Positions 1 through 64,000 of a stretch of DNA of 64,000 bases are shown piece after piece. Under the pieces are notes generated by a model that did no database searches, was not told where the DNA came from, and worked only from the letters and a program-made list of their open reading frames with translations. This DNA comes from Alcaligenes faecalis (GTDB taxonomy: Bacteria > Pseudomonadota > Gammaproteobacteria > Burkholderiales > Burkholderiaceae_B): contig NZ_CP031012.1 of assembly GCF_009497775.1 (NCBI RefSeq), positions 2,542,001 to 2,606,000 on the forward strand. The letters are read 5' to 3'. A program made the position numbers and the translations under genes. Positions within the stretch are counted from its first letter, which is position 1; every line of letters starts with the position of its first letter.

Positions 1-1545
1 GGACAGGCCCTTGGCATCGCTCAGGATACCGGCATCACCCACCTGACCACCGGATTCGGCGTAGAAAGGGGTGGCATCCAAAACCACTACCGCTTGCTGG
101 CCTTGGGCCACGGACTGCACAGAGGTGCCATCCACATACAAGGCGGTAACCGTGCCGCTGCCTTCCAGGGTGGTGTAACCATCAAAGCGGGTTTGCACGC
201 CGGAGTAGCTCAGGCCTTCGGATGTTTTGAACTTGCCCGAAGCGCGTGCCATCTGACGCTGGTTTTCCATGGCAACTTCAAAACCGTCCAGATCGACCTC
301 AATGCCACGCTCGCGGCAGATGTCGGCGGTCAAGTCCACGGGGAAACCGTAGGTGTCGTACAAGGTGAACAGCGTCTGGCCGTCCAGCTTGGCATTCTCT
401 GGCAGGTTGGCCAAAGCGCCTTCCAGAATGCGCATGCCGTTTTCCAGCGTTTCGCTGAAACGCTCTTCTTCCTGACGCAGTACTTGTTCAATACGTTCGC
501 GTTGAGCAATCAGCTCAGGGTAGGCTTCGCCCATGGCCAGGCCCAGGTCCTGTACCAAGCGGTAGAAGAACAAACCCTTCTGACCCAGCTTGTGACCATG
601 ACGCAAGGCACGACGAATAATGCGGCGCAGCACATAGCCACGGCCTTCATTGCTGGGGATGACCCCGTCAATGATCAGGAAGCTGCAAGCACGGATGTGG
701 TCAGCAATCACCTTGAGCGAGTTATTGCTCAGGTCGCTGGTCTTGGTTTCGCGTGCGGCGGCCTGAATCAGGGATTGGAACAGGTCGATTTCGTAGTTGG
801 AGTGCACGTGCTGCAGCACAGCCGAAATACGCTCCAGTCCCATACCAGTGTCCACACAAGGCTTGGGCAGCGGTGTCATGGAGCCGTCGGCGGAACGCTC
901 GAACTGCATGAACACCAGGTTCCATACTTCGATGTAGCGGTCGCCGTCTTCTTCAGGCGATCCGGGAGGGCCACCCCAGACATCAGCACCGTGGTCGTAG
1001 AAGATTTCCGAGCAAGGGCCACAGGGACCGGTATCGGCCATCTGCCAGAAGTTGTCCGAGTTGTAGCGTACGCCGCCCTTGTCACCGATACGAATGATGC
1101 GCTCTTTGGGCACCCCAATTTCCGAGGCCCAGATATCGTAGGCTTCATCATCTTCCTGGTAGACGGTGACCCAGAGTTTTTCTGCAGGCAGCTTGTAAAC
1201 CGTCGTCAGCAGTTCCCAGGCATAGCGAATGGCGTCTTGCTTGAAGTAGTCGCCAAAGCTGAAGTTGCCCAGCATTTCAAAAAAGGTGTGGTGACGGGCG
1301 GTGTAGCCCACGTTTTCCAGGTCATTGTGTTTGCCACCGGCACGAACACAGCGCTGAGAGCTGGTCGCACGGTTGTAGGGGCGGGTTTCCTTGCCCGTGA
1401 ACACATCTTTGAACTGCACCATCCCTGCGTTCGTGAACAGCAAGGTAGGGTCATTGCCTGGCACCAGCGAAGCCGAGGAAACGATGTGATGTCCCTTGGA
1501 TTCAAAAAAAGAAAGAAACTTCTGACGAATTTCTGAGGTTTTCAT
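1..1545 (-). CDS. alaS: Alanyl-tRNA synthetase, N-terminal 515 residues (runs off left edge)
   Basis: Attaches alanine to tRNA-Ala in the cytoplasm. Only the first 515 codons are in the window; the reading frame stays open to base 1. Visible are the N-terminal start [19 protein letters not shown], the [19 protein letters not shown] stretch, and the class II catalytic region with [16 protein letters not shown] and [19 protein letters not shown]. The later half (part of the editing domain and the C-Ala domain) lies outside. The ATG at 1543-1545 is the only sensible start, because the conserved N terminus begins there. Large open frames on the opposite strand are shadows. The gene is transcribed away from the urate locus, separated by about 280 bases. 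Confidence 0.97.
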
Positions 1546-1733
1546 TACTTGCAACGCGATGGAAAATTTAACTGCCTATTATAAGACGATCAGCCTTGCA
1601 GCCCATGCGCGCGCTGCGCTGGCACAACACCTGCCGCCCCGGCAAAGCAGTGAGAAGCCAGGACGCCACACTCCCTGTACGAGCGGCTGCGTAAGCGTCA
1701 AATAGTACTGTTTTCAGCGAGCAGAAACAACAA

Positions 1734-1755
1734 TTCCGACCCCGGAGAGTCGGAA
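1734..1755 (-). terminator. Hairpin downstream of puuE, weak terminator candidate
   Basis: TTCCGAC and GTCGGAA form a perfect 7-bp stem around an 8-base loop, 75 bases after the puuE stop. On the minus strand it is followed by a T-rich but interrupted stretch (TTGTTGTTT), so it is only a moderate intrinsic terminator. Confidence 0.4.
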
Positions 1756-1829
1756 CGTAAGACTACCCTGCCCGTAATCTGGAGGCCGTCATGACAGGCC
1801 AGAGAGCGCTAACCCTGGCCTGGGGCCGA

Positions 1830-2762
1830 TCAGGCCTTGGGCTGGTAGGGATGATGCTCGGCCCAGTGGCGAGCAATATCCACACGACGACATACCCAGA
1901 CGCGCTCATGCGATTGCACGTAATCCAGGAAGCGTTGCAAGGCACGGAAGCGGCCAGGACGGCCGATCAGGCGGCAATGCAAACCGATGGACAGCATCTT
2001 GGGCGCTTCTTCACCTTCCTCGTACAACACGTCAAACGCGTCTTTCAGGTAAGAGAAGAAATGATCGCCTGTGTTGAAGCCCTGAGGAGCGGCAAAGCGC
2101 ATGTCGTTACTGTCCAGGGTGTAGGGCACGATCAACTGAGGTTTGACGCTGTTGTCGCTCATCGGGACTTCGGCCCAGAAAGGCAGGTCGTCACCGTAGT
2201 AGTCGGAGCTGTACAGGAACTGGCCTTCTTCAGCCACCAGACGCAAGGTGTTCGGGCTGTCACGGCCGGTGTACCAGCCTTCGGGGTGGTGGCCCAGCAA
2301 GTCCGTCAGCACTTTCACGCACTGGCGCATGTGTTCGCGCTCAACTTCTTCGGACACGTTCTGGTAGTGAATCCAGCGGTAACCGTGGCAGGCAATCTCG
2401 TGACCCAAACGCACAAATTCTTGTGCCAGCTCGGGGTGACGCTCCAGCGCCATGCCCACACCAAACACGGTCATGGGCAGGCCGCGCTTTTCAAACTCTT
2501 TCAGAATCCGCCAGACACCGGCACGCGAACCGTATTCGTAAATGGATTCCATGGACAGGTGACGGTCCGGGTAAGCCGCTGCACCAATGATTTCGGACAG
2601 GAACTGTTCAGAGCCCGGATCACCGTGCAGAACGCAGTTCTCGCCGCCTTCTTCATAGTTCAAGACAAACTGCACCGCAATGCGCGCCCGATCAGGCCAT
2701 TGTGCATGGGGCACGTTTTTACCGTAACCGATCAGGTCACGAGGGTACTTACTCAAGGACAT
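1830..2762 (-). CDS. puuE: Allantoinase PuuE (polysaccharide-deacetylase-fold)
   Basis: Likely hydrolyses allantoin to allantoate, the last urate-specific step of this locus, in the cytoplasm. The 310-residue protein has the PuuE N terminus YPRDLIGYG, then FVLNYEEGGEN, GHEIACHGYRW and YTGRDSPNTLRL, all typical of the metal-independent NodB-fold allantoinases. The chosen start (ATG at 2760-2762, MSLSKYPRDL) has GGAG nine bases upstream; a GTG-type start 39 bases earlier would run into the upstream gene. It follows the GntR regulator gene by 11 bases, so the two are probably cotranscribed. In many proteobacteria PuuE is fused to or next to an OHCU decarboxylase; here it stands alone. Confidence 0.9.
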   Translation of the reverse strand: MSLSKYPRDLIGYGKNVPHAQWPDRARIAVQFVLNYEEGGENCVLHGDPGSEQFLSEIIGAAAYPDRHLSMESIYEYGSRAGVWRILKEFEKRGLPMTVFGVGMALERHPELAQEFVRLGHEIACHGYRWIHYQNVSEEVEREHMRQCVKVLTDLLGHHPEGWYTGRDSPNTLRLVAEEGQFLYSSDYYGDDLPFWAEVPMSDNSVKPQLIVPYTLDSNDMRFAAPQGFNTGDHFFSYLKDAFDVLYEEGEEAPKMLSIGLHCRLIGRPGRFRALQRFLDYVQSHERVWVCRRVDIARHWAEHHPYQPKA

Positions 2763-2773
2763 ACCGTCTCCGT

Positions 2774-3529
2774 TTAGCGTTTTACGCTGAGGGCCAGCCA
2801 AGGATCAGCAGCACTGCCATCACCCGCTTCGCTCATGCGATGTTCACAATCACTTAAGTGATGATGCATAGCCAGATGCGCGCCGTCGGCGTCGCCCTGA
2901 CTAAGCTTGTCCAAAATCTCTTTGTGCTCGTAAAACGAGCAAGCCTGTTCGCCCGGTGTGTCGTGATACGCAATGATGAGCGTGGTGCGGGCGCACAAGG
3001 TGTGCATCAGCTCGGTCAGTTCATCATTGCCAGCGCAGCGCGCCAGCATCACGTGAAACGCATTGGACAGGCGCAACCAGCTGATGCGGTCACCATGCTC
3101 AAAGGCGTGCTGTTCACGCTCCACCATTTCATACAGGCCAGCCAGACGCTCCGGCAGATCCGGGTAGCTGATCAGTTTTTGCAGAATCAAGGCTTCCAGA
3201 TCACGCCGCAGTTCAAACACGTCCCGTGTCTGCTTGGCCGTCGGCTTCCAGATAAAAGCACCCCGATTGGGTTCAATGACCACAATCTTGTCGTGTTCGA
3301 GGGCAGCCAGCGCCGCACGAACGGTCGCACGCGAGCACTCGAAAATCGTGCATAACGTGGCTTCCGTCAGTTTGGTTCCAGGCAAAAGACGGCGGTCAAC
3401 GACCGCATCAAAGATCTGGCTATAAACACGCCCGACCTCGCTATCTGCCATGCCTCCCTCTAGCAGCGAGGAGGCGCTTGGCGCTTGGGATTCACTGCTC
3501 ATCCCCTCTTGCCGCCGTATCTGAAGCAT
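2774..3529 (-). CDS. GntR-family (FCD/FadR subgroup) transcriptional regulator
   Basis: A 251-residue DNA-binding regulator. An N-terminal winged helix-turn-helix (about residues 30-100, with SRATVRAALAALEHDKIV and PNRGAF) is followed by an all-helical FCD effector domain (about 108-230; FELRRDLEALIL, FHVMLARCAGNDEL, HKEILDKL). It sits between puuE, with which it is probably cotranscribed, and the divergent uraH-puuD pair, so it probably controls urate or allantoin catabolism in response to a purine intermediate. That role is inferred from position. The first ATG (3529) is kept; a second ATG at 3502 is preceded by AGAGGGG but with almost no spacing. The effector is unknown. Confidence 0.85.
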   Translation of the reverse strand: MLQIRRQEGMSSESQAPSASSLLEGGMADSEVGRVYSQIFDAVVDRRLLPGTKLTEATLCTIFECSRATVRAALAALEHDKIVVIEPNRGAFIWKPTAKQTRDVFELRRDLEALILQKLISYPDLPERLAGLYEMVEREQHAFEHGDRISWLRLSNAFHVMLARCAGNDELTELMHTLCARTTLIIAYHDTPGEQACSFYEHKEILDKLSQGDADGAHLAMHHHLSDCEHRMSEAGDGSAADPWLALSVKR

Positions 3530-3540
3530 AGAATTTCTCG

Positions 3541-3602
3541 TTATTGACTATTGACAATTATTCGGTACCCCGACAAAATCGTCAACATAAATTGTCGACA
3601 AT
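3541..3602. promoter_or_regulatory. Divergent control region with ATTGTCGACAAT palindrome
   Basis: The region between the GntR gene and uraH has a perfect 12-bp palindrome, ATTGTCGACAAT, at 3591-3602. A related ATTGACAAT lies at 3550-3558, together with further TTGAC motifs. TTGACA at 3551-3556 with CAAAAT at 3574-3579 (17-base spacer) could be a plus-strand promoter. FCD-type GntR proteins often bind TNGT-ACNA-type palindromes, so this is the likely operator; that assignment is inference. Confidence 0.55.
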
Positions 3603-3734
3603 CTGATTCCTCAAACAGAGCGACAGTTTCGGGGCCTCAACCCAGCGCACTGATCCTTGCACCGTTGGCCCCCGGCCGGTTCTCAAAACTGGGCTCGCTG
3701 GACCTTTTTTGATCACCATAAACCGGAGACATTT

Positions 3735-4088
3735 ATGGGAAAGCTATCAACCCATGTCCTTGACACGACTCAAGGACGCCCAGCCAGCGGCGTGCGCGTC
3801 GATCTTTATTCCATCGAAAACGATCAACGTACTCTGATCAAAACCACTCACACCAATAGCGACGGTCGCTGTGATGAGCCCCTGCTGCAAGGCGAGGCCA
3901 TGCACACGGGCGTTTTTGAACTGGTTTTCCACGCAGGCGCTTACTTTGCCGCCAGCGGTGTGGCTGTACCCGAGCCACGTTTTGTGGATCAAGTAGGCAT
4001 TCGTTTCGGTATCGCCGATGCCAACGCCAACTACCACGTCCCCCTGGTCGTGACCCCCTGGTCCTGGTCCACCTATCGCGGCAGCTGA
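3735..4088 (+). CDS. uraH: 5-hydroxyisourate hydrolase
   Basis: Hydrolyses 5-hydroxyisourate to OHCU, the second step of urate breakdown. The 117-residue protein has the transthyretin-like fold signature: STHVLDTTQGRPASGV at the N terminus, a central FELVFHAGAYF, and the diagnostic C-terminal YRGS tetrapeptide. The start ATG at 3735 has CGGAGA six bases upstream; longer in-frame starts are not conserved. It lies 58 bases before the puuD-like gene in the same direction, so the two form an operon in which the product of the oxidase is the substrate of this enzyme. Confidence 0.95.
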   Translation: MGKLSTHVLDTTQGRPASGVRVDLYSIENDQRTLIKTTHTNSDGRCDEPLLQGEAMHTGVFELVFHAGAYFAASGVAVPEPRFVDQVGIRFGIADANANYHVPLVVTPWSWSTYRGS

Positions 4089-4146
4089 TCGCGTATCCAA
4101 GTCGACTTTTCGCTTCTATACGAAACCACTCTGATACGAGATCTTT

Positions 4147-5379
4147 ATGTACGCTTACCTACTTGAGTACGGCAACCTGCTGTTGCGCTGGTTGCACGTG
4201 ATTGCGGCCGTCGCCTGGATCGGCGAGTCCATCTACTTTGTGATGCTGGACAACGGCCTGAAACCGCCTAAAGGCGAAGAAAGCAAGAAACGCGGTGTGT
4301 TTGGCGAGATGTGGGCTGTCCACGGCGGCGGCTTCTATCACAACCAGAAATACCTGACCAACCCGGCCGAACTGCCTGATGACCTGCACTGGTCGTTCTG
4401 GAAGTCCTACACCACCTGGTTGTCCGGTTTCTTCCTGTTCGCCCTGCTCTACCTGACCAAGCCCGAGTTCTATCTGGTCAACCCCAACAGTCCCTGGGAG
4501 TGGGCGGCTCAAATGACCGGCACGCAAGCCAACATCATGGCCATTGCCTTCCTGGTGCTGGGCTGGGTGGTCTATAACGGCCTGTGCCGCCTGATCAGCC
4601 CCAACATGAACCGCGACGGTCTGCTGAGCGTGGCTGTAGCCATCATGATGGTGGCAGTGGCTTACCTGAGCGCCCACATCTTCTCGGGTCGTGCTGCTTT
4701 CTTGCTGACTGGCGCTGTGATGGCCACCAGCATGTCGGCCAACGTGTTCTTCTGGATCATTCCCGGCCAGCGCCGCATGGTCAAGGCACTGAAAGCCGGT
4801 CAAGCGCCCAACCCTCTGGATGGCAAACGCGGCAAACAGCGTTCGGTACACAATACCTACTTCACGCTGCCTGTTCTGCTGCTGATGCTGAGCAACCACT
4901 ACTCGTTCACGTATAACAATCCCAATGCGTGGATCATCATGGTGCTGTTCATCTTTGCCGGCGCCCTGATCCGTCAATACTTCGTGCTGATGCACGCTGG
5001 CATCAAAAAGCCTGCCTACCCGGCCGCCGGTGTTGTCCTGCTGCTGATCGTGGGTTACCTGGCAGCTCCTGCCAGCCTGAAAGGTGAAGTAGCCAGCGCG
5101 CCAGAAGCCGCAAACGGTGCTGAAACCGTCAGCGTTGCCCGTATCCAGGAAATCATGGATGCACGATGTGTTCAGTGTCACGCGGTCAAGCCTAATGCCG
5201 ACTTCGGCTTTACAGCGGCCCCTGCTGGCATGTTGCTCGACACCATCGACAACACCGTGCTGCACGCCGACCAGGTAAAAACCGTGGTGCACTCCAAGTA
5301 CATGCCTCTGGGCAATATGACGCAAATGACCGACGAAGAGCGCGCAGCCATTGCCGCCTGGAGCGGTACCCGCGACTAA
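4147..5379 (+). CDS. puuD: Membrane urate oxidase, PuuD type, with C-terminal cytochrome c
   Basis: Oxidises urate to 5-hydroxyisourate and feeds electrons to the respiratory chain. About 310 residues form a multi-span membrane domain starting MYAYLLEYGNLLLRWLHV, with AWIGESIYFVMLDN and conserved histidines (His59, His65). A linker then leads to a c-type heme domain with CVQCH at 341-345 and a likely axial Met near 386 (YMPLGN). This is the domain order of PuuD-type urate dehydrogenases, which replace soluble uricase. It follows uraH and ends at a strong terminator. No separate signal peptide is needed because the heme domain follows the membrane part. Confidence 0.9.
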   Translation: MYAYLLEYGNLLLRWLHVIAAVAWIGESIYFVMLDNGLKPPKGEESKKRGVFGEMWAVHGGGFYHNQKYLTNPAELPDDLHWSFWKSYTTWLSGFFLFALLYLTKPEFYLVNPNSPWEWAAQMTGTQANIMAIAFLVLGWVVYNGLCRLISPNMNRDGLLSVAVAIMMVAVAYLSAHIFSGRAAFLLTGAVMATSMSANVFFWIIPGQRRMVKALKAGQAPNPLDGKRGKQRSVHNTYFTLPVLLLMLSNHYSFTYNNPNAWIIMVLFIFAGALIRQYFVLMHAGIKKPAYPAAGVVLLLIVGYLAAPASLKGEVASAPEAANGAETVSVARIQEIMDARCVQCHAVKPNADFGFTAAPAGMLLDTIDNTVLHADQVKTVVHSKYMPLGNMTQMTDEERAAIAAWSGTRD

Positions 5380-5431
5380 TGCAGAACAAGGCTAAAGCCT
5401 GACGAGCGACAAGCTCCGTAGTAACTTCCAA

Positions 5432-5466
5432 CCCCGATATGATGAAAGTCATGTCGGGGGTTTTTC
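5432..5466 (+). terminator. Intrinsic terminator after uraH-puuD
   Basis: CCCCGATATGA pairs with TCATGTCGGGG (11 bp with one G-U) around a 6-base loop and is followed by GTTTTTC. It closes the urate operon and separates it from the convergent pilus-like genes. Confidence 0.9.
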
Positions 5467-5514
5467 TTGCTCCCGGCCTGCAGGCTTCCTGCCTGCATAG
5501 GCGTGCCCCTCCCC

Positions 5515-5940
5515 CTATAAAGGCAAACAGAGTTTGATCGCTTGGGCCTGTTGAGGCGACGAGTCCATTTCAAGCTCAACACAGCGACTATTCAGTGACA
5601 ACAAACGGATGTTTTGATCCCGCTCTCGTCCAATAGGCCATCGTTGCCCTTGCTGAAAGACAAGCAGACGCTGTTCATGCTGAACTTCGGCTAGCAACTG
5701 CGTATCTCGTCCATAGATAGCTTTCAACTTCAAGGCAGGGCTGGGGGTGCTGGATTTGATCCTGGCCACATCAGGCTGCCCCGCCCCCTCCTGCCCCTCT
5801 TGGGACCGCAAGCAGGACGACATATTCTGACGAGCCTGCTCGGCTTCCAGCAGCAACATCTCCCTGACTATCGTCGCCATTCCCTCCGTCGCCAGAGCCG
5901 GTGCGCTAAACGTCAGCGTCAGACCAAACAGAATGTTCAA
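5515..5940 (-). CDS. PilP-like type IVb pilus periplasmic protein
   Basis: A small exported protein resembling PilP of R64-type (type IVb) pilus loci. With a TTG start at 5938-5940 it begins MNILFGLTLTFSAPALA, a textbook signal peptide. A helical stretch (IVREMLLLEAEQAR) and a compact beta domain follow, with LKLKAIYGRDTQLLAEV, a run around GQRWPIG, and IRLLSLNSRCVEL, which matches the PilP pattern. An ATG at 6003 in the same frame would give 162 residues but would overlap pilO by nearly 100 bases. Two cysteines could form a disulfide. It overlaps the end of the PilO2-like gene by 35 bases and is the last gene of the set. Confidence 0.6.
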   Translation of the reverse strand: MNILFGLTLTFSAPALATEGMATIVREMLLLEAEQARQNMSSCLRSQEGQEGAGQPDVARIKSSTPSPALKLKAIYGRDTQLLAEVQHEQRLLVFQQGQRWPIGRERDQNIRLLSLNSRCVELEMDSSPQQAQAIKLCLPL

Positions 5941-7474
5941 AGGTCTGCATATAATCCGCCAAATCCTGATCGCCCAAAACCCGCTCCGCTGATTCATAAA
6001 CATAGCCTTCCAGCTCCACGATAAAAGTGCTGCCCAGCAGCGAGGGATAGGACTGCGGATTCAAGGACAAGCCCAAGCGCTCCCATTGCAGATCAGGGAG
6101 CTGTGCCGCCAGCAAGTACACCGAACGCAAGGGGGATTGACTGAGCCAGGAACGGCGCCACACACCTGCCCCTGTTTGCTCACTGTCATCAGCAGATTCG
6201 ACCCACTGGGCAGGAGACAATGACAAACGCATAAAAGCAGGCCTCAGGGCTGCCAGCCCGGCATGCAAACGTGAGGATGCCGCAGTTGGCATTTGCTCCT
6301 GATCCTGTGTTTCCAGGGAATGAGGAATCAAAGCCTGATACCCCCGCCGGATATGCAAATCACCCTGCCCCAGTCCGGTGAGCTCCAGCACATTCGGGTC
6401 GCGATTCTGGCTATGCATGGCCGCACTAAAACTATGCACATCCTCAAACCCATAATGCGCCTGACACTCCCATAAAACAGCCTGACGGCGACAATCCACC
6501 TGCTGCAACTGCCAGTCCGGTCCCTGAGCAGGGAGCTCCTCAATCAAGCCCAACACAGACTGGATACTGGTCAAACCAGACTCTTCCTGGGCTGCACCTT
6601 GCTCCCAATCAGACGCGTTAGCGGCCAAGCGTCCCGGCAGCAAATCAACGGACTGCACGCCCCCAAGCGTAGCCATCACCAGCACAGCCAAAATCACCGG
6701 ACGCAGCGGGATCTTTTCATGCCACCCAACACGCCTGACAGGCTGACGCTGCATACGGCACTGCGGTCTTTTACCCTGCTCCAGGCAGACCCATAAATCA
6801 TCAGGTTGTCGTAGTTCGCGTATGGAGGGATAGCGCGCCTGCATAGCCTGCCGCAAGGTCTGCACCTGTCCAACCTGAGCCAGTAGGCAGTCACTCCCCT
6901 CCATCACCAGGCCATGCTCAAGCACCAGAAACCACAAACGGCCGGGGGCCACCGTCCATAAAAGAAAAACCGCCTCTTGAGGGTGATGGGCAGCCATACA
7001 AGCAGCCGCAGAATAGGCGTGGGCTCGCGTCAGTCTTGCCCTTGAAGGCCCTTTCTGAGCCAAACGCAGGACTGATCGAGTCCGCCGGGTAGTGAGCCAA
7101 GTGCTTGGCACCCAACCCATTGTCTGCCCTGCTTTTTGCCCTGCTCTTTGCCCTACGGTTTGTTCTGCTGCTTGTCCTACTGCTCGTCCTGCTATTCGTT
7201 CTGCTGTTTGTCTTGCGACCTCCCCCTCAGCCTCTCCCCGCACTGGTTCTTCTGCCTGCCTCTCCATTCGCGTTTCTATTAGCCTTGCTGTTTGCCTTTC
7301 TGTTTGCCTTTCGGTTGGCTTGCCTGCCTGCTCTTGCAGATCCCCGCCCGCTCCCATCAAGCAAGCCCAATACGATTGCCTCATCCGAGGGGTTTGAGCC
7401 TGCCGCATCGCTCCCCCGGCATTGACCCACTGCAATCCGAACCAGTACTCCTGTTGAACCAAGGCAGAGCTCAT
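5906..7474 (-). CDS. PilO2-like type IVb pilus inner-membrane protein with a repeat insertion
   Basis: A 522-residue protein resembling PilO2. An N-terminal piece (residues 1-50) is followed by a low-complexity block at about 51-120. A domain with AVFLLWTVAPGRLWFLVLEHG comes next (about 160-230). One membrane segment (about 254-272, RPVILAVLVMATLGGV) and a periplasmic C-terminal part complete it. PilO2-type proteins link the inner-membrane platform to the secretin. The start overlaps the stop of the upstream PilN-like gene (ATGA), showing translational coupling. The repeat block is not part of the normal family and looks like an expansion inside the first domain. Assignment rests on domain layout and neighbours, not on strong motif identity. 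Confidence 0.6.
   Translation of the reverse strand: MSSALVQQEYWFGLQWVNAGGAMRQAQTPRMRQSYWACLMGAGGDLQEQAGKPTERQTERQTARLIETRMERQAEEPVRGEAEGEVARQTAERIAGRAVGQAAEQTVGQRAGQKAGQTMGWVPSTWLTTRRTRSVLRLAQKGPSRARLTRAHAYSAAACMAAHHPQEAVFLLWTVAPGRLWFLVLEHGLVMEGSDCLLAQVGQVQTLRQAMQARYPSIRELRQPDDLWVCLEQGKRPQCRMQRQPVRRVGWHEKIPLRPVILAVLVMATLGGVQSVDLLPGRLAANASDWEQGAAQEESGLTSIQSVLGLIEELPAQGPDWQLQQVDCRRQAVLWECQAHYGFEDVHSFSAAMHSQNRDPNVLELTGLGQGDLHIRRGYQALIPHSLETQDQEQMPTAASSRLHAGLAALRPAFMRLSLSPAQWVESADDSEQTGAGVWRRSWLSQSPLRSVYLLAAQLPDLQWERLGLSLNPQSYPSLLGSTFIVELEGYVYESAERVLGDQDLADYMQTFEHSVWSDADV
7115..7324 (-). repeat. Degenerate 12-base tandem repeats encoding tetrapeptides in the PilO2-like gene
   Basis: About seventeen imperfect 12-base units. 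On the plus strand they read like CTGCTGTTTGTC, CTGCTATTCGTT and CTGCTCTTTGCC. On the coding strand they give tetrapeptides such as TERQ, VGQA, AEQT, AGQK and AGQT at residues 51-120. Units nearest 7115 are the most regular. The array stays in frame. Confidence 0.8.
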
Positions 7475-8067
7475 TTCACACCCCGATCGCTTAAACTCCC
7501 TGCCCCCACTCCGTCCACAGGCTGTAGTCCAGACTTTTGCTCCAAAGCCAGGCGATGTGTTTCATTGCGGTACAGCTCAATACGGCCCGCCTGATAACGC
7601 CACCCCAGGCTATATACCGCTGCAATCTGATCAAACAGCTCTGGCAAACGCAGTTGTTCAAAAACCAGGCCTCGTTGCTGAGACGATTCCAACCCCTTCC
7701 CCACACTTGTTCCTGGCGGGGAGTAAGTCGAAGGCAAGCGAGCCTCCGGGCTGATGAACACGGTCAGATCCGACAGCAAGGACAAACGACGTGCCAGCTC
7801 ATCCAGATCGGGCAAAGGCGTTTCCAAAGAAAAGCTGAAGGTTTGTCTGGAGCGTAATGCCGCTGGCAAGACAGTCTGCTTTCGTAAAGGTACGGCCGCT
7901 CCCAGCAACCAGGGTTTGTCGACAGACTGGGCATGGAGCACGGAAGATGGGCTGTTGCCATTCTGTACTACGGCATCATCCAGCCACGGCTGATCGACAT
8001 GCTGTCCTGCTGTTTGCAAGGTACAAGCCGCCATCAAAAGCAAAGGCAAGAGACAGAGGTAATTCAT
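7471..8067 (-). CDS. PilN-like lipoprotein lacking the secretin domain
   Basis: A 198-residue lipoprotein. The signal peptide MNYLCLLPLLLMAAC ends in a lipobox with the acylated Cys at 15. Then come PWL and AVPL motifs, LPAAL, and an N0-like domain (about 75-180) with PLPDLDELARRLS, VFISPEA, LPELFDQIAAVYSLGWRYQAGRIELYRNETHRLAL. This is the order seen at the start of type IVb pilus secretins (PilN/BfpB, usually around 550 residues), which continue with the secretin beta-barrel domain. Here translation stops just after the N0-like domain and the next gene starts in the same four bases. The truncation therefore leaves no room for a frameshifted remainder. Confidence 0.6.
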   Translation of the reverse strand: MNYLCLLPLLLMAACTLQTAGQHVDQPWLDDAVVQNGNSPSSVLHAQSVDKPWLLGAAVPLRKQTVLPAALRSRQTFSFSLETPLPDLDELARRLSLLSDLTVFISPEARLPSTYSPPGTSVGKGLESSQQRGLVFEQLRLPELFDQIAAVYSLGWRYQAGRIELYRNETHRLALEQKSGLQPVDGVGAGSLSDRGVK

Positions 8068-9068
8068 GACTGCCCCTCGGGTGGCACGCTAGGATCACAG
8101 GCTTGCGGCCAAGCCAGAACCCTAAGCACCTGGTTCGAGTAAAAACAGGCCTGCAAAGGATGTGCATTCAGTTGGGCAGCCGCGAACAATTGAGCCACGG
8201 CAGACTCGAAACTGCCCTCAAAGCGAGCTGCTGCCTTGATAGGGAAATCGACCTCCAAGGTCCAATGCTCTGGCGCAAAAACCCATTTCGCCTGTTTAGC
8301 CCATCGGACCAAGGCCTGCCTTAAAGTTCTATCCTTTATTCGCAGCTCAAAAACAGGCTGCTCAGTGGACTCTGTCCCCACAACAGGGACGGATACCGAC
8401 AACACCTCTGAACGAGCTTGAAAAGCCTGTGTCTGCAATGGTTTTGCTGGGGCAGGCTCGCCCTCCTTCAGATGGGCCGACACCAGACCTGGCACACGCT
8501 GTGCAGGAAGCAAATGACTTTCCTCGGGAGAACGGGGCTCGGAAGAACGAGTCTCGGAACCACTTAATGGAAAGTAGCTTGGCGGAGAGCCACCAAGCGG
8601 AGGGCGACTCGCTTGGGCTTGCTGCGGATTGCTCTGCTGGCTGCGATCCTGTGAAAAAGCATCCGATACCTCCATGCCAAGCAATGCAGAACCTTCGCTA
8701 TGGACACGCTTGCGCCCTAAACTGGCCTGCGCCTGTGCTCGCCCGGCTCGAAATATCAGCTCCGTCCACAAGCCTTCAATCACTTGAAACTGCCCCAAGG
8801 GCTTCAAAGGCAGCAGTACTTCCTGCCCATTCCTGTGTCCCAACACTGCGGGCAGTATCTGCTCCGGCGCAAAATGCAGCCAGATACGCGCCCCGTTATC
8901 AAAGACCTGCATAGGGCCCACTTGCGGGTCGCCAGACAAGCGCCAATCAAAATTAAAGACGCGGGTTCCCGGATCGGCCAGCAGACCATCCGGCCCCTGG
9001 CTGGTCTGACAGGCAGACAGCCCCAGGCCACACATCACCAACACGCAGAAACGGGCAAGAAAACGCAT
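8064..9068 (-). CDS. TcpQ/PilL-like lipoprotein with VirB9-like N-terminal domain
   Basis: A 334-residue lipoprotein. The chosen ATG (9066-9068) gives MRFLARFCVLVMCGLGLSAC, with a lipobox LSAC. After it comes a VirB9/TrbG-like beta domain (VFNFDWRLSG, PMQVFDNGARIWLHF, about residues 35-110). A disordered proline- and serine-rich linker follows (about 120-225), then a C-terminal TcpQ/PilL_N domain (LRQALVRWAKQAKWVF, ARFEGSFESAVAQLF, ACFYSNQVLRVL). TcpQ-type proteins help the secretin assemble. A longer start at 9095 would place the first codons inside the terminator hairpin of the upstream gene, so the shorter one is preferred. It overlaps the PilN-like gene by 4 bases. Confidence 0.6.
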   Translation of the reverse strand: MRFLARFCVLVMCGLGLSACQTSQGPDGLLADPGTRVFNFDWRLSGDPQVGPMQVFDNGARIWLHFAPEQILPAVLGHRNGQEVLLPLKPLGQFQVIEGLWTELIFRAGRAQAQASLGRKRVHSEGSALLGMEVSDAFSQDRSQQSNPQQAQASRPPLGGSPPSYFPLSGSETRSSEPRSPEESHLLPAQRVPGLVSAHLKEGEPAPAKPLQTQAFQARSEVLSVSVPVVGTESTEQPVFELRIKDRTLRQALVRWAKQAKWVFAPEHWTLEVDFPIKAAARFEGSFESAVAQLFAAAQLNAHPLQACFYSNQVLRVLAWPQACDPSVPPEGQS

Positions 9069-9083
9069 CACGAGCACCCAAAG

Positions 9084-9118
9084 AAAAAACCCCATGTCCC
9101 GTCAAGGGCATGGGGTTT
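9084..9118 (-). terminator. Intrinsic terminator after the UgpB-like gene
   Basis: AAACCCCATG-CCC pairs with GGG-CATGGGGTTT (13 bp with one bulged T) and is followed on the minus strand by six Ts. It lies about 55 bases after the binding-protein stop and just before the pilus-like genes. Confidence 0.85.
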
Positions 9119-9171
9119 ATCTTCAAGGATGCTTGCCCAAGCCGCTAGATCGGCTTGTACGCACAGATAAA

Positions 9172-10485
9172 TCAGCGTCCTTTCTGAGCCACCAAACGGT
9201 TGGCTTCCGTAGCGGCCGTACGCAATGCCGTCATGGCAGGTTGCTGACCGTCCAGCGCGCTTTCCAGGCTCTGGTTGAACACGGCGCGAATCTGACGGTA
9301 GTTACGGAAATTGCCCTTGGCTGTACCCGAAGCACCGCTGCTGTACGCACCAACCAGGTGCATCCAGTCGCCCTTGTCCTTGTAGTAGTCGCTACCCGTC
9401 GCATTGAAGGCTTCGCGGCTGACAGGCAAGAAGCCTGTTTTCTGATACCAGCGCGATGCGTTCTCTGGCTGAGCCAACCAGCTGATGAAGCGGGCCGAAG
9501 CCTGATTCTGTTCAGCGTTATGACCCTTCACCGCCCACAGTGCCGAACCCGTCACAAAGGGTTTGCCGGGGGTCTGGGTGACTTCAGGATAGTAAGGCAG
9601 ACCGGTCACAGCGTATTTCAGGCCGCGCGTGTCACTGTATTCACCAATATGGCCGGAGTTGGAGAACATGACGGCACATTCGCCCTTGGCAAAACGCTGG
9701 GGCGACTCAGGCAAGGTGCCAGGCTTGACCAGCAGCTCGGATTTCACCCAGCTGATCATCATGGACAGGTGACGGATGTACATCACGTCAAAGTCAAAGC
9801 CCACTTTGCCTTTGACCTTGGCGCCAGGTGCCAGACCGTAAATCTGGTTATTGACCGCGGCCAGGTTCTCCAGGTTGATGGAGACAGACTGATCCGAGGT
9901 CAACGGACAACGGCGCGAGCCTTTATTGGCCAGATCGACCAGTTGGGCCTGCAGATCCAGCCAGACACGGCTGGGCACCGCAGGTTCGATCTTGGCTTTA
10001 TCAAAGGCGTCCAGGTTGTAATACATGACCGGAATTTCGGCCATGTAAGGAAAGCCCTGCAATTGGCCACGGCCATTGCGCACAAAGGAGTTCGAGGCCA
10101 GGAACCAGGACACATTGTCCATTTTTTCCCGAGCCAGCAAGGTGTACATAGGCAAGATATAGGAGCGATCAGCGACCTCGTCCAGACCGGACATCTCGCC
10201 TAACTGCACCAGATTGGGCAAGTCTTTGCCCGCTTGCATGGCCTGATCCAAAGAGGCTTCCGTATCATGCGCCTTGACCGTCACTTTGACGTCTTTCTGG
10301 CTACGATTGAAATCCCGAACCAAGCTTTCAAACTCGTCCTGATTGTGCGAGTTCAAAGCGGTCCAGACCTGAATATCAACGGCTGCCAGGGCGGTGGACC
10401 CGAACAGCAAAGCGGCTGAGCCACCCGCTGCCATCGCCAAAGCCATAACACCACGTTTCAACAGTAATCCGCGTAGATTTTTCAT
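9172..10485 (-). CDS. ABC transporter substrate-binding protein, UgpB-like (family 1)
   Basis: A 437-residue periplasmic binding protein with a signal peptide (basic start MKNLRGLLLKRG, hydrophobic core, cleavage near ALA-AV at about 34-35). The mature part starts VDIQVWTALNSHNQDEFESL, like glycerol-3-phosphate/sugar binding proteins of the UgpB group. FPYMAEIPVMYYN and GECAVMFSNSGHIGEYS are also typical. No permease or ATPase gene is adjacent, so it is an orphan that must work with a transporter encoded elsewhere. It begins 7 bases after the dadA-like stop, with AAGGATG as ribosome site overlapping that stop. That suggests a ligand linked to amino-acid metabolism, but this is not shown by the sequence. 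Confidence 0.8.
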   Translation of the reverse strand: MKNLRGLLLKRGVMALAMAAGGSAALLFGSTALAAVDIQVWTALNSHNQDEFESLVRDFNRSQKDVKVTVKAHDTEASLDQAMQAGKDLPNLVQLGEMSGLDEVADRSYILPMYTLLAREKMDNVSWFLASNSFVRNGRGQLQGFPYMAEIPVMYYNLDAFDKAKIEPAVPSRVWLDLQAQLVDLANKGSRRCPLTSDQSVSINLENLAAVNNQIYGLAPGAKVKGKVGFDFDVMYIRHLSMMISWVKSELLVKPGTLPESPQRFAKGECAVMFSNSGHIGEYSDTRGLKYAVTGLPYYPEVTQTPGKPFVTGSALWAVKGHNAEQNQASARFISWLAQPENASRWYQKTGFLPVSREAFNATGSDYYKDKGDWMHLVGAYSSGASGTAKGNFRNYRQIRAVFNQSLESALDGQQPAMTALRTAATEANRLVAQKGR

Positions 10486-10492
10486 ACATCCT

Positions 10493-11746
10493 TCAAGATA
10501 AAAAAGGAAATTCAGGTTCGGGTTGTCGTCCCATGACCAGGTCCGCCAAGGCTCGGCCAGAGCCTATACCCATGGTCCACCCCAGGGTGCCATGTCCGGT
10601 ATTCAGGTACAGGTTAGGAATGGAAGATCGGCCTATCAGTGGGACATTAGATGCTGTGGCAGGACGCAGTCCTGACCAGAAATGAACATTATCAAAATCC
10701 AATGCGCTTGGGAACAGATCTGCGACCTGGGTTAACAAAGCCTGACAGCGGGCGGGATTCAAACTGCGGGAATAGCCCGACAATTCAGCGGTTCCAGCCA
10801 CCCGCAGGCTATCGCCCAGACGGGAAAAAACAAGCTTTTTATCTTTATCGGTCAGACTGACAGTGGGCGCCCCCTCGGGCACCAGTACAGGGAAGGTGGC
10901 CGAATAGCCTTTGGCCGGGTAAACGGGGCAAGAAATCCCCAGCGGCTGTAAGACCGTGGGGCTGAAACTGCCCATGGCGACAACAAAAGCATCCGCCTGG
11001 ATAGACTCGTACGCGCCATCAGCACCAATCACCTCGACTCCCACGACTCGGCCCTTGGTCGTTAGCAAACGGGTGATCTGTGTGGAAAAGCGAAACTCCA
11101 CCCCGGCGCGCTTGGCCATCGCGGCCAAACCACAAGTGAACTGATTGGCATCACCGGACTCATCGTCCTTGGTGTAATCACCACCCACAATCTGATCGCG
11201 GGCTGACGCCAGAGCAGGCTCAAGCTGCACCAGTTCGTCCACGCTCATGATGCGCCGGTCCACCCCCATATCGCGCATGACATCCGCCATTTGCTGTGAA
11301 TCATCCAGACTTTGCGCATCACGGTAAAAGGTGATGATGCCCTTTTCCTGATGTCGGTAATCAAAGTCCAGGCTAGGCCGCAATTGCTTGAGCGTGCTGC
11401 GGCTGTATTCAGCCATCGCCACCAGGGCACGCACATTAGGCGCAACCCGGCCGGGCAGGCACTCTCGCAGAAAAGACAGGCACCAGCGCCACTGACGCAG
11501 ATCCAGACGCGGACGGAACAGCAAAGGAGCATCGTCCTGCAGCAACCATTTCAGCAGTTTGAGCGGCATTTTCGGGTTGGCCCAGGGCTCGGCATACGAC
11601 ACCGAGATTTGCCCGCCATTGGCACGTGAGGTTTCCTGCGCAGGACCGGTTCCCCGATCCACGACCACCACCTCACAACCTTGCTGGCTGAGCCACCAGG
11701 CAGTTGATACCCCAATAATGCCGCTGCCCAGAACTGCTACTTTCAT
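10493..11746 (-). CDS. dadA: D-amino acid dehydrogenase (small subunit, DadA type)
   Basis: FAD-dependent oxidative deamination of D-amino acids to 2-oxo acids at the inner membrane, with electrons passed to quinone. The 417-residue protein begins with the dinucleotide motif VLGSGIIGVSTAWWLSQQG (GxGxxG, residues 6-11). It carries SRANGGQISVSYAEPWANP, the DadA signature, and the C-terminal FAD-contact region HFWSGLRPATASNVPLIG plus NLYLNTGHGTLGWTMGIGSG. The length is close to E. coli DadA (432). No alanine racemase gene is next to it. It lies 37 bases after the ferredoxin-reductase gene and 7 bases before the binding protein, so the three probably form one operon. Confidence 0.85.
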   Translation of the reverse strand: MKVAVLGSGIIGVSTAWWLSQQGCEVVVVDRGTGPAQETSRANGGQISVSYAEPWANPKMPLKLLKWLLQDDAPLLFRPRLDLRQWRWCLSFLRECLPGRVAPNVRALVAMAEYSRSTLKQLRPSLDFDYRHQEKGIITFYRDAQSLDDSQQMADVMRDMGVDRRIMSVDELVQLEPALASARDQIVGGDYTKDDESGDANQFTCGLAAMAKRAGVEFRFSTQITRLLTTKGRVVGVEVIGADGAYESIQADAFVVAMGSFSPTVLQPLGISCPVYPAKGYSATFPVLVPEGAPTVSLTDKDKKLVFSRLGDSLRVAGTAELSGYSRSLNPARCQALLTQVADLFPSALDFDNVHFWSGLRPATASNVPLIGRSSIPNLYLNTGHGTLGWTMGIGSGRALADLVMGRQPEPEFPFLS

Positions 11747-11783
11747 GTGTACTGTCCGCTTGTTGAGCTATTGATCAAGACGC

Positions 11784-12818
11784 TTACTTTACGTCTGCCA
11801 GGGACGTAAAGGCATCTGCAAAATAATTGTCCGGATTCAGCTGAGCTTGCTCCACAAAATCCTTGCGGGCCGCTTCAACCATACCCGGTGCGCCACAGGC
11901 GTACACCTGCCAGGCCGACAGATCCGGCAAATCAGCCAATACCGCCTGATGCACAAAGCCCGTGCGGCCTGTCCAGCCATCTTCAGGCTGAGCATCGGAA
12001 ATCACCGGAATGAAACGCAAGTTGGGCAGTTCGCTGGCCCACTTCTCGGCCAGTTCCGACTGGTACAGATCCTTGGGTCGACGGCCACCCCAGTACAAGG
12101 CCACTTCGCGCTGGCTGCCGGTTTGAATCAGACGCTCGATCAAGGCCTTGATCGGCGCAAAGCCCGTGCCGCTGGCCAGGAACACCATAGGAGCAGCGCT
12201 GTCTTCACGCAGAAAGAAAGAACCCAAAGGCGCTTCCACACGCAGAATTTCGCGCTCTTTCATGGCGGTAGCACCGGCACCAAACACGTGATCGGTAAAC
12301 ACGCCGCCGGGCATGTGACGAATATGCAATTCCACCTGATTGTCTTCCCGTGGCGGTGTAGCCATGGAGTAGCTGCGACGGCTGCCATCTTTCAGGATGA
12401 ATTCCAGATACTGACCGGGGTAGTAACGGAAAGGCTCGGACGATGGCATTTGCAGACGCACCACCATCACATCATCACGTACCTTTTCCAGACCCACCAC
12501 GCGCGACGGCATCTTGCGAATCTGAATATCGGTCGCCATGCGAATTTCGTGGGACTCGATCAGCATGTCGCTGCTGGGCTTGGCCTGACAGAACAGAGTG
12601 TAGCCTGCAGCGCGATCCTCTTCACTCAGCAATTGCTCGGGCGCACGGCCTGCATCGTATTCACCTTCAATGACCTTGCCACGGCAAGACGAACAGGTGC
12701 CATTGCGGCAGCTATAGGGCAAGACGATGCCTGCATTCAGCGCGCCATCCAGCACAGACTGTCCTGGCTGTACGTCAAAACTGTGCCCGCTGGGCTGAAC
12801 CGTGACTTTGAAACTCAT
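11784..12818 (-). CDS. 2Fe-2S ferredoxin / FAD-NAD(P)H oxidoreductase (CDP-6-deoxyglucoseen-reductase-like)
   Basis: A 344-residue electron-transfer flavoprotein. A plant-type 2Fe-2S domain comes first (cysteines in PYSCRNGTCSSCRG near 37-45 and FCQAKP). An FAD domain follows (YYPGQYLEF, RRSYSMATPP), then an NAD(P) domain (FLASGTGFAPIKALIE, YWGGRRPKDLY, YACGAPGMVEAA). This order is that of the AscD/RfbI and phenol-hydroxylase P5 reductases. It is often annotated in Burkholderiales as CDP-6-deoxy-delta-3,4-glucoseen reductase, but no deoxysugar genes are nearby, so the partner is unknown. The start is ATG 12816-12818 (MSFKVTVQPSG); a GTG 9 bases upstream is in frame. Confidence 0.85.
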   Translation of the reverse strand: MSFKVTVQPSGHSFDVQPGQSVLDGALNAGIVLPYSCRNGTCSSCRGKVIEGEYDAGRAPEQLLSEEDRAAGYTLFCQAKPSSDMLIESHEIRMATDIQIRKMPSRVVGLEKVRDDVMVVRLQMPSSEPFRYYPGQYLEFILKDGSRRSYSMATPPREDNQVELHIRHMPGGVFTDHVFGAGATAMKEREILRVEAPLGSFFLREDSAAPMVFLASGTGFAPIKALIERLIQTGSQREVALYWGGRRPKDLYQSELAEKWASELPNLRFIPVISDAQPEDGWTGRTGFVHQAVLADLPDLSAWQVYACGAPGMVEAARKDFVEQAQLNPDNYFADAFTSLADVK

Positions 12819-12879
12819 ATCCAACACTCAAAAAAGAAATCTATCAGGCGGAGGGCCAGCCTCCGGCGGCTATACAAAT

Positions 12880-15189
12880 TCAGGACTCTTCAGGCCGATG
12901 CAGCACAGGGTCGTTCAATTTGAGCGACAGGGCCTTGCCCTTGCCTGCCCGCTTGCCCAGATAATTGGCCAGCATGTCCAGATCCATGACGATGGTGGAC
13001 GGACGCTTGCGATTCACTCCGCTGACGGCCAGACCGGCTTCGCCAAAGGCCACCCATTGACTGAGGTTGTCGCCGTCGTTCAACTTGATCAGCACCGTGC
13101 CACGGCCGCCTTTGGACAGCACCTTCAGTTCCTTGATGTCCACCACCAGGAAACGCCCCTGCTCGCTGAGCAGGCCCACATACTGGTCGTCCGGACGCAA
13201 GGCCAAAGGCTTGAGCAGCTTTTTGCCATCCTCGATGGTGACAAACTGCTTGCCTGCTTTCTGACGGGTGTTCATGTCGCCCTGAGAGGCCACAAAACCG
13301 TAGCCGTCGCAGGCAGCCAGCAAGTAGTTCTGGTCCAAAGGCGCACCCAGAATGTGCTCGATAGGCGCACTGGGGCTGACTTCAATCATGGAGGTAATGG
13401 GCTGTCCGTCACCACGTGCCGAAGGCAAACTGGAGACCGGCACAGTATAGACCCGGCCATCGGTGCCGATGGCGACCAGGTCCGTGGTACTGCGGCACTC
13501 CAGCGCATCGCGCAAGCCATCGCCCGTCTTGAAGCTGAATTGCGAAGCGTCGTGACCGTGGCCCTGACGCGAACGCAGCCAGCCCTTGCGCGACACAATC
13601 ACGGTAACGGGTTCATCGACCACCTTGGTTTCCAGCACGGCGCGCTCGGCCGCTTCAATCAAGGTACGACGGTCATCACCATAGGTTTTAACGTCTGCTT
13701 CGATCTCACGAATCATCAGACGTTTCAAGGCCTTGGGATCGTCCAGCAGCTTTTGCAGAGACTCCTGCTCGTCCAGACGTTCTTTCAGCTCTTTCTCGAT
13801 CTTGAAGCCTTCCAGACGCGCCAACTGACGCAAGCGCATTTCCAGAATATCGTCGGCCTGACGCTCGCTAAGATCAAAGCGCTCCATCAAGGCGGCACGC
13901 GGCTCGTCGGATTCACGAATGGTTTGAATGACTTCATCCACATTCAGGTACACCACCATGCGCCCTTGCAGCACATGAATACGGTCGGTGACCTTGTCCA
14001 GACGGTAGCGAGTACGACGCTCCATTGTGTGACGACGGAATTCCAGCCAGTTCAGCAAGACCTGACGCAGGGAACGCTGACCAGGACGGCCATCCGTATC
14101 AATACACACCAGGTTGATGGAAACGTTGCGCTCCAGGCTGGTCTGCGCCAGCAAGGTGGTCACGAACTCGTCCCGATCAATGGCACGTGATTTGGGCTCA
14201 AACACCAAGCGCACCGCCGCCTGCTTGCCGGACTCGTCGCGCACGGCGTCGAGCATGTTCAGCATCAAGGCTTTGGTTTGCTGTTGCTCGGTGCTCAGGG
14301 ATTTCTTGCCGGCCTTCACCTTGGGATTGGTGCGCTCTTCAATCTCTTCCAGAATCTGCTGGGAGGAGCTGCCGGGCGGCAATTCAGTCACGACCAGTTG
14401 CCATTGGCCACGCGCCATTTCCTCGAAGACCCAACGGGCACGGGCCTTGATGGAGCCTCGTCCCTGGGCGTACACCGCGGCGATATCGTCAGCGGCGGAA
14501 ATGATCTGACCACCACCGGCAAAGTCCGGGCCGGGAACGATCTCGTGTATTTCCTGATCGCTCAAATTCGGGTTGCGCAGCAGGCTGACGCAAGCCTGGG
14601 CAACTTCGCGCAGATTGTGCGAGGGAATCTCGGTCGCCATCCCGACGGCAATCCCCGATGCGCCGTTAAGCAGCATGATGGGCAGGCGGGCAGGCAAAGT
14701 CACCGGCTCTTTCTGGCTGCCATCGTAGTTGGGAATGAAATCCACCGTGCCTTCGTCCAGCTCGTCCAGCAGCAGACGGGAAAACGGCGTCAAGCGTGCT
14801 TCCGTGTAACGCATGGCGGCGGCATTATCGCCGTCGCGTGAGCCAAAGTTACCCTGCCCGTCCACCAGCGGATAACGCAGCACAAAATCCTGCGCCATAC
14901 GCACCATGGCGTCATAGGCGGCCTGGTCACCGTGGGGGTGATACTTACCCAGCACATCCCCCACCACACGAGCCGATTTCACGGGCTTGGCCGTTGGGCC
15001 CAGGCCCATGGCATCCATCGCGTACAAAATGCGGCGTTGTACCGGCTTCTGGCCATCGGTCAGGTCGGGCAAGGCACGTCCGCGTACCACTGAAACGGCG
15101 TAATCCAGATAAGCCTGTTCCGCGTAAGTCGCCAGCGTGATGCTGTCGTCCGATCCCGCCGGTTCAAAATCCAATTGATTGCTGTCCAT
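12880..15189 (-). CDS. parC: DNA topoisomerase IV subunit A
   Basis: Breaks and rejoins DNA to decatenate daughter chromosomes, together with ParE. At 769 residues it is close to E. coli ParC (752). The winged-helix and active site are clear: [32 protein letters not shown], and the catalytic Tyr128 in [11 protein letters not shown] coiled-coil region ([19 protein letters not shown]) and a degenerate beta-pinwheel C-terminal domain follow. At the quinolone pocket, Gln89 stands where E. coli has Ser80, and Asp93 where E. coli has Glu84. It starts 20 bases after parE and is cotranscribed with it. Confidence 0.97.
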
Positions 15190-15209
15190 AAATAACTCTT
15201 AAGTCGCGC

Positions 15210-17171
15210 TCAGACGTCCAGATCGGCCAAATTGCCTTTTTCTTCCAACCAGGCACGGCGGGCAGAGGCCTCGCCCTTGCCCATCAGCATGGTGAACATG
15301 GCTTGCGTGCCGCTCAACCCATCCTCGCCCCAATGCACGGGCAATAAGCGACGGGTATCGGGGTTCATGGTGGTGTCCCACAACTGTTCCGCACTCATTT
15401 CACCCAGACCTTTAAAGCGGCTGATGCTCCAGGACTCGTTGCGTATGCCTTCGTTGCGCAGTTTTTCCAGAATCGCATCCAGCTCACCCTGATCCAGACA
15501 ATAAATCTTGCGAGCCGGGCGTTTGCCGACGGCAGGTACGTCTACGCGGAACAAGGGAGGACGCGCCACATACACGTGGCCAGCCTCGATCAGCTTGGGG
15601 AAATGGCGGAAGAACAAGGTCAGCAAGAGCACCTGAATGTGCGAGCCGTCCACGTCCGCATCAGACAGGATACAGATGCGGCCATAGCGCAAACCGGATA
15701 AATCCGGCTCGGACTGGGCATCGTGCGGGTCCACGCCAATAGCTACGGAAATATCGTGAATTTCCTGGTTGGCGAACAGACGATCGCGGTCCACTTCCCA
15801 GGCATTGAGCACCTTGCCGCGCAGAGGCAGAATGGCTTGAAACTCCTTGTCGCGGCCCATCTTTGCGGAACCACCGGCCGAGTCACCCTCGACCAGGAAC
15901 AGTTCAGAGCTTTCCAAATCGTGCGATTCGCAGTCCGTAAGCTTGCCCGGCAACACGGCCACACCCGAGCTTTTACGTTTTTCCACTTTCTGCGCTGAAC
16001 GGGTGCGGGCCTGGGCCTGACGCACCGCCACTTCAGCCAATTTTCGGCCCTGATCCACATTCGCGTGCAGATGCAGTTCCAGCGCATTGCGCACATAACC
16101 ACTGACCAGACGCACGGCATCGCGGCTATTGAGCTTTTCCTTGATTTGCCCCTGGAATTGCGGGTCCAGCACTTTGGCGGACAGCACAAAGCTGGCACGG
16201 GCAAACACGTCTTCGGCCTGCAGTTTGACGCCCTTGGGGATCAGGCTGTGCAGCTCGGCAAAGCTGCGCACGGCCTGATACAAGCCATCGCGCAAGCCCG
16301 ATTCGTGCGTACCACCGGCACTGGTGGGAATCAGGTTGACGTAGGACTCGCGCACAATCTGCGAATCCAGCGTCCAGGCCACCACCCAGTGTGCCCCTTC
16401 GCCGGGGGAGAAATTATCGTCATCTTGCGGGGCGTACTGGCGGCCTTCAAACAGGGGCACCAGCAGCTCCACGCCGTCCATCTCTTCCTGCAGATAGCCG
16501 CGCAAACCGTCTTCATAGCACCATTGCTGGCGCTGGCCGGTTTTCTGCTGCACCAGCTCAACCGTCACGCCTTCCAGCAAGACGGCCTTGCTATGCAGGA
16601 TATGAGTCAGTTGAGCCAGAGGAATCTGGGCAGAGTCGAAATATTTGGGATCGGGCCAGACCCGTACGCGGGTTCCCGTCTTGCGCTTGCCCACTGTGCC
16701 CGTCTGGGTCAGGGGCTGTTCCAGCTCGCCATCGGCAAACACAATTTCATTGGCTTGCCCATCACGCCAGACCAGCACTTCCAGGCGCCGCGACAAGGCG
16801 TTGGTCACCGAGACACCCACCCCGTGCAAACCGCCGGAGAAGGCATAGGCACCGCCATTGAGCTTGTCGAACTTGCCCCCGGCATGCAGTCGGGTGAACA
16901 CCAGTTCCACCACCGGCGCATTTTCTTCAGGGTGCAAGCCAACGGGAATACCGCGCCCATCGTCTTCAACCTGTATGCCGCCGTCCTCCAGCAAGGTGAC
17001 AGTCAGGGTGCGGGCAAAACCAGCCAGGGCTTCGTCGGCCGCGTTATCGATGACCTCCTGCACAATGTGCAGGGGATTATCCGTGCGGGTATACATGGCC
17101 GGGCGCTGACGGACCGGTTCCAGCCCTTTGAGCACCCGTATAGAAGATTCGTCGTAACGTGTAGTAGACAA
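15210..17171 (-). CDS. parE: DNA topoisomerase IV subunit B
   Basis: ATPase subunit of topoisomerase IV. The 653-residue protein has the GHKL ATP site (EVIDNAADEALAG near 39-51, DDGRGIPVGLH, SGGLHGVGVSVTNALS), a transducer domain, and a TOPRIM domain with EGDSAGGSAKMGRD and LSDADVDGSHI. The ending GLGEMSAEQLWDTTMNP is typical of the C-terminal part. PLRGKVLNAWEVDRDRLF distinguishes ParE from GyrB-type sequences. It is the first gene of parE-parC and is divergent from trxA. The intergenic gap to trxA is about 235 bases, where I see no clear operator. Confidence 0.97.
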   Translation of the reverse strand: MSTTRYDESSIRVLKGLEPVRQRPAMYTRTDNPLHIVQEVIDNAADEALAGFARTLTVTLLEDGGIQVEDDGRGIPVGLHPEENAPVVELVFTRLHAGGKFDKLNGGAYAFSGGLHGVGVSVTNALSRRLEVLVWRDGQANEIVFADGELEQPLTQTGTVGKRKTGTRVRVWPDPKYFDSAQIPLAQLTHILHSKAVLLEGVTVELVQQKTGQRQQWCYEDGLRGYLQEEMDGVELLVPLFEGRQYAPQDDDNFSPGEGAHWVVAWTLDSQIVRESYVNLIPTSAGGTHESGLRDGLYQAVRSFAELHSLIPKGVKLQAEDVFARASFVLSAKVLDPQFQGQIKEKLNSRDAVRLVSGYVRNALELHLHANVDQGRKLAEVAVRQAQARTRSAQKVEKRKSSGVAVLPGKLTDCESHDLESSELFLVEGDSAGGSAKMGRDKEFQAILPLRGKVLNAWEVDRDRLFANQEIHDISVAIGVDPHDAQSEPDLSGLRYGRICILSDADVDGSHIQVLLLTLFFRHFPKLIEAGHVYVARPPLFRVDVPAVGKRPARKIYCLDQGELDAILEKLRNEGIRNESWSISRFKGLGEMSAEQLWDTTMNPDTRRLLPVHWGEDGLSGTQAMFTMLMGKGEASARRAWLEEKGNLADLDV

Positions 17172-17405
17172 CTTGATTCCCGGTAGATCGTACAGAAAAA
17201 CGCTATTTTACGAGTGGTTAGGCGCCAGTGGGGAAACGCTTTATTGGCGCGCGTTGCGCAGTGAATGCACATTATCAACCAGACGCAATGGTATCCTGTC
17301 AAAAATTGGCAACAAGACCGTCGCAATTGGCCGTAGAATACATTGTGCTCAGGTCACGCCACACGTATAGTTTTTCGTTATCTTTTATTTTTTTTGCATC
17401 TTGCC

Positions 17406-17732
17406 ATGAGCGACTCCATCATTCACGTTACAGACGCCTCCTTCGAGAGCGACGTCCTCAAAGCCGAACTTCCTGTTCTGGTTGATTACTGGGCTGCCTG
17501 GTGCGGTCCCTGTAAAATGATTGCACCTTTGCTTGATGAGGCAGCCGAACTGTACAAAGGTCGTGTTATCATCGCTAAGCTCAACGTCGATGAAAATCCC
17601 GACACTCCTGCTCAATTCGGTGTTCGCGGTATTCCAACGCTCATGCTGTTTAAAGACGGCAAAGTGGCCCAGACTAAAGTCGGCGCACTTTCCAAGTCCC
17701 AACTTAGCGCGTTTCTCGACAGCTCCCTGTAA
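17406..17732 (+). CDS. trxA: Thioredoxin 1
   Basis: A cytoplasmic dithiol-disulfide reductant of 108 residues. The active site WCGPC is at 32-36, the buried Asp in LVDYWAAW, and the cis-Pro loop in [14 protein letters not shown]. The start at 17406 gives the conserved [13 protein letters not shown]. No purine-rich ribosome site is visible before it, and the upstream stretch is T-rich. It lies about 70 bases before rho in the same direction, the trxA-rho order found in many proteobacteria. Confidence 0.97.
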
Positions 17733-17801
17733 TCTCTGATTAACCGCACGCAGGCCCTTTGCTGGCCTGCGGTCTGCTGCTGAAAGCCCTTCCCCACACC
17801 C

Positions 17802-19058
17802 ATGCACCTGAACGAATTAAAAGCTCTGCACGTCTCGCAGCTGCTAGAAATGGCTGCCACTCTGGAAATCGACAACGCGAACCGCTTGCGCAAGCAAGAG
17901 CTTATGTTCGCCATCATGAAAAAGCACGCCAAGAAAGGCGAGCAGATTTTCGGTGATGGGGTGCTTGAAGTCCTGCCTGATGGTTTTGGTTTCCTGCGTT
18001 CGCCCGAAACCTCATACCTGGCCAGCACAGACGATATTTACATCTCCCCCTCGCAGATTCGTCGTTTCAATCTGCACACGGGTGACTCCATTGAAGGCGA
18101 AGTGCGCACCCCTAAAGACGGCGAGCGCTACTTTGCCCTGGTCAAGGTGGACAAGGTCAACGGCATGCAGCCCGAAGCCATCAAACATCGCATCATGTTT
18201 GAAAACCTGACCCCGCTGCACCCCGATCAGCCCATGCGCCTGGAGCGCGACATCAAAAGCGAAGAGAACATCACAGGTCGTATCCTGGATATCTTCTCGC
18301 CTATCGGTAAAGGCCAGCGCGCCCTGATCGTGGCCAGCCCCAAATCCGGTAAAACCGTGATGATGCAGCACATGGCTCACGCCATCACGACCAATTACCC
18401 CGAGGCCATCATGATCGTCCTGCTAGTAGACGAGCGCCCCGAGGAAGTGACTGAAATGCAGCGCACCGTGCGCGGCGAAGTGGTGGCCTCCACCTTTGAT
18501 GAACCCGCTACGCGTCACGTGCAAGTGGCCGAAATGGTCATTGAAAAGGCCAAACGCCTGGTTGAATTGAAAAAAGACGTGGTGATCCTGCTGGACTCCA
18601 TTACCCGTCTGGCTCGCGCCTACAACACCGTGGTCCCTGCTTCGGGCAAGGTTTTGACCGGTGGTGTGGACGCCAACGCCCTGCAGCGCCCCAAACGCTT
18701 TTTTGGCGCTGCCCGTAATCTGGAAGAAGGTGGCTCCCTGACCATCATCGGTACTGCCCTGATTGAAACCGGCAGCCGCATGGACGAAGTCATCTATGAA
18801 GAATTTAAAGGTACCGGCAACTCCGAAATCCACCTGGAGCGCCGTCTGGCCGAGAAACGCATTTACCCTGCCATCAACCTGAACAAATCAGGTACACGTC
18901 GTGAAGAGTTGCTGATCAAGCCCGACCTTCTACAAAAGGTCTGGGTTCTGCGCAAGTTCATCCATGGGATGGATGAAATTGAAGCTATGGAGTTTATCCT
19001 GGACAAAATCCGGGCTACCAAGACCAACTCCGAATTCTTCGACATGATGAAGAAGTAA
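17802..19058 (+). CDS. rho: Transcription termination factor Rho
   Basis: A hexameric RNA-dependent helicase that ends transcription. At 418 residues it matches the family length. The N-terminal Rho_N helices (1-45), the cold-shock-like RNA-binding fold (about 50-125, with [10 protein letters not shown] and [12 protein letters not shown]) and the RecA-like core are all present. The core carries Walker A ASPKSGKT (178-185), [14 protein letters not shown] and the Walker B/R-loop region [16 protein letters not shown]. The C terminus, EFFDMMKK, is conserved. No insertion in the N-terminal part, so this is a compact Rho. Confidence 0.98.
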
Positions 19059-19072
19059 ATCGAACATCCCGC

Positions 19073-19099
19073 GCAAGCCTCTCTATACGAGAGGCTTGC
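19073..19099 (+). terminator. Hairpin after rho
   Basis: GCAAGCCTCTC pairs perfectly with GAGAGGCTTGC (11 bp, 5-base loop) 14 bases after the rho stop. There is no T-run after it, so it may protect the 3' end or act as a partial terminator. Confidence 0.5.
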
Positions 19100-19199
19100 T
19101 TGCGATGGGCGTATGATCGGGTGCATTCCCGTGCATCCATTCTTTCAATCTGCTGAGTTCTACTCGAAATCTCAGTATTGCAAACAGAGTTCGCTTGCA

Positions 19200-20540
19200 A
19201 TGAAATCTATCTCTCTAGAACAGTTCCTAGCCAGAGTGCAGTCCCGCGACCCTAATCAGCCTGAATTCATGCAGGCCGTACGGGAAGTCATGACCAGCTT
19301 GTGGCCCTTCATCGAGAAAAACCCCCAGTACGCCGATCATGGTCTGCTCGAGCGTCTGGTCGAACCCGAACGTGCTATCCAGTTTCGTATTTCCTGGGTA
19401 GATGATCGCGGTCAGGTTCAGGTCAATCGCGGTTTCCGTATTCAGCACAGCAATGCCATTGGTCCTTTCAAGGGCGGCATGCGCTTTCACCCTTCGGTGA
19501 ATCTGTCCATTCTGAAATTCCTGGCCTTTGAACAAACGTTCAAAAACGCCCTGACTACCCTGCCTATGGGCGGCGGCAAAGGCGGCTCGGACTTTGATCC
19601 CAAGGGCAAATCGGATGGCGAAGTGATGCGCTTTTGCCAGGCCCTGATGATTGAGCTGTACCGTCACCTGGGTCCAGATACCGACGTTCCTGCTGGTGAT
19701 ATCGGCGTGGGCGCACGTGAAGTGGGCTTTATGGCCGGCATGATGAAAAAACTCTCCAACAGCGCAGCCAGTGTGTTCACCGGCAAGGATTTGTGCTTTG
19801 GCGGCAGCTTGATTCGTCCTGAGGCCACGGGGTATGGCACCGTATATTTCGCACAAGAAATGTTGGCTCGCAAAGGCCTGTCCTTTGACGGCATGACAGT
19901 CTCGGTTTCCGGTTCGGGCAATGTGGCTCAATACGCCATTGAAAAATGTCTGGATCTGGGCGCGAAAGTAGTTACCGTTTCCGACTCGCAAGGTTGCGTG
20001 GTGGACATGGACGGCTTTACCCGCGAAAAACTGGCTGCCCTGATGCACGTTAAAAATGTGCAACGTGGTCGTCTGGTGGATTACGCCAAAGAACACAACT
20101 TGCTGTTTGAAGAAGGCAAACGTCCTTGGCACGTCCCTGTGGACATCGCTCTGCCTTGCGCAACCCAGAATGAACTGGATGGCAAAGACGCCGAAATCCT
20201 GATCAAGAACGGTGTGCGTTGCGTTGCCGAAGGCGCCAATATGCCCAGCACGCTGGACGCAGTCGATGCCTTTATCCATGCCAAGATTCTGTATGCCCCA
20301 GGCAAAGCCAGCAATGCAGGTGGTGTTGCCGTATCCGGTCTGGAAATGAGCCAAAACGCCCAGCGCCTGAGCTGGACACGCGAACAAGTTGACGCAAAGC
20401 TGCACTCCATCATGCGTGACATCCACGAAAATTGTGTGAACTATGGTCAAGAAAGCGACTTCATCCACTACGTTAACGGCGCCAATATTGCCGGCTTTGT
20501 CAAAGTCGCCAATGCCATGCGTCATCAAGGTGTTTATTAA
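19200..20540 (+). CDS. gdhA: Glutamate dehydrogenase, NADP-type
   Basis: Interconverts 2-oxoglutarate plus ammonia and glutamate. The 446-residue protein has the hexameric GDH layout of GdhA: MGGGKGGSDFDPKGKSDGEVMRFCQ (catalytic Lys region), PAGDIGVGAREVGFM (catalytic Asp), GSLIRPEATGYGTVYF, the dinucleotide motif VSGSGNVAQYA, and AEGANMPST. The start at 19200 gives MKSISLEQFLARV; longer in-frame starts reach back through non-conserved sequence. It stands alone between the rho hairpin and a strong terminator. NADP preference is inferred from similarity to E. coli GdhA. Confidence 0.95.
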   Translation: MKSISLEQFLARVQSRDPNQPEFMQAVREVMTSLWPFIEKNPQYADHGLLERLVEPERAIQFRISWVDDRGQVQVNRGFRIQHSNAIGPFKGGMRFHPSVNLSILKFLAFEQTFKNALTTLPMGGGKGGSDFDPKGKSDGEVMRFCQALMIELYRHLGPDTDVPAGDIGVGAREVGFMAGMMKKLSNSAASVFTGKDLCFGGSLIRPEATGYGTVYFAQEMLARKGLSFDGMTVSVSGSGNVAQYAIEKCLDLGAKVVTVSDSQGCVVDMDGFTREKLAALMHVKNVQRGRLVDYAKEHNLLFEEGKRPWHVPVDIALPCATQNELDGKDAEILIKNGVRCVAEGANMPSTLDAVDAFIHAKILYAPGKASNAGGVAVSGLEMSQNAQRLSWTREQVDAKLHSIMRDIHENCVNYGQESDFIHYVNGANIAGFVKVANAMRHQGVY

Positions 20541-20563
20541 GTTTTGCGCCTTGCTCAGTAGTC

Positions 20564-20592
20564 AAAAAAACCGCCCACAAGGCGGTTTTTTT
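20564..20592. terminator. Bidirectional intrinsic terminator after gdhA
   Basis: AAAAAAACCGCC pairs with GGCGGTTTTTTT around CACAA. It can end gdhA transcripts on the plus strand and those of the dioxygenase operon on the minus strand. Confidence 0.95.
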
Positions 20593-20752
20593 GTTTCTGT
20601 CCAAGCTGGAAGTGTCTGTCGCAGGTTTGACCCTATCCGCTCTTGAAAGCCATGGTCTGGCCACCCACTTGAAGCAACAAAACATGGTCCTGATAAAGCT
20701 CTGCCTATCTACAAACAGAGCCAAGGAGAAGCCCCTGAACCAAGCCAGGACA

Positions 20753-21373
20753 TCAAGGCAGAAAAATATCCCCACGCTGTGCATAATACGGCCCAGCCCA
20801 CCGAGCCAAAGGCCGATACACCTCCAGATCTACTTTCCCCTTCTCGTCCATCAAGGACGAATCAACATGAAAAGCCAGCACTTCCAGAATATGCAGCTGG
20901 TTCACGCCATGCCCCAAATCCACTACCTGATCCAGCTTGCATTCCATCTGCACCGCTGCCCCACCCAGGCGAGGCACGCGCACATACTGGCTGGGCACGA
21001 GATTCATGCCCAACTCCTTTACCTCGCTCTGACCAGGTGGCAAGGCAGCCGCACTGGCGTGAACCGCCGCCAGATCAGACTGGCGGCATAACTGCACCAC
21101 ACATTCTTTGTTGGCCTGCAAATTACGGGCCGTATCCTTCAAGCTACCGTCATCATTACGGTTGATATTGATCGCCAGCATGGGCGGGCTGTGTGCCACG
21201 TAATTGAAGGAGCTGAAGGGTGCCAGATTCACACTGCCCGACTCCTCCAAGGTACATACCCAGGCAATGGGACGTGGCACGATCAGGGACGTCAGCAGGC
21301 GGTAGGCCATGCTGTCGTCCATGCCCTCGCAAGACAGACTGCGATAGCTGGATGATGTGTCAGTCGTGTGCAT
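20753..21373 (-). CDS. Flavin reductase-domain protein
   Basis: A 206-residue FMN-binding split-barrel protein of the flavin reductase (DIM6/NTAB) group. Motifs are YRLLTSLIVPRPIAWVCT, NLAPFSSFNYVAHSPPMLAI, LKDTARNLQANKECVV and AVQMECKLDQV. Such proteins reduce flavin with NAD(P)H or bind FMN. The ATG at 21373 lies 7 bases after the dioxygenase beta stop, so it is the last gene of the operon. No ferredoxin or classical reductase gene for the dioxygenase is visible, and this protein may supply its electrons; that is inference. Its C terminus (YYAQRGDIFLP) is short and ordinary. Confidence 0.75.
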   Translation of the reverse strand: MHTTDTSSSYRSLSCEGMDDSMAYRLLTSLIVPRPIAWVCTLEESGSVNLAPFSSFNYVAHSPPMLAININRNDDGSLKDTARNLQANKECVVQLCRQSDLAAVHASAAALPPGQSEVKELGMNLVPSQYVRVPRLGGAAVQMECKLDQVVDLGHGVNQLHILEVLAFHVDSSLMDEKGKVDLEVYRPLARWAGPYYAQRGDIFLP

Positions 21374-21380
21374 AGGCGGC

Positions 21381-21983
21381 CTAAATGAAGAGCTGAATGG
21401 TGGGTAAATAACCATCCACACTCAACAGGTCCACCCGCTTCTCCACGATCTCCCAAGCCTGATCGACGGCGCGCAAACGGTAGGAGGCAGTAGCGGGCAG
21501 AACCTCGGTTTTTTGCTTCTGATACTCTGAATAAATCAGATTGGTGCGCACGGTATAGCAGCCGTCCTCGTCAGGGTGTTCGGACTGAACGCGCGGGTTT
21601 TGAATCACACGCAGACCGCGCACGCCGGGTTGCAAGGAAAAGGCACGATGGTGCGACAAGCGGTCAATACGCAAGCGCATCAACATGCGGTTTTCCAAGG
21701 CAATGCACATGCGCCCTTCCGGGCTTTCCTGGCCGGATTCACCGGGAATCCAGTACAGGCCATCCTGCGCGAATAGCTCGTACCATTCGTCAAAACGACC
21801 CTCGTCCAGCAAGGCGTTCTCTTGCCATACAAAGCTCTGCAGGCTTTGTTGCAGGCTCGTCGTTTGCTCCAGATGCTGGCCTTGTTCCTGGCTTTGCTGC
21901 GAATTCAATTGTTGCTGCCCCTCTTGCAACTCATGCTGTACTTGACCATTCCGCTGGCCCTGTTCTTGCTCCATCCCCATCAT
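21381..21983 (-). CDS. Aromatic-ring-hydroxylating dioxygenase beta subunit with Gln-rich N terminus
   Basis: The small structural subunit of a Rieske non-heme-iron dioxygenase. The conserved fold starts near residue 45 (LQSFVWQENALLDEGRFDEWYELFAQDGLYWIP) and ends WEIVEKRVDLLSVDGYLPT, as usual for this family. Ahead of it are about 49 residues with 18 glutamines, far richer than normal. The start overlaps the alpha stop (ATGA, 21980-21983); ATG codons just downstream are also possible. An upstream in-frame start at 22043 would lie inside the alpha gene and is rejected. 200 residues. Confidence 0.85.
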   Translation of the reverse strand: MMGMEQEQGQRNGQVQHELQEGQQQLNSQQSQEQGQHLEQTTSLQQSLQSFVWQENALLDEGRFDEWYELFAQDGLYWIPGESGQESPEGRMCIALENRMLMRLRIDRLSHHRAFSLQPGVRGLRVIQNPRVQSEHPDEDGCYTVRTNLIYSEYQKQKTEVLPATASYRLRAVDQAWEIVEKRVDLLSVDGYLPTIQLFI

Positions 21984-23293
21984 TCCTGCTCCTGCTGCTT
22001 CATGCCTTGCTTCCAGGCACGGTATTGGTTGCGTATGACCCATTCATTATTCGCGTCATCAAAGGTGCCCTTGCCCTGCTCACCTTCCTGCGCATCGTAT
22101 TGACGCAGCAGATTCACCCACGGATTACCCTGGGCTTTCAGGCTGGCTTGCTGGCTCTCGAACAAATGCACATCGTCATGGGCAACAACGCTCATGGGCG
22201 AATAAACCAGACGGCTATAAGTCAGCCCGCGATCCAGCATTTCACGCGGTGCCCCTTTGGGTTGAAACACCCACACTTCCAGCAAGGTTCGGTCTACAGC
22301 CAAAGGTCGCAACACACGAATAATCTGCGGCGAACCCTTGGCCGCCATGCTGGGGTAAAACACCACGTTTTGTGGATTGAAACCCAGCACCCGAGCCGCT
22401 TTCTCCTCGCCCCAGGCTTCGTTCATCATGGCTTCGTAGCCCGGAATCCCGGAGTAATCGGTATGAATGCTGAACTTGGTGCCCAGAATGCTGTGCCCGT
22501 TCGGGTAGGTTTCCACGCCCATACGTGAATAGAAGTCGTAGCCCGAACCGAAGGGCAGCAATTGCTCCAGCGCGGTGGGGTCCTCTTCCTTGAACACTTC
22601 ACCCACTTTGGCTGCCGAGCTGGAGGCCGATTCATGCGTGGAGATGGGATGCACGGTGTCGTTGATGTTCTCCATGTACATCTTCCAGTTGCAGTTGATG
22701 ACGGTACGAATCGAACCGCCTGCCACCTGCAACTCCCCTTCCGGAGAGCGATCCGCCATATTGTCCAAGGCCTGCAGCACATCACCGAAATACTCTTGCA
22801 GGCTGAACCCTTCCTTGCTGAGGCGGGCAAACACAAAGCCGCGATAGCTTTCTACCGCCCCCGGTGTAGACAGGCCGCCCGCAGCCGGGCATTGCGAAAA
22901 CTCCGTGTTTTCGTAGGCGTTTTTCAGCGGCACCGCCAGCAGCGAGCCATCCAGCTTGTAGGTCCAGGCGTGGTACGGACAACGCAGCATCTTGCCCACA
23001 TTGCCGCTGGGTTCGCTGACCAGCCTGGCCCCCTTGTGGGCGCAACGGTTCATCACCACCCGCACCGAGCCATCGCTATGGCGCAGCATGATGACGGGGC
23101 TTTGCGCCAAGGTCACCGATACATAATCGCCCGTCTTGGGCACCTGACTTTCATGGCCCACGTAGAGCCAGGCACGGCTGAACAGCCGTTCCATTTCCAG
23201 TTGAAAGACGTCCTCGTCCAGATAGGCATCCCGATGGACCTGATGGTCCTGGGTCAGGCCCGACAAGGCGGCCTCGTTATTGGCATAACTCAT
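21980..23293 (-). CDS. Rieske dioxygenase alpha subunit
   Basis: The catalytic subunit of a ring-hydroxylating dioxygenase; it should dihydroxylate or demethylate an aromatic substrate. The Rieske cluster ligands are in NRCAHKGARLV and LRCPYHAWTYKLDG (CxH...CxxH, about residues 80-110). The mononuclear iron site is in NINDTVHPISTHE (two His). The substrate-binding domain continues to residue 437. The substrate cannot be read from sequence. The gene sits between an ABC importer and the beta subunit, and is 32 bases after the ATPase gene. The C-terminal tail is Gln-rich (MKQQEQE), running into the Gln-rich start of beta. Confidence 0.9.
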   Translation of the reverse strand: MSYANNEAALSGLTQDHQVHRDAYLDEDVFQLEMERLFSRAWLYVGHESQVPKTGDYVSVTLAQSPVIMLRHSDGSVRVVMNRCAHKGARLVSEPSGNVGKMLRCPYHAWTYKLDGSLLAVPLKNAYENTEFSQCPAAGGLSTPGAVESYRGFVFARLSKEGFSLQEYFGDVLQALDNMADRSPEGELQVAGGSIRTVINCNWKMYMENINDTVHPISTHESASSSAAKVGEVFKEEDPTALEQLLPFGSGYDFYSRMGVETYPNGHSILGTKFSIHTDYSGIPGYEAMMNEAWGEEKAARVLGFNPQNVVFYPSMAAKGSPQIIRVLRPLAVDRTLLEVWVFQPKGAPREMLDRGLTYSRLVYSPMSVVAHDDVHLFESQQASLKAQGNPWVNLLRQYDAQEGEQGKGTFDDANNEWVIRNQYRAWKQGMKQQEQE

Positions 23294-23325
23294 AGTGCTT
23301 CCTGTAAATACGAGTAAAACGGGAT

Positions 23326-25212
23326 TCAGACCGCCATAGCGGGTACTAAAGCGGGTGCAGCCTCACCCACGGTTTGGGATGGACAATCCAGAGGCGCAGG
23401 CCAGATCTGGCTGGAATCATCCGGCGGCACACTGCCCAGCAAAAGACGGGTATAGGGATGCTGCGGGTCGGCAAACACCTCGGCAGTATTTCCTTGCTCT
23501 ACAACTTCACCGTTTTTCATCACCAGTACTCGTGTGCACAAATAGCGAATCACGGACAAGTCGTGCGAGATGAACACCACTGCGACGCCCAATTCCTTAT
23601 TCAGTCGCAGCAAGAGATTCAAAATCAGCGCCTGCACCGATACATCCAGACCGGACACAATCTCGTCCGCCACCAGCAGACGCGGCTGCACACACAAGGC
23701 GCGAGCAATGTTCACGCGTTGCTTTTGCCCGCCAGACAGTTCCGAGGGGAAACGCAAACCCGCATCCTGGGCAATGCCCACCTGCGCCATCAACTCGTCG
23801 GCTTTCTGACGACGCTGCTCAGGTGTCATCCCCGGCTGCAACTCCAGTACCTGCGTTACCAACTGCTGTACGCTGCGGCGTGGATTCAAGGCCGAATCCG
23901 GGTCCTGAAACACCATCTGAATCGTCTGCGACAAGGACTCGCCCTGCCCTTTGGCAAACTGCTCGCGGGACTGGCCTTGCACCAGCACTTGCCCACCGCT
24001 GGGCTGCAACAGGCCCACCATCAAACGGGCGACGGTGCTTTTGCCACTACCGCTTTCCCCCACTACGCCGACCATCTCGCCAGGGCGCACGCTCAAGGAC
24101 AGGGGCCGCAAGGCATACATCAGGCTGCGACGGCCATTACGTGTCACTCGGTAGCTGCGCTCCACATTCTGAAATTCCACCAGCGGGGCGGACTCTTCAG
24201 AAGGCCCTTGCGGCAGGACATGCAGCTGGGCTTGCGCCGCCACATCACGCGTCATGCAGGGACCGGCGCAGCTTACCCAATGACCGGGCTTCACCGCCTC
24301 CAACTCTGGCGCACGCTGCTCACAGGCTGCATTACGCGTAGGACAACGGCGAGCAAACCGGCAGCCCGGCAGATCCCGCATGTCTTTCAGGCCCGGCATG
24401 ATGTCGGCCAGTGACGGCAAGGCATACAAAGGGCCATTCAATGCTGGCGTCGCATTCTTCAAGGCCCAGGAATAAGGATGCAAAGGAGTATCCAAGACAT
24501 CCGCGGCGGGACCTTGTTCGACCACATCCCCGGCATACAGCACGGCAACCTCATCACAGACGTGGGCAGCCATACGCAGATCGTGGGTGATCAGAATCAC
24601 GGCGGTTTGATGGCGCTGCTGCACATCACGCAAAATGCGGATAATTTGCGCTTGGGTAATCACATCCAAAGCCGTTGTAGGCTCGTCAGCCACGATCAGT
24701 TCCGGGTCGCCGGAAAAGGCCATGGCAATCAGGATACGCTGGCACTGCCCGCCCGAAAGCTCATGGGCATAGCGCCCCAGCATGGACGGCGGATCAGGCA
24801 GACCCACTTCATGCAGACGCTCCAGGCAATATTGCTCGCGCGATGCACGAGGAATACCCAGTCGAGCCAAGTGCTCGAACATCTGCTGGCGTATGGTCAG
24901 CACCGGATTCAACGAGGACAAGGGCTCCTGCGGCACAAAGGCCACTTTGCGACCCAGCAGACGGCGCATTTGTGCACCCGTGACCACTGAGCCCTGAAAA
25001 CAGACCTGGCCCGAGGACAAGCGCAGATTGCTGGGCAACATGCCCGAGATCACCCGCCCTATCATGCTCTTGCCTGCGCCGGACTCCCCGACCAGCCCCA
25101 AGGTGCGGCCTGCTTGCACCGCAAACGAGACCTTGCGCAGCAGCTCTACCGATTGCCCTTGTACCGGCACCGAGACACTGACTTGCTTGAATTCAATAAT
25201 CGGCACGCTCAT
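23326..25212 (-). CDS. Fused double ABC ATPase of a Dpp/Opp-type importer
   Basis: Energises uptake through the two permeases encoded just upstream. The 628 residues contain two complete nucleotide-binding domains. The first has Walker A GESGAGKS at about 42-49 and LSGGQ at 152-156. The second has GESGSGKS near 385 and LSGGQ further on. They are joined by the oligopeptide-transporter C-terminal motif with cysteines (PGCRFARRCPTR). This is DppD and DppF fused in one chain, as in several Burkholderiales peptide/nickel-type systems. The start shares one base with the DppC-like stop (TGATG). Confidence 0.92.
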   Translation of the reverse strand: MSVPIIEFKQVSVSVPVQGQSVELLRKVSFAVQAGRTLGLVGESGAGKSMIGRVISGMLPSNLRLSSGQVCFQGSVVTGAQMRRLLGRKVAFVPQEPLSSLNPVLTIRQQMFEHLARLGIPRASREQYCLERLHEVGLPDPPSMLGRYAHELSGGQCQRILIAMAFSGDPELIVADEPTTALDVITQAQIIRILRDVQQRHQTAVILITHDLRMAAHVCDEVAVLYAGDVVEQGPAADVLDTPLHPYSWALKNATPALNGPLYALPSLADIMPGLKDMRDLPGCRFARRCPTRNAACEQRAPELEAVKPGHWVSCAGPCMTRDVAAQAQLHVLPQGPSEESAPLVEFQNVERSYRVTRNGRRSLMYALRPLSLSVRPGEMVGVVGESGSGKSTVARLMVGLLQPSGGQVLVQGQSREQFAKGQGESLSQTIQMVFQDPDSALNPRRSVQQLVTQVLELQPGMTPEQRRQKADELMAQVGIAQDAGLRFPSELSGGQKQRVNIARALCVQPRLLVADEIVSGLDVSVQALILNLLLRLNKELGVAVVFISHDLSVIRYLCTRVLVMKNGEVVEQGNTAEVFADPQHPYTRLLLGSVPPDDSSQIWPAPLDCPSQTVGEAAPALVPAMAV

Positions 25213-26096
25213 CAGTGCGCTCCTCGTTGCTTGAGCCGAGGATCCAGCGTGGTGCGCAAACCATCACTCAGCAAATTGAAACCCAGCACTGCAAACACAA
25301 TGCCAATGACCGGCGCCATCAGGCCCCAGCCTGCCTGGTAAATCTGGTCACGACCGTCGGCCAGCATCACGCCCCAGGCCACCACATCCGAAGGAACGGA
25401 AAGCCCCACGAAACTGAGGATGGCTTCAACCACAATGGCCACCCCCATTTGCAGACTGAACAAGGTGACGATCAGTGGCGCCACGCTAGGCAGCACTTCA
25501 CGCAACATGATGCGCAGGTGGGAAAAGCCCAGCAAATGCGCGGCATAAACATAATCACGCTGGCGCGCCACCAGAACTTCGGCCCGAACCACGCGATAAA
25601 AACGGGTCCAGTCCACCAGCACCACGGCCAGAATCACGTTGAACAGCCCCGTGCCCAAGCCCACCATCAACATCATGGAAAACACCACGGGCGGGAATGC
25701 CATCCACAGCACCACTAGAGAGCTGACTCCCCGGTCGAACCAGCCACCGATATAACCAGCCAAGATAGCCAGCACCGTGCCCAGCACCATGGTCCCTGCG
25801 GCAGCGGTCACAGCCACCTGAAAGGCCACACGGCTGCCATAAATCAGGCGCGACAAAATACATCGCCCCAGGCCATCCGTTCCCAAGGGATACTGCGCCA
25901 GACCACCCTCCTGCCACGCGGGTGGCAAGAGCGTGGCCAGCAAGTCCTGAGCATTAGGATCGTTGGGAGCCAGCAAAGGGGCAAACAAGGCCACCAAAGC
26001 AAAGATCAAGACCAGAGTGCCGCCAACCAGCACTTTGGGATGGGCCAGCACAGGCCGCAGCCGCGCTTGCCAGAAAGAATGTGGATGCGCGCTCAT
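25212..26096 (-). CDS. Dpp/Opp-type ABC importer permease (DppC-like)
   Basis: An inner-membrane permease of 294 residues with an N-terminal membrane segment (VLVGGTLVLIFALVALFAPLL) and five more. The EAA loop is near 220 (EAILSFVGLSVPSDVVAWG). LGTDGLGRCILSRLIYGSRV is the DppC N-terminal signature. It is coupled to the DppB-like gene by a 4-base overlap and to the ATPase by one base. Confidence 0.92.
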   Translation of the reverse strand: MSAHPHSFWQARLRPVLAHPKVLVGGTLVLIFALVALFAPLLAPNDPNAQDLLATLLPPAWQEGGLAQYPLGTDGLGRCILSRLIYGSRVAFQVAVTAAAGTMVLGTVLAILAGYIGGWFDRGVSSLVVLWMAFPPVVFSMMLMVGLGTGLFNVILAVVLVDWTRFYRVVRAEVLVARQRDYVYAAHLLGFSHLRIMLREVLPSVAPLIVTLFSLQMGVAIVVEAILSFVGLSVPSDVVAWGVMLADGRDQIYQAGWGLMAPVIGIVFAVLGFNLLSDGLRTTLDPRLKQRGAH

Positions 26097-27106
26097 GTGG
26101 ACCTCAGACGTGGATTCATAACGCTGTACAAGCCATCGACACAGAAGTTGACGGCCAGCACCATCAAACAGAACACCAGAGCCACGCCCTGAATCAGGGG
26201 AAGGTCATGGTTCTTGATGGCTTGCACCATCAGATTGCCGATACCGGGGAAGGAGAAAATGACTTCGATCAGCAAGGTGCCGCCAAACAAGAAGCCAAAT
26301 TGCACGCCGATCAGGGTCAAGGTAGGCAGGGCCGCGTTTTTCAGCATATGCACCAGCAGCACTCGCCATTCCGGCACACCGCGCAGACGGGCTACGTTCA
26401 CGTACTGGCTATTGGCTGTCTCAATCAGGCTGGAGCGCAGCACGCGAATCACGATGGGACTGAAAGCCAGAGCCAAGGCCAGAGCGGGCAGGAGCAAATG
26501 CGAGAAGGCATCCCACCAGGCTTGCCATTGACCGCGTACCAAGAGGTCAAACAGCAGAAAGCCCGTGCCGCCATCTACGGCTGGTGTGCCTTCCATTCGT
26601 CCCATAAAGGGCAGGACCGGAAACAGCACACCGAACACCACGATCAAAATAATGCCCCACAGAAAGGACGGCACCGACAGAAGCAGCACCAGCACGAAGT
26701 CGGCCACAAATTCGATCTTTTTCTTGTCCAGCAAATACAGAACAATGCCGCCAGGAATAGAGATCAGCAAAGCCATCAGCAAGCTGATACAGGCCAGCTC
26801 CAGCGTGGGTGGTAAAGCCTGGGCCAGCAAACCCGTCACCGGCTGATGAAAGAAGATGGAGTTGCCCAGATTGCCGCGAAACACACCGCTCAACCAAACC
26901 TGGTACTGATGCAAGGCCGAGCCATCCATGCCCAGCTCAACACGCAGCGCCTGCGCATCGGCTTCGGTGGCCGAAGGAGGCAGCATCATGCCCAGAGAGT
27001 CAGCGGGAATGACGCGCAGCATGAAGAACACGATCATGGACAGCAAGAACGCCGTCACCAGCACGAAGACGAGCTTGCGCGCCATCAGGAAGCAAACGTT
27101 TTTCAT
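26093..27106 (-). CDS. Dpp/Opp-type ABC importer permease (DppB-like)
   Basis: An inner-membrane permease of 337 residues with the DppB start (LVFVLVTAFLLSMIVFFMLRVIP), several membrane segments and the EAA-type motif EVIFSFPGIGNLMVQAI. It forms the transport channel with the DppC-like protein. It begins about 80 bases after the binding-protein gene; the gap holds two hairpins that may set the expression ratio between binding protein and membrane parts. Confidence 0.92.
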   Translation of the reverse strand: MKNVCFLMARKLVFVLVTAFLLSMIVFFMLRVIPADSLGMMLPPSATEADAQALRVELGMDGSALHQYQVWLSGVFRGNLGNSIFFHQPVTGLLAQALPPTLELACISLLMALLISIPGGIVLYLLDKKKIEFVADFVLVLLLSVPSFLWGIILIVVFGVLFPVLPFMGRMEGTPAVDGGTGFLLFDLLVRGQWQAWWDAFSHLLLPALALALAFSPIVIRVLRSSLIETANSQYVNVARLRGVPEWRVLLVHMLKNAALPTLTLIGVQFGFLFGGTLLIEVIFSFPGIGNLMVQAIKNHDLPLIQGVALVFCLMVLAVNFCVDGLYSVMNPRLRST

Positions 27107-27130
27107 GAAGAGAACCGCAGGAGAAAATAC

Positions 27131-27176
27131 GCCGGGTCAAACCCGGTAGACCACCCCGCAGCGCGATGCTGCGGGG
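27131..27176 (-). promoter_or_regulatory. Two stacked hairpins between the binding-protein and permease genes
   Basis: GCCGGGT/ACCCGGT (27131-27147) and CCCCGCAGC/GCTGCGGGG (27154-27176, 9 bp) lie just after the binding-protein stop, without a T-run. Such hairpins commonly stabilise the 5' part of an operon mRNA. Confidence 0.55.
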
Positions 27177-27188
27177 CGCATGAAAGGC

Positions 27189-28712
27189 TTACTGCCAGGA
27201 ATATTCCTGCGGCAGGATGTAGCCCGTCTGATAGGTATTGAGCTTCAGGCCCTTTTTGTAGGCAATGGTGGAGATGGACTGCAACACCGGCAGACTCCAG
27301 GCCTGTTCCGCGGCTTCACGATTCAGCGCCTGATAACCGGCTACTCGCTTGTCCTCGTCCATCTGACGGTTCAGCTCATCCAGCGTGCCCGCCAGACGCT
27401 CTTCTTTCCAGGTGGAAAAACGCAGGCGCGGATCCAGAATGCGGCCCGTGAAAATCTCCGGATCGCCCGTTGCATTGGCCCAGCTGTACAGCATCACACC
27501 CGTCAATTTGGACGAATGGCTCAGCTCCAGATACTTGGCCACGGTAATTTCCTCAACCGTGGTTTGCACACCAATCTGGCTCCACATTTGAGCCACCGCA
27601 CGGGCCACGTCGTAGTCCGATGGGAAGGTGTTATTGGTGGAGTACAAGGTAATGGTCAGCGGCTTTTCCGTGCTGTAACCCGCTTTGGCCAATTCCTCTA
27701 CGGCGGCTTTCTTGTCGAAAGGAATATTCAGATCAGGCACATCGCCGGGTGAGCCTTTGGTAGCCAGAACCGACAAGGGCTGGGCGACATTTTTGTAAAA
27801 GGCGCGGGACAGACCGGCCTTGTCGATGGCCATGTTCATGGCACGACGCACGTGCACATCCTTGAAGCTGTCCACATAGCTGGGCATTTGCAGAATGTAG
27901 ATCTCGCTATACGGGTAGACCTTGGCTTCCAGCTTGGGATTCTTTTCCAGACGGGTAATTTCGCGCACCGGAATCTGCACAGAGACATCGGCCCGACCGG
28001 ACTCAACCGCAGCAACGCGTGCCGAGGAATCCGGCACGATTTCAAACACGACCTGCTTCAGGTCTGGCGCACCTTGCCAGTAGTCCTCAAAAGCTTCCAG
28101 GGTGATGCGGGAACCACGTTGATAATCGCTCAGCTTGTAAGGGCCTGCGCCAATCGGACGCTTCAGGAATTCCTCTTCCCCTACCTTCTCGAAATAAGCT
28201 TTGGGCAGGATATAGGCCGACAAGAAGGCCAGGCCTTTGGGAGCCGTTGGCGTGGGCGAACTGAAATGAATAATGGCTTCCAGCGGGCCGGTCACTTCCA
28301 CTGACTTCAGGGTGGGCAACATGCCGTTCAGAGCCAGAGTTTTCTTGTTGATTGCACGATCGAAGGTGAACTTCAAATCCTCGGCCGTCATGTCGCTGCC
28401 GTCATGGAATTTCACCTTGTCGCGCAGCTTCACCTTCAGGGCCTGGCCTTGTTCGTCCGCCCATTCCCAGGACTCGATCAGGCGTGGTGCCACCTTCAGA
28501 TCGTCACCCACGAACAGGGGTGAATCAAACACGGCCTTGTAAATCGACTGACCCGCCGGAAAGGTGACCGAGGTCGGGTCCCAGGACGGAATATCAACCG
28601 GGAAAGCAATTTTCAATTCGCTCCCGGCTGCCTGGCTGGCCGTCCCCCAGCCCATCATCAAGGCAGCCCCCAAGGCCAGCCCCATTACGCTTTTTCGCAA
28701 CGCTTTCACCAT
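27189..28712 (-). CDS. ABC transporter substrate-binding protein, Dpp/Opp family (SBP_bac_5)
   Basis: A periplasmic binding protein of 507 residues with a signal peptide (MVKALRKSVMGLALGAALMM, cleavage near SQA-AG). The mature part starts ELKIAFPVDIPSWDPTSVTF and contains KVKLRDKVKFHDGSDMTAEDLKFTF and AMNMAIDKAGLSRAFY, typical of family 5. The ATG at 28710-28712 has GGGGAC upstream; a start 21 bases earlier is less likely. First gene of the seven-gene operon down to 20753. Family 5 proteins bind peptides, nickel and also non-peptide organics; the neighbouring dioxygenase suggests an aromatic ligand (inference). Confidence 0.92.
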   Translation of the reverse strand: MVKALRKSVMGLALGAALMMGWGTASQAAGSELKIAFPVDIPSWDPTSVTFPAGQSIYKAVFDSPLFVGDDLKVAPRLIESWEWADEQGQALKVKLRDKVKFHDGSDMTAEDLKFTFDRAINKKTLALNGMLPTLKSVEVTGPLEAIIHFSSPTPTAPKGLAFLSAYILPKAYFEKVGEEEFLKRPIGAGPYKLSDYQRGSRITLEAFEDYWQGAPDLKQVVFEIVPDSSARVAAVESGRADVSVQIPVREITRLEKNPKLEAKVYPYSEIYILQMPSYVDSFKDVHVRRAMNMAIDKAGLSRAFYKNVAQPLSVLATKGSPGDVPDLNIPFDKKAAVEELAKAGYSTEKPLTITLYSTNNTFPSDYDVARAVAQMWSQIGVQTTVEEITVAKYLELSHSSKLTGVMLYSWANATGDPEIFTGRILDPRLRFSTWKEERLAGTLDELNRQMDEDKRVAGYQALNREAAEQAWSLPVLQSISTIAYKKGLKLNTYQTGYILPQEYSWQ

Positions 28713-28790
28713 TTGTCCCCTTTTGTTATGCACTTCATTCCAGCGCTAGTCCGCCTTGCGAAAAAGTATATAGTTTATTCTTAAATTAAA

Positions 28791-28843
28791 TAGATAATGG
28801 TTTTCCCTATAATTTATTTGCTTTAATATCAATCTATTATCTA
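28791..28843. promoter_or_regulatory. AT-rich divergent promoter region with TAGATAAT inverted repeat
   Basis: Between the importer operon and the V4R gene, TAGATAAT (28791-28798) and ATTATCTA (28836-28843) form an 8-bp inverted repeat. A consensus TATAAT (28808-28813) lies between them. The spacing suggests an operator pair for the adjacent GntR protein. The region is far richer in A and T than its flanks. Confidence 0.5.
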
Positions 28844-28872
28844 AAAACAAAACAATATACTTTTCCTTAAAA

Positions 28873-29382
28873 ATGACTGAATTCAGAGACAGATTAAGCT
28901 GGGATACGGCACAGGGCCAGATTTTGGACGCCGATCGGCGCTACTTGATGATGCGTACCGACGTGTTGATGGGGCTGTTTCGCCGGCTGGATGAACCCGC
29001 CCGAACGCAGGCGCTGGATGCATTGGGGCAGGCCGTGATGGAGCAAGGTGGCTTGTCCGCCAAGGCGTATTGGGAAGCCATCAATCACGACCCGCAGGCC
29101 TTGCTGGACAGCATTGCCGATATCTCGGCACAGCTGGGTTGGGGGAACTGGGACATTCAAACAGAGGCCACAGGAGCTTTGCAGGTTCGCGTGCAAAACA
29201 GCCCCTTTGCCTGGGGATTTGGCCCCCATGATCAGCCCCTGTGCCGGCCTATCGTTGGTATGCTTACAGCCGTCGGACAATTGATCTACGATCAGCCCGT
29301 CCAGGTGCAGGAAACACACTGCTGCGCACAGGGACGCCATGCCGACTGCCTGTTCACCGTCTTGCCCAAAACCAATGAATAA
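28873..29382 (+). CDS. V4R-domain protein (small-molecule sensor, no DNA-binding domain)
   Basis: A 169-residue protein consisting of little more than a V4R (4-vinyl-reductase) domain. Visible are RYLMMRTDVLMGLFRRL at the start, the region around LGWGNWDIQTE, NSPFAWGFGPHDQPLC, and the C-terminal cysteine cluster HCCAQGRHADCLFTV. V4R domains bind hydrocarbons or metals and occur in aromatic-response regulators such as XylR/DmpR. Here there is no ATPase or HTH part. It overlaps the following GntR gene by 8 bases (ATGAATAA), so it may act as a ligand-sensing partner of it or of the dioxygenase. No clear ribosome site precedes the ATG. Confidence 0.7.
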   Translation: MTEFRDRLSWDTAQGQILDADRRYLMMRTDVLMGLFRRLDEPARTQALDALGQAVMEQGGLSAKAYWEAINHDPQALLDSIADISAQLGWGNWDIQTEATGALQVRVQNSPFAWGFGPHDQPLCRPIVGMLTAVGQLIYDQPVQVQETHCCAQGRHADCLFTVLPKTNE

Positions 29383-30055
29383 AAACCAGCCTGCCGCCCC
29401 CAAACTGAACATACGCCAGCAGGTCTACAAGCACCTGCGCAGCCGCATGCGCAGTGGCGACATCAGCTATGACAACCGTCTGGTTGACCATGAAATTGCT
29501 GCTGAACTGCAAGTCTCGCGCATGCCTGTGCGCGAAGCCTTGCTGCAACTGACCAACGAAGGATTGCTGGAGGGCACATCACGCGGCTTCATGCTGCGGC
29601 GCTTCACCCCGGCCGATATTGCACAGATTTTTGAAATACGAATGCTGCTGGAGCCTGAAGCGGCTGCCGCCGCTTGCCTGCAAGCCAGTCTGGAGGGGCT
29701 GGCCTTGATGAACAAGGCCGCCAATGCAGCCGAAAAGGCCCACGCCGCCGCAGACCCCATGCAATACATGATTGCCAACGATGCGTTTCGGGAAAGCTGG
29801 ATCACGCTCTGCCCCAACCCGCACTTGAGCACCATGATTCTGCGTCTAAGCGATCACGTGGAAGCCGTGCGTCTGGCCACTTTGCGCGATACGCGCTATC
29901 GGGAGCTGTCCATGCAGGCCACCCGTGGCATTCTGCAATCCTTTCTGGACAAAGACCCGGAACAGGCGCGCGAGCATGTACGCACGAACCTGCGCCATGC
30001 GTCCATGAGCTATTACGCGACACTGGATGAAATGCTGGAGCGTCAGACCGGCTAG
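29375..30055 (+). CDS. GntR-family (FCD subgroup) transcriptional regulator
   Basis: A 226-residue regulator. The N-terminal winged HTH (LNIRQQVYKHLRSRMRSGD, SRMPVREALLQLTNEGLLE, about 8-75) is followed by an FCD domain (FEIRMLLEPEAAAAA, and SMQATRGILQSFLDKDPEQAREHVRTNL). The ATG at 29375 lies within the end of the V4R gene, so the two are translationally coupled. It probably controls the divergent importer-dioxygenase operon through the AT-rich region at 28.8 kb. Earlier in-frame starts at 29339 lie inside the V4R gene and are rejected. Confidence 0.85.
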   Translation: MNKNQPAAPKLNIRQQVYKHLRSRMRSGDISYDNRLVDHEIAAELQVSRMPVREALLQLTNEGLLEGTSRGFMLRRFTPADIAQIFEIRMLLEPEAAAAACLQASLEGLALMNKAANAAEKAHAAADPMQYMIANDAFRESWITLCPNPHLSTMILRLSDHVEAVRLATLRDTRYRELSMQATRGILQSFLDKDPEQAREHVRTNLRHASMSYYATLDEMLERQTG

Positions 30056-30087
30056 GCATCCTGCCGCCGCCGGTGTCTGCCCGGTGA

Positions 30088-30963
30088 TCAGGGCTGTGTT
30101 TTCTGATCCACCGCCGCTGCAATGGCCTTGCCAATCGTGGCGATGGCCGCGTTGCGCTCTTCCATAGAAGCCTTGGTTTCCGTGATGTAGACGGCGGCCA
30201 CCAGCGGCGCACGTTCAGGGGGCCACATCACCGCCACGACCCCGCGTGTGCCATAAGCGGCTGCCCCGGTTCGGTCTGCCACCGCCCAGCTTTCCGGAAC
30301 ACCAGCCCGCAGCAAAGGCCCACCCACTTCGTTATGGCGCAACCAGTCAATCAAACGATCACGATCTGGTGCTTTAAGCGCATCGCCCAGAACCAGATTC
30401 TGCAAGGTGCGCACCATGGCTTGCGGGGTTGTTGTATCCCGCGGATCACCAGGTGTAGCTTCATTCAGGCTGGGCTCGTTGCGATCCAGACGCGTCACCG
30501 TGTCACCCACGCTGCGTAGAAAGGACGTGATCGCCTCGGGCCCGCCCAGCATCTCCAGAACCCCATTGGCGGCGGTATTGTCGCTGTTGCGCATCGTGAT
30601 CGCACACAAGTGCGACGCTGGCACGTACTGCCCTATCAGGTCTTCTGCCGTGGGTGCATACGACTGAATGGCCTCTTCCCTGACCAGCCAAGCCGTCTTC
30701 ATGGCGCCCGGTCCTCGGGCCAATAATGCCGAACAGATCAAGGCCTTGCTGGTACTGGCCATGGGGAAACGCTCATCGGCACGGTATTGCCACCACTGCC
30801 CGTCTGCCGTGTCCAGTACAGCCAGACCAACACGGGCCTGCAAGGACTGCTCAAGCTCTTGTGCAGCCTGAGCCACAGGATGGGTTTCCGCCCCAATAGC
30901 ATGGAAAGACAGACCCGCCACGATCAAGGTCGCTGCCAGTCGTTTCAGTCTATGTGCGCTCAT
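30088..30963 (-). CDS. Class A beta-lactamase, RTG subgroup (carbenicillinase-like)
   Basis: A periplasmic serine hydrolase of 291 residues. After a signal peptide (cleavage near IGA-ET), the catalytic S-T-S-K is at 70-73, SDN at 127-129, the omega-loop Glu at 163 in RNEPSLNE, and RTG at 231-233 where most class A enzymes have KTG. Cysteines at 77 and 120 fit the class A disulfide. RTG is the mark of the CARB/PSE-type subgroup, but family membership is inferred from that motif only. The start ATG at 30961-30963 has AAGGA upstream. The region looks chromosomal, with no mobile element nearby, so it may be an intrinsic gene. Confidence 0.9.
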   Translation of the reverse strand: MSAHRLKRLAATLIVAGLSFHAIGAETHPVAQAAQELEQSLQARVGLAVLDTADGQWWQYRADERFPMASTSKALICSALLARGPGAMKTAWLVREEAIQSYAPTAEDLIGQYVPASHLCAITMRNSDNTAANGVLEMLGGPEAITSFLRSVGDTVTRLDRNEPSLNEATPGDPRDTTTPQAMVRTLQNLVLGDALKAPDRDRLIDWLRHNEVGGPLLRAGVPESWAVADRTGAAAYGTRGVVAVMWPPERAPLVAAVYITETKASMEERNAAIATIGKAIAAAVDQKTQP

Positions 30964-31059
30964 CGGCCCATCCTTTGCATAAGGGTTAAAACACGGAAAA
31001 ATCTTGCTGAGAACCTGACGCAGCCCCACGCAAAACCGCTTTGGATCAGGCGCCTAGGA

Positions 31060-34000
31060 TCAAGGCTCAATCCGCGGTGGCTTCTCTTTTTTCGCGGTGC
31101 TGACCGCAGGGGCATCCAGATCTTTCAACTGCGGATCATCAATCTTGCCCGTCACCGCATAGGTGACAGACAAATGGCTGCTCATCGGAATCTGCATCAG
31201 CCACTGCGTCAGCAAGGCCCCGACTCCCACCATCGGATTGACGGTGAAGTAGGCGGCAATGGCCGCGCCGCTCATATCCAGATTCGGGTCCACCACCGCA
31301 ATCAAATCCAGCGTCTCGTCCCAGATATCAATCCAGCCCTTCAGGCTGATCGCCCCCGCCGGGCCCTTGATCTGATAGTTATCCAGCTCCAGCTTGCCCT
31401 GCGACAGGTTCATGCGTCCGGTCAGGCTATCGAAGGCAAAGCCTTCCTTCACCGCGCCAAACAAGTCCAGATCCAGGCGGCTCAAGCGCGAGATAGACTG
31501 CAAACTCAACAACTCCAGCAGTTTGGCCGAGCGCGATTTCAGGCTGATAAAGCGCCCTTTGCGCAAATCCACATTGAACTGACCGCGGATATTGCGCTTG
31601 TCAGAAGACCAGGGGAAGTCACTCCAGAACAAGGCCGCCTGCACCGTGCCGTCACCATCCTTGATGGACTCGGTCAGCAAGCCGCTGACATCCACAAACT
31701 GCCCCAAATTGCTTACCTGGCTATTGGCCACCAGCTCCAGCCCACGCTGTGGCCCACTCAAGGCCAAAGAGCCGTAACCATGCAGCTGCATACCCTGGGC
31801 ATTCAAGGAAAAGTTTTCCAGCGTCCACTTTTTCCCTGTTGCGGCCGGCTTGCCCTTGGCTTCCAGCTTGCCAAAGCGCACGCCATGAATCTGCAAATCA
31901 TCCACCTTGAAGGAGATCGCAGGCAAATGCAGCTCATCATTCATGGGCAAATCGGCGTCGGCCCAAGCCCAGTCGGGCCTGCCACCGTCAATGTACAAGC
32001 GGGAGAAATTGGCATTGAACATGCCGGTGTAACGACCACCTTGATGCTGCGCTTGCAAGCGCCCTTCAGCCTGCTTGGCCTTCATGCTCAGAAACAGTCT
32101 GCCAGCAGCATCTTCCGTGCTTTCCATTTCCAGACGGTCCAACAGTTGCCCTCTGAAAAATGCCTGATCCGCATTCAGACGCACCCGCTCCAGCAAAGGC
32201 AGCAAGGGACGAGCCGAGGGAGTCAAAGGACTGCCATCCAGATTCTGGCCGAACTCCTCTACCACCCTCTCCCAGGCATCCAGATCCATACGGTCATAGC
32301 GGCTATGCAGTTGCAGGCCGCGTTGAGGCCAATTCACCAATCCCGGCGTTCCCATGCTGCCACTTTGAAAGTAACTACCCTGACGGGAACCTTGAGCATG
32401 CAGCAGGTTCAGCAAAAAGGTCTGTCTATCTTCCAAGCTGATCTGCAAACGATCCATCTTGGCGGCGGAGTCACTACTCCAGTCCGCCTTCAATTTGGCT
32501 GCGCGCTCGGCAGGCTTGTGGAAAGGTTCAGGCAAGTTCAGTGCCAAACCCGTCAGATCGGACTCGGCACCCAAAGAAAAAGAACCCTTGGCGTCCAGCT
32601 TCATCAACACGCTATAGGGAGTCTGACCCTGCAAACGCTGCAGGCCCTTCAACTCCAGATACTGTTCCAGACCTTTGGCTGTCAGCACACCACTCAGGCG
32701 CAAACCGGGCTTGCCGGGCTCCAGCACACCGCTGATCTGGGTGTCGCCGCCCAGCATCTTGCCCGTCAAGCTTTGGGCACTGACGCCTTTTTCATTAAAA
32801 GCCAGCTCGCCCTTCAACGCCGTAAACGAAGGAGCTTCAGGCATGTACTGAAACTCGCCATTGTTCATCTGGATTTGGCCCTGTACCTGGGCATCGTCGG
32901 CATTATCCAAAGGAATCTGCAATTTGACGGGTACGGTCCAATCCCCTTTGACGCGGCTGTCGGCCAGCAAGCCATCGAGCAAAGCATTCAGGGGAGACTG
33001 ATGCACCAGGGCCAGGTAACTGGTCGCCGGTGCCTGGGACACGCCTTCCAGCTTCAGAAAGCTGTTTTGCTCCAGGGACGTGATATGGGTCTGAATATCG
33101 CGCAGCACAATATCCTGCTGCTTGGCGATAGGCATACGTGCCTGCTGGGCCACAATATCCAGATTGTCGTTATGCATGCGTATGCTGCCCTGCACGCCTT
33201 CCAGACGCGGCCAGGCCAAACGCTTGGGGCGGGCGGGCTGATAATCCACAATCCCCTGATCCAAAGCCCCGGCCACTTCAAAGCTGCCATCCTCCGGGCT
33301 CAAGCCATATGGGAAAGTATCCAGGCCACCTTGCAGCCGGATTGTCCCGTCTCGTACCGCCCCCTGCACCAGTCCAGCCTGCATCCATTCACGCGCCAGA
33401 GGGTTGACCGTCAAAGGCAGGTAATTCACCAAGGCCGCCAGATTCAGGTGCTTGAATTGCCCCTGCCAGTCCGCTACACCGGCCTCGAACTTGGCATCCT
33501 CGCGCCAGCTGCCCGTTAATTGCGCATCCAGATCAGGATTACGCAAAGCCAGATTCATTTTGCTGACGCTGAGTCTGGCCTGCTCGTCACGATGGGCTGT
33601 CCCTTGGGCATTGAGCTGATCCACCGCCAGATATTGGGCAAACAAATCCGGCACACGCAGACCAAAACCCTTCATCGACAGCGCCCACTGCACATCACCG
33701 CTTTGCTTGCCTTGAGCCAGCGCCTGCAAGTCATTCAGCCCCCCCTCCAGTTCCAGACTGGCTTGCTGCAGTTGCAAACGGTCTTCGCTTTCAGTAAGCA
33801 CGGCCACATCGCGCAATTGGGCGGCCAGCTGCATCTGTATGGTCTGGGCCGCCTTGGGCTGACTGGCTTGGGCACGCACATCGACCCAGCCCTTATCCAG
33901 CGCCACAGGCACATCCAGCCAGGGGCGCAGCCCGGGAGTATCCACCCCTTTAGCCTGCACGGTCATTTCCCAGGGCAGGTCCATCACATCCACATTTTCT

Positions 34001-34665
34001 GGCAGACGACGTTTGCCCTGCACACGCAAGGCCAAAGCCAGGGACTCGCCCAGATCAGCGGGCAAGGCCGTGGCCAGATTCACCTCGTGCCAGCCCTGTC
34101 TGTAGCCAATCTGCAATTCAATCGAAGGCAGATTCAAGGCAGGCGCGCCACGCAGATCATCCTGCCATTGCAAGGACGTCCCCTGAATACGAATGCCACG
34201 CTGCTCCAGCAGCCAGCGAACCGGCCCTTGCCAGGCTTCGGGTTCTGACGGGGCACTGTCATCATTCAGATCCAGTACTTGGCCCATCACCAGAATCTGG
34301 CCCTGGGGGTCACGCCGCACAGGAATCGTCAAACCTTGTACATCCAGCTGACGCAATTGCAGCGAACCGCTGAACAAGGACTTCCAGCTGATATCGGCTT
34401 GCAGCTTGGGCAACTGCAACATGGGCTCCTGCCCTGGCTCTGCCAGCGACAGGTTCGTCACGGAAAGATGGGGATTCCAACCCTGCCAGTCGCCTTTTAA
34501 TTCTTGAATCTGGACTTGCAGGCCGGTTTGTTCACTGATTTTCTGCACCAGATAGGGACGCAGATTATCCAATTGGGGCACGAGCAAATAACGTAGCCCG
34601 ACAAGGCTTAGCATCAGCGCAAAATAGAGCACCAGCGCCAGTCGCACAAGCCCTCGAACTACCAT
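31060..34665 (-). CDS. yhdP: YhdP/AsmA-like envelope protein (TIGR02099 type)
   Basis: A very large protein of 1201 residues with one N-terminal membrane anchor (about 5-28, RLALVLYFALMLSLVGLRYLL). A long, mostly beta repeated body follows, with the YhdP start PQLDNLRPYLVQKISEQTGLQVQIQELKG and AsmA-like segments such as FNVDLRKGRFISL, DLDLFGAVKEGFAFDSLTGRM and PAGAISLKGWIDI near the end. YhdP-family proteins are thought to bridge the periplasm and carry phospholipids to the outer membrane. The size is close to the family's 1200-1400. Divergent from glnE. Confidence 0.85.
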   Translation of the reverse strand: MVVRGLVRLALVLYFALMLSLVGLRYLLVPQLDNLRPYLVQKISEQTGLQVQIQELKGDWQGWNPHLSVTNLSLAEPGQEPMLQLPKLQADISWKSLFSGSLQLRQLDVQGLTIPVRRDPQGQILVMGQVLDLNDDSAPSEPEAWQGPVRWLLEQRGIRIQGTSLQWQDDLRGAPALNLPSIELQIGYRQGWHEVNLATALPADLGESLALALRVQGKRRLPENVDVMDLPWEMTVQAKGVDTPGLRPWLDVPVALDKGWVDVRAQASQPKAAQTIQMQLAAQLRDVAVLTESEDRLQLQQASLELEGGLNDLQALAQGKQSGDVQWALSMKGFGLRVPDLFAQYLAVDQLNAQGTAHRDEQARLSVSKMNLALRNPDLDAQLTGSWREDAKFEAGVADWQGQFKHLNLAALVNYLPLTVNPLAREWMQAGLVQGAVRDGTIRLQGGLDTFPYGLSPEDGSFEVAGALDQGIVDYQPARPKRLAWPRLEGVQGSIRMHNDNLDIVAQQARMPIAKQQDIVLRDIQTHITSLEQNSFLKLEGVSQAPATSYLALVHQSPLNALLDGLLADSRVKGDWTVPVKLQIPLDNADDAQVQGQIQMNNGEFQYMPEAPSFTALKGELAFNEKGVSAQSLTGKMLGGDTQISGVLEPGKPGLRLSGVLTAKGLEQYLELKGLQRLQGQTPYSVLMKLDAKGSFSLGAESDLTGLALNLPEPFHKPAERAAKLKADWSSDSAAKMDRLQISLEDRQTFLLNLLHAQGSRQGSYFQSGSMGTPGLVNWPQRGLQLHSRYDRMDLDAWERVVEEFGQNLDGSPLTPSARPLLPLLERVRLNADQAFFRGQLLDRLEMESTEDAAGRLFLSMKAKQAEGRLQAQHQGGRYTGMFNANFSRLYIDGGRPDWAWADADLPMNDELHLPAISFKVDDLQIHGVRFGKLEAKGKPAATGKKWTLENFSLNAQGMQLHGYGSLALSGPQRGLELVANSQVSNLGQFVDVSGLLTESIKDGDGTVQAALFWSDFPWSSDKRNIRGQFNVDLRKGRFISLKSRSAKLLELLSLQSISRLSRLDLDLFGAVKEGFAFDSLTGRMNLSQGKLELDNYQIKGPAGAISLKGWIDIWDETLDLIAVVDPNLDMSGAAIAAYFTVNPMVGVGALLTQWLMQIPMSSHLSVTYAVTGKIDDPQLKDLDAPAVSTAKKEKPPRIEP

Positions 34666-34714
34666 GCAATCAATTCCCGAGTATAGTTAGATGCGGTCAT
34701 TTCCGGCCTAGTCA

Positions 34715-34734
34715 GACAAGTCATTTCACTTGTC
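34715..34734. repeat. Inverted repeat between yhdP and glnE
   Basis: GACAAGT (34715-34721) and ACTTGTC (34728-34734) form a perfect 7-bp inverted repeat in the 102-base divergent gap. It could be a regulatory site; no known consensus is recognised. Confidence 0.35.
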
Positions 34735-34767
34735 GTTCCCCCCCGTATCCGAAAAGCCTCTTATCGT

Positions 34768-37524
34768 ATGAGCCAGTCCATTATATTGAAGCCCGTGATG
34801 CAATGGTCCGGCCCCTTGCGTCGAAAAGTAAACGCTCAGCCACAATTTGGAACGTGGTTGGAAGAGCAAGCCCAGCACCCTGTCACCCCCGCACTGATTA
34901 CGCAATGGTATAGGACTTTGCTGCCCGAACCCGAGAATGATCGTCTGGCACAAGTGCGCCAGGCCTTGCGCCAACTGCGTGAGCGGGTCTTTCTGGTGCT
35001 GATGATCCGCGACATCAATGGCCTGGCGCCGCTGGACGAAGTCATGCAGGCCATGAGCAGCCTGGCTGATCTGGCCGTGGCACAAGCCTATGAAACCGTG
35101 GCGCAGCAACTGGCGGAAATCCACGGTATTCCTAAAAACTCGGAAACTGGCCTGCCCCAGGAGATGATTATTTTGGGTATGGGCAAGCTGGGCGGGGGGG
35201 AATTAAACGTTTCTTCCGACATTGACCTGATCATGCTCTACGACGAGGACGGCGAAACCGATGGTCGCCGCCCCCTGAGCTATCACGAGTTTTACGGCAA
35301 AGTTACCCAGCGCATGATGCCCGTGCTGTCCGATACGGACGCCTTCGGCCAGGTGTTTCGCACCGACTTGCGCCTGCGCCCGGACGGCGATTCCGGGCCA
35401 CTGGCCTGGAGCATGCAGGCTCTGGAAAACTATCTGGTCAACCAAGGCCGGGAATGGGAGCGCTATGCCTGGATCAAGGCTCGTCCCATCAAGGCCCAGG
35501 CCTTTGAAGGCAGCCGCAGCGCTGGAGATGTGCATCACTTCGAAGCGCTGCGTACCCCTTTTGTGTACCGCAAGTATTTTGACTTTGATGCCCTGTCTGC
35601 CCTGCGCGGCCTGCGCGAACGCATCCGTCAGGACTGGACACGTCGTGCCCTGAACCGCAATGGCGTGGAGACCTGGCACAACATCAAGCTGGGGGACGGC
35701 GGAATTCGAGAAATTGAGTTTGTGGTTCAGCTCAACCAGCTGATTCGCGGTGGACGACAGCCTTCCCTGCAAACACCCAGCCTGCACAAGGCCCTGCGCG
35801 GTCAATGCGCAGCCGGTCTGCTGGACCAGGAGGTCTGCGACAAGCTGCTGGCCGCCTATACCTTCTTGCGGCGTGTCGAACACCGCCTGCAGTACCGTGA
35901 GGACGAGCAAACCCATTTGCTGCCCCAGGACGAAGAACTGCGCACCGAGCTGGCGGCCACGTTGGGCCTGAGCCTGGCCGATTTCGACGACCAGCTAGGC
36001 CAGCACAGAAAGTTTGTGTCGCACACCTTCCGCAACGCCTTCCGTCTGGCCGGTATGGGCGAAGAAGCCAGTGCCGAGCCTCCTGCAGCGGCAGCCCCCG
36101 CCCCCGAAGTCAACAGCGCCGAGCAAGATCAGGCTTTGCAGGAGCGCATCGAACAATTGCGTCAGGCCCTGCTGAACAGCCATCGCCTGCGCAGCCTGCC
36201 CAATGCCAGCCTGGATCGCGTCCAGCGCTTGATCCCCTTGGCCGAGGACTACGCCTATCGTTCCGAAAACCCGGAAATGACGGCGACCCGGCTCTTCAAC
36301 CTGATCGAGCTGATTGCCCAGCGCAGTGCCTATCTGGCTTTGCTGGCTGAATACCCCGATACCCTGGCCCGTGTTGCCCGTATTGTCTCGGCCAGCCCTT
36401 GGGCCGCGCAGTATCTGGCTCAATACCCGCTCCTGCTGGACAGCCTGATCGAATGGCATTCGCTGATGGAGATTCCGGACTTTGCCGCCCTGTCCGAGCA
36501 AATGTGCCGCGATCTGGACGCGTGCCGCCTGCCCGATGGCCAGGCCGATGTCGAACAGCAAATGAACATGATGCGCGACTGGCAGCACCAGATCACCTTC
36601 CAATTGCTGGCTCAGGATCTGGAAGGCGTGTTGACGGTAGAGGCTCTGGCCGACCAGCTCTCGGCCCTGGCCGACATGATGCTGGCCGAAACGCTGGAGC
36701 GCACCTGGCCTCTGACGCGCCCCCGCAGTCTGGGCCCCGAACACGACACTCCGCCCCGCTTTGCCGTCATTGCCTACGGCAAGCTGGGCGGCAAGGAAAT
36801 TGGCTACGCTTCGGACCTGGATCTGGTATTTCTGTACGACGATCCCAGCCAGGACAATGTGGAGCGCTACATCAAACTGGCTCGCCGCATGACCAGTTGG
36901 TTATCAGCCATGACCTCCTCTGGCCGCCTCTACGATATTGACCTGCGTTTGCGCCCGGATGGTGATGCGGGTTTGCTGGCTGTCAGCGTGGATGCTTTCG
37001 AGCAGTATCAAACCCGCAGCGCCTGGTCCTGGGAGCATCAAGCCATTACCCGCGCCCGTTTTGTGACCGGGGATGCCCAGATCAAGGAACGTTTCGATGA
37101 AATCCGCCGCTCCATCCTGTTGATGGAGCGTGACCGTCGCAAACTGCGCGCTGACATTCTGGACATGCGTGACAAGATCAGCGCCGGACACCCCAACCGC
37201 AGCGAACTGTTTGACTTGAAACACGACCGTGGCGGCATGGTGGACGTGGAGTTCATCACCCAGTATCTGGTGCTGTGCCATAGTCGTGAGCATCCCAAAC
37301 TGCTGGAAAACCTGGGCAATATCGCCTTGCTGGGCATTGCCGCACAGGCGGGCCTGATTGCGGTAGACCATGCCCAGGAAGTGGCCGACGCCTACCGTGC
37401 CCTGCGCCGTCGTCAGCACGCTTTGCGTCTGGAAGGGGCAGAAAAAGCCCGTGTGCCGCAAACCGAGCTGACTCAGGAACGGCAGGCCGTTACGCGTCTA
37501 TGGGACGAGGTCCTGGGGTACTAA
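34768..37524 (+). CDS. glnE: Glutamine synthetase adenylyltransferase/deadenylylase
   Basis: Adds or removes AMP on glutamine synthetase according to nitrogen supply, under PII control. The 918 residues contain two nucleotidyltransferase domains. The first has [19 protein letters not shown] near 132-150. The second has [19 protein letters not shown] in the C-terminal half. Each is followed by a helical domain, with [15 protein letters not shown] and [15 protein letters not shown] repeating the metal-site pattern. Between the domains an Ala/Pro/Glu-rich linker ([16 protein letters not shown]) is visible. It is slightly shorter than E. coli GlnE (946). Confidence 0.96.
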
Positions 37525-37537
37525 GGCAACAGATTGA

Positions 37538-37567
37538 TTTCACTAAACTTTGCCAAGAATCTACAAT
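37538..37567 (+). promoter_or_regulatory. Promoter candidate for queH
   Basis: TTTCAC (37538-37543) and TACAAT (37562-37567) with an 18-base spacer resemble sigma-70 elements in the gap between glnE and queH. A 6-bp inverted repeat (GTCGCA/TGCGAC, 37569-37591) follows directly in the presumed 5' leader. Confidence 0.4.
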
Positions 37568-37626
37568 AGTCGCATTGATTTATTGTGCGACCGACTCGGG
37601 ACGCCTTTTTTCTCGGATTCAGATTC

Positions 37627-38325
37627 ATGTCCACTCAGCTCAATCGTCCAGTTTTAACCATGCCGGAGAAGCGCGAGAAATTGCTGCTGCACTCCTGCTG
37701 CGCCCCCTGTTCGGGCGAGGTGATGGAGGCCTTGCACGCCTCGGGGATTGAATACACCGTTTTCTTCTACAACCCCAATATCCACCCGGCCCGCGAGTAC
37801 GAACTGCGCAAGCAGGAAAACATTCGCTTTGCCGAAGAACACGGCATCGAGTTCATTGACGCCGATTACGACGTGGATAACTGGTTTGAACGTGTACGCG
37901 GCCTGGAACATGCCCCCGAGCGTGGCGAGCGCTGCACCGTCTGCTTTGATATGCGCTTTGAGCGCACGGCCCTCTACGCCCATGAAAATGGCTACGACAT
38001 CATCTCGAGCGTGCTGGGTATTTCGCGCTGGAAAGACATGAACCAGATCAACGACTGTGGCGAACGCGCTGCAGCCCGTTATCCGGAGATGAAGTACTGG
38101 ACCTACAACTGGCGCAAAGGTGGCGGCTCGCAACGCATGCTGGAAATCAGCAAACGCGAGAACTTCTATCAGCAGGAATACTGCGGTTGCGTGTACTCGC
38201 TGCGCGACACCAACCGTCACCGCCGCTCGCAAGGCCGCCCTCGTGTCGAGATCGGTGTGAAGTTCTACGGCAAGGATGAACTGGACCTGACTCCGCCTCC
38301 GGCACCGGTTCAAGAGAATGCCTAA
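37627..38325 (+). CDS. queH: Epoxyqueuosine reductase QueH
   Basis: Reduces epoxyqueuosine to queuosine in tRNA, the last step of the pathway, replacing the cobalamin enzyme QueG. The 232-residue protein has the QueH cysteine motifs [15 protein letters not shown] near residues 19-33 and [15 protein letters not shown], with further cysteines in [13 protein letters not shown]. The domain starts after about 15 variable residues. The ATG at 37627 is preferred; an ATG at 37660 (MPEKREK) is also possible, and neither has a strong ribosome site. QueF, acting earlier in the same pathway, is at 51.3 kb. Confidence 0.93.
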
Positions 38326-38485
38326 GCAAGACCTGTACGGTCTTTACGGACTCAGTACACCTGGCCAAGACAGCCTCCGCCTGCCAGATGTCCCTTATAC
38401 GAACATGACACCGATGAGCCACACCAAGATTCTGGATAGCTTTGTCTTTGCCAAAACCCAAGTGGGTGACACAGATCAGAGGTAA
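38318..38485 (+). CDS. Hypothetical 55-residue ORF overlapping the queH stop (doubtful)
   Basis: An ATG overlapping the queH stop (AATGCCTAA) opens a 55-codon frame, [12 protein letters not shown] onward, ending at a TAA 36 bases before the terminator at 38.52 kb. The overlap and position would suit a coupled gene. However, no family, membrane segment or motif is recognised, and there is no ribosome site of its own. Within the 317-base gap between queH and clpB nothing else but the terminator is seen. Confidence 0.2.
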
Positions 38486-38521
38486 AGCAACCCAGGCTTG
38501 AAACACTCCGTAGAGCCAAAG

Positions 38522-38554
38522 AAAAAGCGCCCTGGTTTCCCAAGGCGCTTTTTT
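38522..38554. terminator. Bidirectional intrinsic terminator between queH and clpB
   Basis: AAAAAGCGCC pairs with GGCGCTTTTT around a loop with further weak pairing, flanked by A and T runs on both sides. It serves queH on the plus strand and clpB on the minus strand. Confidence 0.92.
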
Positions 38555-38642
38555 ACTGCTGTTTCAACTACGATTTACTGCATGTGCTGGTCATCTCTAC
38601 TGCTCAACGCTCACCAGCACAACAGTAATTAGCGTCTGCTGA

Positions 38643-41234
38643 TTACTGGATACTGCGGCTGAACGTAAATTCGCCGTCCTTCCAGTCCACAGGCACCACA
38701 TCTTTAGGACCAAAGCGGCCTTCCAGAATCAGGCGAGCCACCGGGTTTTCAATGTGCTGCTGGATGGCACGTTTCAAAGGACGTGCACCGAACACAGGGT
38801 CAAACCCGGCCTTGGCCAACTGCGCCAAAGCAGCCTCGCTGACTTCCAGATGCATGTCACGCTGAGCCAGACGCTGATCCAGACGTTCAAGCTGGATACG
38901 AGCAATGGACTCGATGTGTTCTGCTTCCAGACCGTGGAACACCACCACTTCATCAATACGGTTCAGGAACTCGGGGCGGAAATGCTGTTTCACCTCTTCC
39001 CACACCACTTCCTTGATCACATCGTAAGGCTCACCTGACAAACGCTGGATATGCTGCGAACCCAGGTTGGAGGTCATGATGATTACCGTATTACGGAAGT
39101 CCACTGTACGACCTTGACCGTCAGTCAAACGACCGTCGTCCAGCACCTGCAAGAGCACGTTAAAGACGTCGGGGTGCGCTTTCTCTACCTCGTCCAGCAG
39201 AATCACCGAATAAGGTTTGCGACGCACGGCCTCGGTCAGGTAACCGCCCTCTTCGTAGCCCACGTAGCCGGGAGGCGCCCCGATCAAACGAGCCACCGAG
39301 TGTTTCTCCATGAATTCGCTCATGTCGATACGAATCATGTGATCCTCGGAATCAAAGAGGAAGTTGGCCAATGCCTTGGTCAGCTCGGTCTTACCCACAC
39401 CAGTTGGCCCCAGGAACAGGAAGGAACCATAAGGGCGGGACGGATCAGACAGACCCGCACGCGAGCGACGGATAGCATCCGACACCAGACGTACTGCCTC
39501 ACCTTGGCCGACCACACGCTTGTGCAGGTAGTCTTCCATCTGCAAGAGCTTTTCACGCTCGCCCTGCATCATCTTGGACACAGGAATACCGGTTGCACGC
39601 GAAACCACTTCCGCGATTTCCTCGGCACCGACCTGCGTACGCAGCAAGCGAGGTTTGTCCTGATCCGCCTTGTCCATATTGGCTTCGGCCGCTTTCAGAC
39701 GCTCTTCCAGCTCGGGCAGCTTGCCGTATTGCAGCTCGGCCAACTTGTCGAACTGACCCTTGCGTTGCAACTCGGCCATTTCGGCACGGACTTTCTCGAT
39801 TTCCTCTTTAACGACTTGCGAGCCCTGGACGGCCGCTTTTTCGGCTTTCCAGATCTCTTCGTAGTCGTTGTACTCGCGCTGCAGCTTTTCCATCTCGTCA
39901 TTGATGGCCTGCAAACGACGCTGAGAGGCCTCGTCCGTATCCTTGATGACGGCTTCACGCTCGATCTTCAACTGAATGATGCGGCGATCCAGCTTGTCCA
40001 TGACCTCGGGCTTGGAGTCGATCTCCATACGGATACGGGCAGCGGCCTCGTCGATCAGGTCAATGGCCTTATCGGGCAGGAAGCGGTCCGTAATGTAACG
40101 CTGCGACAGCTCGGCCGCGGCCACAATGGCAGGGTCGGTAATCGCAACACCGTGGTGCAGCTCGTAGCGCTCCTGCAAACCGCGCAGAATCGCAATCGTG
40201 GACTCCATGTCAGGTTCGTTCACCAGCACCTTCTGGAAACGGCGCTCCAGAGCGGCATCCTTCTCGATGTATTGGCGGTACTCGTTCAGCGTAGTCGCAC
40301 CAATACAGTGCAGCTCGCCACGCGACAAGGCGGGTTTGAGCATATTGCCGGCATCCATGGCACCTTCGGCCTTGCCAGCGCCCACCATGGTGTGCAGCTC
40401 GTCAATGAAGACAATGGTTTTGCCATCGTCCTTGGACAGCTCTTTCAAGACAGCTTTCAGACGTTCTTCAAATTCGCCACGGTACTTGGCACCGGCCAGC
40501 AGAGCGGCCAGATCCAGTACCAGAACGCGCTTGCCCTTCAGGGTTTCGGGCACTTCGTTGTTCACGATACGCTGCGCCAGACCCTCCACAATGGCGGTCT
40601 TACCCACCCCAGGCTCACCAATCAACACGGGGTTGTTCTTGGTACGACGCTGCAGAATCTGGATCGTGCGGCGAATTTCGTCGTCACGGCCAATCACCGG
40701 GTCCAGCTTGCCCAAACGGGCGCGCTCGGTCAGGTCTGTGGTGTATTTGTCCAGCGCCTCACGGTTGCTATCACCTTCAGCGTCATTCACATTGGCACCA
40801 CCGCGTACGGCTTCAATGGCGGCTTCCAGCGCACGACGCTGCAAACCGGCATCACGCAGAGCACGACCAGTTTCACCCTTGTCATCGGCCAGGGCCAGCA
40901 GGAACAATTCGCTGGCGATATAGGTGTCACCGCGCTGAGCGGCTTCCTTGTCGGTTTTGGCCAAAGCCGCTTGCAGGGCCGAACTAAGCTGCTGCTGACC
41001 TTCCGCCCCTTGTACCTTGGGCAGATTGGAGATCAGGCGGTTAAGCTCGTTTTCCAGACGGGGAATGGCAACGCCCGCACGGGCCAGCAAGCTGCCGGTG
41101 CCAGAATCAGCATCAGCCAGCAAGGCGACCAGTACGTGGGCGGGTTCCAGATAGGGGTTGTCTTCGCGAACAGCCAGGCTTTGCGCATCCGCTAAAGCCT
41201 GTTGAAACTTCGTTGTCAATTTATCGATTCGCAT
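38643..41234 (-). CDS. clpB: ATP-dependent disaggregase ClpB
   Basis: A hexameric chaperone that works with DnaK to extract proteins from aggregates. The 863 residues show the N domain (1-150, [18 protein letters not shown]), the first AAA+ domain (Walker [26 protein letters not shown]), the coiled-coil middle domain (about 410-530), and the second AAA+ domain ([45 protein letters not shown]). The length is that of E. coli ClpB (857). A heat-shock-type promoter candidate lies upstream. Confidence 0.98.
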
Positions 41235-41331
41235 AGAATTTTCACTTCAGAAAATATGCGATCAGCTAAAGCAAACAGTTACCAAATACTGCTCGCCCAG
41301 ATCTCGCAACAAATAACAGGATGAATTGAAG

Positions 41332-41357
41332 ATAAGGACAAAAACCAAGTATTCAAG
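41332..41357 (-). promoter_or_regulatory. Heat-shock (sigma-32-like) promoter candidate for clpB
   Basis: On the minus strand CTTGAA (41352-41357) and CCTTAT (41332-41337), 14 bases apart, resemble sigma-32 -35 and -10 elements. The -35 is good and the -10 imperfect. clpB is a classical member of that regulon. The rest of the 324-base gap holds a GC hairpin (CCCGCG/CGCGGG, 41432-41446) and the FNR box of fnr. Confidence 0.4.
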
Positions 41358-41510
41358 TGTTTAGATCGCTTTTAAACAACAACATGGCAGGGGTAGTTAC
41401 AGTGCGCTGTACCCGGCATGGGGAGCCACTTCCCGCGTGGCGCGGGCCTTAAGAACTAAACATATTAAGGATTAGCGGGAATACCAACCAATAAAAAGCT
41501 ACAATTACAC

Positions 41511-41524
41511 TTGATTTGACTCAA
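41511..41524 (+). promoter_or_regulatory. FNR box upstream of fnr
   Basis: TTGATTTGACTCAA matches the FNR consensus TTGAT-N4-ATCAA with one mismatch. Its centre (41517.5) is 41.5 bases before the A of the fnr ATG. A CATTAT at 41548-41553 can serve as -10. This is class II activator geometry if transcription starts at the ATG. Confidence 0.8.
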
Positions 41525-41558
41525 AGATTTAGCGTTTCGCCATCTGACATTATTCCTT

Positions 41559-42287
41559 ATGCAAAAACGTATCTCGGTTACCGCTGACTCCATACGCTGC
41601 TCCAGCTGTATGCTCAATGAGGTGTGTCTACCTCTTGGGATGCCTAAGCATGAAATGGAGCGGTTGGACGAATTAGTCAAGGAGCGCATCCGCATCCCCA
41701 AGGGCGGCGTGCTGTTTCGACTGGCCGACTCAGTCGAGGGAATCTATGGTCTGCGCTCTGGTTCGATCAAGATGCAGCTGGAAGATTCCACCGGCCACAT
41801 CCAGATTACGGGCTTTTTATTACCAGGAGAAATCCTGGGCATGGATAGCCTGGTTGAAAATCGCCATGTCTCCCATGCCATCGCCCTGGAAGACAGCGAA
41901 GTCTGTGTGATCCGCCTCGATGATCTGGACCGCCTGTCGGCCCAGTTGCCTATCTTGCAGCAACAGTTCCGTCGCCTGATGAGCAAGGAAATCAACCGTG
42001 CGCATCAACTGATGATGACCCTGGCCGGACTGCGTTCCGAACAGCGCCTGGCTGCCTTCTTGCTGAACCTGTCCCAGCGCCTGTCGCTGCTTGGCTACTC
42101 CCCTTACGAATTCATTCTACGCATGAGCCGCGAAGAAATCGGCAACTTCCTGGGCCTGACGCTGGAAACCGTCAGCCGCCTGTTCTCGCGTTTTGCGCGC
42201 GAAGGTCTGCTGAAAATCTCCCAGCGCGAAGTCCACTTGCTGGACCTGGCCGCCCTGCGCACGCTGGCAGGCACGGAGTGCGACTAA
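41559..42287 (+). CDS. fnr: Oxygen-responsive regulator Fnr (CRP/FNR family, 4Fe-4S)
   Basis: Senses oxygen through a labile 4Fe-4S cluster and controls anaerobic genes, here most directly the cco genes next to it. The 242-residue protein has the N-terminal CSSCMLNEVC cluster (Cys14 is a further candidate; Cys17 and Cys23 follow) and a fourth Cys in DSEVCVIR. A cyclic-nucleotide-type beta barrel, a dimerisation helix, and the HTH with EIGNFLGLTLETVSRLFSRF complete it. The recognition-helix pattern E..SR is that of FNR, so it should bind TTGAT sites. No Shine-Dalgarno sequence precedes the ATG; see the finding on leaderless transcripts. Ends at a terminator shared with the convergent cco operon. 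Confidence 0.95.
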   Translation: MQKRISVTADSIRCSSCMLNEVCLPLGMPKHEMERLDELVKERIRIPKGGVLFRLADSVEGIYGLRSGSIKMQLEDSTGHIQITGFLLPGEILGMDSLVENRHVSHAIALEDSEVCVIRLDDLDRLSAQLPILQQQFRRLMSKEINRAHQLMMTLAGLRSEQRLAAFLLNLSQRLSLLGYSPYEFILRMSREEIGNFLGLTLETVSRLFSRFAREGLLKISQREVHLLDLAALRTLAGTECD

Positions 42288-42374
42288 ATCACCTGGCTGT
42301 TGCCTAGGGCTCAGGCAGGCCGCCGAACGTCTCTACGGCCTGCTGTATCGCTCCCCAGCGCCAGACGCGCACAA

Positions 42375-42407
42375 AAAAAAGCACATGCAATTTGCATGTG
42401 CTTTTTT
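42375..42407. terminator. Bidirectional intrinsic terminator between fnr and the cco operon
   Basis: GCACATGCAA pairs perfectly with TTGCATGTGC around a single T, flanked by eight As and six Ts. It can stop both fnr and the convergent cco transcripts. Confidence 0.97.
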
Positions 42408-42428
42408 ATCTCCTGGCGCTTGTCCGAA

Positions 42429-42683
42429 TCAGTCCAGACTGTCTGCCGGTTCAGCCAGTACCGCTGGCGAACCAGAGGACATATACAGGCTAAGCGTACA
42501 AGCCACCGAAGCGGCCACCCAGAACAGAAAAAACGCCACCGTATAAAAGGTCAGTCGATCTACTTGCATATGTCCAAGTACAACGATGTCCAACGGGTCC
42601 ACCAACGCAAACACAATTGCACTCAGTACCCCAGCGACCAGGAATGAAGGCCACAGTATCCACATCAACGATCGGATGGTCAT
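42429..42683 (-). CDS. Small membrane protein at the end of the cco operon
   Basis: An 84-residue protein with two membrane helices (about 5-30, LMWILWPSFLVAGVLSAIVFALV, and 42-68, TFYTVAFFLFWVAASVACTLSLYM) and a short acidic tail. The ATG at 42681-42683 has AAGGGGG upstream; a start 60 bases earlier has none. It follows the short ccoH by 66 bases in the same direction. I do not recognise the family with certainty. Its position suggests a role in cbb3 oxidase assembly or as an accessory subunit, but nothing in the sequence proves it. Confidence 0.7.
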   Translation of the reverse strand: MTIRSLMWILWPSFLVAGVLSAIVFALVDPLDIVVLGHMQVDRLTFYTVAFFLFWVAASVACTLSLYMSSGSPAVLAEPADSLD

Positions 42684-42749
42684 TCGTACCCCCTTCTTGA
42701 ACGGAAACATACTTCTCTCAACCCTAGCGTAACGGTGAATCAACTGCTC

Positions 42750-42953
42750 TTAGCGCTGCTCGCGGGCAGGCTCTGTCTTGGTGACAACCAGACCTTGCTT
42801 GACGCCGCCGTCCGAAACTCCCTGGTTACTGAAGTTCTGAAAGGCCAACACAATAGTAATGACGCAGCCCACGATAGCCAGAGCCGGTCCGGCCATCAGC
42901 AACCAGGGCCACGGTTCACGCCACCAGGGTCCACTGTCCTTTGATTCGTCCAT
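42750..42953 (-). CDS. ccoH: Short CcoH/FixH-like membrane protein
   Basis: A 67-residue protein with one membrane helix. WWREPWPWLLMAGPALAIV and a following short segment (KQGLVVTKTEP) match the N-terminal part of FixH/CcoH cbb3-assembly proteins, which usually have a periplasmic domain of about 100 residues after it. That domain is absent here. The gene starts 18 bases after ccoG, as ccoH does in other operons, with AAAGAG as ribosome site. The short form may keep only the membrane function, or the name may apply loosely. Confidence 0.7.
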   Translation of the reverse strand: MDESKDSGPWWREPWPWLLMAGPALAIVGCVITIVLAFQNFSNQGVSDGGVKQGLVVTKTEPAREQR

Positions 42954-42971
42954 GTTTTGCTCTTTATAAAG

Positions 42972-44471
42972 TTACTGAGGAATATAAAAACTACTGCGTT
43001 CGTTCACGTAGGTCTTGCGGCCCCCTTCATGCTCGCCTACTGCCTGGATGGAAATACCATACAGGCCTGGCTTGGCACTACTAATTGGGACTTGCACCAC
43101 GACCGGCAACAATCTATTGCCAGCAGGTGCCACATGAATGTGATCCTGGCCGTTCTCGGTCAAATGAATGCGTGCGCCTTCCAGACCAGTGACGGACAAC
43201 TGCAGCTCCATCGCCTCTTCCGAGGTATTGATGACTTGCAGGCGGAACACGTTTTCAATCATGCCGCCGGGCACTTCACGGCCCAACGCGCCACGGTCGC
43301 GGATCACGTCCACACGCATCGGTGTCCGGGTTGCCAAGGTATAGACGAAGGCACCACAAATGACAGCCAGAATCAGGATATAAGACAGCACGCGCGGGCG
43401 CAGCATGCGACGTCGCACCTGCGGCTGCGTCATGCGCTCTTTAATGGCACGTTCCGAGGTGTAGCGGATCAGGCCCTTTTCGTAGCCCATCTTGTCCATG
43501 ACCTGATCACAGACGTCCACACAGGCACCACAGCCAATACACATGTATTGCAGGCCATCACGAATATCAATGCCGGTCGGACAGACTTGAACACAGAGGC
43601 TGCAGTCCACACAATCGCCCATGCCGGCTTCTTTATGGTCAATCTTGCGAGATCGACCGCCTCGGGTTTCACCACGCACGAAGTCGTAGGTAACCACAAA
43701 GGTATCGCTGTCCACCATGGCACTTTGGAAACGCGCGTAGGGGCACATGTACTTACAGACGGCTTCGCGCATGAAACCTGCGTTACCCCAGGTGGCAAAG
43801 GCGTAGAACAAGAGCCAGAACCACTGCCAGGGGCCCAGGGACAAGGCGATCAGTTCACCACCCAGTTCACGGATAGGCGCGAAGTAGCCGATAAAGGTAA
43901 AGCCGGTCCACAAGGCAATCACAATCCACAGGAAGTGCTTGGTTGCCTTGAGACGTAATTTGCGGGCGTTCCAGGCCTGTTCATCCAGGCGGATACGCGC
44001 CAGACGGTCACCTTCCACCTTGCGCTCGACCCACATGAAGATCTCGGTGTAGACCGTCTGCGGACAGGCATAACCACAGAACAAGCGGCCGGCCATGGCG
44101 GTGAAAAGGAATAAGGAGAAGGCAGATATAAGCAGCAGCACCGTCAGGTAGATAACGTCCTGGGGCCACAGAATCATGCCAAAGATGTAGAACTTGCGTT
44201 CCAGCAGGTCAAACAGCACTGCCTGACGGCCGTGCCATTCCAGCCATGGCAGACCATAGAAAATGATCTGCGTGAAATACACCATCCAGATCCGCCAGCG
44301 GGCGAATACGCCCTTGACGGATCGTGGATAGATTTTGCTGCGCACATCGACCAGCGCCTTCTCGACTTGCGGAGAGGTTCCACCCGCTCCCTTGGTGTTA
44401 CGTGGAGGTTGCCACTTGGGCACAGTTCCCTGCGCGGTATCAGCGCTCGGTTGGGAAGAATCACTACTCAT
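42972..44471 (-). CDS. ccoG: Cytochrome c oxidase accessory protein CcoG (FixG)
   Basis: A membrane iron-sulfur protein needed for cbb3 oxidase assembly, proposed to reduce copper. The 499-residue protein has an N-terminal membrane part with GRLFCGYACPQTVYTEIFMW and REAVCKYMCPYARFQ, two 4Fe-4S ferredoxin motifs (CVDCSLCVQVCPTGID, CIGCGACVDVCD), and a C-terminal Ig-like periplasmic domain (about 390-499). It follows ccoP by 37 bases. Confidence 0.95.
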   Translation of the reverse strand: MSSDSSQPSADTAQGTVPKWQPPRNTKGAGGTSPQVEKALVDVRSKIYPRSVKGVFARWRIWMVYFTQIIFYGLPWLEWHGRQAVLFDLLERKFYIFGMILWPQDVIYLTVLLLISAFSLFLFTAMAGRLFCGYACPQTVYTEIFMWVERKVEGDRLARIRLDEQAWNARKLRLKATKHFLWIVIALWTGFTFIGYFAPIRELGGELIALSLGPWQWFWLLFYAFATWGNAGFMREAVCKYMCPYARFQSAMVDSDTFVVTYDFVRGETRGGRSRKIDHKEAGMGDCVDCSLCVQVCPTGIDIRDGLQYMCIGCGACVDVCDQVMDKMGYEKGLIRYTSERAIKERMTQPQVRRRMLRPRVLSYILILAVICGAFVYTLATRTPMRVDVIRDRGALGREVPGGMIENVFRLQVINTSEEAMELQLSVTGLEGARIHLTENGQDHIHVAPAGNRLLPVVVQVPISSAKPGLYGISIQAVGEHEGGRKTYVNERSSFYIPQ

Positions 44472-44508
44472 TGCAAGTCCTGAAGGCGTCAGATCAATTT
44501 AAAACACA

Positions 44509-45426
44509 TTAGTTAGCCTGGGCAGGCTCGGCATTATTCGACAAGCCCCAGACCCAACCAGCCAGCAAACGAATCTGCTCAGGAGTCAGAGTGGCTTTCT
44601 GAGCCGGCATCTGGTTGGTACGACCCTGCAGGACGGTCTGAACGATGGTGGCTTCGGAGCTGCCATACAGCCAGTAATCGTCAGTCAGGTCAGGAGCGCC
44701 CAACAGCGTGTTGCCCTTGGCATCCGCACCGTGACAGGCAAAACATGCGCTGTCATAGACACGTTTACCAGCAACCAGACGCAGAGGATCTGCAGCCAGG
44801 CCGGACAAGGAACGCACATACTGAGCCACATCGGAGGCTTGAGCGGGGGTGAATTGCGCTTGTGGCGGCATCATCCCGGTACGGCCTTCGGTAATGGTGT
44901 GCAGAATCTGCTCGGGCTCGCCACCCCACAACCAGGCTTTGTTGGCCAGGTTAGGGAAGCTGGGAGCACCTTGTGCATCGGAGCCGTGACACTGGGCGCA
45001 GTTGTTCAGGAACAAACGCTGACCAATTTCGCGGGCTTCCTGATCGCGAGCGATCTCTTCGATAGGCATTTCGCGGTAACGGGCGTACACAGGCTCCAGG
45101 CGAGCATTGATCTCGGCCTGTTGCTGCTTGACCTGTTGGCCGGAGCTAAAGCCCAGCGTGCCCTTGAAGTTGCCCAGGCCGGGGTACAGCACCAGATAAC
45201 CCAAGGCAAACACACACAAACCGATGTACATCACGGTCCACCAGCGTGGCACGGGTGTATTCAGTTCGGTCAGGTCACCGTCCCAAACGTGGCCGGTTTC
45301 TTCTACGTCGACGGTCTTGCCCAGAAATGCGCGCTGGGTAAAGAGCAGCCACAAGCAAAACACGATGCCCAGCAAGGCGATACCGGAGATCCAGAGGCTC
45401 CAGCCATTATTAAAAAAGTCACTCAT
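44509..45426 (-). CDS. ccoP: cbb3-type cytochrome oxidase subunit CcoP (diheme)
   Basis: Passes electrons from the bc1 complex or soluble cytochromes to CcoO/CcoN. The 305-residue protein has two N-terminal hydrophobic segments (about 9-28 and 59-80) and two cytochrome c domains with CAQCH and CFACH. Possible Met ligands are in TGMMPPQA and TNQMPAQK. The start ATGA overlaps the ccoQ stop. Confidence 0.97.
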   Translation of the reverse strand: MSDFFNNGWSLWISGIALLGIVFCLWLLFTQRAFLGKTVDVEETGHVWDGDLTELNTPVPRWWTVMYIGLCVFALGYLVLYPGLGNFKGTLGFSSGQQVKQQQAEINARLEPVYARYREMPIEEIARDQEAREIGQRLFLNNCAQCHGSDAQGAPSFPNLANKAWLWGGEPEQILHTITEGRTGMMPPQAQFTPAQASDVAQYVRSLSGLAADPLRLVAGKRVYDSACFACHGADAKGNTLLGAPDLTDDYWLYGSSEATIVQTVLQGRTNQMPAQKATLTPEQIRLLAGWVWGLSNNAEPAQAN

Positions 45427-45596
45427 TCGGAACCCCCAGGGTTTTTATCGTTACTTCCCTCGTCGGGCAAGGCGAAAGGCAGAAGCGCTGCTTCTTCGTT
45501 GGCCTGGCGGCGTCCTCGAGAGAACGCCCACCAGCAAATGCCAAGGAAGGTAGCCATCGCCAAAGCGGTCACAACAGCGTTGATGATGGCTAACAT
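45423..45596 (-). CDS. ccoQ: cbb3-type cytochrome oxidase subunit CcoQ
   Basis: A 57-residue one-helix subunit: MLAIINAVVTALAMATF leads into the membrane segment ending GICWWAFSRGRR, followed by an acidic tail ending NPGGSE. It begins directly after the ccoO stop (TAA, then ATG) and its TGA overlaps the ccoP start, so its identity is fixed by position as well. Stabilises the association of CcoP with the complex in known systems. Confidence 0.9.
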   Translation of the reverse strand: MLAIINAVVTALAMATFLGICWWAFSRGRRQANEEAALLPFALPDEGSNDKNPGGSE

Positions 45597-46256
45597 TTAG
45601 TGGCTCCCCTGCTCCACAGCCTTGGCGGCTGCGTCGCGACTGGCTACGCCCAGACCTTGCAGATAAGCAACCACCGCGTCTTCTTCGGTCTTGCCTACCA
45701 GCTCCTGAGGAGCAGCATCAATTTGTTCCTGCGTGTAAGGCACACCCAAGGTACGCAGGACATTCATGCGGTCCTGAATGTTTTCGCCTTCCACCGAGTT
45801 TTTCTGCAGCCATGGGTAGGCAGGCATATTGGACTCTTTGACCACGTTACGTGGGTTGCGCAAGTGAATGCGGTGCCATTCGTCGCTGTAGCGCTGACCC
45901 ACACGAGCCAGGTCAGGACCGGTACGCTTGGAACCCCACAGGAAGGGGTGGTCGTACACGGACTCACCCGCCAGCGAGTAAGGACCGTAGCGCTGCACTT
46001 CGGACTGCAGCATACGAATTTGCTGCGAGTGACAGCCCACACACCCTTCACGGATGTAGATATCGCGACCCATCAGCCTTAACGGCTCGTAAGGCTGAAT
46101 GCCTTCGGTAGGCTGGGTGGTCGAGTGTTGAAAGAACAAAGGTACGATCTGCACCAGGCCAGCGAAGGAAATCACCAAGATACTCAGGATGATCAGCAGC
46201 CCGGTGTTTTTCTCGATCGTGGCGTGCGAAAAGCGCTTGTTAGTGTCATTAGCCAT
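45597..46256 (-). CDS. ccoO: cbb3-type cytochrome oxidase subunit CcoO (monoheme)
   Basis: A membrane-anchored cytochrome c subunit of 219 residues with one N-terminal helix (about 18-42) and [13 protein letters not shown] as heme c site. [32 protein letters not shown] is the CcoO signature. The Met ligand is probably in [10 protein letters not shown]. It follows ccoN by 10 bases. Confidence 0.97.
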
Positions 46257-46266
46257 GATTTACTCC

Positions 46267-47754
46267 TTAGGCCAGCAAAGTGGTTGGACCAACCAGCGCT
46301 GGGTCGCGGGCATCCGGGTTTTTCAGGGGCACAACAGGGTTGATACCTTTCTGACCTGCACGAACGGTCAGGAACACGTTCCAGGACATCAGCAAGATAC
46401 CGGCCACAAAGAAGGCGCCGCCCAAAGCACGGATTGCGTAGAAGGGGTAAGTAGCCTTCACGACTTCCACAAAGCTGTACGTCAAGGTGCCATCAACACC
46501 GGTAGCACGCCACATCAGACCTTGCATCACACCGGCAATCCACATTGCGGCGATATACAGCACCACGCCCAGGGTAGCCAGCCAGAAGTGCAGGTCGATC
46601 AGACGAGGACGAGCCATTTCAGTACGGCCGTACAGACGGGGGATCAGGTAGTACAGGGAACCGAAGGTAATCATGGCAACCCAGCCCAGCGCACCGGAGT
46701 GCACGTGACCAATGGTCCAGTCGGTGTAGTGCGACAGCGCGTTCACCGTACGGATAGCCATCATGGAGCCTTCAAAGGTGGACATACCGTAGAAGGACAG
46801 AGCCACAACCATGAACTTCAGGATCGCGTCAGTACGCAGCTTGTGCCAGGCACCCGACAAGGTCATGATGCCGTTGATCATGCCGCCCCAGGAGGGAGCC
46901 AGCAAAATCAGGGAGAAAGTCATGCCCAGAGACTGGGTCCAGTCTGGCAAGGAGGTGTACAGCAAGTGGTGAGGACCTGCCCACATGTACGTAAAGCCCA
47001 GGGCCCAGAAGTGGACGATGGACAAGCGGTAGGAGTAGATGGGACGGTTGGCCTGTTTGGGGATGAAGTAGTACATCATGCCCAGGAAGGACGTGGTCAG
47101 GAAAAAGCCCACGGCGTTATGGCCGTACCACCACTGCACCATGGCGTCCTGCACACCGGCGTAGGCCGAGTAGGACTTCATGAAGCTGACTGGCAGTTCC
47201 AGGTTGTTGAAAATGTGCAGTACAGCGATGGTGACGATGTAGGAGCCAAAGAACCAGTTGGCCACATAAATGTGACGTACACGGCGCTTGACGATCGTGC
47301 CAAAGAACACAATGGCGTAAGCCACCCAGACCAGCGTGATCAGGATGTCAATGGGCCATTCCAGTTCGGCGTACTCTTTGGAGCTGGTGTAACCCATAGG
47401 CAGGGTAATGACCGCAGCCACCAGCACAGCTTGCCAGCCCCAGAAAGTGAAGGCTGCCAGCTTGTCGCAGAACAAACGGGCCTGACAGGTACGCTGCACG
47501 ACATAGTAGGATGTCGCGAACAAGCCGGTGCCACCAAAGGCAAAAATCACAGCGTTCGTATGCAGTGGACGCAGACGTCCAAAACTAAGCCACGGTGTGT
47601 CGAAATTGAGTTCTGGCCAAATCAACTGCAAGGCAATAAAAAGGCCTATTGCCATGCCGATGACGCCCCAAAATACGGTCATGATGGCGAACTGCCTCAC
47701 AATCCCGTAATTGAAGACTTCGGCGTTATTTCCGACTGCATCGGAAGTGCCCAT
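46267..47754 (-). CDS. ccoN: cbb3-type cytochrome oxidase catalytic subunit CcoN
   Basis: The heme-copper catalytic subunit of the high-affinity oxygen reductase. At 495 residues it has about 12 membrane helices. Conserved histidines are in [14 protein letters not shown] (low-spin heme ligand), [13 protein letters not shown] (copper ligand and cross-linked Tyr), GPHHLLYT (copper ligands) and [12 protein letters not shown] (heme ligands). It is the first gene of ccoNOQPG-H-orf. The 5' leader of about 40 bases is preceded by a perfect FNR box. Confidence 0.98.
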
Positions 47755-47801
47755 TTGCTTCCCCTAAACAAACATTGTTAATACAAGCGACAACAAGCTA
47801 C

Positions 47802-47843
47802 ATCATCCAGCAAGTCGGTAATCCGCTACTTGATGCTTATCAA
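47802..47843 (-). promoter_or_regulatory. FNR-dependent promoter of the ccoNOQP operon
   Basis: A perfect FNR box, TTGATGCTTATCAA on the plus strand (47830-47843), is centred at 47836.5. On the minus strand GATGAT (47802-47807) sits exactly where the -10 belongs if the box is at -41.5, giving a start near 47795, 41 bases before the ATG. Confidence 0.85.
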
Positions 47844-47850
47844 AAAACTT

Positions 47851-47879
47851 CGGAAAGCACGCGCTCGCGCGTGTTTCCG
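47851..47879 (-). terminator. Terminator between ccoS and ccoN
   Basis: CGGAAA-CACGCG pairs with CGCGTG-TTTCCG (12 bp with one bulged G). On the minus strand it is followed by AAGTTTTTTG. It should separate ccoI-ccoS transcription from the ccoN promoter. Confidence 0.75.
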
Positions 47880-47937
47880 CCCCGCAGACTGTGTGTCGCC
47901 GACCATTTGCAGGGCTAAAAAACAAAATTGGCAGGTA

Positions 47938-48123
47938 TCAGGAATCGGGTGGACGCTCTGCTCCCGACAGACCCGCGGTGGAGTCGTCGTCCAGCAAGAT
48001 GGAATCAGCCGCATTGCCCGTATCTTCAAACTGACCGGCAAAAATTGCCCACCAGAAAGAGATACCGATGACAATGACCAGAAAAATGGAGATGGGGATC
48101 AGGACCAGCAAAGAGCCAAACAT
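47938..48123 (-). CDS. ccoS: cbb3 oxidase assembly protein CcoS
   Basis: A 61-residue membrane protein starting MFGSLLVLIPISIFLVIVIG. One helix is followed by WWAIFAGQFEDTGNAADSILLDD, the CcoS signature. Required for cofactor insertion in cbb3 oxidase in known systems. The ATG at 48121-48123 is two bases after the stop of the CcoI-like gene, so the two are coupled. An upstream start at 48171 lies inside that gene and is rejected. Confidence 0.92.
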   Translation of the reverse strand: MFGSLLVLIPISIFLVIVIGISFWWAIFAGQFEDTGNAADSILLDDDSTAGLSGAERPPDS

Positions 48124-48124
48124 A

Positions 48125-49093
48125 TCAGCCCTGCCTTGCTGCTGGACCGGTCCACTGGGCCGGCACCTCACGGGTGCGGCTGCGATAGATGCGCCAGGAG
48201 TTGGCCGCTACGGCCAAAGAGGACACCAGCATGCTGACGGCTGCCAGCCAGGGGGCCACAATGCCCAAGGCTGCCAGGGGAGTCATGAGCAAATGCCAGA
48301 CAATCGAACCGTACAGGTTCTGACGGGCGATGCGGCCGGTTTGCTGGGTCAGTTGTACAACTTCAAATTCATTCTTGGCAGGTCGGGCCAGCAAGCCGGC
48401 ATGCGCTGAAGCGACGGCTGAAGGAACCGACATGGACATGGCACAGGGACAGCTCATGACCAGCATGGCGACCACAACGGGCACGACATGCGAAGGGTCC
48501 ATCCAGTACCAGACCAGACCAAAGGCAGCGGCCAGTACCAGCTGAATGCTGACAAACCAGAATGCCAGGGTATTGGCATGACCCGTCACGGACTGGCGAA
48601 AACGTTCGATCAGGTCATGGGATGCAGACTGCGTTACCGACTGGCGTGCACAGAGCTCCAGATAACGGGCGGTCAGCAAAAAGGCCACGAACATCGTGAC
48701 CGAGTCGTAGTACACCTCGCCCTGCTGGGTCCAGGTGTTATAGACGCTGGGCAGGAAGGCGCCAACAATGCCCAGGGCCACCGGCACATCCATGCCGACA
48801 CGGCCTTCGGACAAGCTTTTGACCGCGCCTTTCAAGATGGGCCAGGCACAGTACAGCACGACTGGCATGGTCAGGCACAGGCCCGCCCAGTTCATGAGCA
48901 CAATGACTTGCGAGAGGGATTCAATATCTTCAGCGCGGGTGCTGAAGGAGCGCATATAGCCGGGGAAAGCAAACATCATCACCTGCATGGCAGCCAGCCA
49001 GGACAGGCCCAAACGGGCTAGTGTGTGTCGTCGACGCGACCGCTGCTCATCGGTGAGGGGCTTTGGAAGAGAAAAAATCGAATATGCGCGCAT
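48125..49093 (-). CDS. CcoI-like P1B ATPase membrane core lacking the ATPase domains
   Basis: A 322-residue protein with eight predicted membrane helices of a copper P-type ATPase. Four come before residue 150 (around 28-47, 62-84, 103-118, 131-147), two near 175-196 and 203-223 with the metal motif CPC at 215-217 (VMSCPCAMSMSVPSAVASA), and two at about 263-300. Between helices 4 and 5 there are only about 30 residues where the actuator domain (TGE) should be. Between helices 6 and 7 there are about 40 where the P and N domains (DKTGT, GDGxND) should be. There is also no N-terminal metal-binding domain. It cannot hydrolyse ATP as it stands. It is placed where ccoI normally is, before ccoS. 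The ATG at 49093 has no ribosome site; a GTG 18 bases upstream would add six residues. Confidence 0.8.
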   Translation of the reverse strand: MRAYSIFSLPKPLTDEQRSRRRHTLARLGLSWLAAMQVMMFAFPGYMRSFSTRAEDIESLSQVIVLMNWAGLCLTMPVVLYCAWPILKGAVKSLSEGRVGMDVPVALGIVGAFLPSVYNTWTQQGEVYYDSVTMFVAFLLTARYLELCARQSVTQSASHDLIERFRQSVTGHANTLAFWFVSIQLVLAAAFGLVWYWMDPSHVVPVVVAMLVMSCPCAMSMSVPSAVASAHAGLLARPAKNEFEVVQLTQQTGRIARQNLYGSIVWHLLMTPLAALGIVAPWLAAVSMLVSSLAVAANSWRIYRSRTREVPAQWTGPAARQG

Positions 49094-49099
49094 GGAAGG

Positions 49100-49141
49100 A
49101 CTATAAGCCACTGATATTTCTTCATTCTTGATTTAAATCAA
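49100..49141. promoter_or_regulatory. Perfect symmetric FNR box with divergent promoters
   Basis: TTGATTTAAATCAA (49128-49141) is a fully palindromic FNR site. Its centre (49134.5) is 41.5 bases from the ATG at 49093 on the minus strand and 41.5 bases from an ATG at 49176 on the plus strand. On the minus side TATAGT (49100-49105) is exactly at -12 to -7. On the plus side a weaker TATCGT (49163-49168) is near the right place. Confidence 0.8.
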
Positions 49142-49175
49142 TACGACTTTGCTTCGATCCTATATCGTTGTCCTT

Positions 49176-49217
49176 ATGCATCTTGTTCAGGCCGTTACCC
49201 CCCCAACGCGGCGCTAA
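49176..49217 (+). CDS. 13-codon leaderless micro-ORF (candidate)
   Basis: ATG at 49176 opens MHLVQAVTPPTRR and stops at TAA 49215-49217, 16 bases before the terminator stem. The ATG is exactly 41.5 bases from the centre of the FNR box, so an FNR-activated transcript would begin with it. The ten bases around it (TCCTTATGCA) are the same as those at the fnr start. Such a short frame can arise by chance; the position is what makes it notable. Confidence 0.35.
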   Translation: MHLVQAVTPPTRR

Positions 49218-49232
49218 CTGTTCAATGCTTTC

Positions 49233-49260
49233 AAGGCTGCTTATTGGCAGCCTTTTTTTT
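49233..49260 (+). terminator. Intrinsic terminator of the small transcript
   Basis: AAGGCTGC pairs with GCAGCCTT around TTATTG, followed by a run of Ts through 49260. Its only plausible user on the plus strand is the short transcript described at 49176. Confidence 0.9.
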
Positions 49261-49533
49261 ATTCCCATCCGCAAGGCAGGACAACGATTTTGCACTGGCT
49301 ATTCGTCCCTTGCGCGGCCAAAGTCTACCACGCCTTTTCCCTATGAGAATGCCTTGATTATCAAGACTTTTCATGACGAAATAAGGTCGCTCTGTGAATG
49401 CAAATCAATTCACGAAAACTTGAACCCTGAATTTAAAAACAGGCGTGTCTTGCTACCCGCTTTGCAAGCCTTTTCGGGCCTGTTTTCCGCCTTTCTTTTC
49501 TGTGCTTACCAAGCCTGTTCAAAACCGTTTTCA

Positions 49534-49565
49534 TCAAATATCAAGTCTTTAAATTTGATATTTGA
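49534..49565. repeat. Perfect 11-bp AT-rich inverted repeat in the ccoI-aceA gap
   Basis: TCAAATATCAA (49534-49544) and TTGATATTTGA (49555-49565) face each other across 10 bases. No T-run follows. The rest of the 569-base gap (49112-49680) contains the FNR region, the small transcript and the aceA terminator. A 137-codon open frame across it is not convincing. Confidence 0.6.
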
Positions 49566-49601
49566 AATATGTAGCTTTTAAGCAAAAACCAGCGCCCAAA
49601 T

Positions 49602-49639
49602 AAAAAGCAGCCCACCGACTGGAGCGTACGGTGGGCTGC
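49602..49639 (-). terminator. Intrinsic terminator after aceA
   Basis: GCAGCCCACCG pairs perfectly with CGGTGGGCTGC (11 bp). On the minus strand it is followed by TTTTTATTT. It lies about 40 bases after the aceA stop. Confidence 0.95.
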
Positions 49640-49680
49640 CTGCAACCAGAGAAGGGGCTATCTACCCTTCCCTGTCCTGC

Positions 49681-50988
49681 TTATGCCTCGGAGGGCGCGA
49701 ACTGCTCGGCTTCGGTGGAGCCGGCCAGTGCGGTCGTCGAGGACTTACCGGCTTCAACTGTCTGCGTGACAGCGTCAAAGTAGCCTGTACCCACTTCGCG
49801 CTGGTGTTTCACAGCGGTAAAGCCCAGTGGTGCAGCGGCGAACTCTTTTTCCTGCAGTTGAACAAAGGCGCTCATCTGGTTGCGGGCGTAGCCGTGGGCC
49901 AGTTCGAACATGCCGTAGTTCAGTGCGTGGAAACCAGCCAGGGTGATGAACTGGAACTTGTAGCCCATGGCACCGAGCTCGCGCTGGAACTTGGCAATGG
50001 TGGCGTCGTCCAGGTTCTTCTTCCAGTTGAACGATGGCGAGCAGTTGTAGGACAGCAGCTTGCCAGGGAACTGACGGTGGATGGCTTCCGCAAAGCGGCG
50101 AGCGTATTCCAGATCCGGAGTGGAAGTTTCGCACCAGACCAGGTCGGCGTAAGGAGCATAGGCCAGACCACGGGCAATGGCTTGATCCAGACCGGCACGG
50201 GTACGGTAGAAACCTTCAACCGTACGCTCGTCCAGAATGAAGGGGCGATCGTACTCGTCCACATCGCTGGTGATCAGGTCTGCTGCGTCCGCATCGGTAC
50301 GGGCAACCAGAATCGTGGGAACGTCCAGAACGTCGGCAGCCAGACGAGCAGCCACCAGCTTGGAGATGGCTTCACGAGTGGGTACCAGCACTTTGCCACC
50401 CAAGTGACCACATTTCTTGGCCGAAGCCAGCTGGTCCTCGAAGTGAACGCCTGCAGCGCCCGCCACAATCATGGCTTTCATCAGTTCAAATGCGTTCAGC
50501 ACACCACCGAAACCGGCTTCTGCGTCGGCCACGATAGGAGCGAAGTAATCCACGTAGCCTTCGTCGCCCGGATTCACCCCTTCCATCCACTGGATCTGAT
50601 CACAGCGGGCCAGGGAGTTGTTGATGCGACGCACCACGGATGGCACCGAGTTAACGGGGTACAGCGATTGGTCAGGGTACATTTCGCCAGCGCTGTTGGC
50701 GTCGCCAGCCACTTGCCAACCCGACAGGTAAATCGCTTTCAAACCGGCCTTGACCTGTTGCATGGCCTGGTTACCCGTCAAGGCACCCAGTGCATTCACA
50801 AAGGGTTCCTGATTGATGGACTGCCACAGACGCTCAGCGCCACGGCGAGCCAGAGTGTGCTCCTCGACCAGAGAACCACGCAAACGAATCACTTCCTCAG
50901 CGGTGTAACCACGCTTGATACCTTGCCAGCGTGGATCTTCTGCCCAGCGTTTTTGCAAATTGCGGATCTCAGTTTCTCGAGCATTCAT
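49681..50988 (-). CDS. aceA: Isocitrate lyase
   Basis: Splits isocitrate into succinate and glyoxylate, the first glyoxylate-shunt enzyme. The 435-residue protein has the catalytic KKCGH at 191-195, [43 protein letters not shown] and [10 protein letters not shown]. The C terminus [19 protein letters not shown] and a short variable tail match the E. coli-type enzyme (434). The start [15 protein letters not shown] is preceded by AGGAGT. Monocistronic by context; no malate synthase gene is adjacent. Confidence 0.97.
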
Positions 50989-51296
50989 GATGGACTCCTA
51001 AGATGGATTTAACAGTGAACAAGATGACTACAGTCTACCCAAATGCTGCACCGCAACCATGTTTTCTATCTTATATAAGAGTAATTATTTTTTTGTTTAA
51101 AATCATATAGATGAATAATTAATTTCGAGATATGAAACGACTTACCTGTTTGTGAAATGAAAAACTGTGCGGCGCGACAGCCGTTTTTTGCATACTGAGA
51201 CAAGGATTTCACAATGTGGGATAATCGCCTTTATACCGCCCGGTGAGCGCCTGCTCGCTGCACCGGTTTCCTGTTTTATTTCTGCAGTACCCGCCA
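50989..51296. promoter_or_regulatory. Divergent aceA-queF control region
   Basis: A 308-base AT-rich gap. A CTTATATAAG palindrome at 51070-51079 lies on the aceA side. On the queF side GAGACA (51197-51202) and GATAAT (51220-51225), 17 bases apart, are promoter candidates. No regulator site of a known family is recognised. Confidence 0.4.
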
Positions 51297-52124
51297 ATGA
51301 GCAACACCTCCCCTCTTAAAGACTCGCCTCTTGGACATGATGTGGTTTATCCCACACAGTACGATCCCAGTGTCCTGTTTGGCATTGAACGCTCCCTGAA
51401 CCGCCAGACGCTTCAGGTTCCCGAACAATGGCATGGCGCCGATATCTGGAACGGTTACGAGATCTCCTGGCTCAATCCCAAAGGCAAGCCCGTCGTCGCC
51501 CTGGCACGCTTTGTCATTCCCTGGAATAGCCCACGCATCATCGAGTCCAAGTCCTTCAAGCTGTATCTGAACTCGTTCAATGATGAAGTGATAGAAGACA
51601 TGGCCAGCCTTGTACAGCGCATGGAGCAAGACTTGAGCGCTGTTGCCGGTGCCGCCGTTAATGTGACGCTAATTCCGCTTGGCGCCTTGAACGGTCAGCC
51701 GATCAGCCAGCTGGAAGGCCACTGCATTGATGAGCTGGACATCAGCATTCAGGACTACACGCCACAAAGCGGCTTGCTGCAATGCCTGCCAGACGCCCCC
51801 ATCGTGACCGAGTCCCTGGTCTCTGATTTGCTCAAGTCCAATTGCCCCGTCACCGGCCAACCCGATTGGGGCAGCGTGCAAGTGCGTTATACCGGCCCGC
51901 AGATTGACCCGGCTTCCTTGCTGCGCTATATCGTTTCGCTGCGCCGTCACACCGAGTTCCATGAACATTGTGTGGAACGTCTCTACAGCGATATTCAGCA
52001 AAGTTGCCAACCAGAGCGTTTGCTGGTGTACGCGCGTTATACCCGCCGTGGCGGCCTGGATATCAACCCCTGGCGCAGCAGCCATGCGGATAGCGTAGAA
52101 GAACCTCGACTGGCTCGTCAGTGA
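51297..52124 (+). CDS. queF: NADPH-dependent 7-cyano-7-deazaguanine reductase (long QueF)
   Basis: Reduces preQ0 to preQ1 in queuosine synthesis. The 275-residue protein is of the long, two-domain type. The N-terminal half has LFGIERSLNR and the QueF motif ESKSFKLYLNSFND. The C-terminal half has the catalytic Cys in SNCPVTGQPDWGSVQV and ends with RYTRRGGLDINPWRSS. The start at 51297 (MSNTSPLKDSPLGHDVVYP) fits the family; an upstream start at 51243 adds non-conserved residues. Followed by two small hairpins and a strong terminator. Confidence 0.95.
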   Translation: MSNTSPLKDSPLGHDVVYPTQYDPSVLFGIERSLNRQTLQVPEQWHGADIWNGYEISWLNPKGKPVVALARFVIPWNSPRIIESKSFKLYLNSFNDEVIEDMASLVQRMEQDLSAVAGAAVNVTLIPLGALNGQPISQLEGHCIDELDISIQDYTPQSGLLQCLPDAPIVTESLVSDLLKSNCPVTGQPDWGSVQVRYTGPQIDPASLLRYIVSLRRHTEFHEHCVERLYSDIQQSCQPERLLVYARYTRRGGLDINPWRSSHADSVEEPRLARQ

Positions 52125-52221
52125 TCTCTATATAGCTATAGAGAGATGCTTGAACCGGAAAGGCGAATACGTCTTTCCGGATTCACAACTGGAAGAGCCC
52201 TGCTGTAAGGTCGAGCAAGAC

Positions 52222-52260
52222 AAAACCCCAAAAACCTATCGTGTTTTTGGGGTTTTCTTT
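52222..52260 (+). terminator. Intrinsic terminator after queF
   Basis: AAAACCCCAAAAAC pairs perfectly with GTTTTTGGGGTTTT around a 7-base loop, followed by CTTTT. Two weaker hairpins (CTCTATA/TATAGAG, and CCGGAAAG/CTTTCCGG at 52155-52180) precede it. The A and T flanks also suit the convergent MFS gene. Confidence 0.95.
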
Positions 52261-52298
52261 TATGGCCGTCTGAGAGGCCATGAATAGCATCGAGCAGA

Positions 52299-53549
52299 TC
52301 AGGATTTGGTCGCGCGGCTTACGGTAGAGGCCACATATACCGCCAAGCCAGCCGCAGTCCAATACCCGATGGCTGCGCCGTACCATGGGGCCTGGGTCAA
52401 ACCCACGTCCAGCAGCAAACCAAAGCCGACTGGCGCCAGAGAAGAGCCCACGTCCATACCCGAATACACCAGGCCGTATACCGCGCCGGTAGACCCTTTG
52501 GGGGTGACACGGCGTATCAGCATGTCCCGCGATGGCGAGGCGATGCCCGAGCAGAAGCCAGCCGCCCCCACCACGAACAAGGCCAGCGAAGGCATAACCC
52601 AGCCTGCGCCCAGTACCAGCAACAAAGCCCCCGATACGCACAGCGACACAAACACAATCAATTCAGAACGCGGTGTCGTGGAAGCAATGAAGCCCCCCAC
52701 AAACATGCCTGCGGCCGAAGCCAGCATGAAGCCGGACAAGGCCGTACCCGCCGTCACCTTATCAATGCCATAGGTGTTGTGCAGCATGGGGATGGTGTAG
52801 TTCTGTACTACGGCCATCGCTGCGGTAGCAAAAGCAAAGAACAGGAAGGCGCCCCACAAGGAAGGACGCGACAGCAAGGTAGACAAAGTCGTCCAGACCG
52901 ACTCCTTGGCCTGCGGACGTGCAGGCGCTGCTCCCGAGGCCGTGCGCCCTGCCAGGGCATCCCGGTTCATCAGAACCAGCACCAGAATAGCTGCAATCAA
53001 GGCTGCCGCCGACAATACGGCGACGCGCCAGTTGAAGTAGATGGTCAGTGTGGTGATAAAGACCGGCGTCAAGGCCCAGCCCAGATTTCCCGTCAAACCG
53101 TGCGCGCTAAAGGCGTGGCCCAAACGAGCCGGGCTGACACGATGATTCAGGATGGAATAATCCACCGGATGAAACACGGCATTGCCCACGCCACCAATCA
53201 AGGCTGCCGCCAGCAACATGCCATAGCCATTGGCCGTACCGATCAGCAAGGCCGCCACCACGAAACAGGACAGGCCCACCTTCAGGACCGGCAAGGCGCC
53301 GATGCGGTCAACCAGAAAACCGGAAGAAGCCTGCCCAAAACAGGACACCAGGTAGAAAGTGGTGACCAGGCCACCCAGGGTCAGGAAGTCGTAACCGAAC
53401 TCCTGGCCCAGGGAGATATACAGTGTGGGCAGAATCAGCTGAAAGAAGTGCGAACTGGCGTGTGCGATACCGATAACGCCAATAACCCGCCAGTCCTGTG
53501 AGCCGTCGGGCCCCGCCCCATCCAGCGTCGTTGTTGATGAATTAGCCAT
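52299..53549 (-). CDS. Major facilitator superfamily transporter
   Basis: A 12-helix inner-membrane transporter of 416 residues. It has an MFS-type loop between helices 2 and 3 (GFLVDRIGALPVLKVG), LFSRPSLWGAF in the middle loop after about residue 215, and a second cytoplasmic motif near GFIASTTPRSELI. GNAVFHPVDYSILNHRVSPARLGHAFSAHG is conserved in a group related to fosmidomycin-resistance (Fsr) exporters; this is a tentative assignment. The ATG at 53547-53549 follows the pgsA stop by 5 bases; the longer frame from 53702 lies in pgsA and is rejected. Substrate unknown. Confidence 0.8.
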   Translation of the reverse strand: MANSSTTTLDGAGPDGSQDWRVIGVIGIAHASSHFFQLILPTLYISLGQEFGYDFLTLGGLVTTFYLVSCFGQASSGFLVDRIGALPVLKVGLSCFVVAALLIGTANGYGMLLAAALIGGVGNAVFHPVDYSILNHRVSPARLGHAFSAHGLTGNLGWALTPVFITTLTIYFNWRVAVLSAAALIAAILVLVLMNRDALAGRTASGAAPARPQAKESVWTTLSTLLSRPSLWGAFLFFAFATAAMAVVQNYTIPMLHNTYGIDKVTAGTALSGFMLASAAGMFVGGFIASTTPRSELIVFVSLCVSGALLLVLGAGWVMPSLALFVVGAAGFCSGIASPSRDMLIRRVTPKGSTGAVYGLVYSGMDVGSSLAPVGFGLLLDVGLTQAPWYGAAIGYWTAAGLAVYVASTVSRATKS

Positions 53550-53554
53550 TTGTC

Positions 53555-54127
53555 TCAGAGTTGCTTTTTCTTGATCTCCGGCCAGGCCTTCTGCAAGTAG
53601 TAGCACATGGACCAGACCGTCAGGACCGCGGCGACAATAATCAGGGCTTGCCCAATGATCCGTGTCGGCAAGCCCATGACGGGCGACCAGTACAGCAGAC
53701 AAGGAATGGCAACCATTTGCGCGGCGGTTTTGAATTTACCCAAGCGATGAACTGCCACACTACCACTGGCACCAATCTTGGCCATCCATTCCCGCAATGC
53801 CGAAATGGTGATTTCGCGGCCAATAATAATCAGGGCGATAAAGGCATCCACGCGGCCCAGATCCAGCAAAACCAGCAAGGCGGCGCTGACCATGAGCTTG
53901 TCCGCAACCGGGTCCAGGAAGGCCCCGAATGAGGAAGTCTGGTTCCAGCGGCGAGCCAGCCAGCCGTCAAACCAATCCGTTGCGGCGGCCACGATAAACA
54001 CCGAAGCGGCCCACAGATCGCGTGTTTCCATGCTCAGCCAATCCGCTGGCAGATAAAACAGGGCGACGATCAAGGGAATCAGAACGATGCGAAGCCACGT
54101 CAGGGCTATGGGCAGATTAAAAGGCAT
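53555..54127 (-). CDS. pgsA: CDP-diacylglycerol-glycerol-3-phosphate 3-phosphatidyltransferase
   Basis: Makes phosphatidylglycerol phosphate, the first committed step to phosphatidylglycerol and cardiolipin, in the inner membrane. The 190-residue protein carries the CDP-alcohol phosphotransferase motif as DWFDGWLARRWNQTSSFGAFLDPVADK and has several membrane helices. The start MPFNLPIALTWLRIVLIPLIV is typical. It follows uvrC, an arrangement common in proteobacteria. Confidence 0.95.
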   Translation of the reverse strand: MPFNLPIALTWLRIVLIPLIVALFYLPADWLSMETRDLWAASVFIVAAATDWFDGWLARRWNQTSSFGAFLDPVADKLMVSAALLVLLDLGRVDAFIALIIIGREITISALREWMAKIGASGSVAVHRLGKFKTAAQMVAIPCLLYWSPVMGLPTRIIGQALIIVAAVLTVWSMCYYLQKAWPEIKKKQL

Positions 54128-54166
54128 AGCTTGGATACCAACCTAATTTAAAACAGAGGCTCTCGC

Positions 54167-56005
54167 CTATCGTAAAGCATGATAAATGCGTTCGGCCAGT
54201 TCAGTGGATATTCCATCAACCGCACTAAGCTCATCAATACTTGCGTCCGCAACGCCGCTAAAACCACCAAAGCGAGCCAGCAGACGCTGACGCCGTTTGG
54301 CGCCAATCCCGTCAATATCTTCCAGGCGTGACACATTGCGCGTTTTGGCACGTTGGGCACGCATGCCCGTAATGGCAAAACGGTGCGCCTCATCACGCAC
54401 CTGGGCGACCAGCATCAATGCCGCAGACTCCACACCCAAAGCCACCGGCGGGCGATCATCGGCAAACACCAGGGTTTCCAGACCTACTTTACGCTTTTCA
54501 CCCTTGGCAACGCCGACCAGGACATGAATATCCAGGCCCAGCTCCACAAAAACCTGACGGGCAATTTCCACCTGGCCCTTGCCGCCGTCGATCAGAACGA
54601 TATCGGGCAAAGGCGCCAAACCTTCGGCAACCCGCGAGAAACGTCGGTTCAGCACCTGACGCATGGCTGCGTAATCGTCGCCCGGCGTGATGCCGGCAAT
54701 GTTGTAGCGGCGATAAAGCGAGTTCTGCATCTCGTGGTGTTTATAAACCACACAGGAGGCCTGGGTGGCCTCCCCTGCTGTATGGCTGATATCGAAACAT
54801 TCGATGTGCAGGGTGTCGAGCTGAGCCTCATCCAGGTCCAGTTGCAGCGCTTCGGCCAGGGCTCGGGTTCGATCTGCACGGGCGGTGGATTCGCTCAGCA
54901 CGCGGGCCAGTGCCAGACCGGCGTTCTTGGTGGCCTGCTCCAGCCAGATCTTGCGTACCCCTTGCGGGCGCACCACAACGCGCGCCTTCACGCCGGTTTG
55001 CTCGGCCAGCAGCGGCATCAGGTCCGCATCAGGCAAAGCGTGCGAACAGACCAGAACCGGCGGCATGCGGCGCTCCAGATAGTGCTGGGCGATAAACGCC
55101 GCCAACACATCACTGGGAGTGTCATCGTTGATTTGTGTGGGGAAGAAAGCGCGGTCGCCCAGGTGACGGCCACCGCGCACCATCGCCAGGTTCACACAGA
55201 ACTTACCGCCCGCGTTCAGCACCACAATAATGTCTACATCTTCCTTGCCCACCTGCTCCATGCTTTGCTGCTGCAGCACGGCCGACAAGGCTTTCATCTG
55301 ATCACGCAGGGCCGCCGCCTGCTCAAAGTCCAGGGCATCAGAGGCCTGCATCATGCGCTCTTGCAGCTCGCCCAGAATTTCCGCCGTATTACCATCCAGA
55401 AAACTGATGGCGCGCTGCACATCCAGCTGATACTGCTCGGTCGAAATCAGGTTCACACAGGGGGCCGAACAGCGTCCGATCTGATGCAGCAAACAGGGAC
55501 GGCTGCGGTTGGCGTAGACGCTGTCCTCACAGGTCCGTAAACGGAACACCCGCTGCAGGATCTGAATGGTCTCACGCACCGCCCAGGAGTTGGGATACGG
55601 GCCGAAGAAATGCCCCTTCCCGCTGGTACTGCCCCGGTAATAGGCAATACGAGGCGCCTGGTGGGCGCTGATCATCAGGTAGGGGTAGGACTTGTCATCC
55701 CGGAAAAGAATGTTGTAGCGCGGCCGCAGACGCTTGATGAGGTTGTTTTCCAGCAGCAAGGCCTCGGCCTCGCTGCGGGTAACGGTTACCTCGATGCGCG
55801 CAACACGCGCCACCATATGGGCAATACGGGGACTGCTCAGCGTTTTCTGGAAGTACGAGCTGACACGGCGCTTGAGGTCACGCGCCTTGCCCACATACAG
55901 TACCTCGCCCTGATCGTCGATATGCCGGTACACGCCCGGCAGATTCGGCAGATCAGACAGATAGGATTTTAGATTGAAGTCCGCGGGCATATTGATAGTG
56001 TTCAT
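54167..56005 (-). CDS. uvrC: Excinuclease ABC subunit C
   Basis: Makes the two incisions in nucleotide excision repair. The 612-residue protein has the GIY-YIG nuclease ([26 protein letters not shown], about 22-50), a UVR motif ([16 protein letters not shown]), the RNase H-like endonuclease domain ([22 protein letters not shown]), and C-terminal helix-hairpin-helix motifs ([19 protein letters not shown]). The first ATG is at 56005; a second at 55990 ([11 protein letters not shown]) is also plausible. It overlaps the end of nagZ by about 50 bases. Confidence 0.96.
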
Positions 56006-57008
56006 CCGCTTGCAAAGCGTCCCAATCCAAGGCTGGCGTCGTAGGCATCAGGCGACGAATGCGGTTTTGCGATTCCTCGGAAATCGTGAAATCCAGGCGC
56101 GAGAGCAAATCGTCGGCCAGATCAGGGCGATTGCAGACCAGCACCATGTCGCAACCAGCACCCAGAGCGGCCTGAGCACGTGCCAGGATATCACCCACAA
56201 CGGTGGCGCCTTCCATGGTCAGGTCGTCGGAGAAAATCACGCCGTCATAGGCCAGGGCCTTGCGCAGCACGCGCTGAATCCAGTACGGCGAAAAGCCGGC
56301 TGGCAGCGGGTCTACTTTGGAGTAGATCACGTGCGCAGGCATCACGGAAGGCAACTGCAAGGTGCCCAGCCAGCCGTAAGGGGCGGCGTCTTCGTCCAAA
56401 ATCTCTTCCAGGGTACGGTCGTCAACGGGGATTTCGTGATGCGAATCCGCCTCTACACCGCCATGACCGGGAAAATGCTTGCCGCAAGCGGCCATACCAG
56501 CCTTGTTCAAGCCACGAATCAAGCCTGCAGCCAACATGGAGACGGCGCGGGGATTACGGTGGAAAGAGCGATCACCAATCACCTTGCTGACACCCCAGTC
56601 CAGATCCAGCACCGGCGTAAAGCTCATGTCCACGCCGCAAGCGCGCAGCTCGGCCGCCAGCACATAGCCCGTATCGGCGGCCACCGCAGCGGCCTTGACG
56701 GCATCGCGTGTCCACAACTGACCCAACTGGCTCATGGCGGGCAGCGTGGTAAAGCCGTCCTCGCGGAAACGCTGCACGCGGCCACCCTCGTGGTCCACGG
56801 CGATCAGCAAAGGCTCATCACGGGCTTCGTGAATGGACTGGCACAGGGCGGTCAACTGAGCACGATTTTCAAAGTTGCGGCTGAACAGGATCACGCCACC
56901 GACCAGCGGATGGCGCAGGCGCTCGCGCTCCTGATCCGTCAGGACCATGCCCTGCACGTCCACCATGACCGGGCCCGGAGGCAGTACTGCTTGCGAGGAA
57001 GAACTCAT
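55953..57008 (-). CDS. nagZ: Beta-N-acetylhexosaminidase NagZ
   Basis: Removes N-acetylglucosamine from anhydromuropeptides during cell-wall recycling in the cytoplasm. The 351-residue GH3 enzyme has [22 protein letters not shown], the substrate loop and catalytic region of NagZ, plus [12 protein letters not shown] and SDDLTMEGA with the nucleophile Asp. The start ATGA overlaps the acpS stop. NagZ products can induce AmpC-type enzymes, but no ampR is in the window. Confidence 0.95.
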
Positions 57009-57463
57009 TTAGTGTCAGACTCAGCTAAGGATAAGGAAGGAATGGCAGGCGCTTTGGCTTCCAGCACCACAAAGGCCATGGCCATATCGGATTCATCAGT
57101 CAGGGAAATATGAACGGCCCCGAAACGGGCATCAAACCAGCTTTGCAGATCCGCTGACAGGCGCACCATCGGGCGGCCACCGGGCGCATTCAGGGTTTGC
57201 ATGCGCGACCAGGCCATAGGCATGCGCATACCCAGCCCTACCGCTTTGGAAAAGGCTTCCTTGGCCGCGAAACGGGTGGCCAGATAGCGCAGGCCGCGCA
57301 CCGGATCGCGTGCCTGACGGCGGGCGTAAACTTCCCGCTCCTGCTCGCCCAGGATGCGCTTTACAAAGCGATCACCATGACGAGCCAAGGCGCGCTCGAT
57401 CCGCTCGATACGGATCAGGTCGGTGCCGATGCCGGCAATCAAACCGGACGGTATTGGGGGCAT
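57005..57463 (-). CDS. acpS: Holo-[acyl-carrier-protein] synthase
   Basis: Transfers 4'-phosphopantetheine to acyl carrier protein. The 152-residue protein has the two AcpS motifs, [16 protein letters not shown] near 12-27 and [15 protein letters not shown], and the [20 protein letters not shown] end. The ATG at 57461-57463 gives [16 protein letters not shown]; an in-frame start at 57589 would add 42 non-conserved residues and reach into a terminator. Cotranscribed with nagZ. Confidence 0.94.
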
Positions 57464-57542
57464 GATGTCATCAGAAAAAATACAGCGAAAACGGCCTGGG
57501 CCGCCTACCAGCTTGCAATGATACCGTGAGAGCGCAGAATAC

Positions 57543-57577
57543 AAAAACGGCCCTGCCAGAGCAGAGCCGTTTTTTTC
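57543..57577. terminator. Bidirectional terminator between paaK and acpS
   Basis: AAAAACGGC-CTGC pairs with GCAG-GCCGTTTTT, with one mismatched pair inside the stem. T-runs occur on both strands. It ends the paa operon on the minus strand, about 20 bases after paaK. Confidence 0.88.
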
Positions 57578-57595
57578 GACTTCAAGCAAGCCGAC

Positions 57596-58909
57596 TTAGA
57601 ACGCGCGCTTGTCGATCACACGTTTGGCCTTGCCGGTCACGGTACGCTCGACCATGCCGGAGGACTGCACACGGATACGTGCGCTGACGCCAATAAAGGT
57701 CTTGATGGAGTGAGTCAAACGACGAGCCAGTTGCTCGCGCTGGGCTTCGTTCAAATGATTGAACTCGGCACGCACTTCCACCAGAATTTCCAGCTCGTCC
57801 ATATTGCCGTTACGGCTCAGAACCAGTTGGTATTGGGCAGCCAGCTCAGGCATCTTCAGAACCAGTTCTTCGACCTGGGTCGGGAACAGGTTCACACCAC
57901 GCACAATCAGCATATCGTCGCTGCGGCCAGTGATCTTGCCGATGCGGCGCATGCTGCGCGAAGTGGGTGGCAACAGCTGTGTCAGGTCGCGAGTGCGGTA
58001 GCGGATGACGGGCATGGCTTCTTTGCTCAGCGAGGTAAAGACCAGTTCACCGCTTTCACCCTCGGCCACAGGCTCGCCGGTTTCAGGGTTGATGATTTCC
58101 GGGTAGAAATGGTCTTCCCACACTACTGGGCCGTCCTTGCTTTCCACGCACTCCATGGCCACGCCAGGGCCCATCACTTCGGACAGGCCGTAGATGTCCA
58201 CGGCGTCGATGCCAGCGCGCTGCTCGATATCCAGACGCATCTGGCCGGTCCAGGGCTCAGCGCCAAAAATACCGATACGCAGGGAGGTATCGCGTGGGTC
58301 CATGCCCTGACGCTCGATCTCTTCCACGATATTGCAGAAGTACGAGGGGGTAACCAGAATCACGTCGGGACGGAAATCCTGAATCAGCTGAACTTGTTTT
58401 TCAGTCTGACCACCGGACATGGGGACCACGGTACAACCCAGGCGCTCGGCACCGTAGTGCGCACCCAGACCGCCGGTGAACAGGCCGTAGCCGTAAGCCA
58501 CGTGGGCAATATCACCCGGACGGGCACCGGCCGCCCACATGGAACGGGCAAACAAGTCCGCCCAGGTGGAAATATCCTTGGCGGTGTAGCCAACCACGGT
58601 CGGTTTGCCCGTGGTGCCGCTGGAAGCATGAACGCGTGCTACCTGTTCGCGGGGAACCGCAAACATCTTGAAGGGGTAGTTGTCACGCAGGTCCTGCTTG
58701 GTCGTGAAGGGGAACTTGGAAATATCCGACAATTGCTTCAAATCGTCGGGGTGCACGCCCGCTTCATCAAATTTCTGCCGGTAATGCGGCACATTGTCGT
58801 AAGCATGCTTTAACGTCCATTTCAGACGTTCCAGTTGCAAGTTACGGATTTCGTCAACACTTGCATGCTCGATGGCATCGCGGCCAACCTGTTCTTTAAT
58901 TGCTGTCAT
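57596..58909 (-). CDS. paaK: Phenylacetate-CoA ligase
   Basis: Activates phenylacetate with CoA and ATP, the entry step of the aerobic phenylacetate pathway. At 437 residues it is the length of E. coli PaaK. The AMP-binding motif SSGTTGKPTVVGYT, YGYGLFTGGLGAHYGAE, the motif YGLSEVMGPGVA and the C-terminal domain (GRSDDMLIVRGVNLFPTQVEE) are clear. Last gene of the operon, 73 bases after paaI. Confidence 0.96.
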   Translation of the reverse strand: MTAIKEQVGRDAIEHASVDEIRNLQLERLKWTLKHAYDNVPHYRQKFDEAGVHPDDLKQLSDISKFPFTTKQDLRDNYPFKMFAVPREQVARVHASSGTTGKPTVVGYTAKDISTWADLFARSMWAAGARPGDIAHVAYGYGLFTGGLGAHYGAERLGCTVVPMSGGQTEKQVQLIQDFRPDVILVTPSYFCNIVEEIERQGMDPRDTSLRIGIFGAEPWTGQMRLDIEQRAGIDAVDIYGLSEVMGPGVAMECVESKDGPVVWEDHFYPEIINPETGEPVAEGESGELVFTSLSKEAMPVIRYRTRDLTQLLPPTSRSMRRIGKITGRSDDMLIVRGVNLFPTQVEELVLKMPELAAQYQLVLSRNGNMDELEILVEVRAEFNHLNEAQREQLARRLTHSIKTFIGVSARIRVQSSGMVERTVTGKAKRVIDKRAF

Positions 58910-58982
58910 GGTGTACTCCTGCCCTGCCGCTGGTGTGGTACTACCGACCCCCCCGGGTCTACAGGGTATGTATCGTCAAAAG

Positions 58983-59444
58983 TTATTTTTTTTCAATCCC
59001 GCCCAATACCGTGCCATTCAGCCGGTACGAGCGCCCACGGAACAAGGCAATGCGCTTGTCGTTCTGGTTGACCACCTCGATGTCATAAACACCGGTGCGG
59101 CCTGCCAGGGAGGCCTCGACAGCGCGAGCCGTCAGGACATCCCCTTCAAAAGCAGGTGCCAGGTAATCGATGGTGCAACCGGACGCAACAGTCGGTGCAT
59201 TGCGAGAATTGCAGGCAAACGCAAATGTGCTGTCAGCCAAGGCAAAAATGAAACCGCCGTGACAGGTCTTGTGGCCGTTGAGCATGTCGGCGCGCACCGT
59301 CATGCTCATATTGGCCTCACCCGGTGCCACGCTGTCCAGGCTCAGGCCCAGGCCCTGAGAGGCCTGGTCATTGCCATACATATGCTCGCTGACCTGTTGG
59401 GCCAGCGCTTGTGGGTCTTCAACAGCAAGTGCGTTGCTTTGCAT
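58983..59444 (-). CDS. paaI: Hydroxyphenylacetyl-CoA thioesterase PaaI
   Basis: A hotdog-fold thioesterase that releases CoA from dead-end intermediates of the pathway. The 153-residue protein has the PaaI motif HGGFIFALADSTFAFACNS and VASGCTIDYLAPA. Its start overlaps the paaG stop (TAATG), so the two are translationally coupled. Confidence 0.95.
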   Translation of the reverse strand: MQSNALAVEDPQALAQQVSEHMYGNDQASQGLGLSLDSVAPGEANMSMTVRADMLNGHKTCHGGFIFALADSTFAFACNSRNAPTVASGCTIDYLAPAFEGDVLTARAVEASLAGRTGVYDIEVVNQNDKRIALFRGRSYRLNGTVLGGIEKK

Positions 59445-60235
59445 TACTTTCCTTTGAATTGGGGGGCACGTTTGCCCAGGAATGCATTAACACCCTCGCG
59501 ATAATCCTCGGATGCACCCAGTTCACGCATCAAGTCGCGTTCCAGATCCAACTGTTGATCAAGCGAATGGGCATCACTGGCATAAATCGCTTTCTTGGCA
59601 TAGGCCAAACCTTTGGTCGGAGCCTGGGCAAAGTGGGCGGCCAGCTCGTTCAGGCGAGCCTGGAACGCGTCGTCATCCACACATTCCCAGATCAGGCCCC
59701 ACTGAGCAGCCTGCTCGGCCGAGAGCTTATCGCCCAGCAAAGACAGGCCCATGGCGCGTGCTGTACCCACCAGACGCGGCAAGAAGAAAGTACCGCCGGT
59801 ATCGGGCAAAAGGCCCAGACGGCAGAAAGGCTGGATGAAGCTGGCCGAGCGAGTGGCGATCACGATGTCGCCGGCCAGAGCCAGGTTGGCCCCGGCACCA
59901 GCGGCCACACCATTGACCCCCACCACCACAGGGGCCGCCAGCGCGCGCAGGCGACGCACCAGCGGTGCGTAGTATTTCTCGATGGTGCCACCCAGATCCA
60001 CGGGTGCATCACCCGCGCTCATCTGGCGCTCGGACAAGTCCTGGCCAGCACAAAAGCCACGGCCATTACCCGTCAGAATCAGCACGCGCAGATCCGCGCA
60101 CTGTTCCACTTTATCCAGGGCCTGAGCCAGCTCACCGTGCATGTCGGCCGTAAAGCTGTTGAGCTTGTCGGGACGATTCAAGGTGATGCGTGCTACGCCA
60201 TTTTCCAGCTGAAATTGAATACTTTGGTCAGTCAC
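59444..60235 (-). CDS. paaG: 2-(1,2-epoxy-1,2-dihydrophenyl)acetyl-CoA isomerase PaaG
   Basis: Converts the ring epoxide to the oxepin form. A crotonase-fold enzyme of 263 residues with the oxyanion-hole residues in CAGQDLSER and GVAAGAGANLALAGDIVIA, and the PaaG-type active-site segment FCRLGLLPDTGGTFFLPRLVG. It lies 14 bases after paaN. Crotonases are similar to each other, so the assignment depends partly on the operon. Confidence 0.93.
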   Translation of the reverse strand: MTDQSIQFQLENGVARITLNRPDKLNSFTADMHGELAQALDKVEQCADLRVLILTGNGRGFCAGQDLSERQMSAGDAPVDLGGTIEKYYAPLVRRLRALAAPVVVGVNGVAAGAGANLALAGDIVIATRSASFIQPFCRLGLLPDTGGTFFLPRLVGTARAMGLSLLGDKLSAEQAAQWGLIWECVDDDAFQARLNELAAHFAQAPTKGLAYAKKAIYASDAHSLDQQLDLERDLMRELGASEDYREGVNAFLGKRAPQFKGK

Positions 60236-60249
60236 CTGGCCACCCTCCT

Positions 60250-61914
60250 TTAGAAATGCCAGCGAGTCTGAACGACACGGAAACGGTTAGCGACATAGGC
60301 CGAATCCGACAGGGATGCGTTGGCGGCCGGGTTGGCGCCAGTGCCGTGGAAGTCACTGTAGGCTGCGGTCTGGTTGATGAACACAGCGCCGGTCAGGTTC
60401 AGGGACAGGGACACGCCGGAACGCTCGGCCATGCGCTGGATCTTGGCAGTCACAGCATCATCGGTGCTGTAAGCCGACAAGGTCAGTGCACCGTGCTCAA
60501 TCACGTTGCGACCTGCCACTTCAATGCTTTGCTCGGTCGAATCGGTTTGCACCACAAACACGATGGGGCCGAACCATTCTTGCTGGATCTCGGGCTGGTC
60601 CACACGGGCCTGCAAGACCAGCGGTGTGCGTACGCGGGCACCGGGGAATGCGGGGTGTTCCAGCGTCTGGCTGTCAGCCAGGATAGGCATGCCCAGCTGG
60701 CGAGCCTGATCAATACGCCGTGCGCACGCTTCGTTTTGCACGGCGCCGGTGATCTCAACGGCACGGGCCGGATCGGACACCAGTTTTTGCACCGCCAGAG
60801 CCAGGCCTTGAGCCACTTCATCAAAGCTCATCACGCCGTCGGCCGTACGGATACCGTCGCGAGGCACGTAGATGTTCTGAGGAGCGGTACACATCTGACC
60901 GGAGTACAGCGCAAAGGAGAAAGCCAGGTTGCGGGCAACAGCCTTAAAGTCTTCAACCGAATCGATAATGACCTGGTTCACACCGGCTTTTTCGGTGTAG
61001 ACCAAAGCGTGGCGGGCATTTTCTTCCAGCCAGTTACCGTTCTGGCTGCTGCCGGTAAAGTCGATCAGCTTGACGGCCTTGTTCATGGCCAGTTGCTGGG
61101 CGGTGTCTTCCGATGGCTCGTGGGCGGCCAGCAGAACCACATTAGGATTGAAACCGGCTTCGGCCAGCACTTCGCGGGCGATCGCAACGGTAATGGCCAA
61201 AGGCAGGATTGCGCCAGGGTGCGGCTTCACAATTACGGTATTGCCGGTTGCCAGGGAAGCAAACAGGCCGGGGTAACCGTTCCAGGTCGGGAAGGTGGAG
61301 CAACCAATCACCAGACCAATGCCACGGGGCACCACTTTGAACTGCTTCTTCATCTGGATGGGATCGTGCTTGCCCTGGGGCTTGATCCAGTCAACCAGAC
61401 CGGGGATACGGGACATTTCCTGCCAGGCGTAGGCCACGGCTTCCAGCGCACGTTCCTGAGCGTGAGGGCCACCAGCCTGGAAGGCCATCATGAAGCCCTG
61501 ACCCGTGGTGTGCTGCACAGCGTGAGCAATCTCGAAGCTGCGCTGGTTCAAGCGATGCAGGATTTCCAGGCAGATACCAACCCAGGCTTGTGGGCCAGCG
61601 TCACGCCAGCTGTCCAGCGCCAGTTGCGACTGGGCCAGCAGTTGATCCACAGGCACTTTGGGGTAGCGGATGCCCAGATCAAAACCAAAAGGCGATTGCT
61701 CATTGCCCACTTCACCTTGTGCGCCTTCCAGCGCCAAAGGAAAGGCTTTGCCGCGGTAGGCTTCAAAAGCAGCCTGACCATCCTGAGCCGCGGTTTCACC
61801 ATAGGCGCGCGGGCTGGGATTTTCAGGGTAAGCGCTCCAGAAGTTGCGCTCCAGAATACTGCTCAAAGCTTGATCCAGCGTCGCCTGATGCGTCTTGAAA
61901 AAATCTGCTGCCAT
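60250..61914 (-). CDS. paaN: Phenylacetate degradation protein PaaN (aldehyde dehydrogenase type)
   Basis: Oxidises the open-chain semialdehyde formed after oxepin-CoA cleavage. The 554-residue protein is an aldehyde dehydrogenase: IGCSTFPTWNGYPGLFASLATGNTVIVKP, LIDFTGSSQNGNWL, the catalytic Cys in SGQMCTAPQNIYVP, and QEWFGPIVFVV. It lacks the MaoC-type hydratase domain that E. coli PaaZ carries, so ring opening may need a separate hydratase. The ATG at 61912-61914 has AGGAGCA upstream; the longer frame to 62154 lies in paaE. Confidence 0.93.
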   Translation of the reverse strand: MAADFFKTHQATLDQALSSILERNFWSAYPENPSPRAYGETAAQDGQAAFEAYRGKAFPLALEGAQGEVGNEQSPFGFDLGIRYPKVPVDQLLAQSQLALDSWRDAGPQAWVGICLEILHRLNQRSFEIAHAVQHTTGQGFMMAFQAGGPHAQERALEAVAYAWQEMSRIPGLVDWIKPQGKHDPIQMKKQFKVVPRGIGLVIGCSTFPTWNGYPGLFASLATGNTVIVKPHPGAILPLAITVAIAREVLAEAGFNPNVVLLAAHEPSEDTAQQLAMNKAVKLIDFTGSSQNGNWLEENARHALVYTEKAGVNQVIIDSVEDFKAVARNLAFSFALYSGQMCTAPQNIYVPRDGIRTADGVMSFDEVAQGLALAVQKLVSDPARAVEITGAVQNEACARRIDQARQLGMPILADSQTLEHPAFPGARVRTPLVLQARVDQPEIQQEWFGPIVFVVQTDSTEQSIEVAGRNVIEHGALTLSAYSTDDAVTAKIQRMAERSGVSLSLNLTGAVFINQTAAYSDFHGTGANPAANASLSDSAYVANRFRVVQTRWHF

Positions 61915-61997
61915 ACAATGTGCTCCTGAAACTAGTAGGACGCCAAGCTGGGAAGCCGGCGTCCAGATTCTTGAAAAACCGCTTGTTTGCTGCGGTC

Positions 61998-63080
61998 TTA
62001 GGTTTCCTGATCGAAGTCGATGACCACCCGGTCGGTCACCGGGAAGCTTTGACAACTGAGCACGAAACCGCGGGCTACTTCGTAATCTTCCAGTGCAAAG
62101 TTGGCGTCCATGTCCACTTCGCCCTCTACCACTTTGCAACGGCAGGTGGAACAAACCCCACCTTTACAGGAGTAAGGCAATTCCAGCCCTTGCTCCAGCG
62201 CCGCATCCAAAATACTGCTGTTGCTCTTGCTGATGGTCAGGTTGCGGGTGATACCGTCCTGAATCACGGTCAGCTCGCACTCTTCCTTGCCCGGAGCCTT
62301 GCGCGACTCTTCGCCCGTGCGCAAGGCACGTGGGCCTTTGGGGGCACCGAACAGCTCGAACTTGATCTGGGATTTTGCCAGGCCGTTTTCCTGCAAGGCG
62401 GCAACCACCTGCTCGCTCATGTCCTGGGGACCGCAGACAAAGGCCACATCCACACTGGCGGGATCGAACCATTGCTGCATCAGCTGGCGTACTTTTTCAC
62501 CGTCCAGACGACCGTTGAACAGGTCAATATCCTGCGTTTCCCGGCTCATGATATACACGATGGAGAAACGTTCCATATAGGTGTTTTTCAGGTCCTCGAT
62601 CTCTTCGCGGAACATGATGGCCGAGGAGGCACGGTTACCGAAAAACAGCGTGAAGGTCGACTGGGGCTCGGTATCCAGCGCGGTTTTCACCAGCGACAGA
62701 ATCGGGGTAATGCCGCTACCGACCGCAAAGGCGGCGTAACGGTGAGCCTGGCTGGGATCAAAGTCCACAGTGAAGTTGCCATCCGGTGGCATCACTTCCA
62801 GGGAAGCACCGGCTTCCAGGTGACTATTAGCCCAGGTAGAGAAGGCACCATCATTGACGCGCTTGATCGCCACGCGCAGCAAACGGTCGTGCGGAGCCGC
62901 ACAGATCGAATAGGAGCGGCGCAGTTCCTGGCCGTCCAGATGGGTGCGTAAGGTCAGGTATTGACCGGGGCGGAACTGAAACACATCCTGCAAATCGTCG
63001 GGCACGGTAAAGGCCACCACCACGGCGTCGCGGGTGCTGCGGGAGACCGAGGCCACAGGAAGAGAATAAAACTGACTCAT
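61998..63080 (-). CDS. paaE: Phenylacetyl-CoA epoxidase reductase PaaE
   Basis: Brings electrons from NADPH to the PaaABC(D) epoxidase. The 360-residue protein has an FAD domain (FRPGQYLTLRTHLDGQELRRSYSICA), an NAD(P) domain (VGSGITPILSLVKTAL, VCGPQDMSEQVV) and a C-terminal plant-type 2Fe-2S domain (PYSCKGGVCSTCRCKVVEG, FVLSCQSFP). The ATG at 63078-63080 follows the paaD stop by 4 bases; an earlier start at 63161 lies in paaD. Confidence 0.96.
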   Translation of the reverse strand: MSQFYSLPVASVSRSTRDAVVVAFTVPDDLQDVFQFRPGQYLTLRTHLDGQELRRSYSICAAPHDRLLRVAIKRVNDGAFSTWANSHLEAGASLEVMPPDGNFTVDFDPSQAHRYAAFAVGSGITPILSLVKTALDTEPQSTFTLFFGNRASSAIMFREEIEDLKNTYMERFSIVYIMSRETQDIDLFNGRLDGEKVRQLMQQWFDPASVDVAFVCGPQDMSEQVVAALQENGLAKSQIKFELFGAPKGPRALRTGEESRKAPGKEECELTVIQDGITRNLTISKSNSSILDAALEQGLELPYSCKGGVCSTCRCKVVEGEVDMDANFALEDYEVARGFVLSCQSFPVTDRVVIDFDQET

Positions 63081-63084
63081 AGGA

Positions 63085-63585
63085 CTAATGCGCCTTAAAG
63101 TAATCGAATGGTTCACCGCAGCTGATGCAGCGATACAGCGCCTTACAGGGTGTAGAGCCAAACTGGCTGATCACCCGTGTATGCGTGGAGCCGCATTGAG
63201 GACAGGCCACCACGGGCGCCTCGGGCTGACGCAGCAAACCAGAAATATCAACCGCACTTTGGGCCGGAGGAGCGATACCGTAGTCGCGCAAGGCCAACTT
63301 GCCCTGCTCGCTCATCCAATCGGTCGTCCAGGCCGGTGACAACTTCGTATCCACCCGAACCTGCTCGATACCGGCCTGTTGCAAGGCCTGTTCAATCGAG
63401 TGGCTCATCTCGTACATCGCCGGACAACCGGAGTAGGTCGGTGTGATGGTGACCACACACACGCCCTGCTCCCAACTCACGTCACGCACAATGCCCAGGT
63501 CCAGCAAGGAGATCACGGGGATCTCCGGGTCTGGAACCGTGGCCAGCACTTGCATGACCTGCTCGGTGCTCCAGGTCTGTGTCAT
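63085..63585 (-). CDS. paaD: Phenylacetyl-CoA epoxidase maturation protein PaaD
   Basis: A DUF59/MIP18-type protein of 166 residues that helps metal centre assembly in the epoxidase. It has VPDPEIPVISLLDLGIVRDV and TPTYSGCPAMYEM, then a C-terminal zinc-ribbon-like part with CPQCGSTH and CISCGEPFDYFKAH. The ATG at 63583-63585 has GGTGA upstream and begins after the paaC stop. Confidence 0.95.
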   Translation of the reverse strand: MTQTWSTEQVMQVLATVPDPEIPVISLLDLGIVRDVSWEQGVCVVTITPTYSGCPAMYEMSHSIEQALQQAGIEQVRVDTKLSPAWTTDWMSEQGKLALRDYGIAPPAQSAVDISGLLRQPEAPVVACPQCGSTHTRVISQFGSTPCKALYRCISCGEPFDYFKAH

Positions 63586-63590
63586 GGCAA

Positions 63591-64000
63591 TCACCAAGTG
63601 GCGTCAGGATACATACGTGGCAGATGCTGCATTTCTGCCAACAGAAACCCTAACGCTTCTGTGTGACGGCCTTGCGGGCCACCACGGTAGGCCTTGTGCT
63701 GAGCATCCTGTTCGGCCGGGCAACGCAGGGTCGCGCGCTCCAGCGCATTCTGGATGTACTCCAGGCAAGGTTGCCACAGGCTGGCCATCAAGGGCACGGC
63801 CTGACGCTGAGCCAGTTCCTCGGTGACCTCGTCATCCAGGAACAGTTCACCCAGGTAGAACCAGGCGTCATCAATCGCTTTTTGCATGCGCTGATGGCTC
63901 TCGGGCGTACCGTCACCCAGGCGCACGATCAGATCGGTCGAGCGACGCAGGTGATACAGCACTTCTTTGTGTGCCTTCTGGGCAATGGCACGAATCTGCT
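63591..64000 (-). CDS. paaC: Phenylacetyl-CoA epoxidase subunit PaaC, C-terminal part (runs off right edge)
   Basis: The structural non-catalytic subunit of the epoxidase. Only the last 136 codons are present; the frame is open through base 64000, so its start lies outside. KAHKEVLYHLRRSTDLIVRLGDGT is the PaaC ferritin-like helix region, and AEMQHLPRMYPDATW the end. The upstream genes paaA and paaB are expected outside the window. Confidence 0.93.
   Translation of the reverse strand, partial: QIRAIAQKAHKEVLYHLRRSTDLIVRLGDGTPESHQRMQKAIDDAWFYLGELFLDDEVTEELAQRQAVPLMASLWQPCLEYIQNALERATLRCPAEQDAQHKAYRGGPQGRHTEALGFLLAEMQHLPRMYPDATW

Follow-up and report, generated by a model that had tools for sequence, protein, structure and literature searches.

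RESULTS

A perfect FNR box lies midway between two divergent ATG codons

Can a single activator site set the start of transcription, and with it the start codon, on both of its sides? The question is raised by a 64,000-nt stretch of Alcaligenes faecalis DNA (the window), in which an FNR box lies between two divergent ATG codons. The sites concerned are as follows.

49128 to 49141 (centre 49134.5), no strand: palindromic FNR box TTGATTTAAATCAA, 0 mismatches to the consensus
49100 to 49105, minus strand: TATAGT, the -10 element of the ccoI promoter (-12 to -7), from the sequence and from a box-centred profile of relatives
47830 to 47843, no strand: second perfect FNR box, TTGATGCTTATCAA, 82.5 nt before ccoN; used as a control promoter with a leader

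A preliminary description of this DNA placed one palindromic box 41.5 nt from both ATGs. This proved exact when we read the sequence: the minus-strand ATG at 49093 and the plus-strand ATG at 49176 are each 41.5 nt from the box centre at 49134.5. The description was also right that TATAGT occupies exactly -12 to -7 on the minus side (49105-49100, if 49093 is +1), and we agree with it that no Shine-Dalgarno sequence precedes either 49093 or 49176. A perfect FNR box is found at the same place in the nine genus genomes in which the assembly covers it (the contigs of G006 end there).

Perfect TTGATnnnnATCAA sites occur at six places in the whole 4.16-Mb genome, and a reversed-pattern control occurs at one. 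Two of the six are in the cco cluster. Sites with at most one mismatch number 4 in the window versus 1.72 expected. That count alone is unremarkable; what is remarkable is the perfect palindrome and its position. Scanning 47700-49700 for the sigma-70 consensus gave no promoter, as expected of an activator-dependent promoter that lacks a -35 element.

The minus-strand gene encodes the membrane part of a CcoI-type ATPase

The minus-strand ATG opens a cbb3-oxidase cluster. Its main genes, and an fnr-like gene at the far end, are listed here.

48125 to 49093, minus strand: mini-CcoI gene, 322 aa, only the membrane part of a CcoI-type copper P-type ATPase; its ATG at 49093 is the predicted transcript start
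47938 to 48171, minus strand: ccoS
46267 to 47754, minus strand: ccoN
45597 to 46256, minus strand: ccoO
44509 to 45426, minus strand: ccoP
42972 to 44471, minus strand: ccoG
41559 to 42287, plus strand: fnr-like gene, 242 aa, with Cys-x2-Cys-x5-Cys and an ETVSR recognition helix

Mini-ccoI comes first in the cluster, followed by ccoS, ccoN, ccoO, ccoP, ccoG, and a FixH-like ORF. Residues 16-172, 173-237, and 247-311 of mini-CcoI match three membrane blocks of an 811-aa CcoI (locus L188), and the CPC motif is retained. Mini-CcoI thus resembles the CcoI/FixI copper P-type ATPases in these three blocks, CPC included, and in adjoining ccoS and ccoN. It differs from them in that the L188 segments before and between these blocks, with the N-terminal, actuator, and DKTG parts, have no counterpart. 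The catalytic DKTG motif is present in full-length L188 and absent from the 322-aa protein, which in this respect departs from a CcoI P-type ATPase. Mini-CcoI is not a decaying fragment, because a frame of 312 to 412 aa is unbroken in 41 of 61 family genomes. Each genus genome also has two other full-length P-type ATPases, 32 to 35% identical to L188.

The product of the fnr-like gene is probably the activator at the box. It scored 227 bits against the NCBIfam Fnr subfamily, just below the cut-off of 228, and we take its Cys spacing and ETVSR helix to be of the FNR type. At least four further CRP/FNR-family matches were found in this genome (G000), 24 to 27% identical among the matches listed and all far weaker; these further family members might use such a box as well.

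The fnr-like gene has a box of its own. This site, TTGATTTGACTCAA, has one mismatch and lies exactly 41.5 nt before the ATG, with no Shine-Dalgarno sequence (window 41511-41559). The distance is 41.5 nt in 8 of 10 genus genomes and 40.5 nt in G005, and the box is absent in G006. Among 30 loci, one other genus has it at 43.5 nt and the other 19 have none at that distance. Because this spacing is not family-wide, we claim no general rule for leaderless FNR targets.

Box, -10 element, and distance are conserved upstream of ccoI

The preliminary description had proposed comparing box-to-ATG spacing in related genomes. We did so for 51 mini-CcoI loci (L079-L129), several of which are metagenome assemblies. 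They were taken from 79 loci, themselves from the best 80 of 384 relatives among the matches listed. A box was accepted with at most one mismatch, and a site near 42 nt was preferred only between sites with equal mismatches; no such tie occurred among the loci listed. The ATG of each relative was picked by script, so that their AUG start is partly by construction.

An accepted box lies 41.5 to 45.5 nt before the mini-ccoI ATG in 44 of the 51 Alcaligenaceae-type loci. The spacing is 41.5 nt in 17 loci, 42.5 in 14, 43.5 in 4, 44.5 in 6, and 45.5 in 3, and the 44 loci comprise 43 distinct sequences and include 14 named genera: Candidimonas, Paenalcaligenes, Pollutimonas, Yanghanlia, Parapusillimonas, Neopusillimonas, Achromobacter, Pusillimonas, Castellaniella, Allopusillimonas, Zwartia, Sheuella, Bordetella, and Advenella. 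In locus L113, the box is 69.5 nt from the ATG that was used and 42.5 nt from an in-frame ATG 27 nt upstream. L081, L103, L107, L108, L119, and L128 have no acceptable box at the expected distance. Loci without a box include Pelistega (two), Taylorella, and Oligella; some lineages therefore seem to have dropped this layout or exchanged it for another.

A second, overlapping family set gave similar results, with the box within the same range in 32 of 41 ccoI loci. Nine had no box at that spacing, one of them owing to a contig end. Here the best-fitting in-frame ATG was chosen, which in 2 of the 32 (L053 and L060) is 3 or 6 nt from the expected start. In neither set was an accepted box closer than 41.5 nt to the ccoI ATG.

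We aligned 45 promoters on the box (the 44 with an accepted box plus L107). T is present at -12 in 38, A at -11 in 36, and T at -7 in 38. Between the box and the -10 element, the commonest base at any position is shared by at most 28 of the 45, and the 22-nt spacer has 28% mean pairwise identity versus 98% for the half-sites. Therefore, what is kept is the box, the -10 element, and the distance, while the intervening sequence drifts. The base before the ATG is C in all 14 loci with 42.5 spacing, and at these loci, polymerase may well start on the A of the ATG as well.

The minus side thus has a consensus site and a -10 element placed as for a site at -41.5, as a class II FNR promoter should. 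Of 23 activated E. coli promoters with a known start, 19 have the FNR site within 4 nt of -41.5, as described in PMC3688515. Because E. coli sites scatter in this way, our argument rests on the position of the -10 element and on the 41.5-nt floor. The conservation indicates that the ccoI layout is held by selection in most Alcaligenaceae-type loci examined.

The ccoI mRNA is predicted to be leaderless

The gene begins with AUG at 49093 and no Shine-Dalgarno sequence, as expected of a leaderless mRNA. From the box spacing, the predicted leader is 0 nt here and 0 to 4 nt in 44 of the 51 relatives. We scored Shine-Dalgarno pairing as the energy with the 16S tail, with a threshold of -5 kcal/mol or lower. 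Such pairing was found for 3 of 51 ccoI genes, 50 of 51 ccoN genes, and 41 of 45 ccoO genes. The three ccoI loci are L088, L097, and L127, the last with GGAGG directly before the ATG (-9.5 kcal/mol). Shuffled ccoI upstream stretches (44 loci) reach -5 in 23% of trials, and therefore ccoI is if anything depleted of this pairing. At the control gene ccoN in the same 51 loci, a box lies 65.5 to 87.5 nt from the ATG in 36; three others have it at 188.5 to 213.5 nt, one at 30.5 nt (with a doubtful start), and 11 have none.

We also considered a longer ccoI frame. An in-frame GTG lies at 49111, upstream of the minus-strand ATG. It is upstream of TATAGT and hence outside the predicted transcript. Among the relatives, 41 of 51 have an in-frame stop 6 to 48 nt before the ATG. 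An upstream extension was therefore rejected.

Alternatively, the promoter might be FNR dependent while ccoI is translated mainly from a longer transcript, made by read-through from aceA or from another promoter, so that the start near the ATG is minor. The aceA gene is upstream on the same strand, and FNR start positions can shift by a few bases, as described in PMC3688515. We consider this quite unlikely, given the rarity of Shine-Dalgarno pairing before the ccoI ATG, a terminator-like site after aceA (49621-49608), and the lack of any accepted box nearer than 41.5 nt. The leaderless minus transcript is, as a prediction from sequence, well supported, and the case for a leaderless, FNR-positioned ccoI, first made at one locus, now extends to many genera.

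The predicted plus-strand transcript looks like a small RNA

The following features are on the plus side of the box.

49163 to 49168, plus strand: TATCGT (TATTGT in G006), probable divergent -10 element, deduced
49175 to 49260, plus strand: predicted small RNA, about 83 nt, start at 49175 or 49176; from fold, conservation, and terminator
49191 to 49195 with 49208 to 49212, plus strand: stem of the small RNA, with a C-rich loop at 49196-49207
49233 to 49260, plus strand: intrinsic terminator, 9-pair stem and 8 T
49176 to 49217, plus strand: 13-codon ORF, TAA at 49215-49217; rejected as a gene

Two leaderless mRNAs had been predicted in the preliminary description. The minus-side part is supported, its spacing being kept in relatives. 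The plus-side part looks only half right: a divergent transcript is likely, but the ORF is not kept and the fold and terminator are. The prediction as a whole is therefore partly supported by comparison of genomes.

The 13-codon ORF is intact in 8 of 10 genus genomes. In G005, its ATG is ACG, and in G006, it has no stop in register, so that it lacks the conserved start codon and frame of a leaderless mRNA. We read the plus transcript as a small RNA because conservation across the genus lies in the fold and terminator and not in the ORF. A TTG-started ORF at 49168-49581 (plus strand) was also rejected; it has no Pfam match and runs through the terminator.

A case for a leaderless mRNA encoding a 13-residue peptide, alongside that of ccoI, could be made from the two ATGs lying exactly at 41.5 nt and from the ORF being kept by those eight genomes. 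We judge it very improbable. The fold, C-run, and terminator persist, whereas G005 has the ACG codon and G006 misses the stop, and the ORF covers the hairpin stem and C-rich loop. Furthermore, gonococcal FnrS, which also starts with AUG, was inactive as a leaderless translational fusion, as described in PMC3032703. Very probably, then, the plus product is not a leaderless 13-codon mRNA.

Several observations bear on the small RNA itself. A sequence of 89 nt beginning at 49173 has a folding energy of -26.6 kcal/mol (z -3.12), and 2 of 200 shuffles were as good. Structures were compared in nine genus sequences (G004 was omitted, being 100% identical to G000 here). Eighteen of the 22 predicted pairs are invariant. 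Of the other four, one survives one-sided changes in three sequences, another survives a two-sided change in a single sequence, and two are broken, in one sequence each. The fold therefore rests mainly on conservation among close relatives, since only one pair in 22 is compensatory. At the level of sequence, this predicted short unit, with its intrinsic terminator and conserved structure, fits the class of trans-acting small RNAs. The RNA carries ACCCCCCCA in its 12-nt loop.

We searched 268 family genomes with an RNA model, using strict filters that lose weak matches, and 52 genomes had a match at an E value of 0.1 or lower. The RNA was found in 10 of 10 genus genomes (best match at 8.6e-18 or lower), several of which also have weak second matches. 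The 42 genomes outside the genus had weak matches, the best at 1.9e-4 over 45 bases. When the model was compared with 83 sources, only the window fell below an E value of 0.3. Rfam holds an FnrS family, and a covariance-model search of 47500-51300 matched no Rfam family at E values up to 5, in which the region differs from E. coli FnrS.

Could the symmetry be chance and the RNA spurious? An ATG at a given position is expected about once in 64 (reckoned with equal bases). Against this, identity to G000 in seven other genus genomes is 0.91 to 0.99 in every 20-nt bin of 49080-49259 and drops to 0.64, 0.55, and 0.59 over the three bins that follow the terminator; these figures are pulled down by the poor alignment of G005 in this part and by the scoring of gaps as mismatches. 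Identity rises again near the end of aceA, and it is 0.79 to 0.90 in the ccoI coding bins before 49080. With such a conserved block, we find chance scarcely credible. A divergent, FNR-linked plus transcript is likely, and it looks like an FNR-controlled small RNA.

We searched for targets among 13 window genes (whose labels are partly our own), and no duplex stood out from shuffles. By eye, the ccoP ribosome site CTGGGGGTT (45431-45439) could form a 6-base pairing with the C-rich loop, which was not significant in the shuffle comparison (0.245). UC-rich stretches of the meningococcal NmsR small RNAs pair with ribosome sites, as described in PMC5362039. An inverted repeat, TCAAATATCAAG..TTTGATATTTGA, lies at 49534-49565 between aceA and the small RNA and is kept in several genus genomes.

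The plus-side promoter may be a mirror image of the ccoI promoter

The plus-strand hexamer at exactly -12 to -7 is ATCGTT, and a better one, TATCGT, is one base upstream. Therefore, the plus +1 is placed at 49175 or 49176. TATCGT has 4 of 6 consensus bases and is one base off the ideal position. Another candidate, TATATC at 49161-49166, would give a box distance of 38.5.

Besides the window, we inspected 45 relatives with the box. None has a divergent terminator within about 300 nt of it (within 146 nt in L129). Therefore, the small RNA seems to have been added, at the level of the genus, to a ccoI promoter that was already there. The mirror hexamer of L107 and L126 matches 4 of 6 consensus bases, equal to that of the window.

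It might be that the box activates ccoI only and that the small RNA has its own promoter, constitutive or differently regulated. The plus -10 element is weak and off by one, and those 45 relatives have the box without a divergent terminator, both of which fit such a promoter. Nevertheless, conservation in the genus extends as one block over the box, the promoter spacer, and the small RNA, and the predicted plus start is within a base of the class II position. Hence, we regard a separate promoter as somewhat unlikely, and we favor the box serving both sides.

DISCUSSION

We propose that FNR acts at this box as a class II activator. For ccoI, FNR at -41.5 would recruit RNA polymerase to TATAGT, and the first base transcribed would be the A of the start codon, so that the mini-CcoI mRNA at the head of the cbb3-oxidase cluster would be leaderless. 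On the plus side, this genus would have gained a mirror -10 element through which the box also serves a divergent promoter. The transcript from that promoter would start at or within a base of 49176 and end about 83 nt later at the intrinsic terminator. We infer FNR binding, the start sites, and a base-pairing function of the RNA, as well as, from the geometry only, activation of both sides by one FNR dimer. The account as a whole, an FNR-positioned leaderless ccoI and a genus-level divergent small RNA from one box, seems to us likely to be correct. More tentative, and a little short of an even chance, is the proposal that one FNR operator acts from the class II position on two divergent promoters separated by 83 nt, making a leaderless mRNA for a motor-less CcoI in much of the family and, through the mirror -10 element, a new oxygen-regulated small RNA of the genus.

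Parts of this arrangement have precedents. Gonococcal FnrS begins with AUG, its promoter matches the FNR consensus perfectly at -41.5, and the inactivity of its leaderless translational fusion led the authors to call it a small RNA, as described in PMC3032703. The present RNA is like Neisseria FnrS/AniS in the box at -41.5, the AUG start, the 5' hairpin, and the intrinsic terminator; the Neisseria RNA is 108 nt (PMC3032703). The likeness is one of described features, and the Neisseria RNA is near bfr genes, whereas the present one shares its box with ccoI. E. coli FnrS is also a small RNA under FNR class II control, with its site at -41.5 (as described in PMC3032703). A difference from E. coli class II FNR promoters is that here the start codon itself is at the predicted +1 to +5.

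In the betaproteobacterium Cupriavidus metallidurans, leaderless is defined as a leader under 5 nt and accounts for 4.67% of primary starts, as described in PMC7563307. The predicted ccoI leader is likewise under 5 nt. However, ccoI is not among the leaderless genes named in the passages considered, and the present link between leaderlessness and one activator site recurs in many genera. Among the literature matches listed, judged by title and start of abstract (most subscription journals being outside the coverage), none dealt with a leaderless ccoI or with the present RNA.

If this account is true, an activator site defines the translation start in many genera, with the operator-to-ATG distance held while the spacer drifts. 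It would add a predicted FNR-linked small RNA, for which promoter mirroring is a clear possible origin, and it would caution that annotation can be misled by an AUG at +1. If one operator does serve both promoters, FNR dimers would choose which polymerase to recruit, coupling oxidase assembly to the small RNA. The ccoI loci would also be a natural set in which to test by what means, and for what reason, leaderless translation persists under oxygen limitation.
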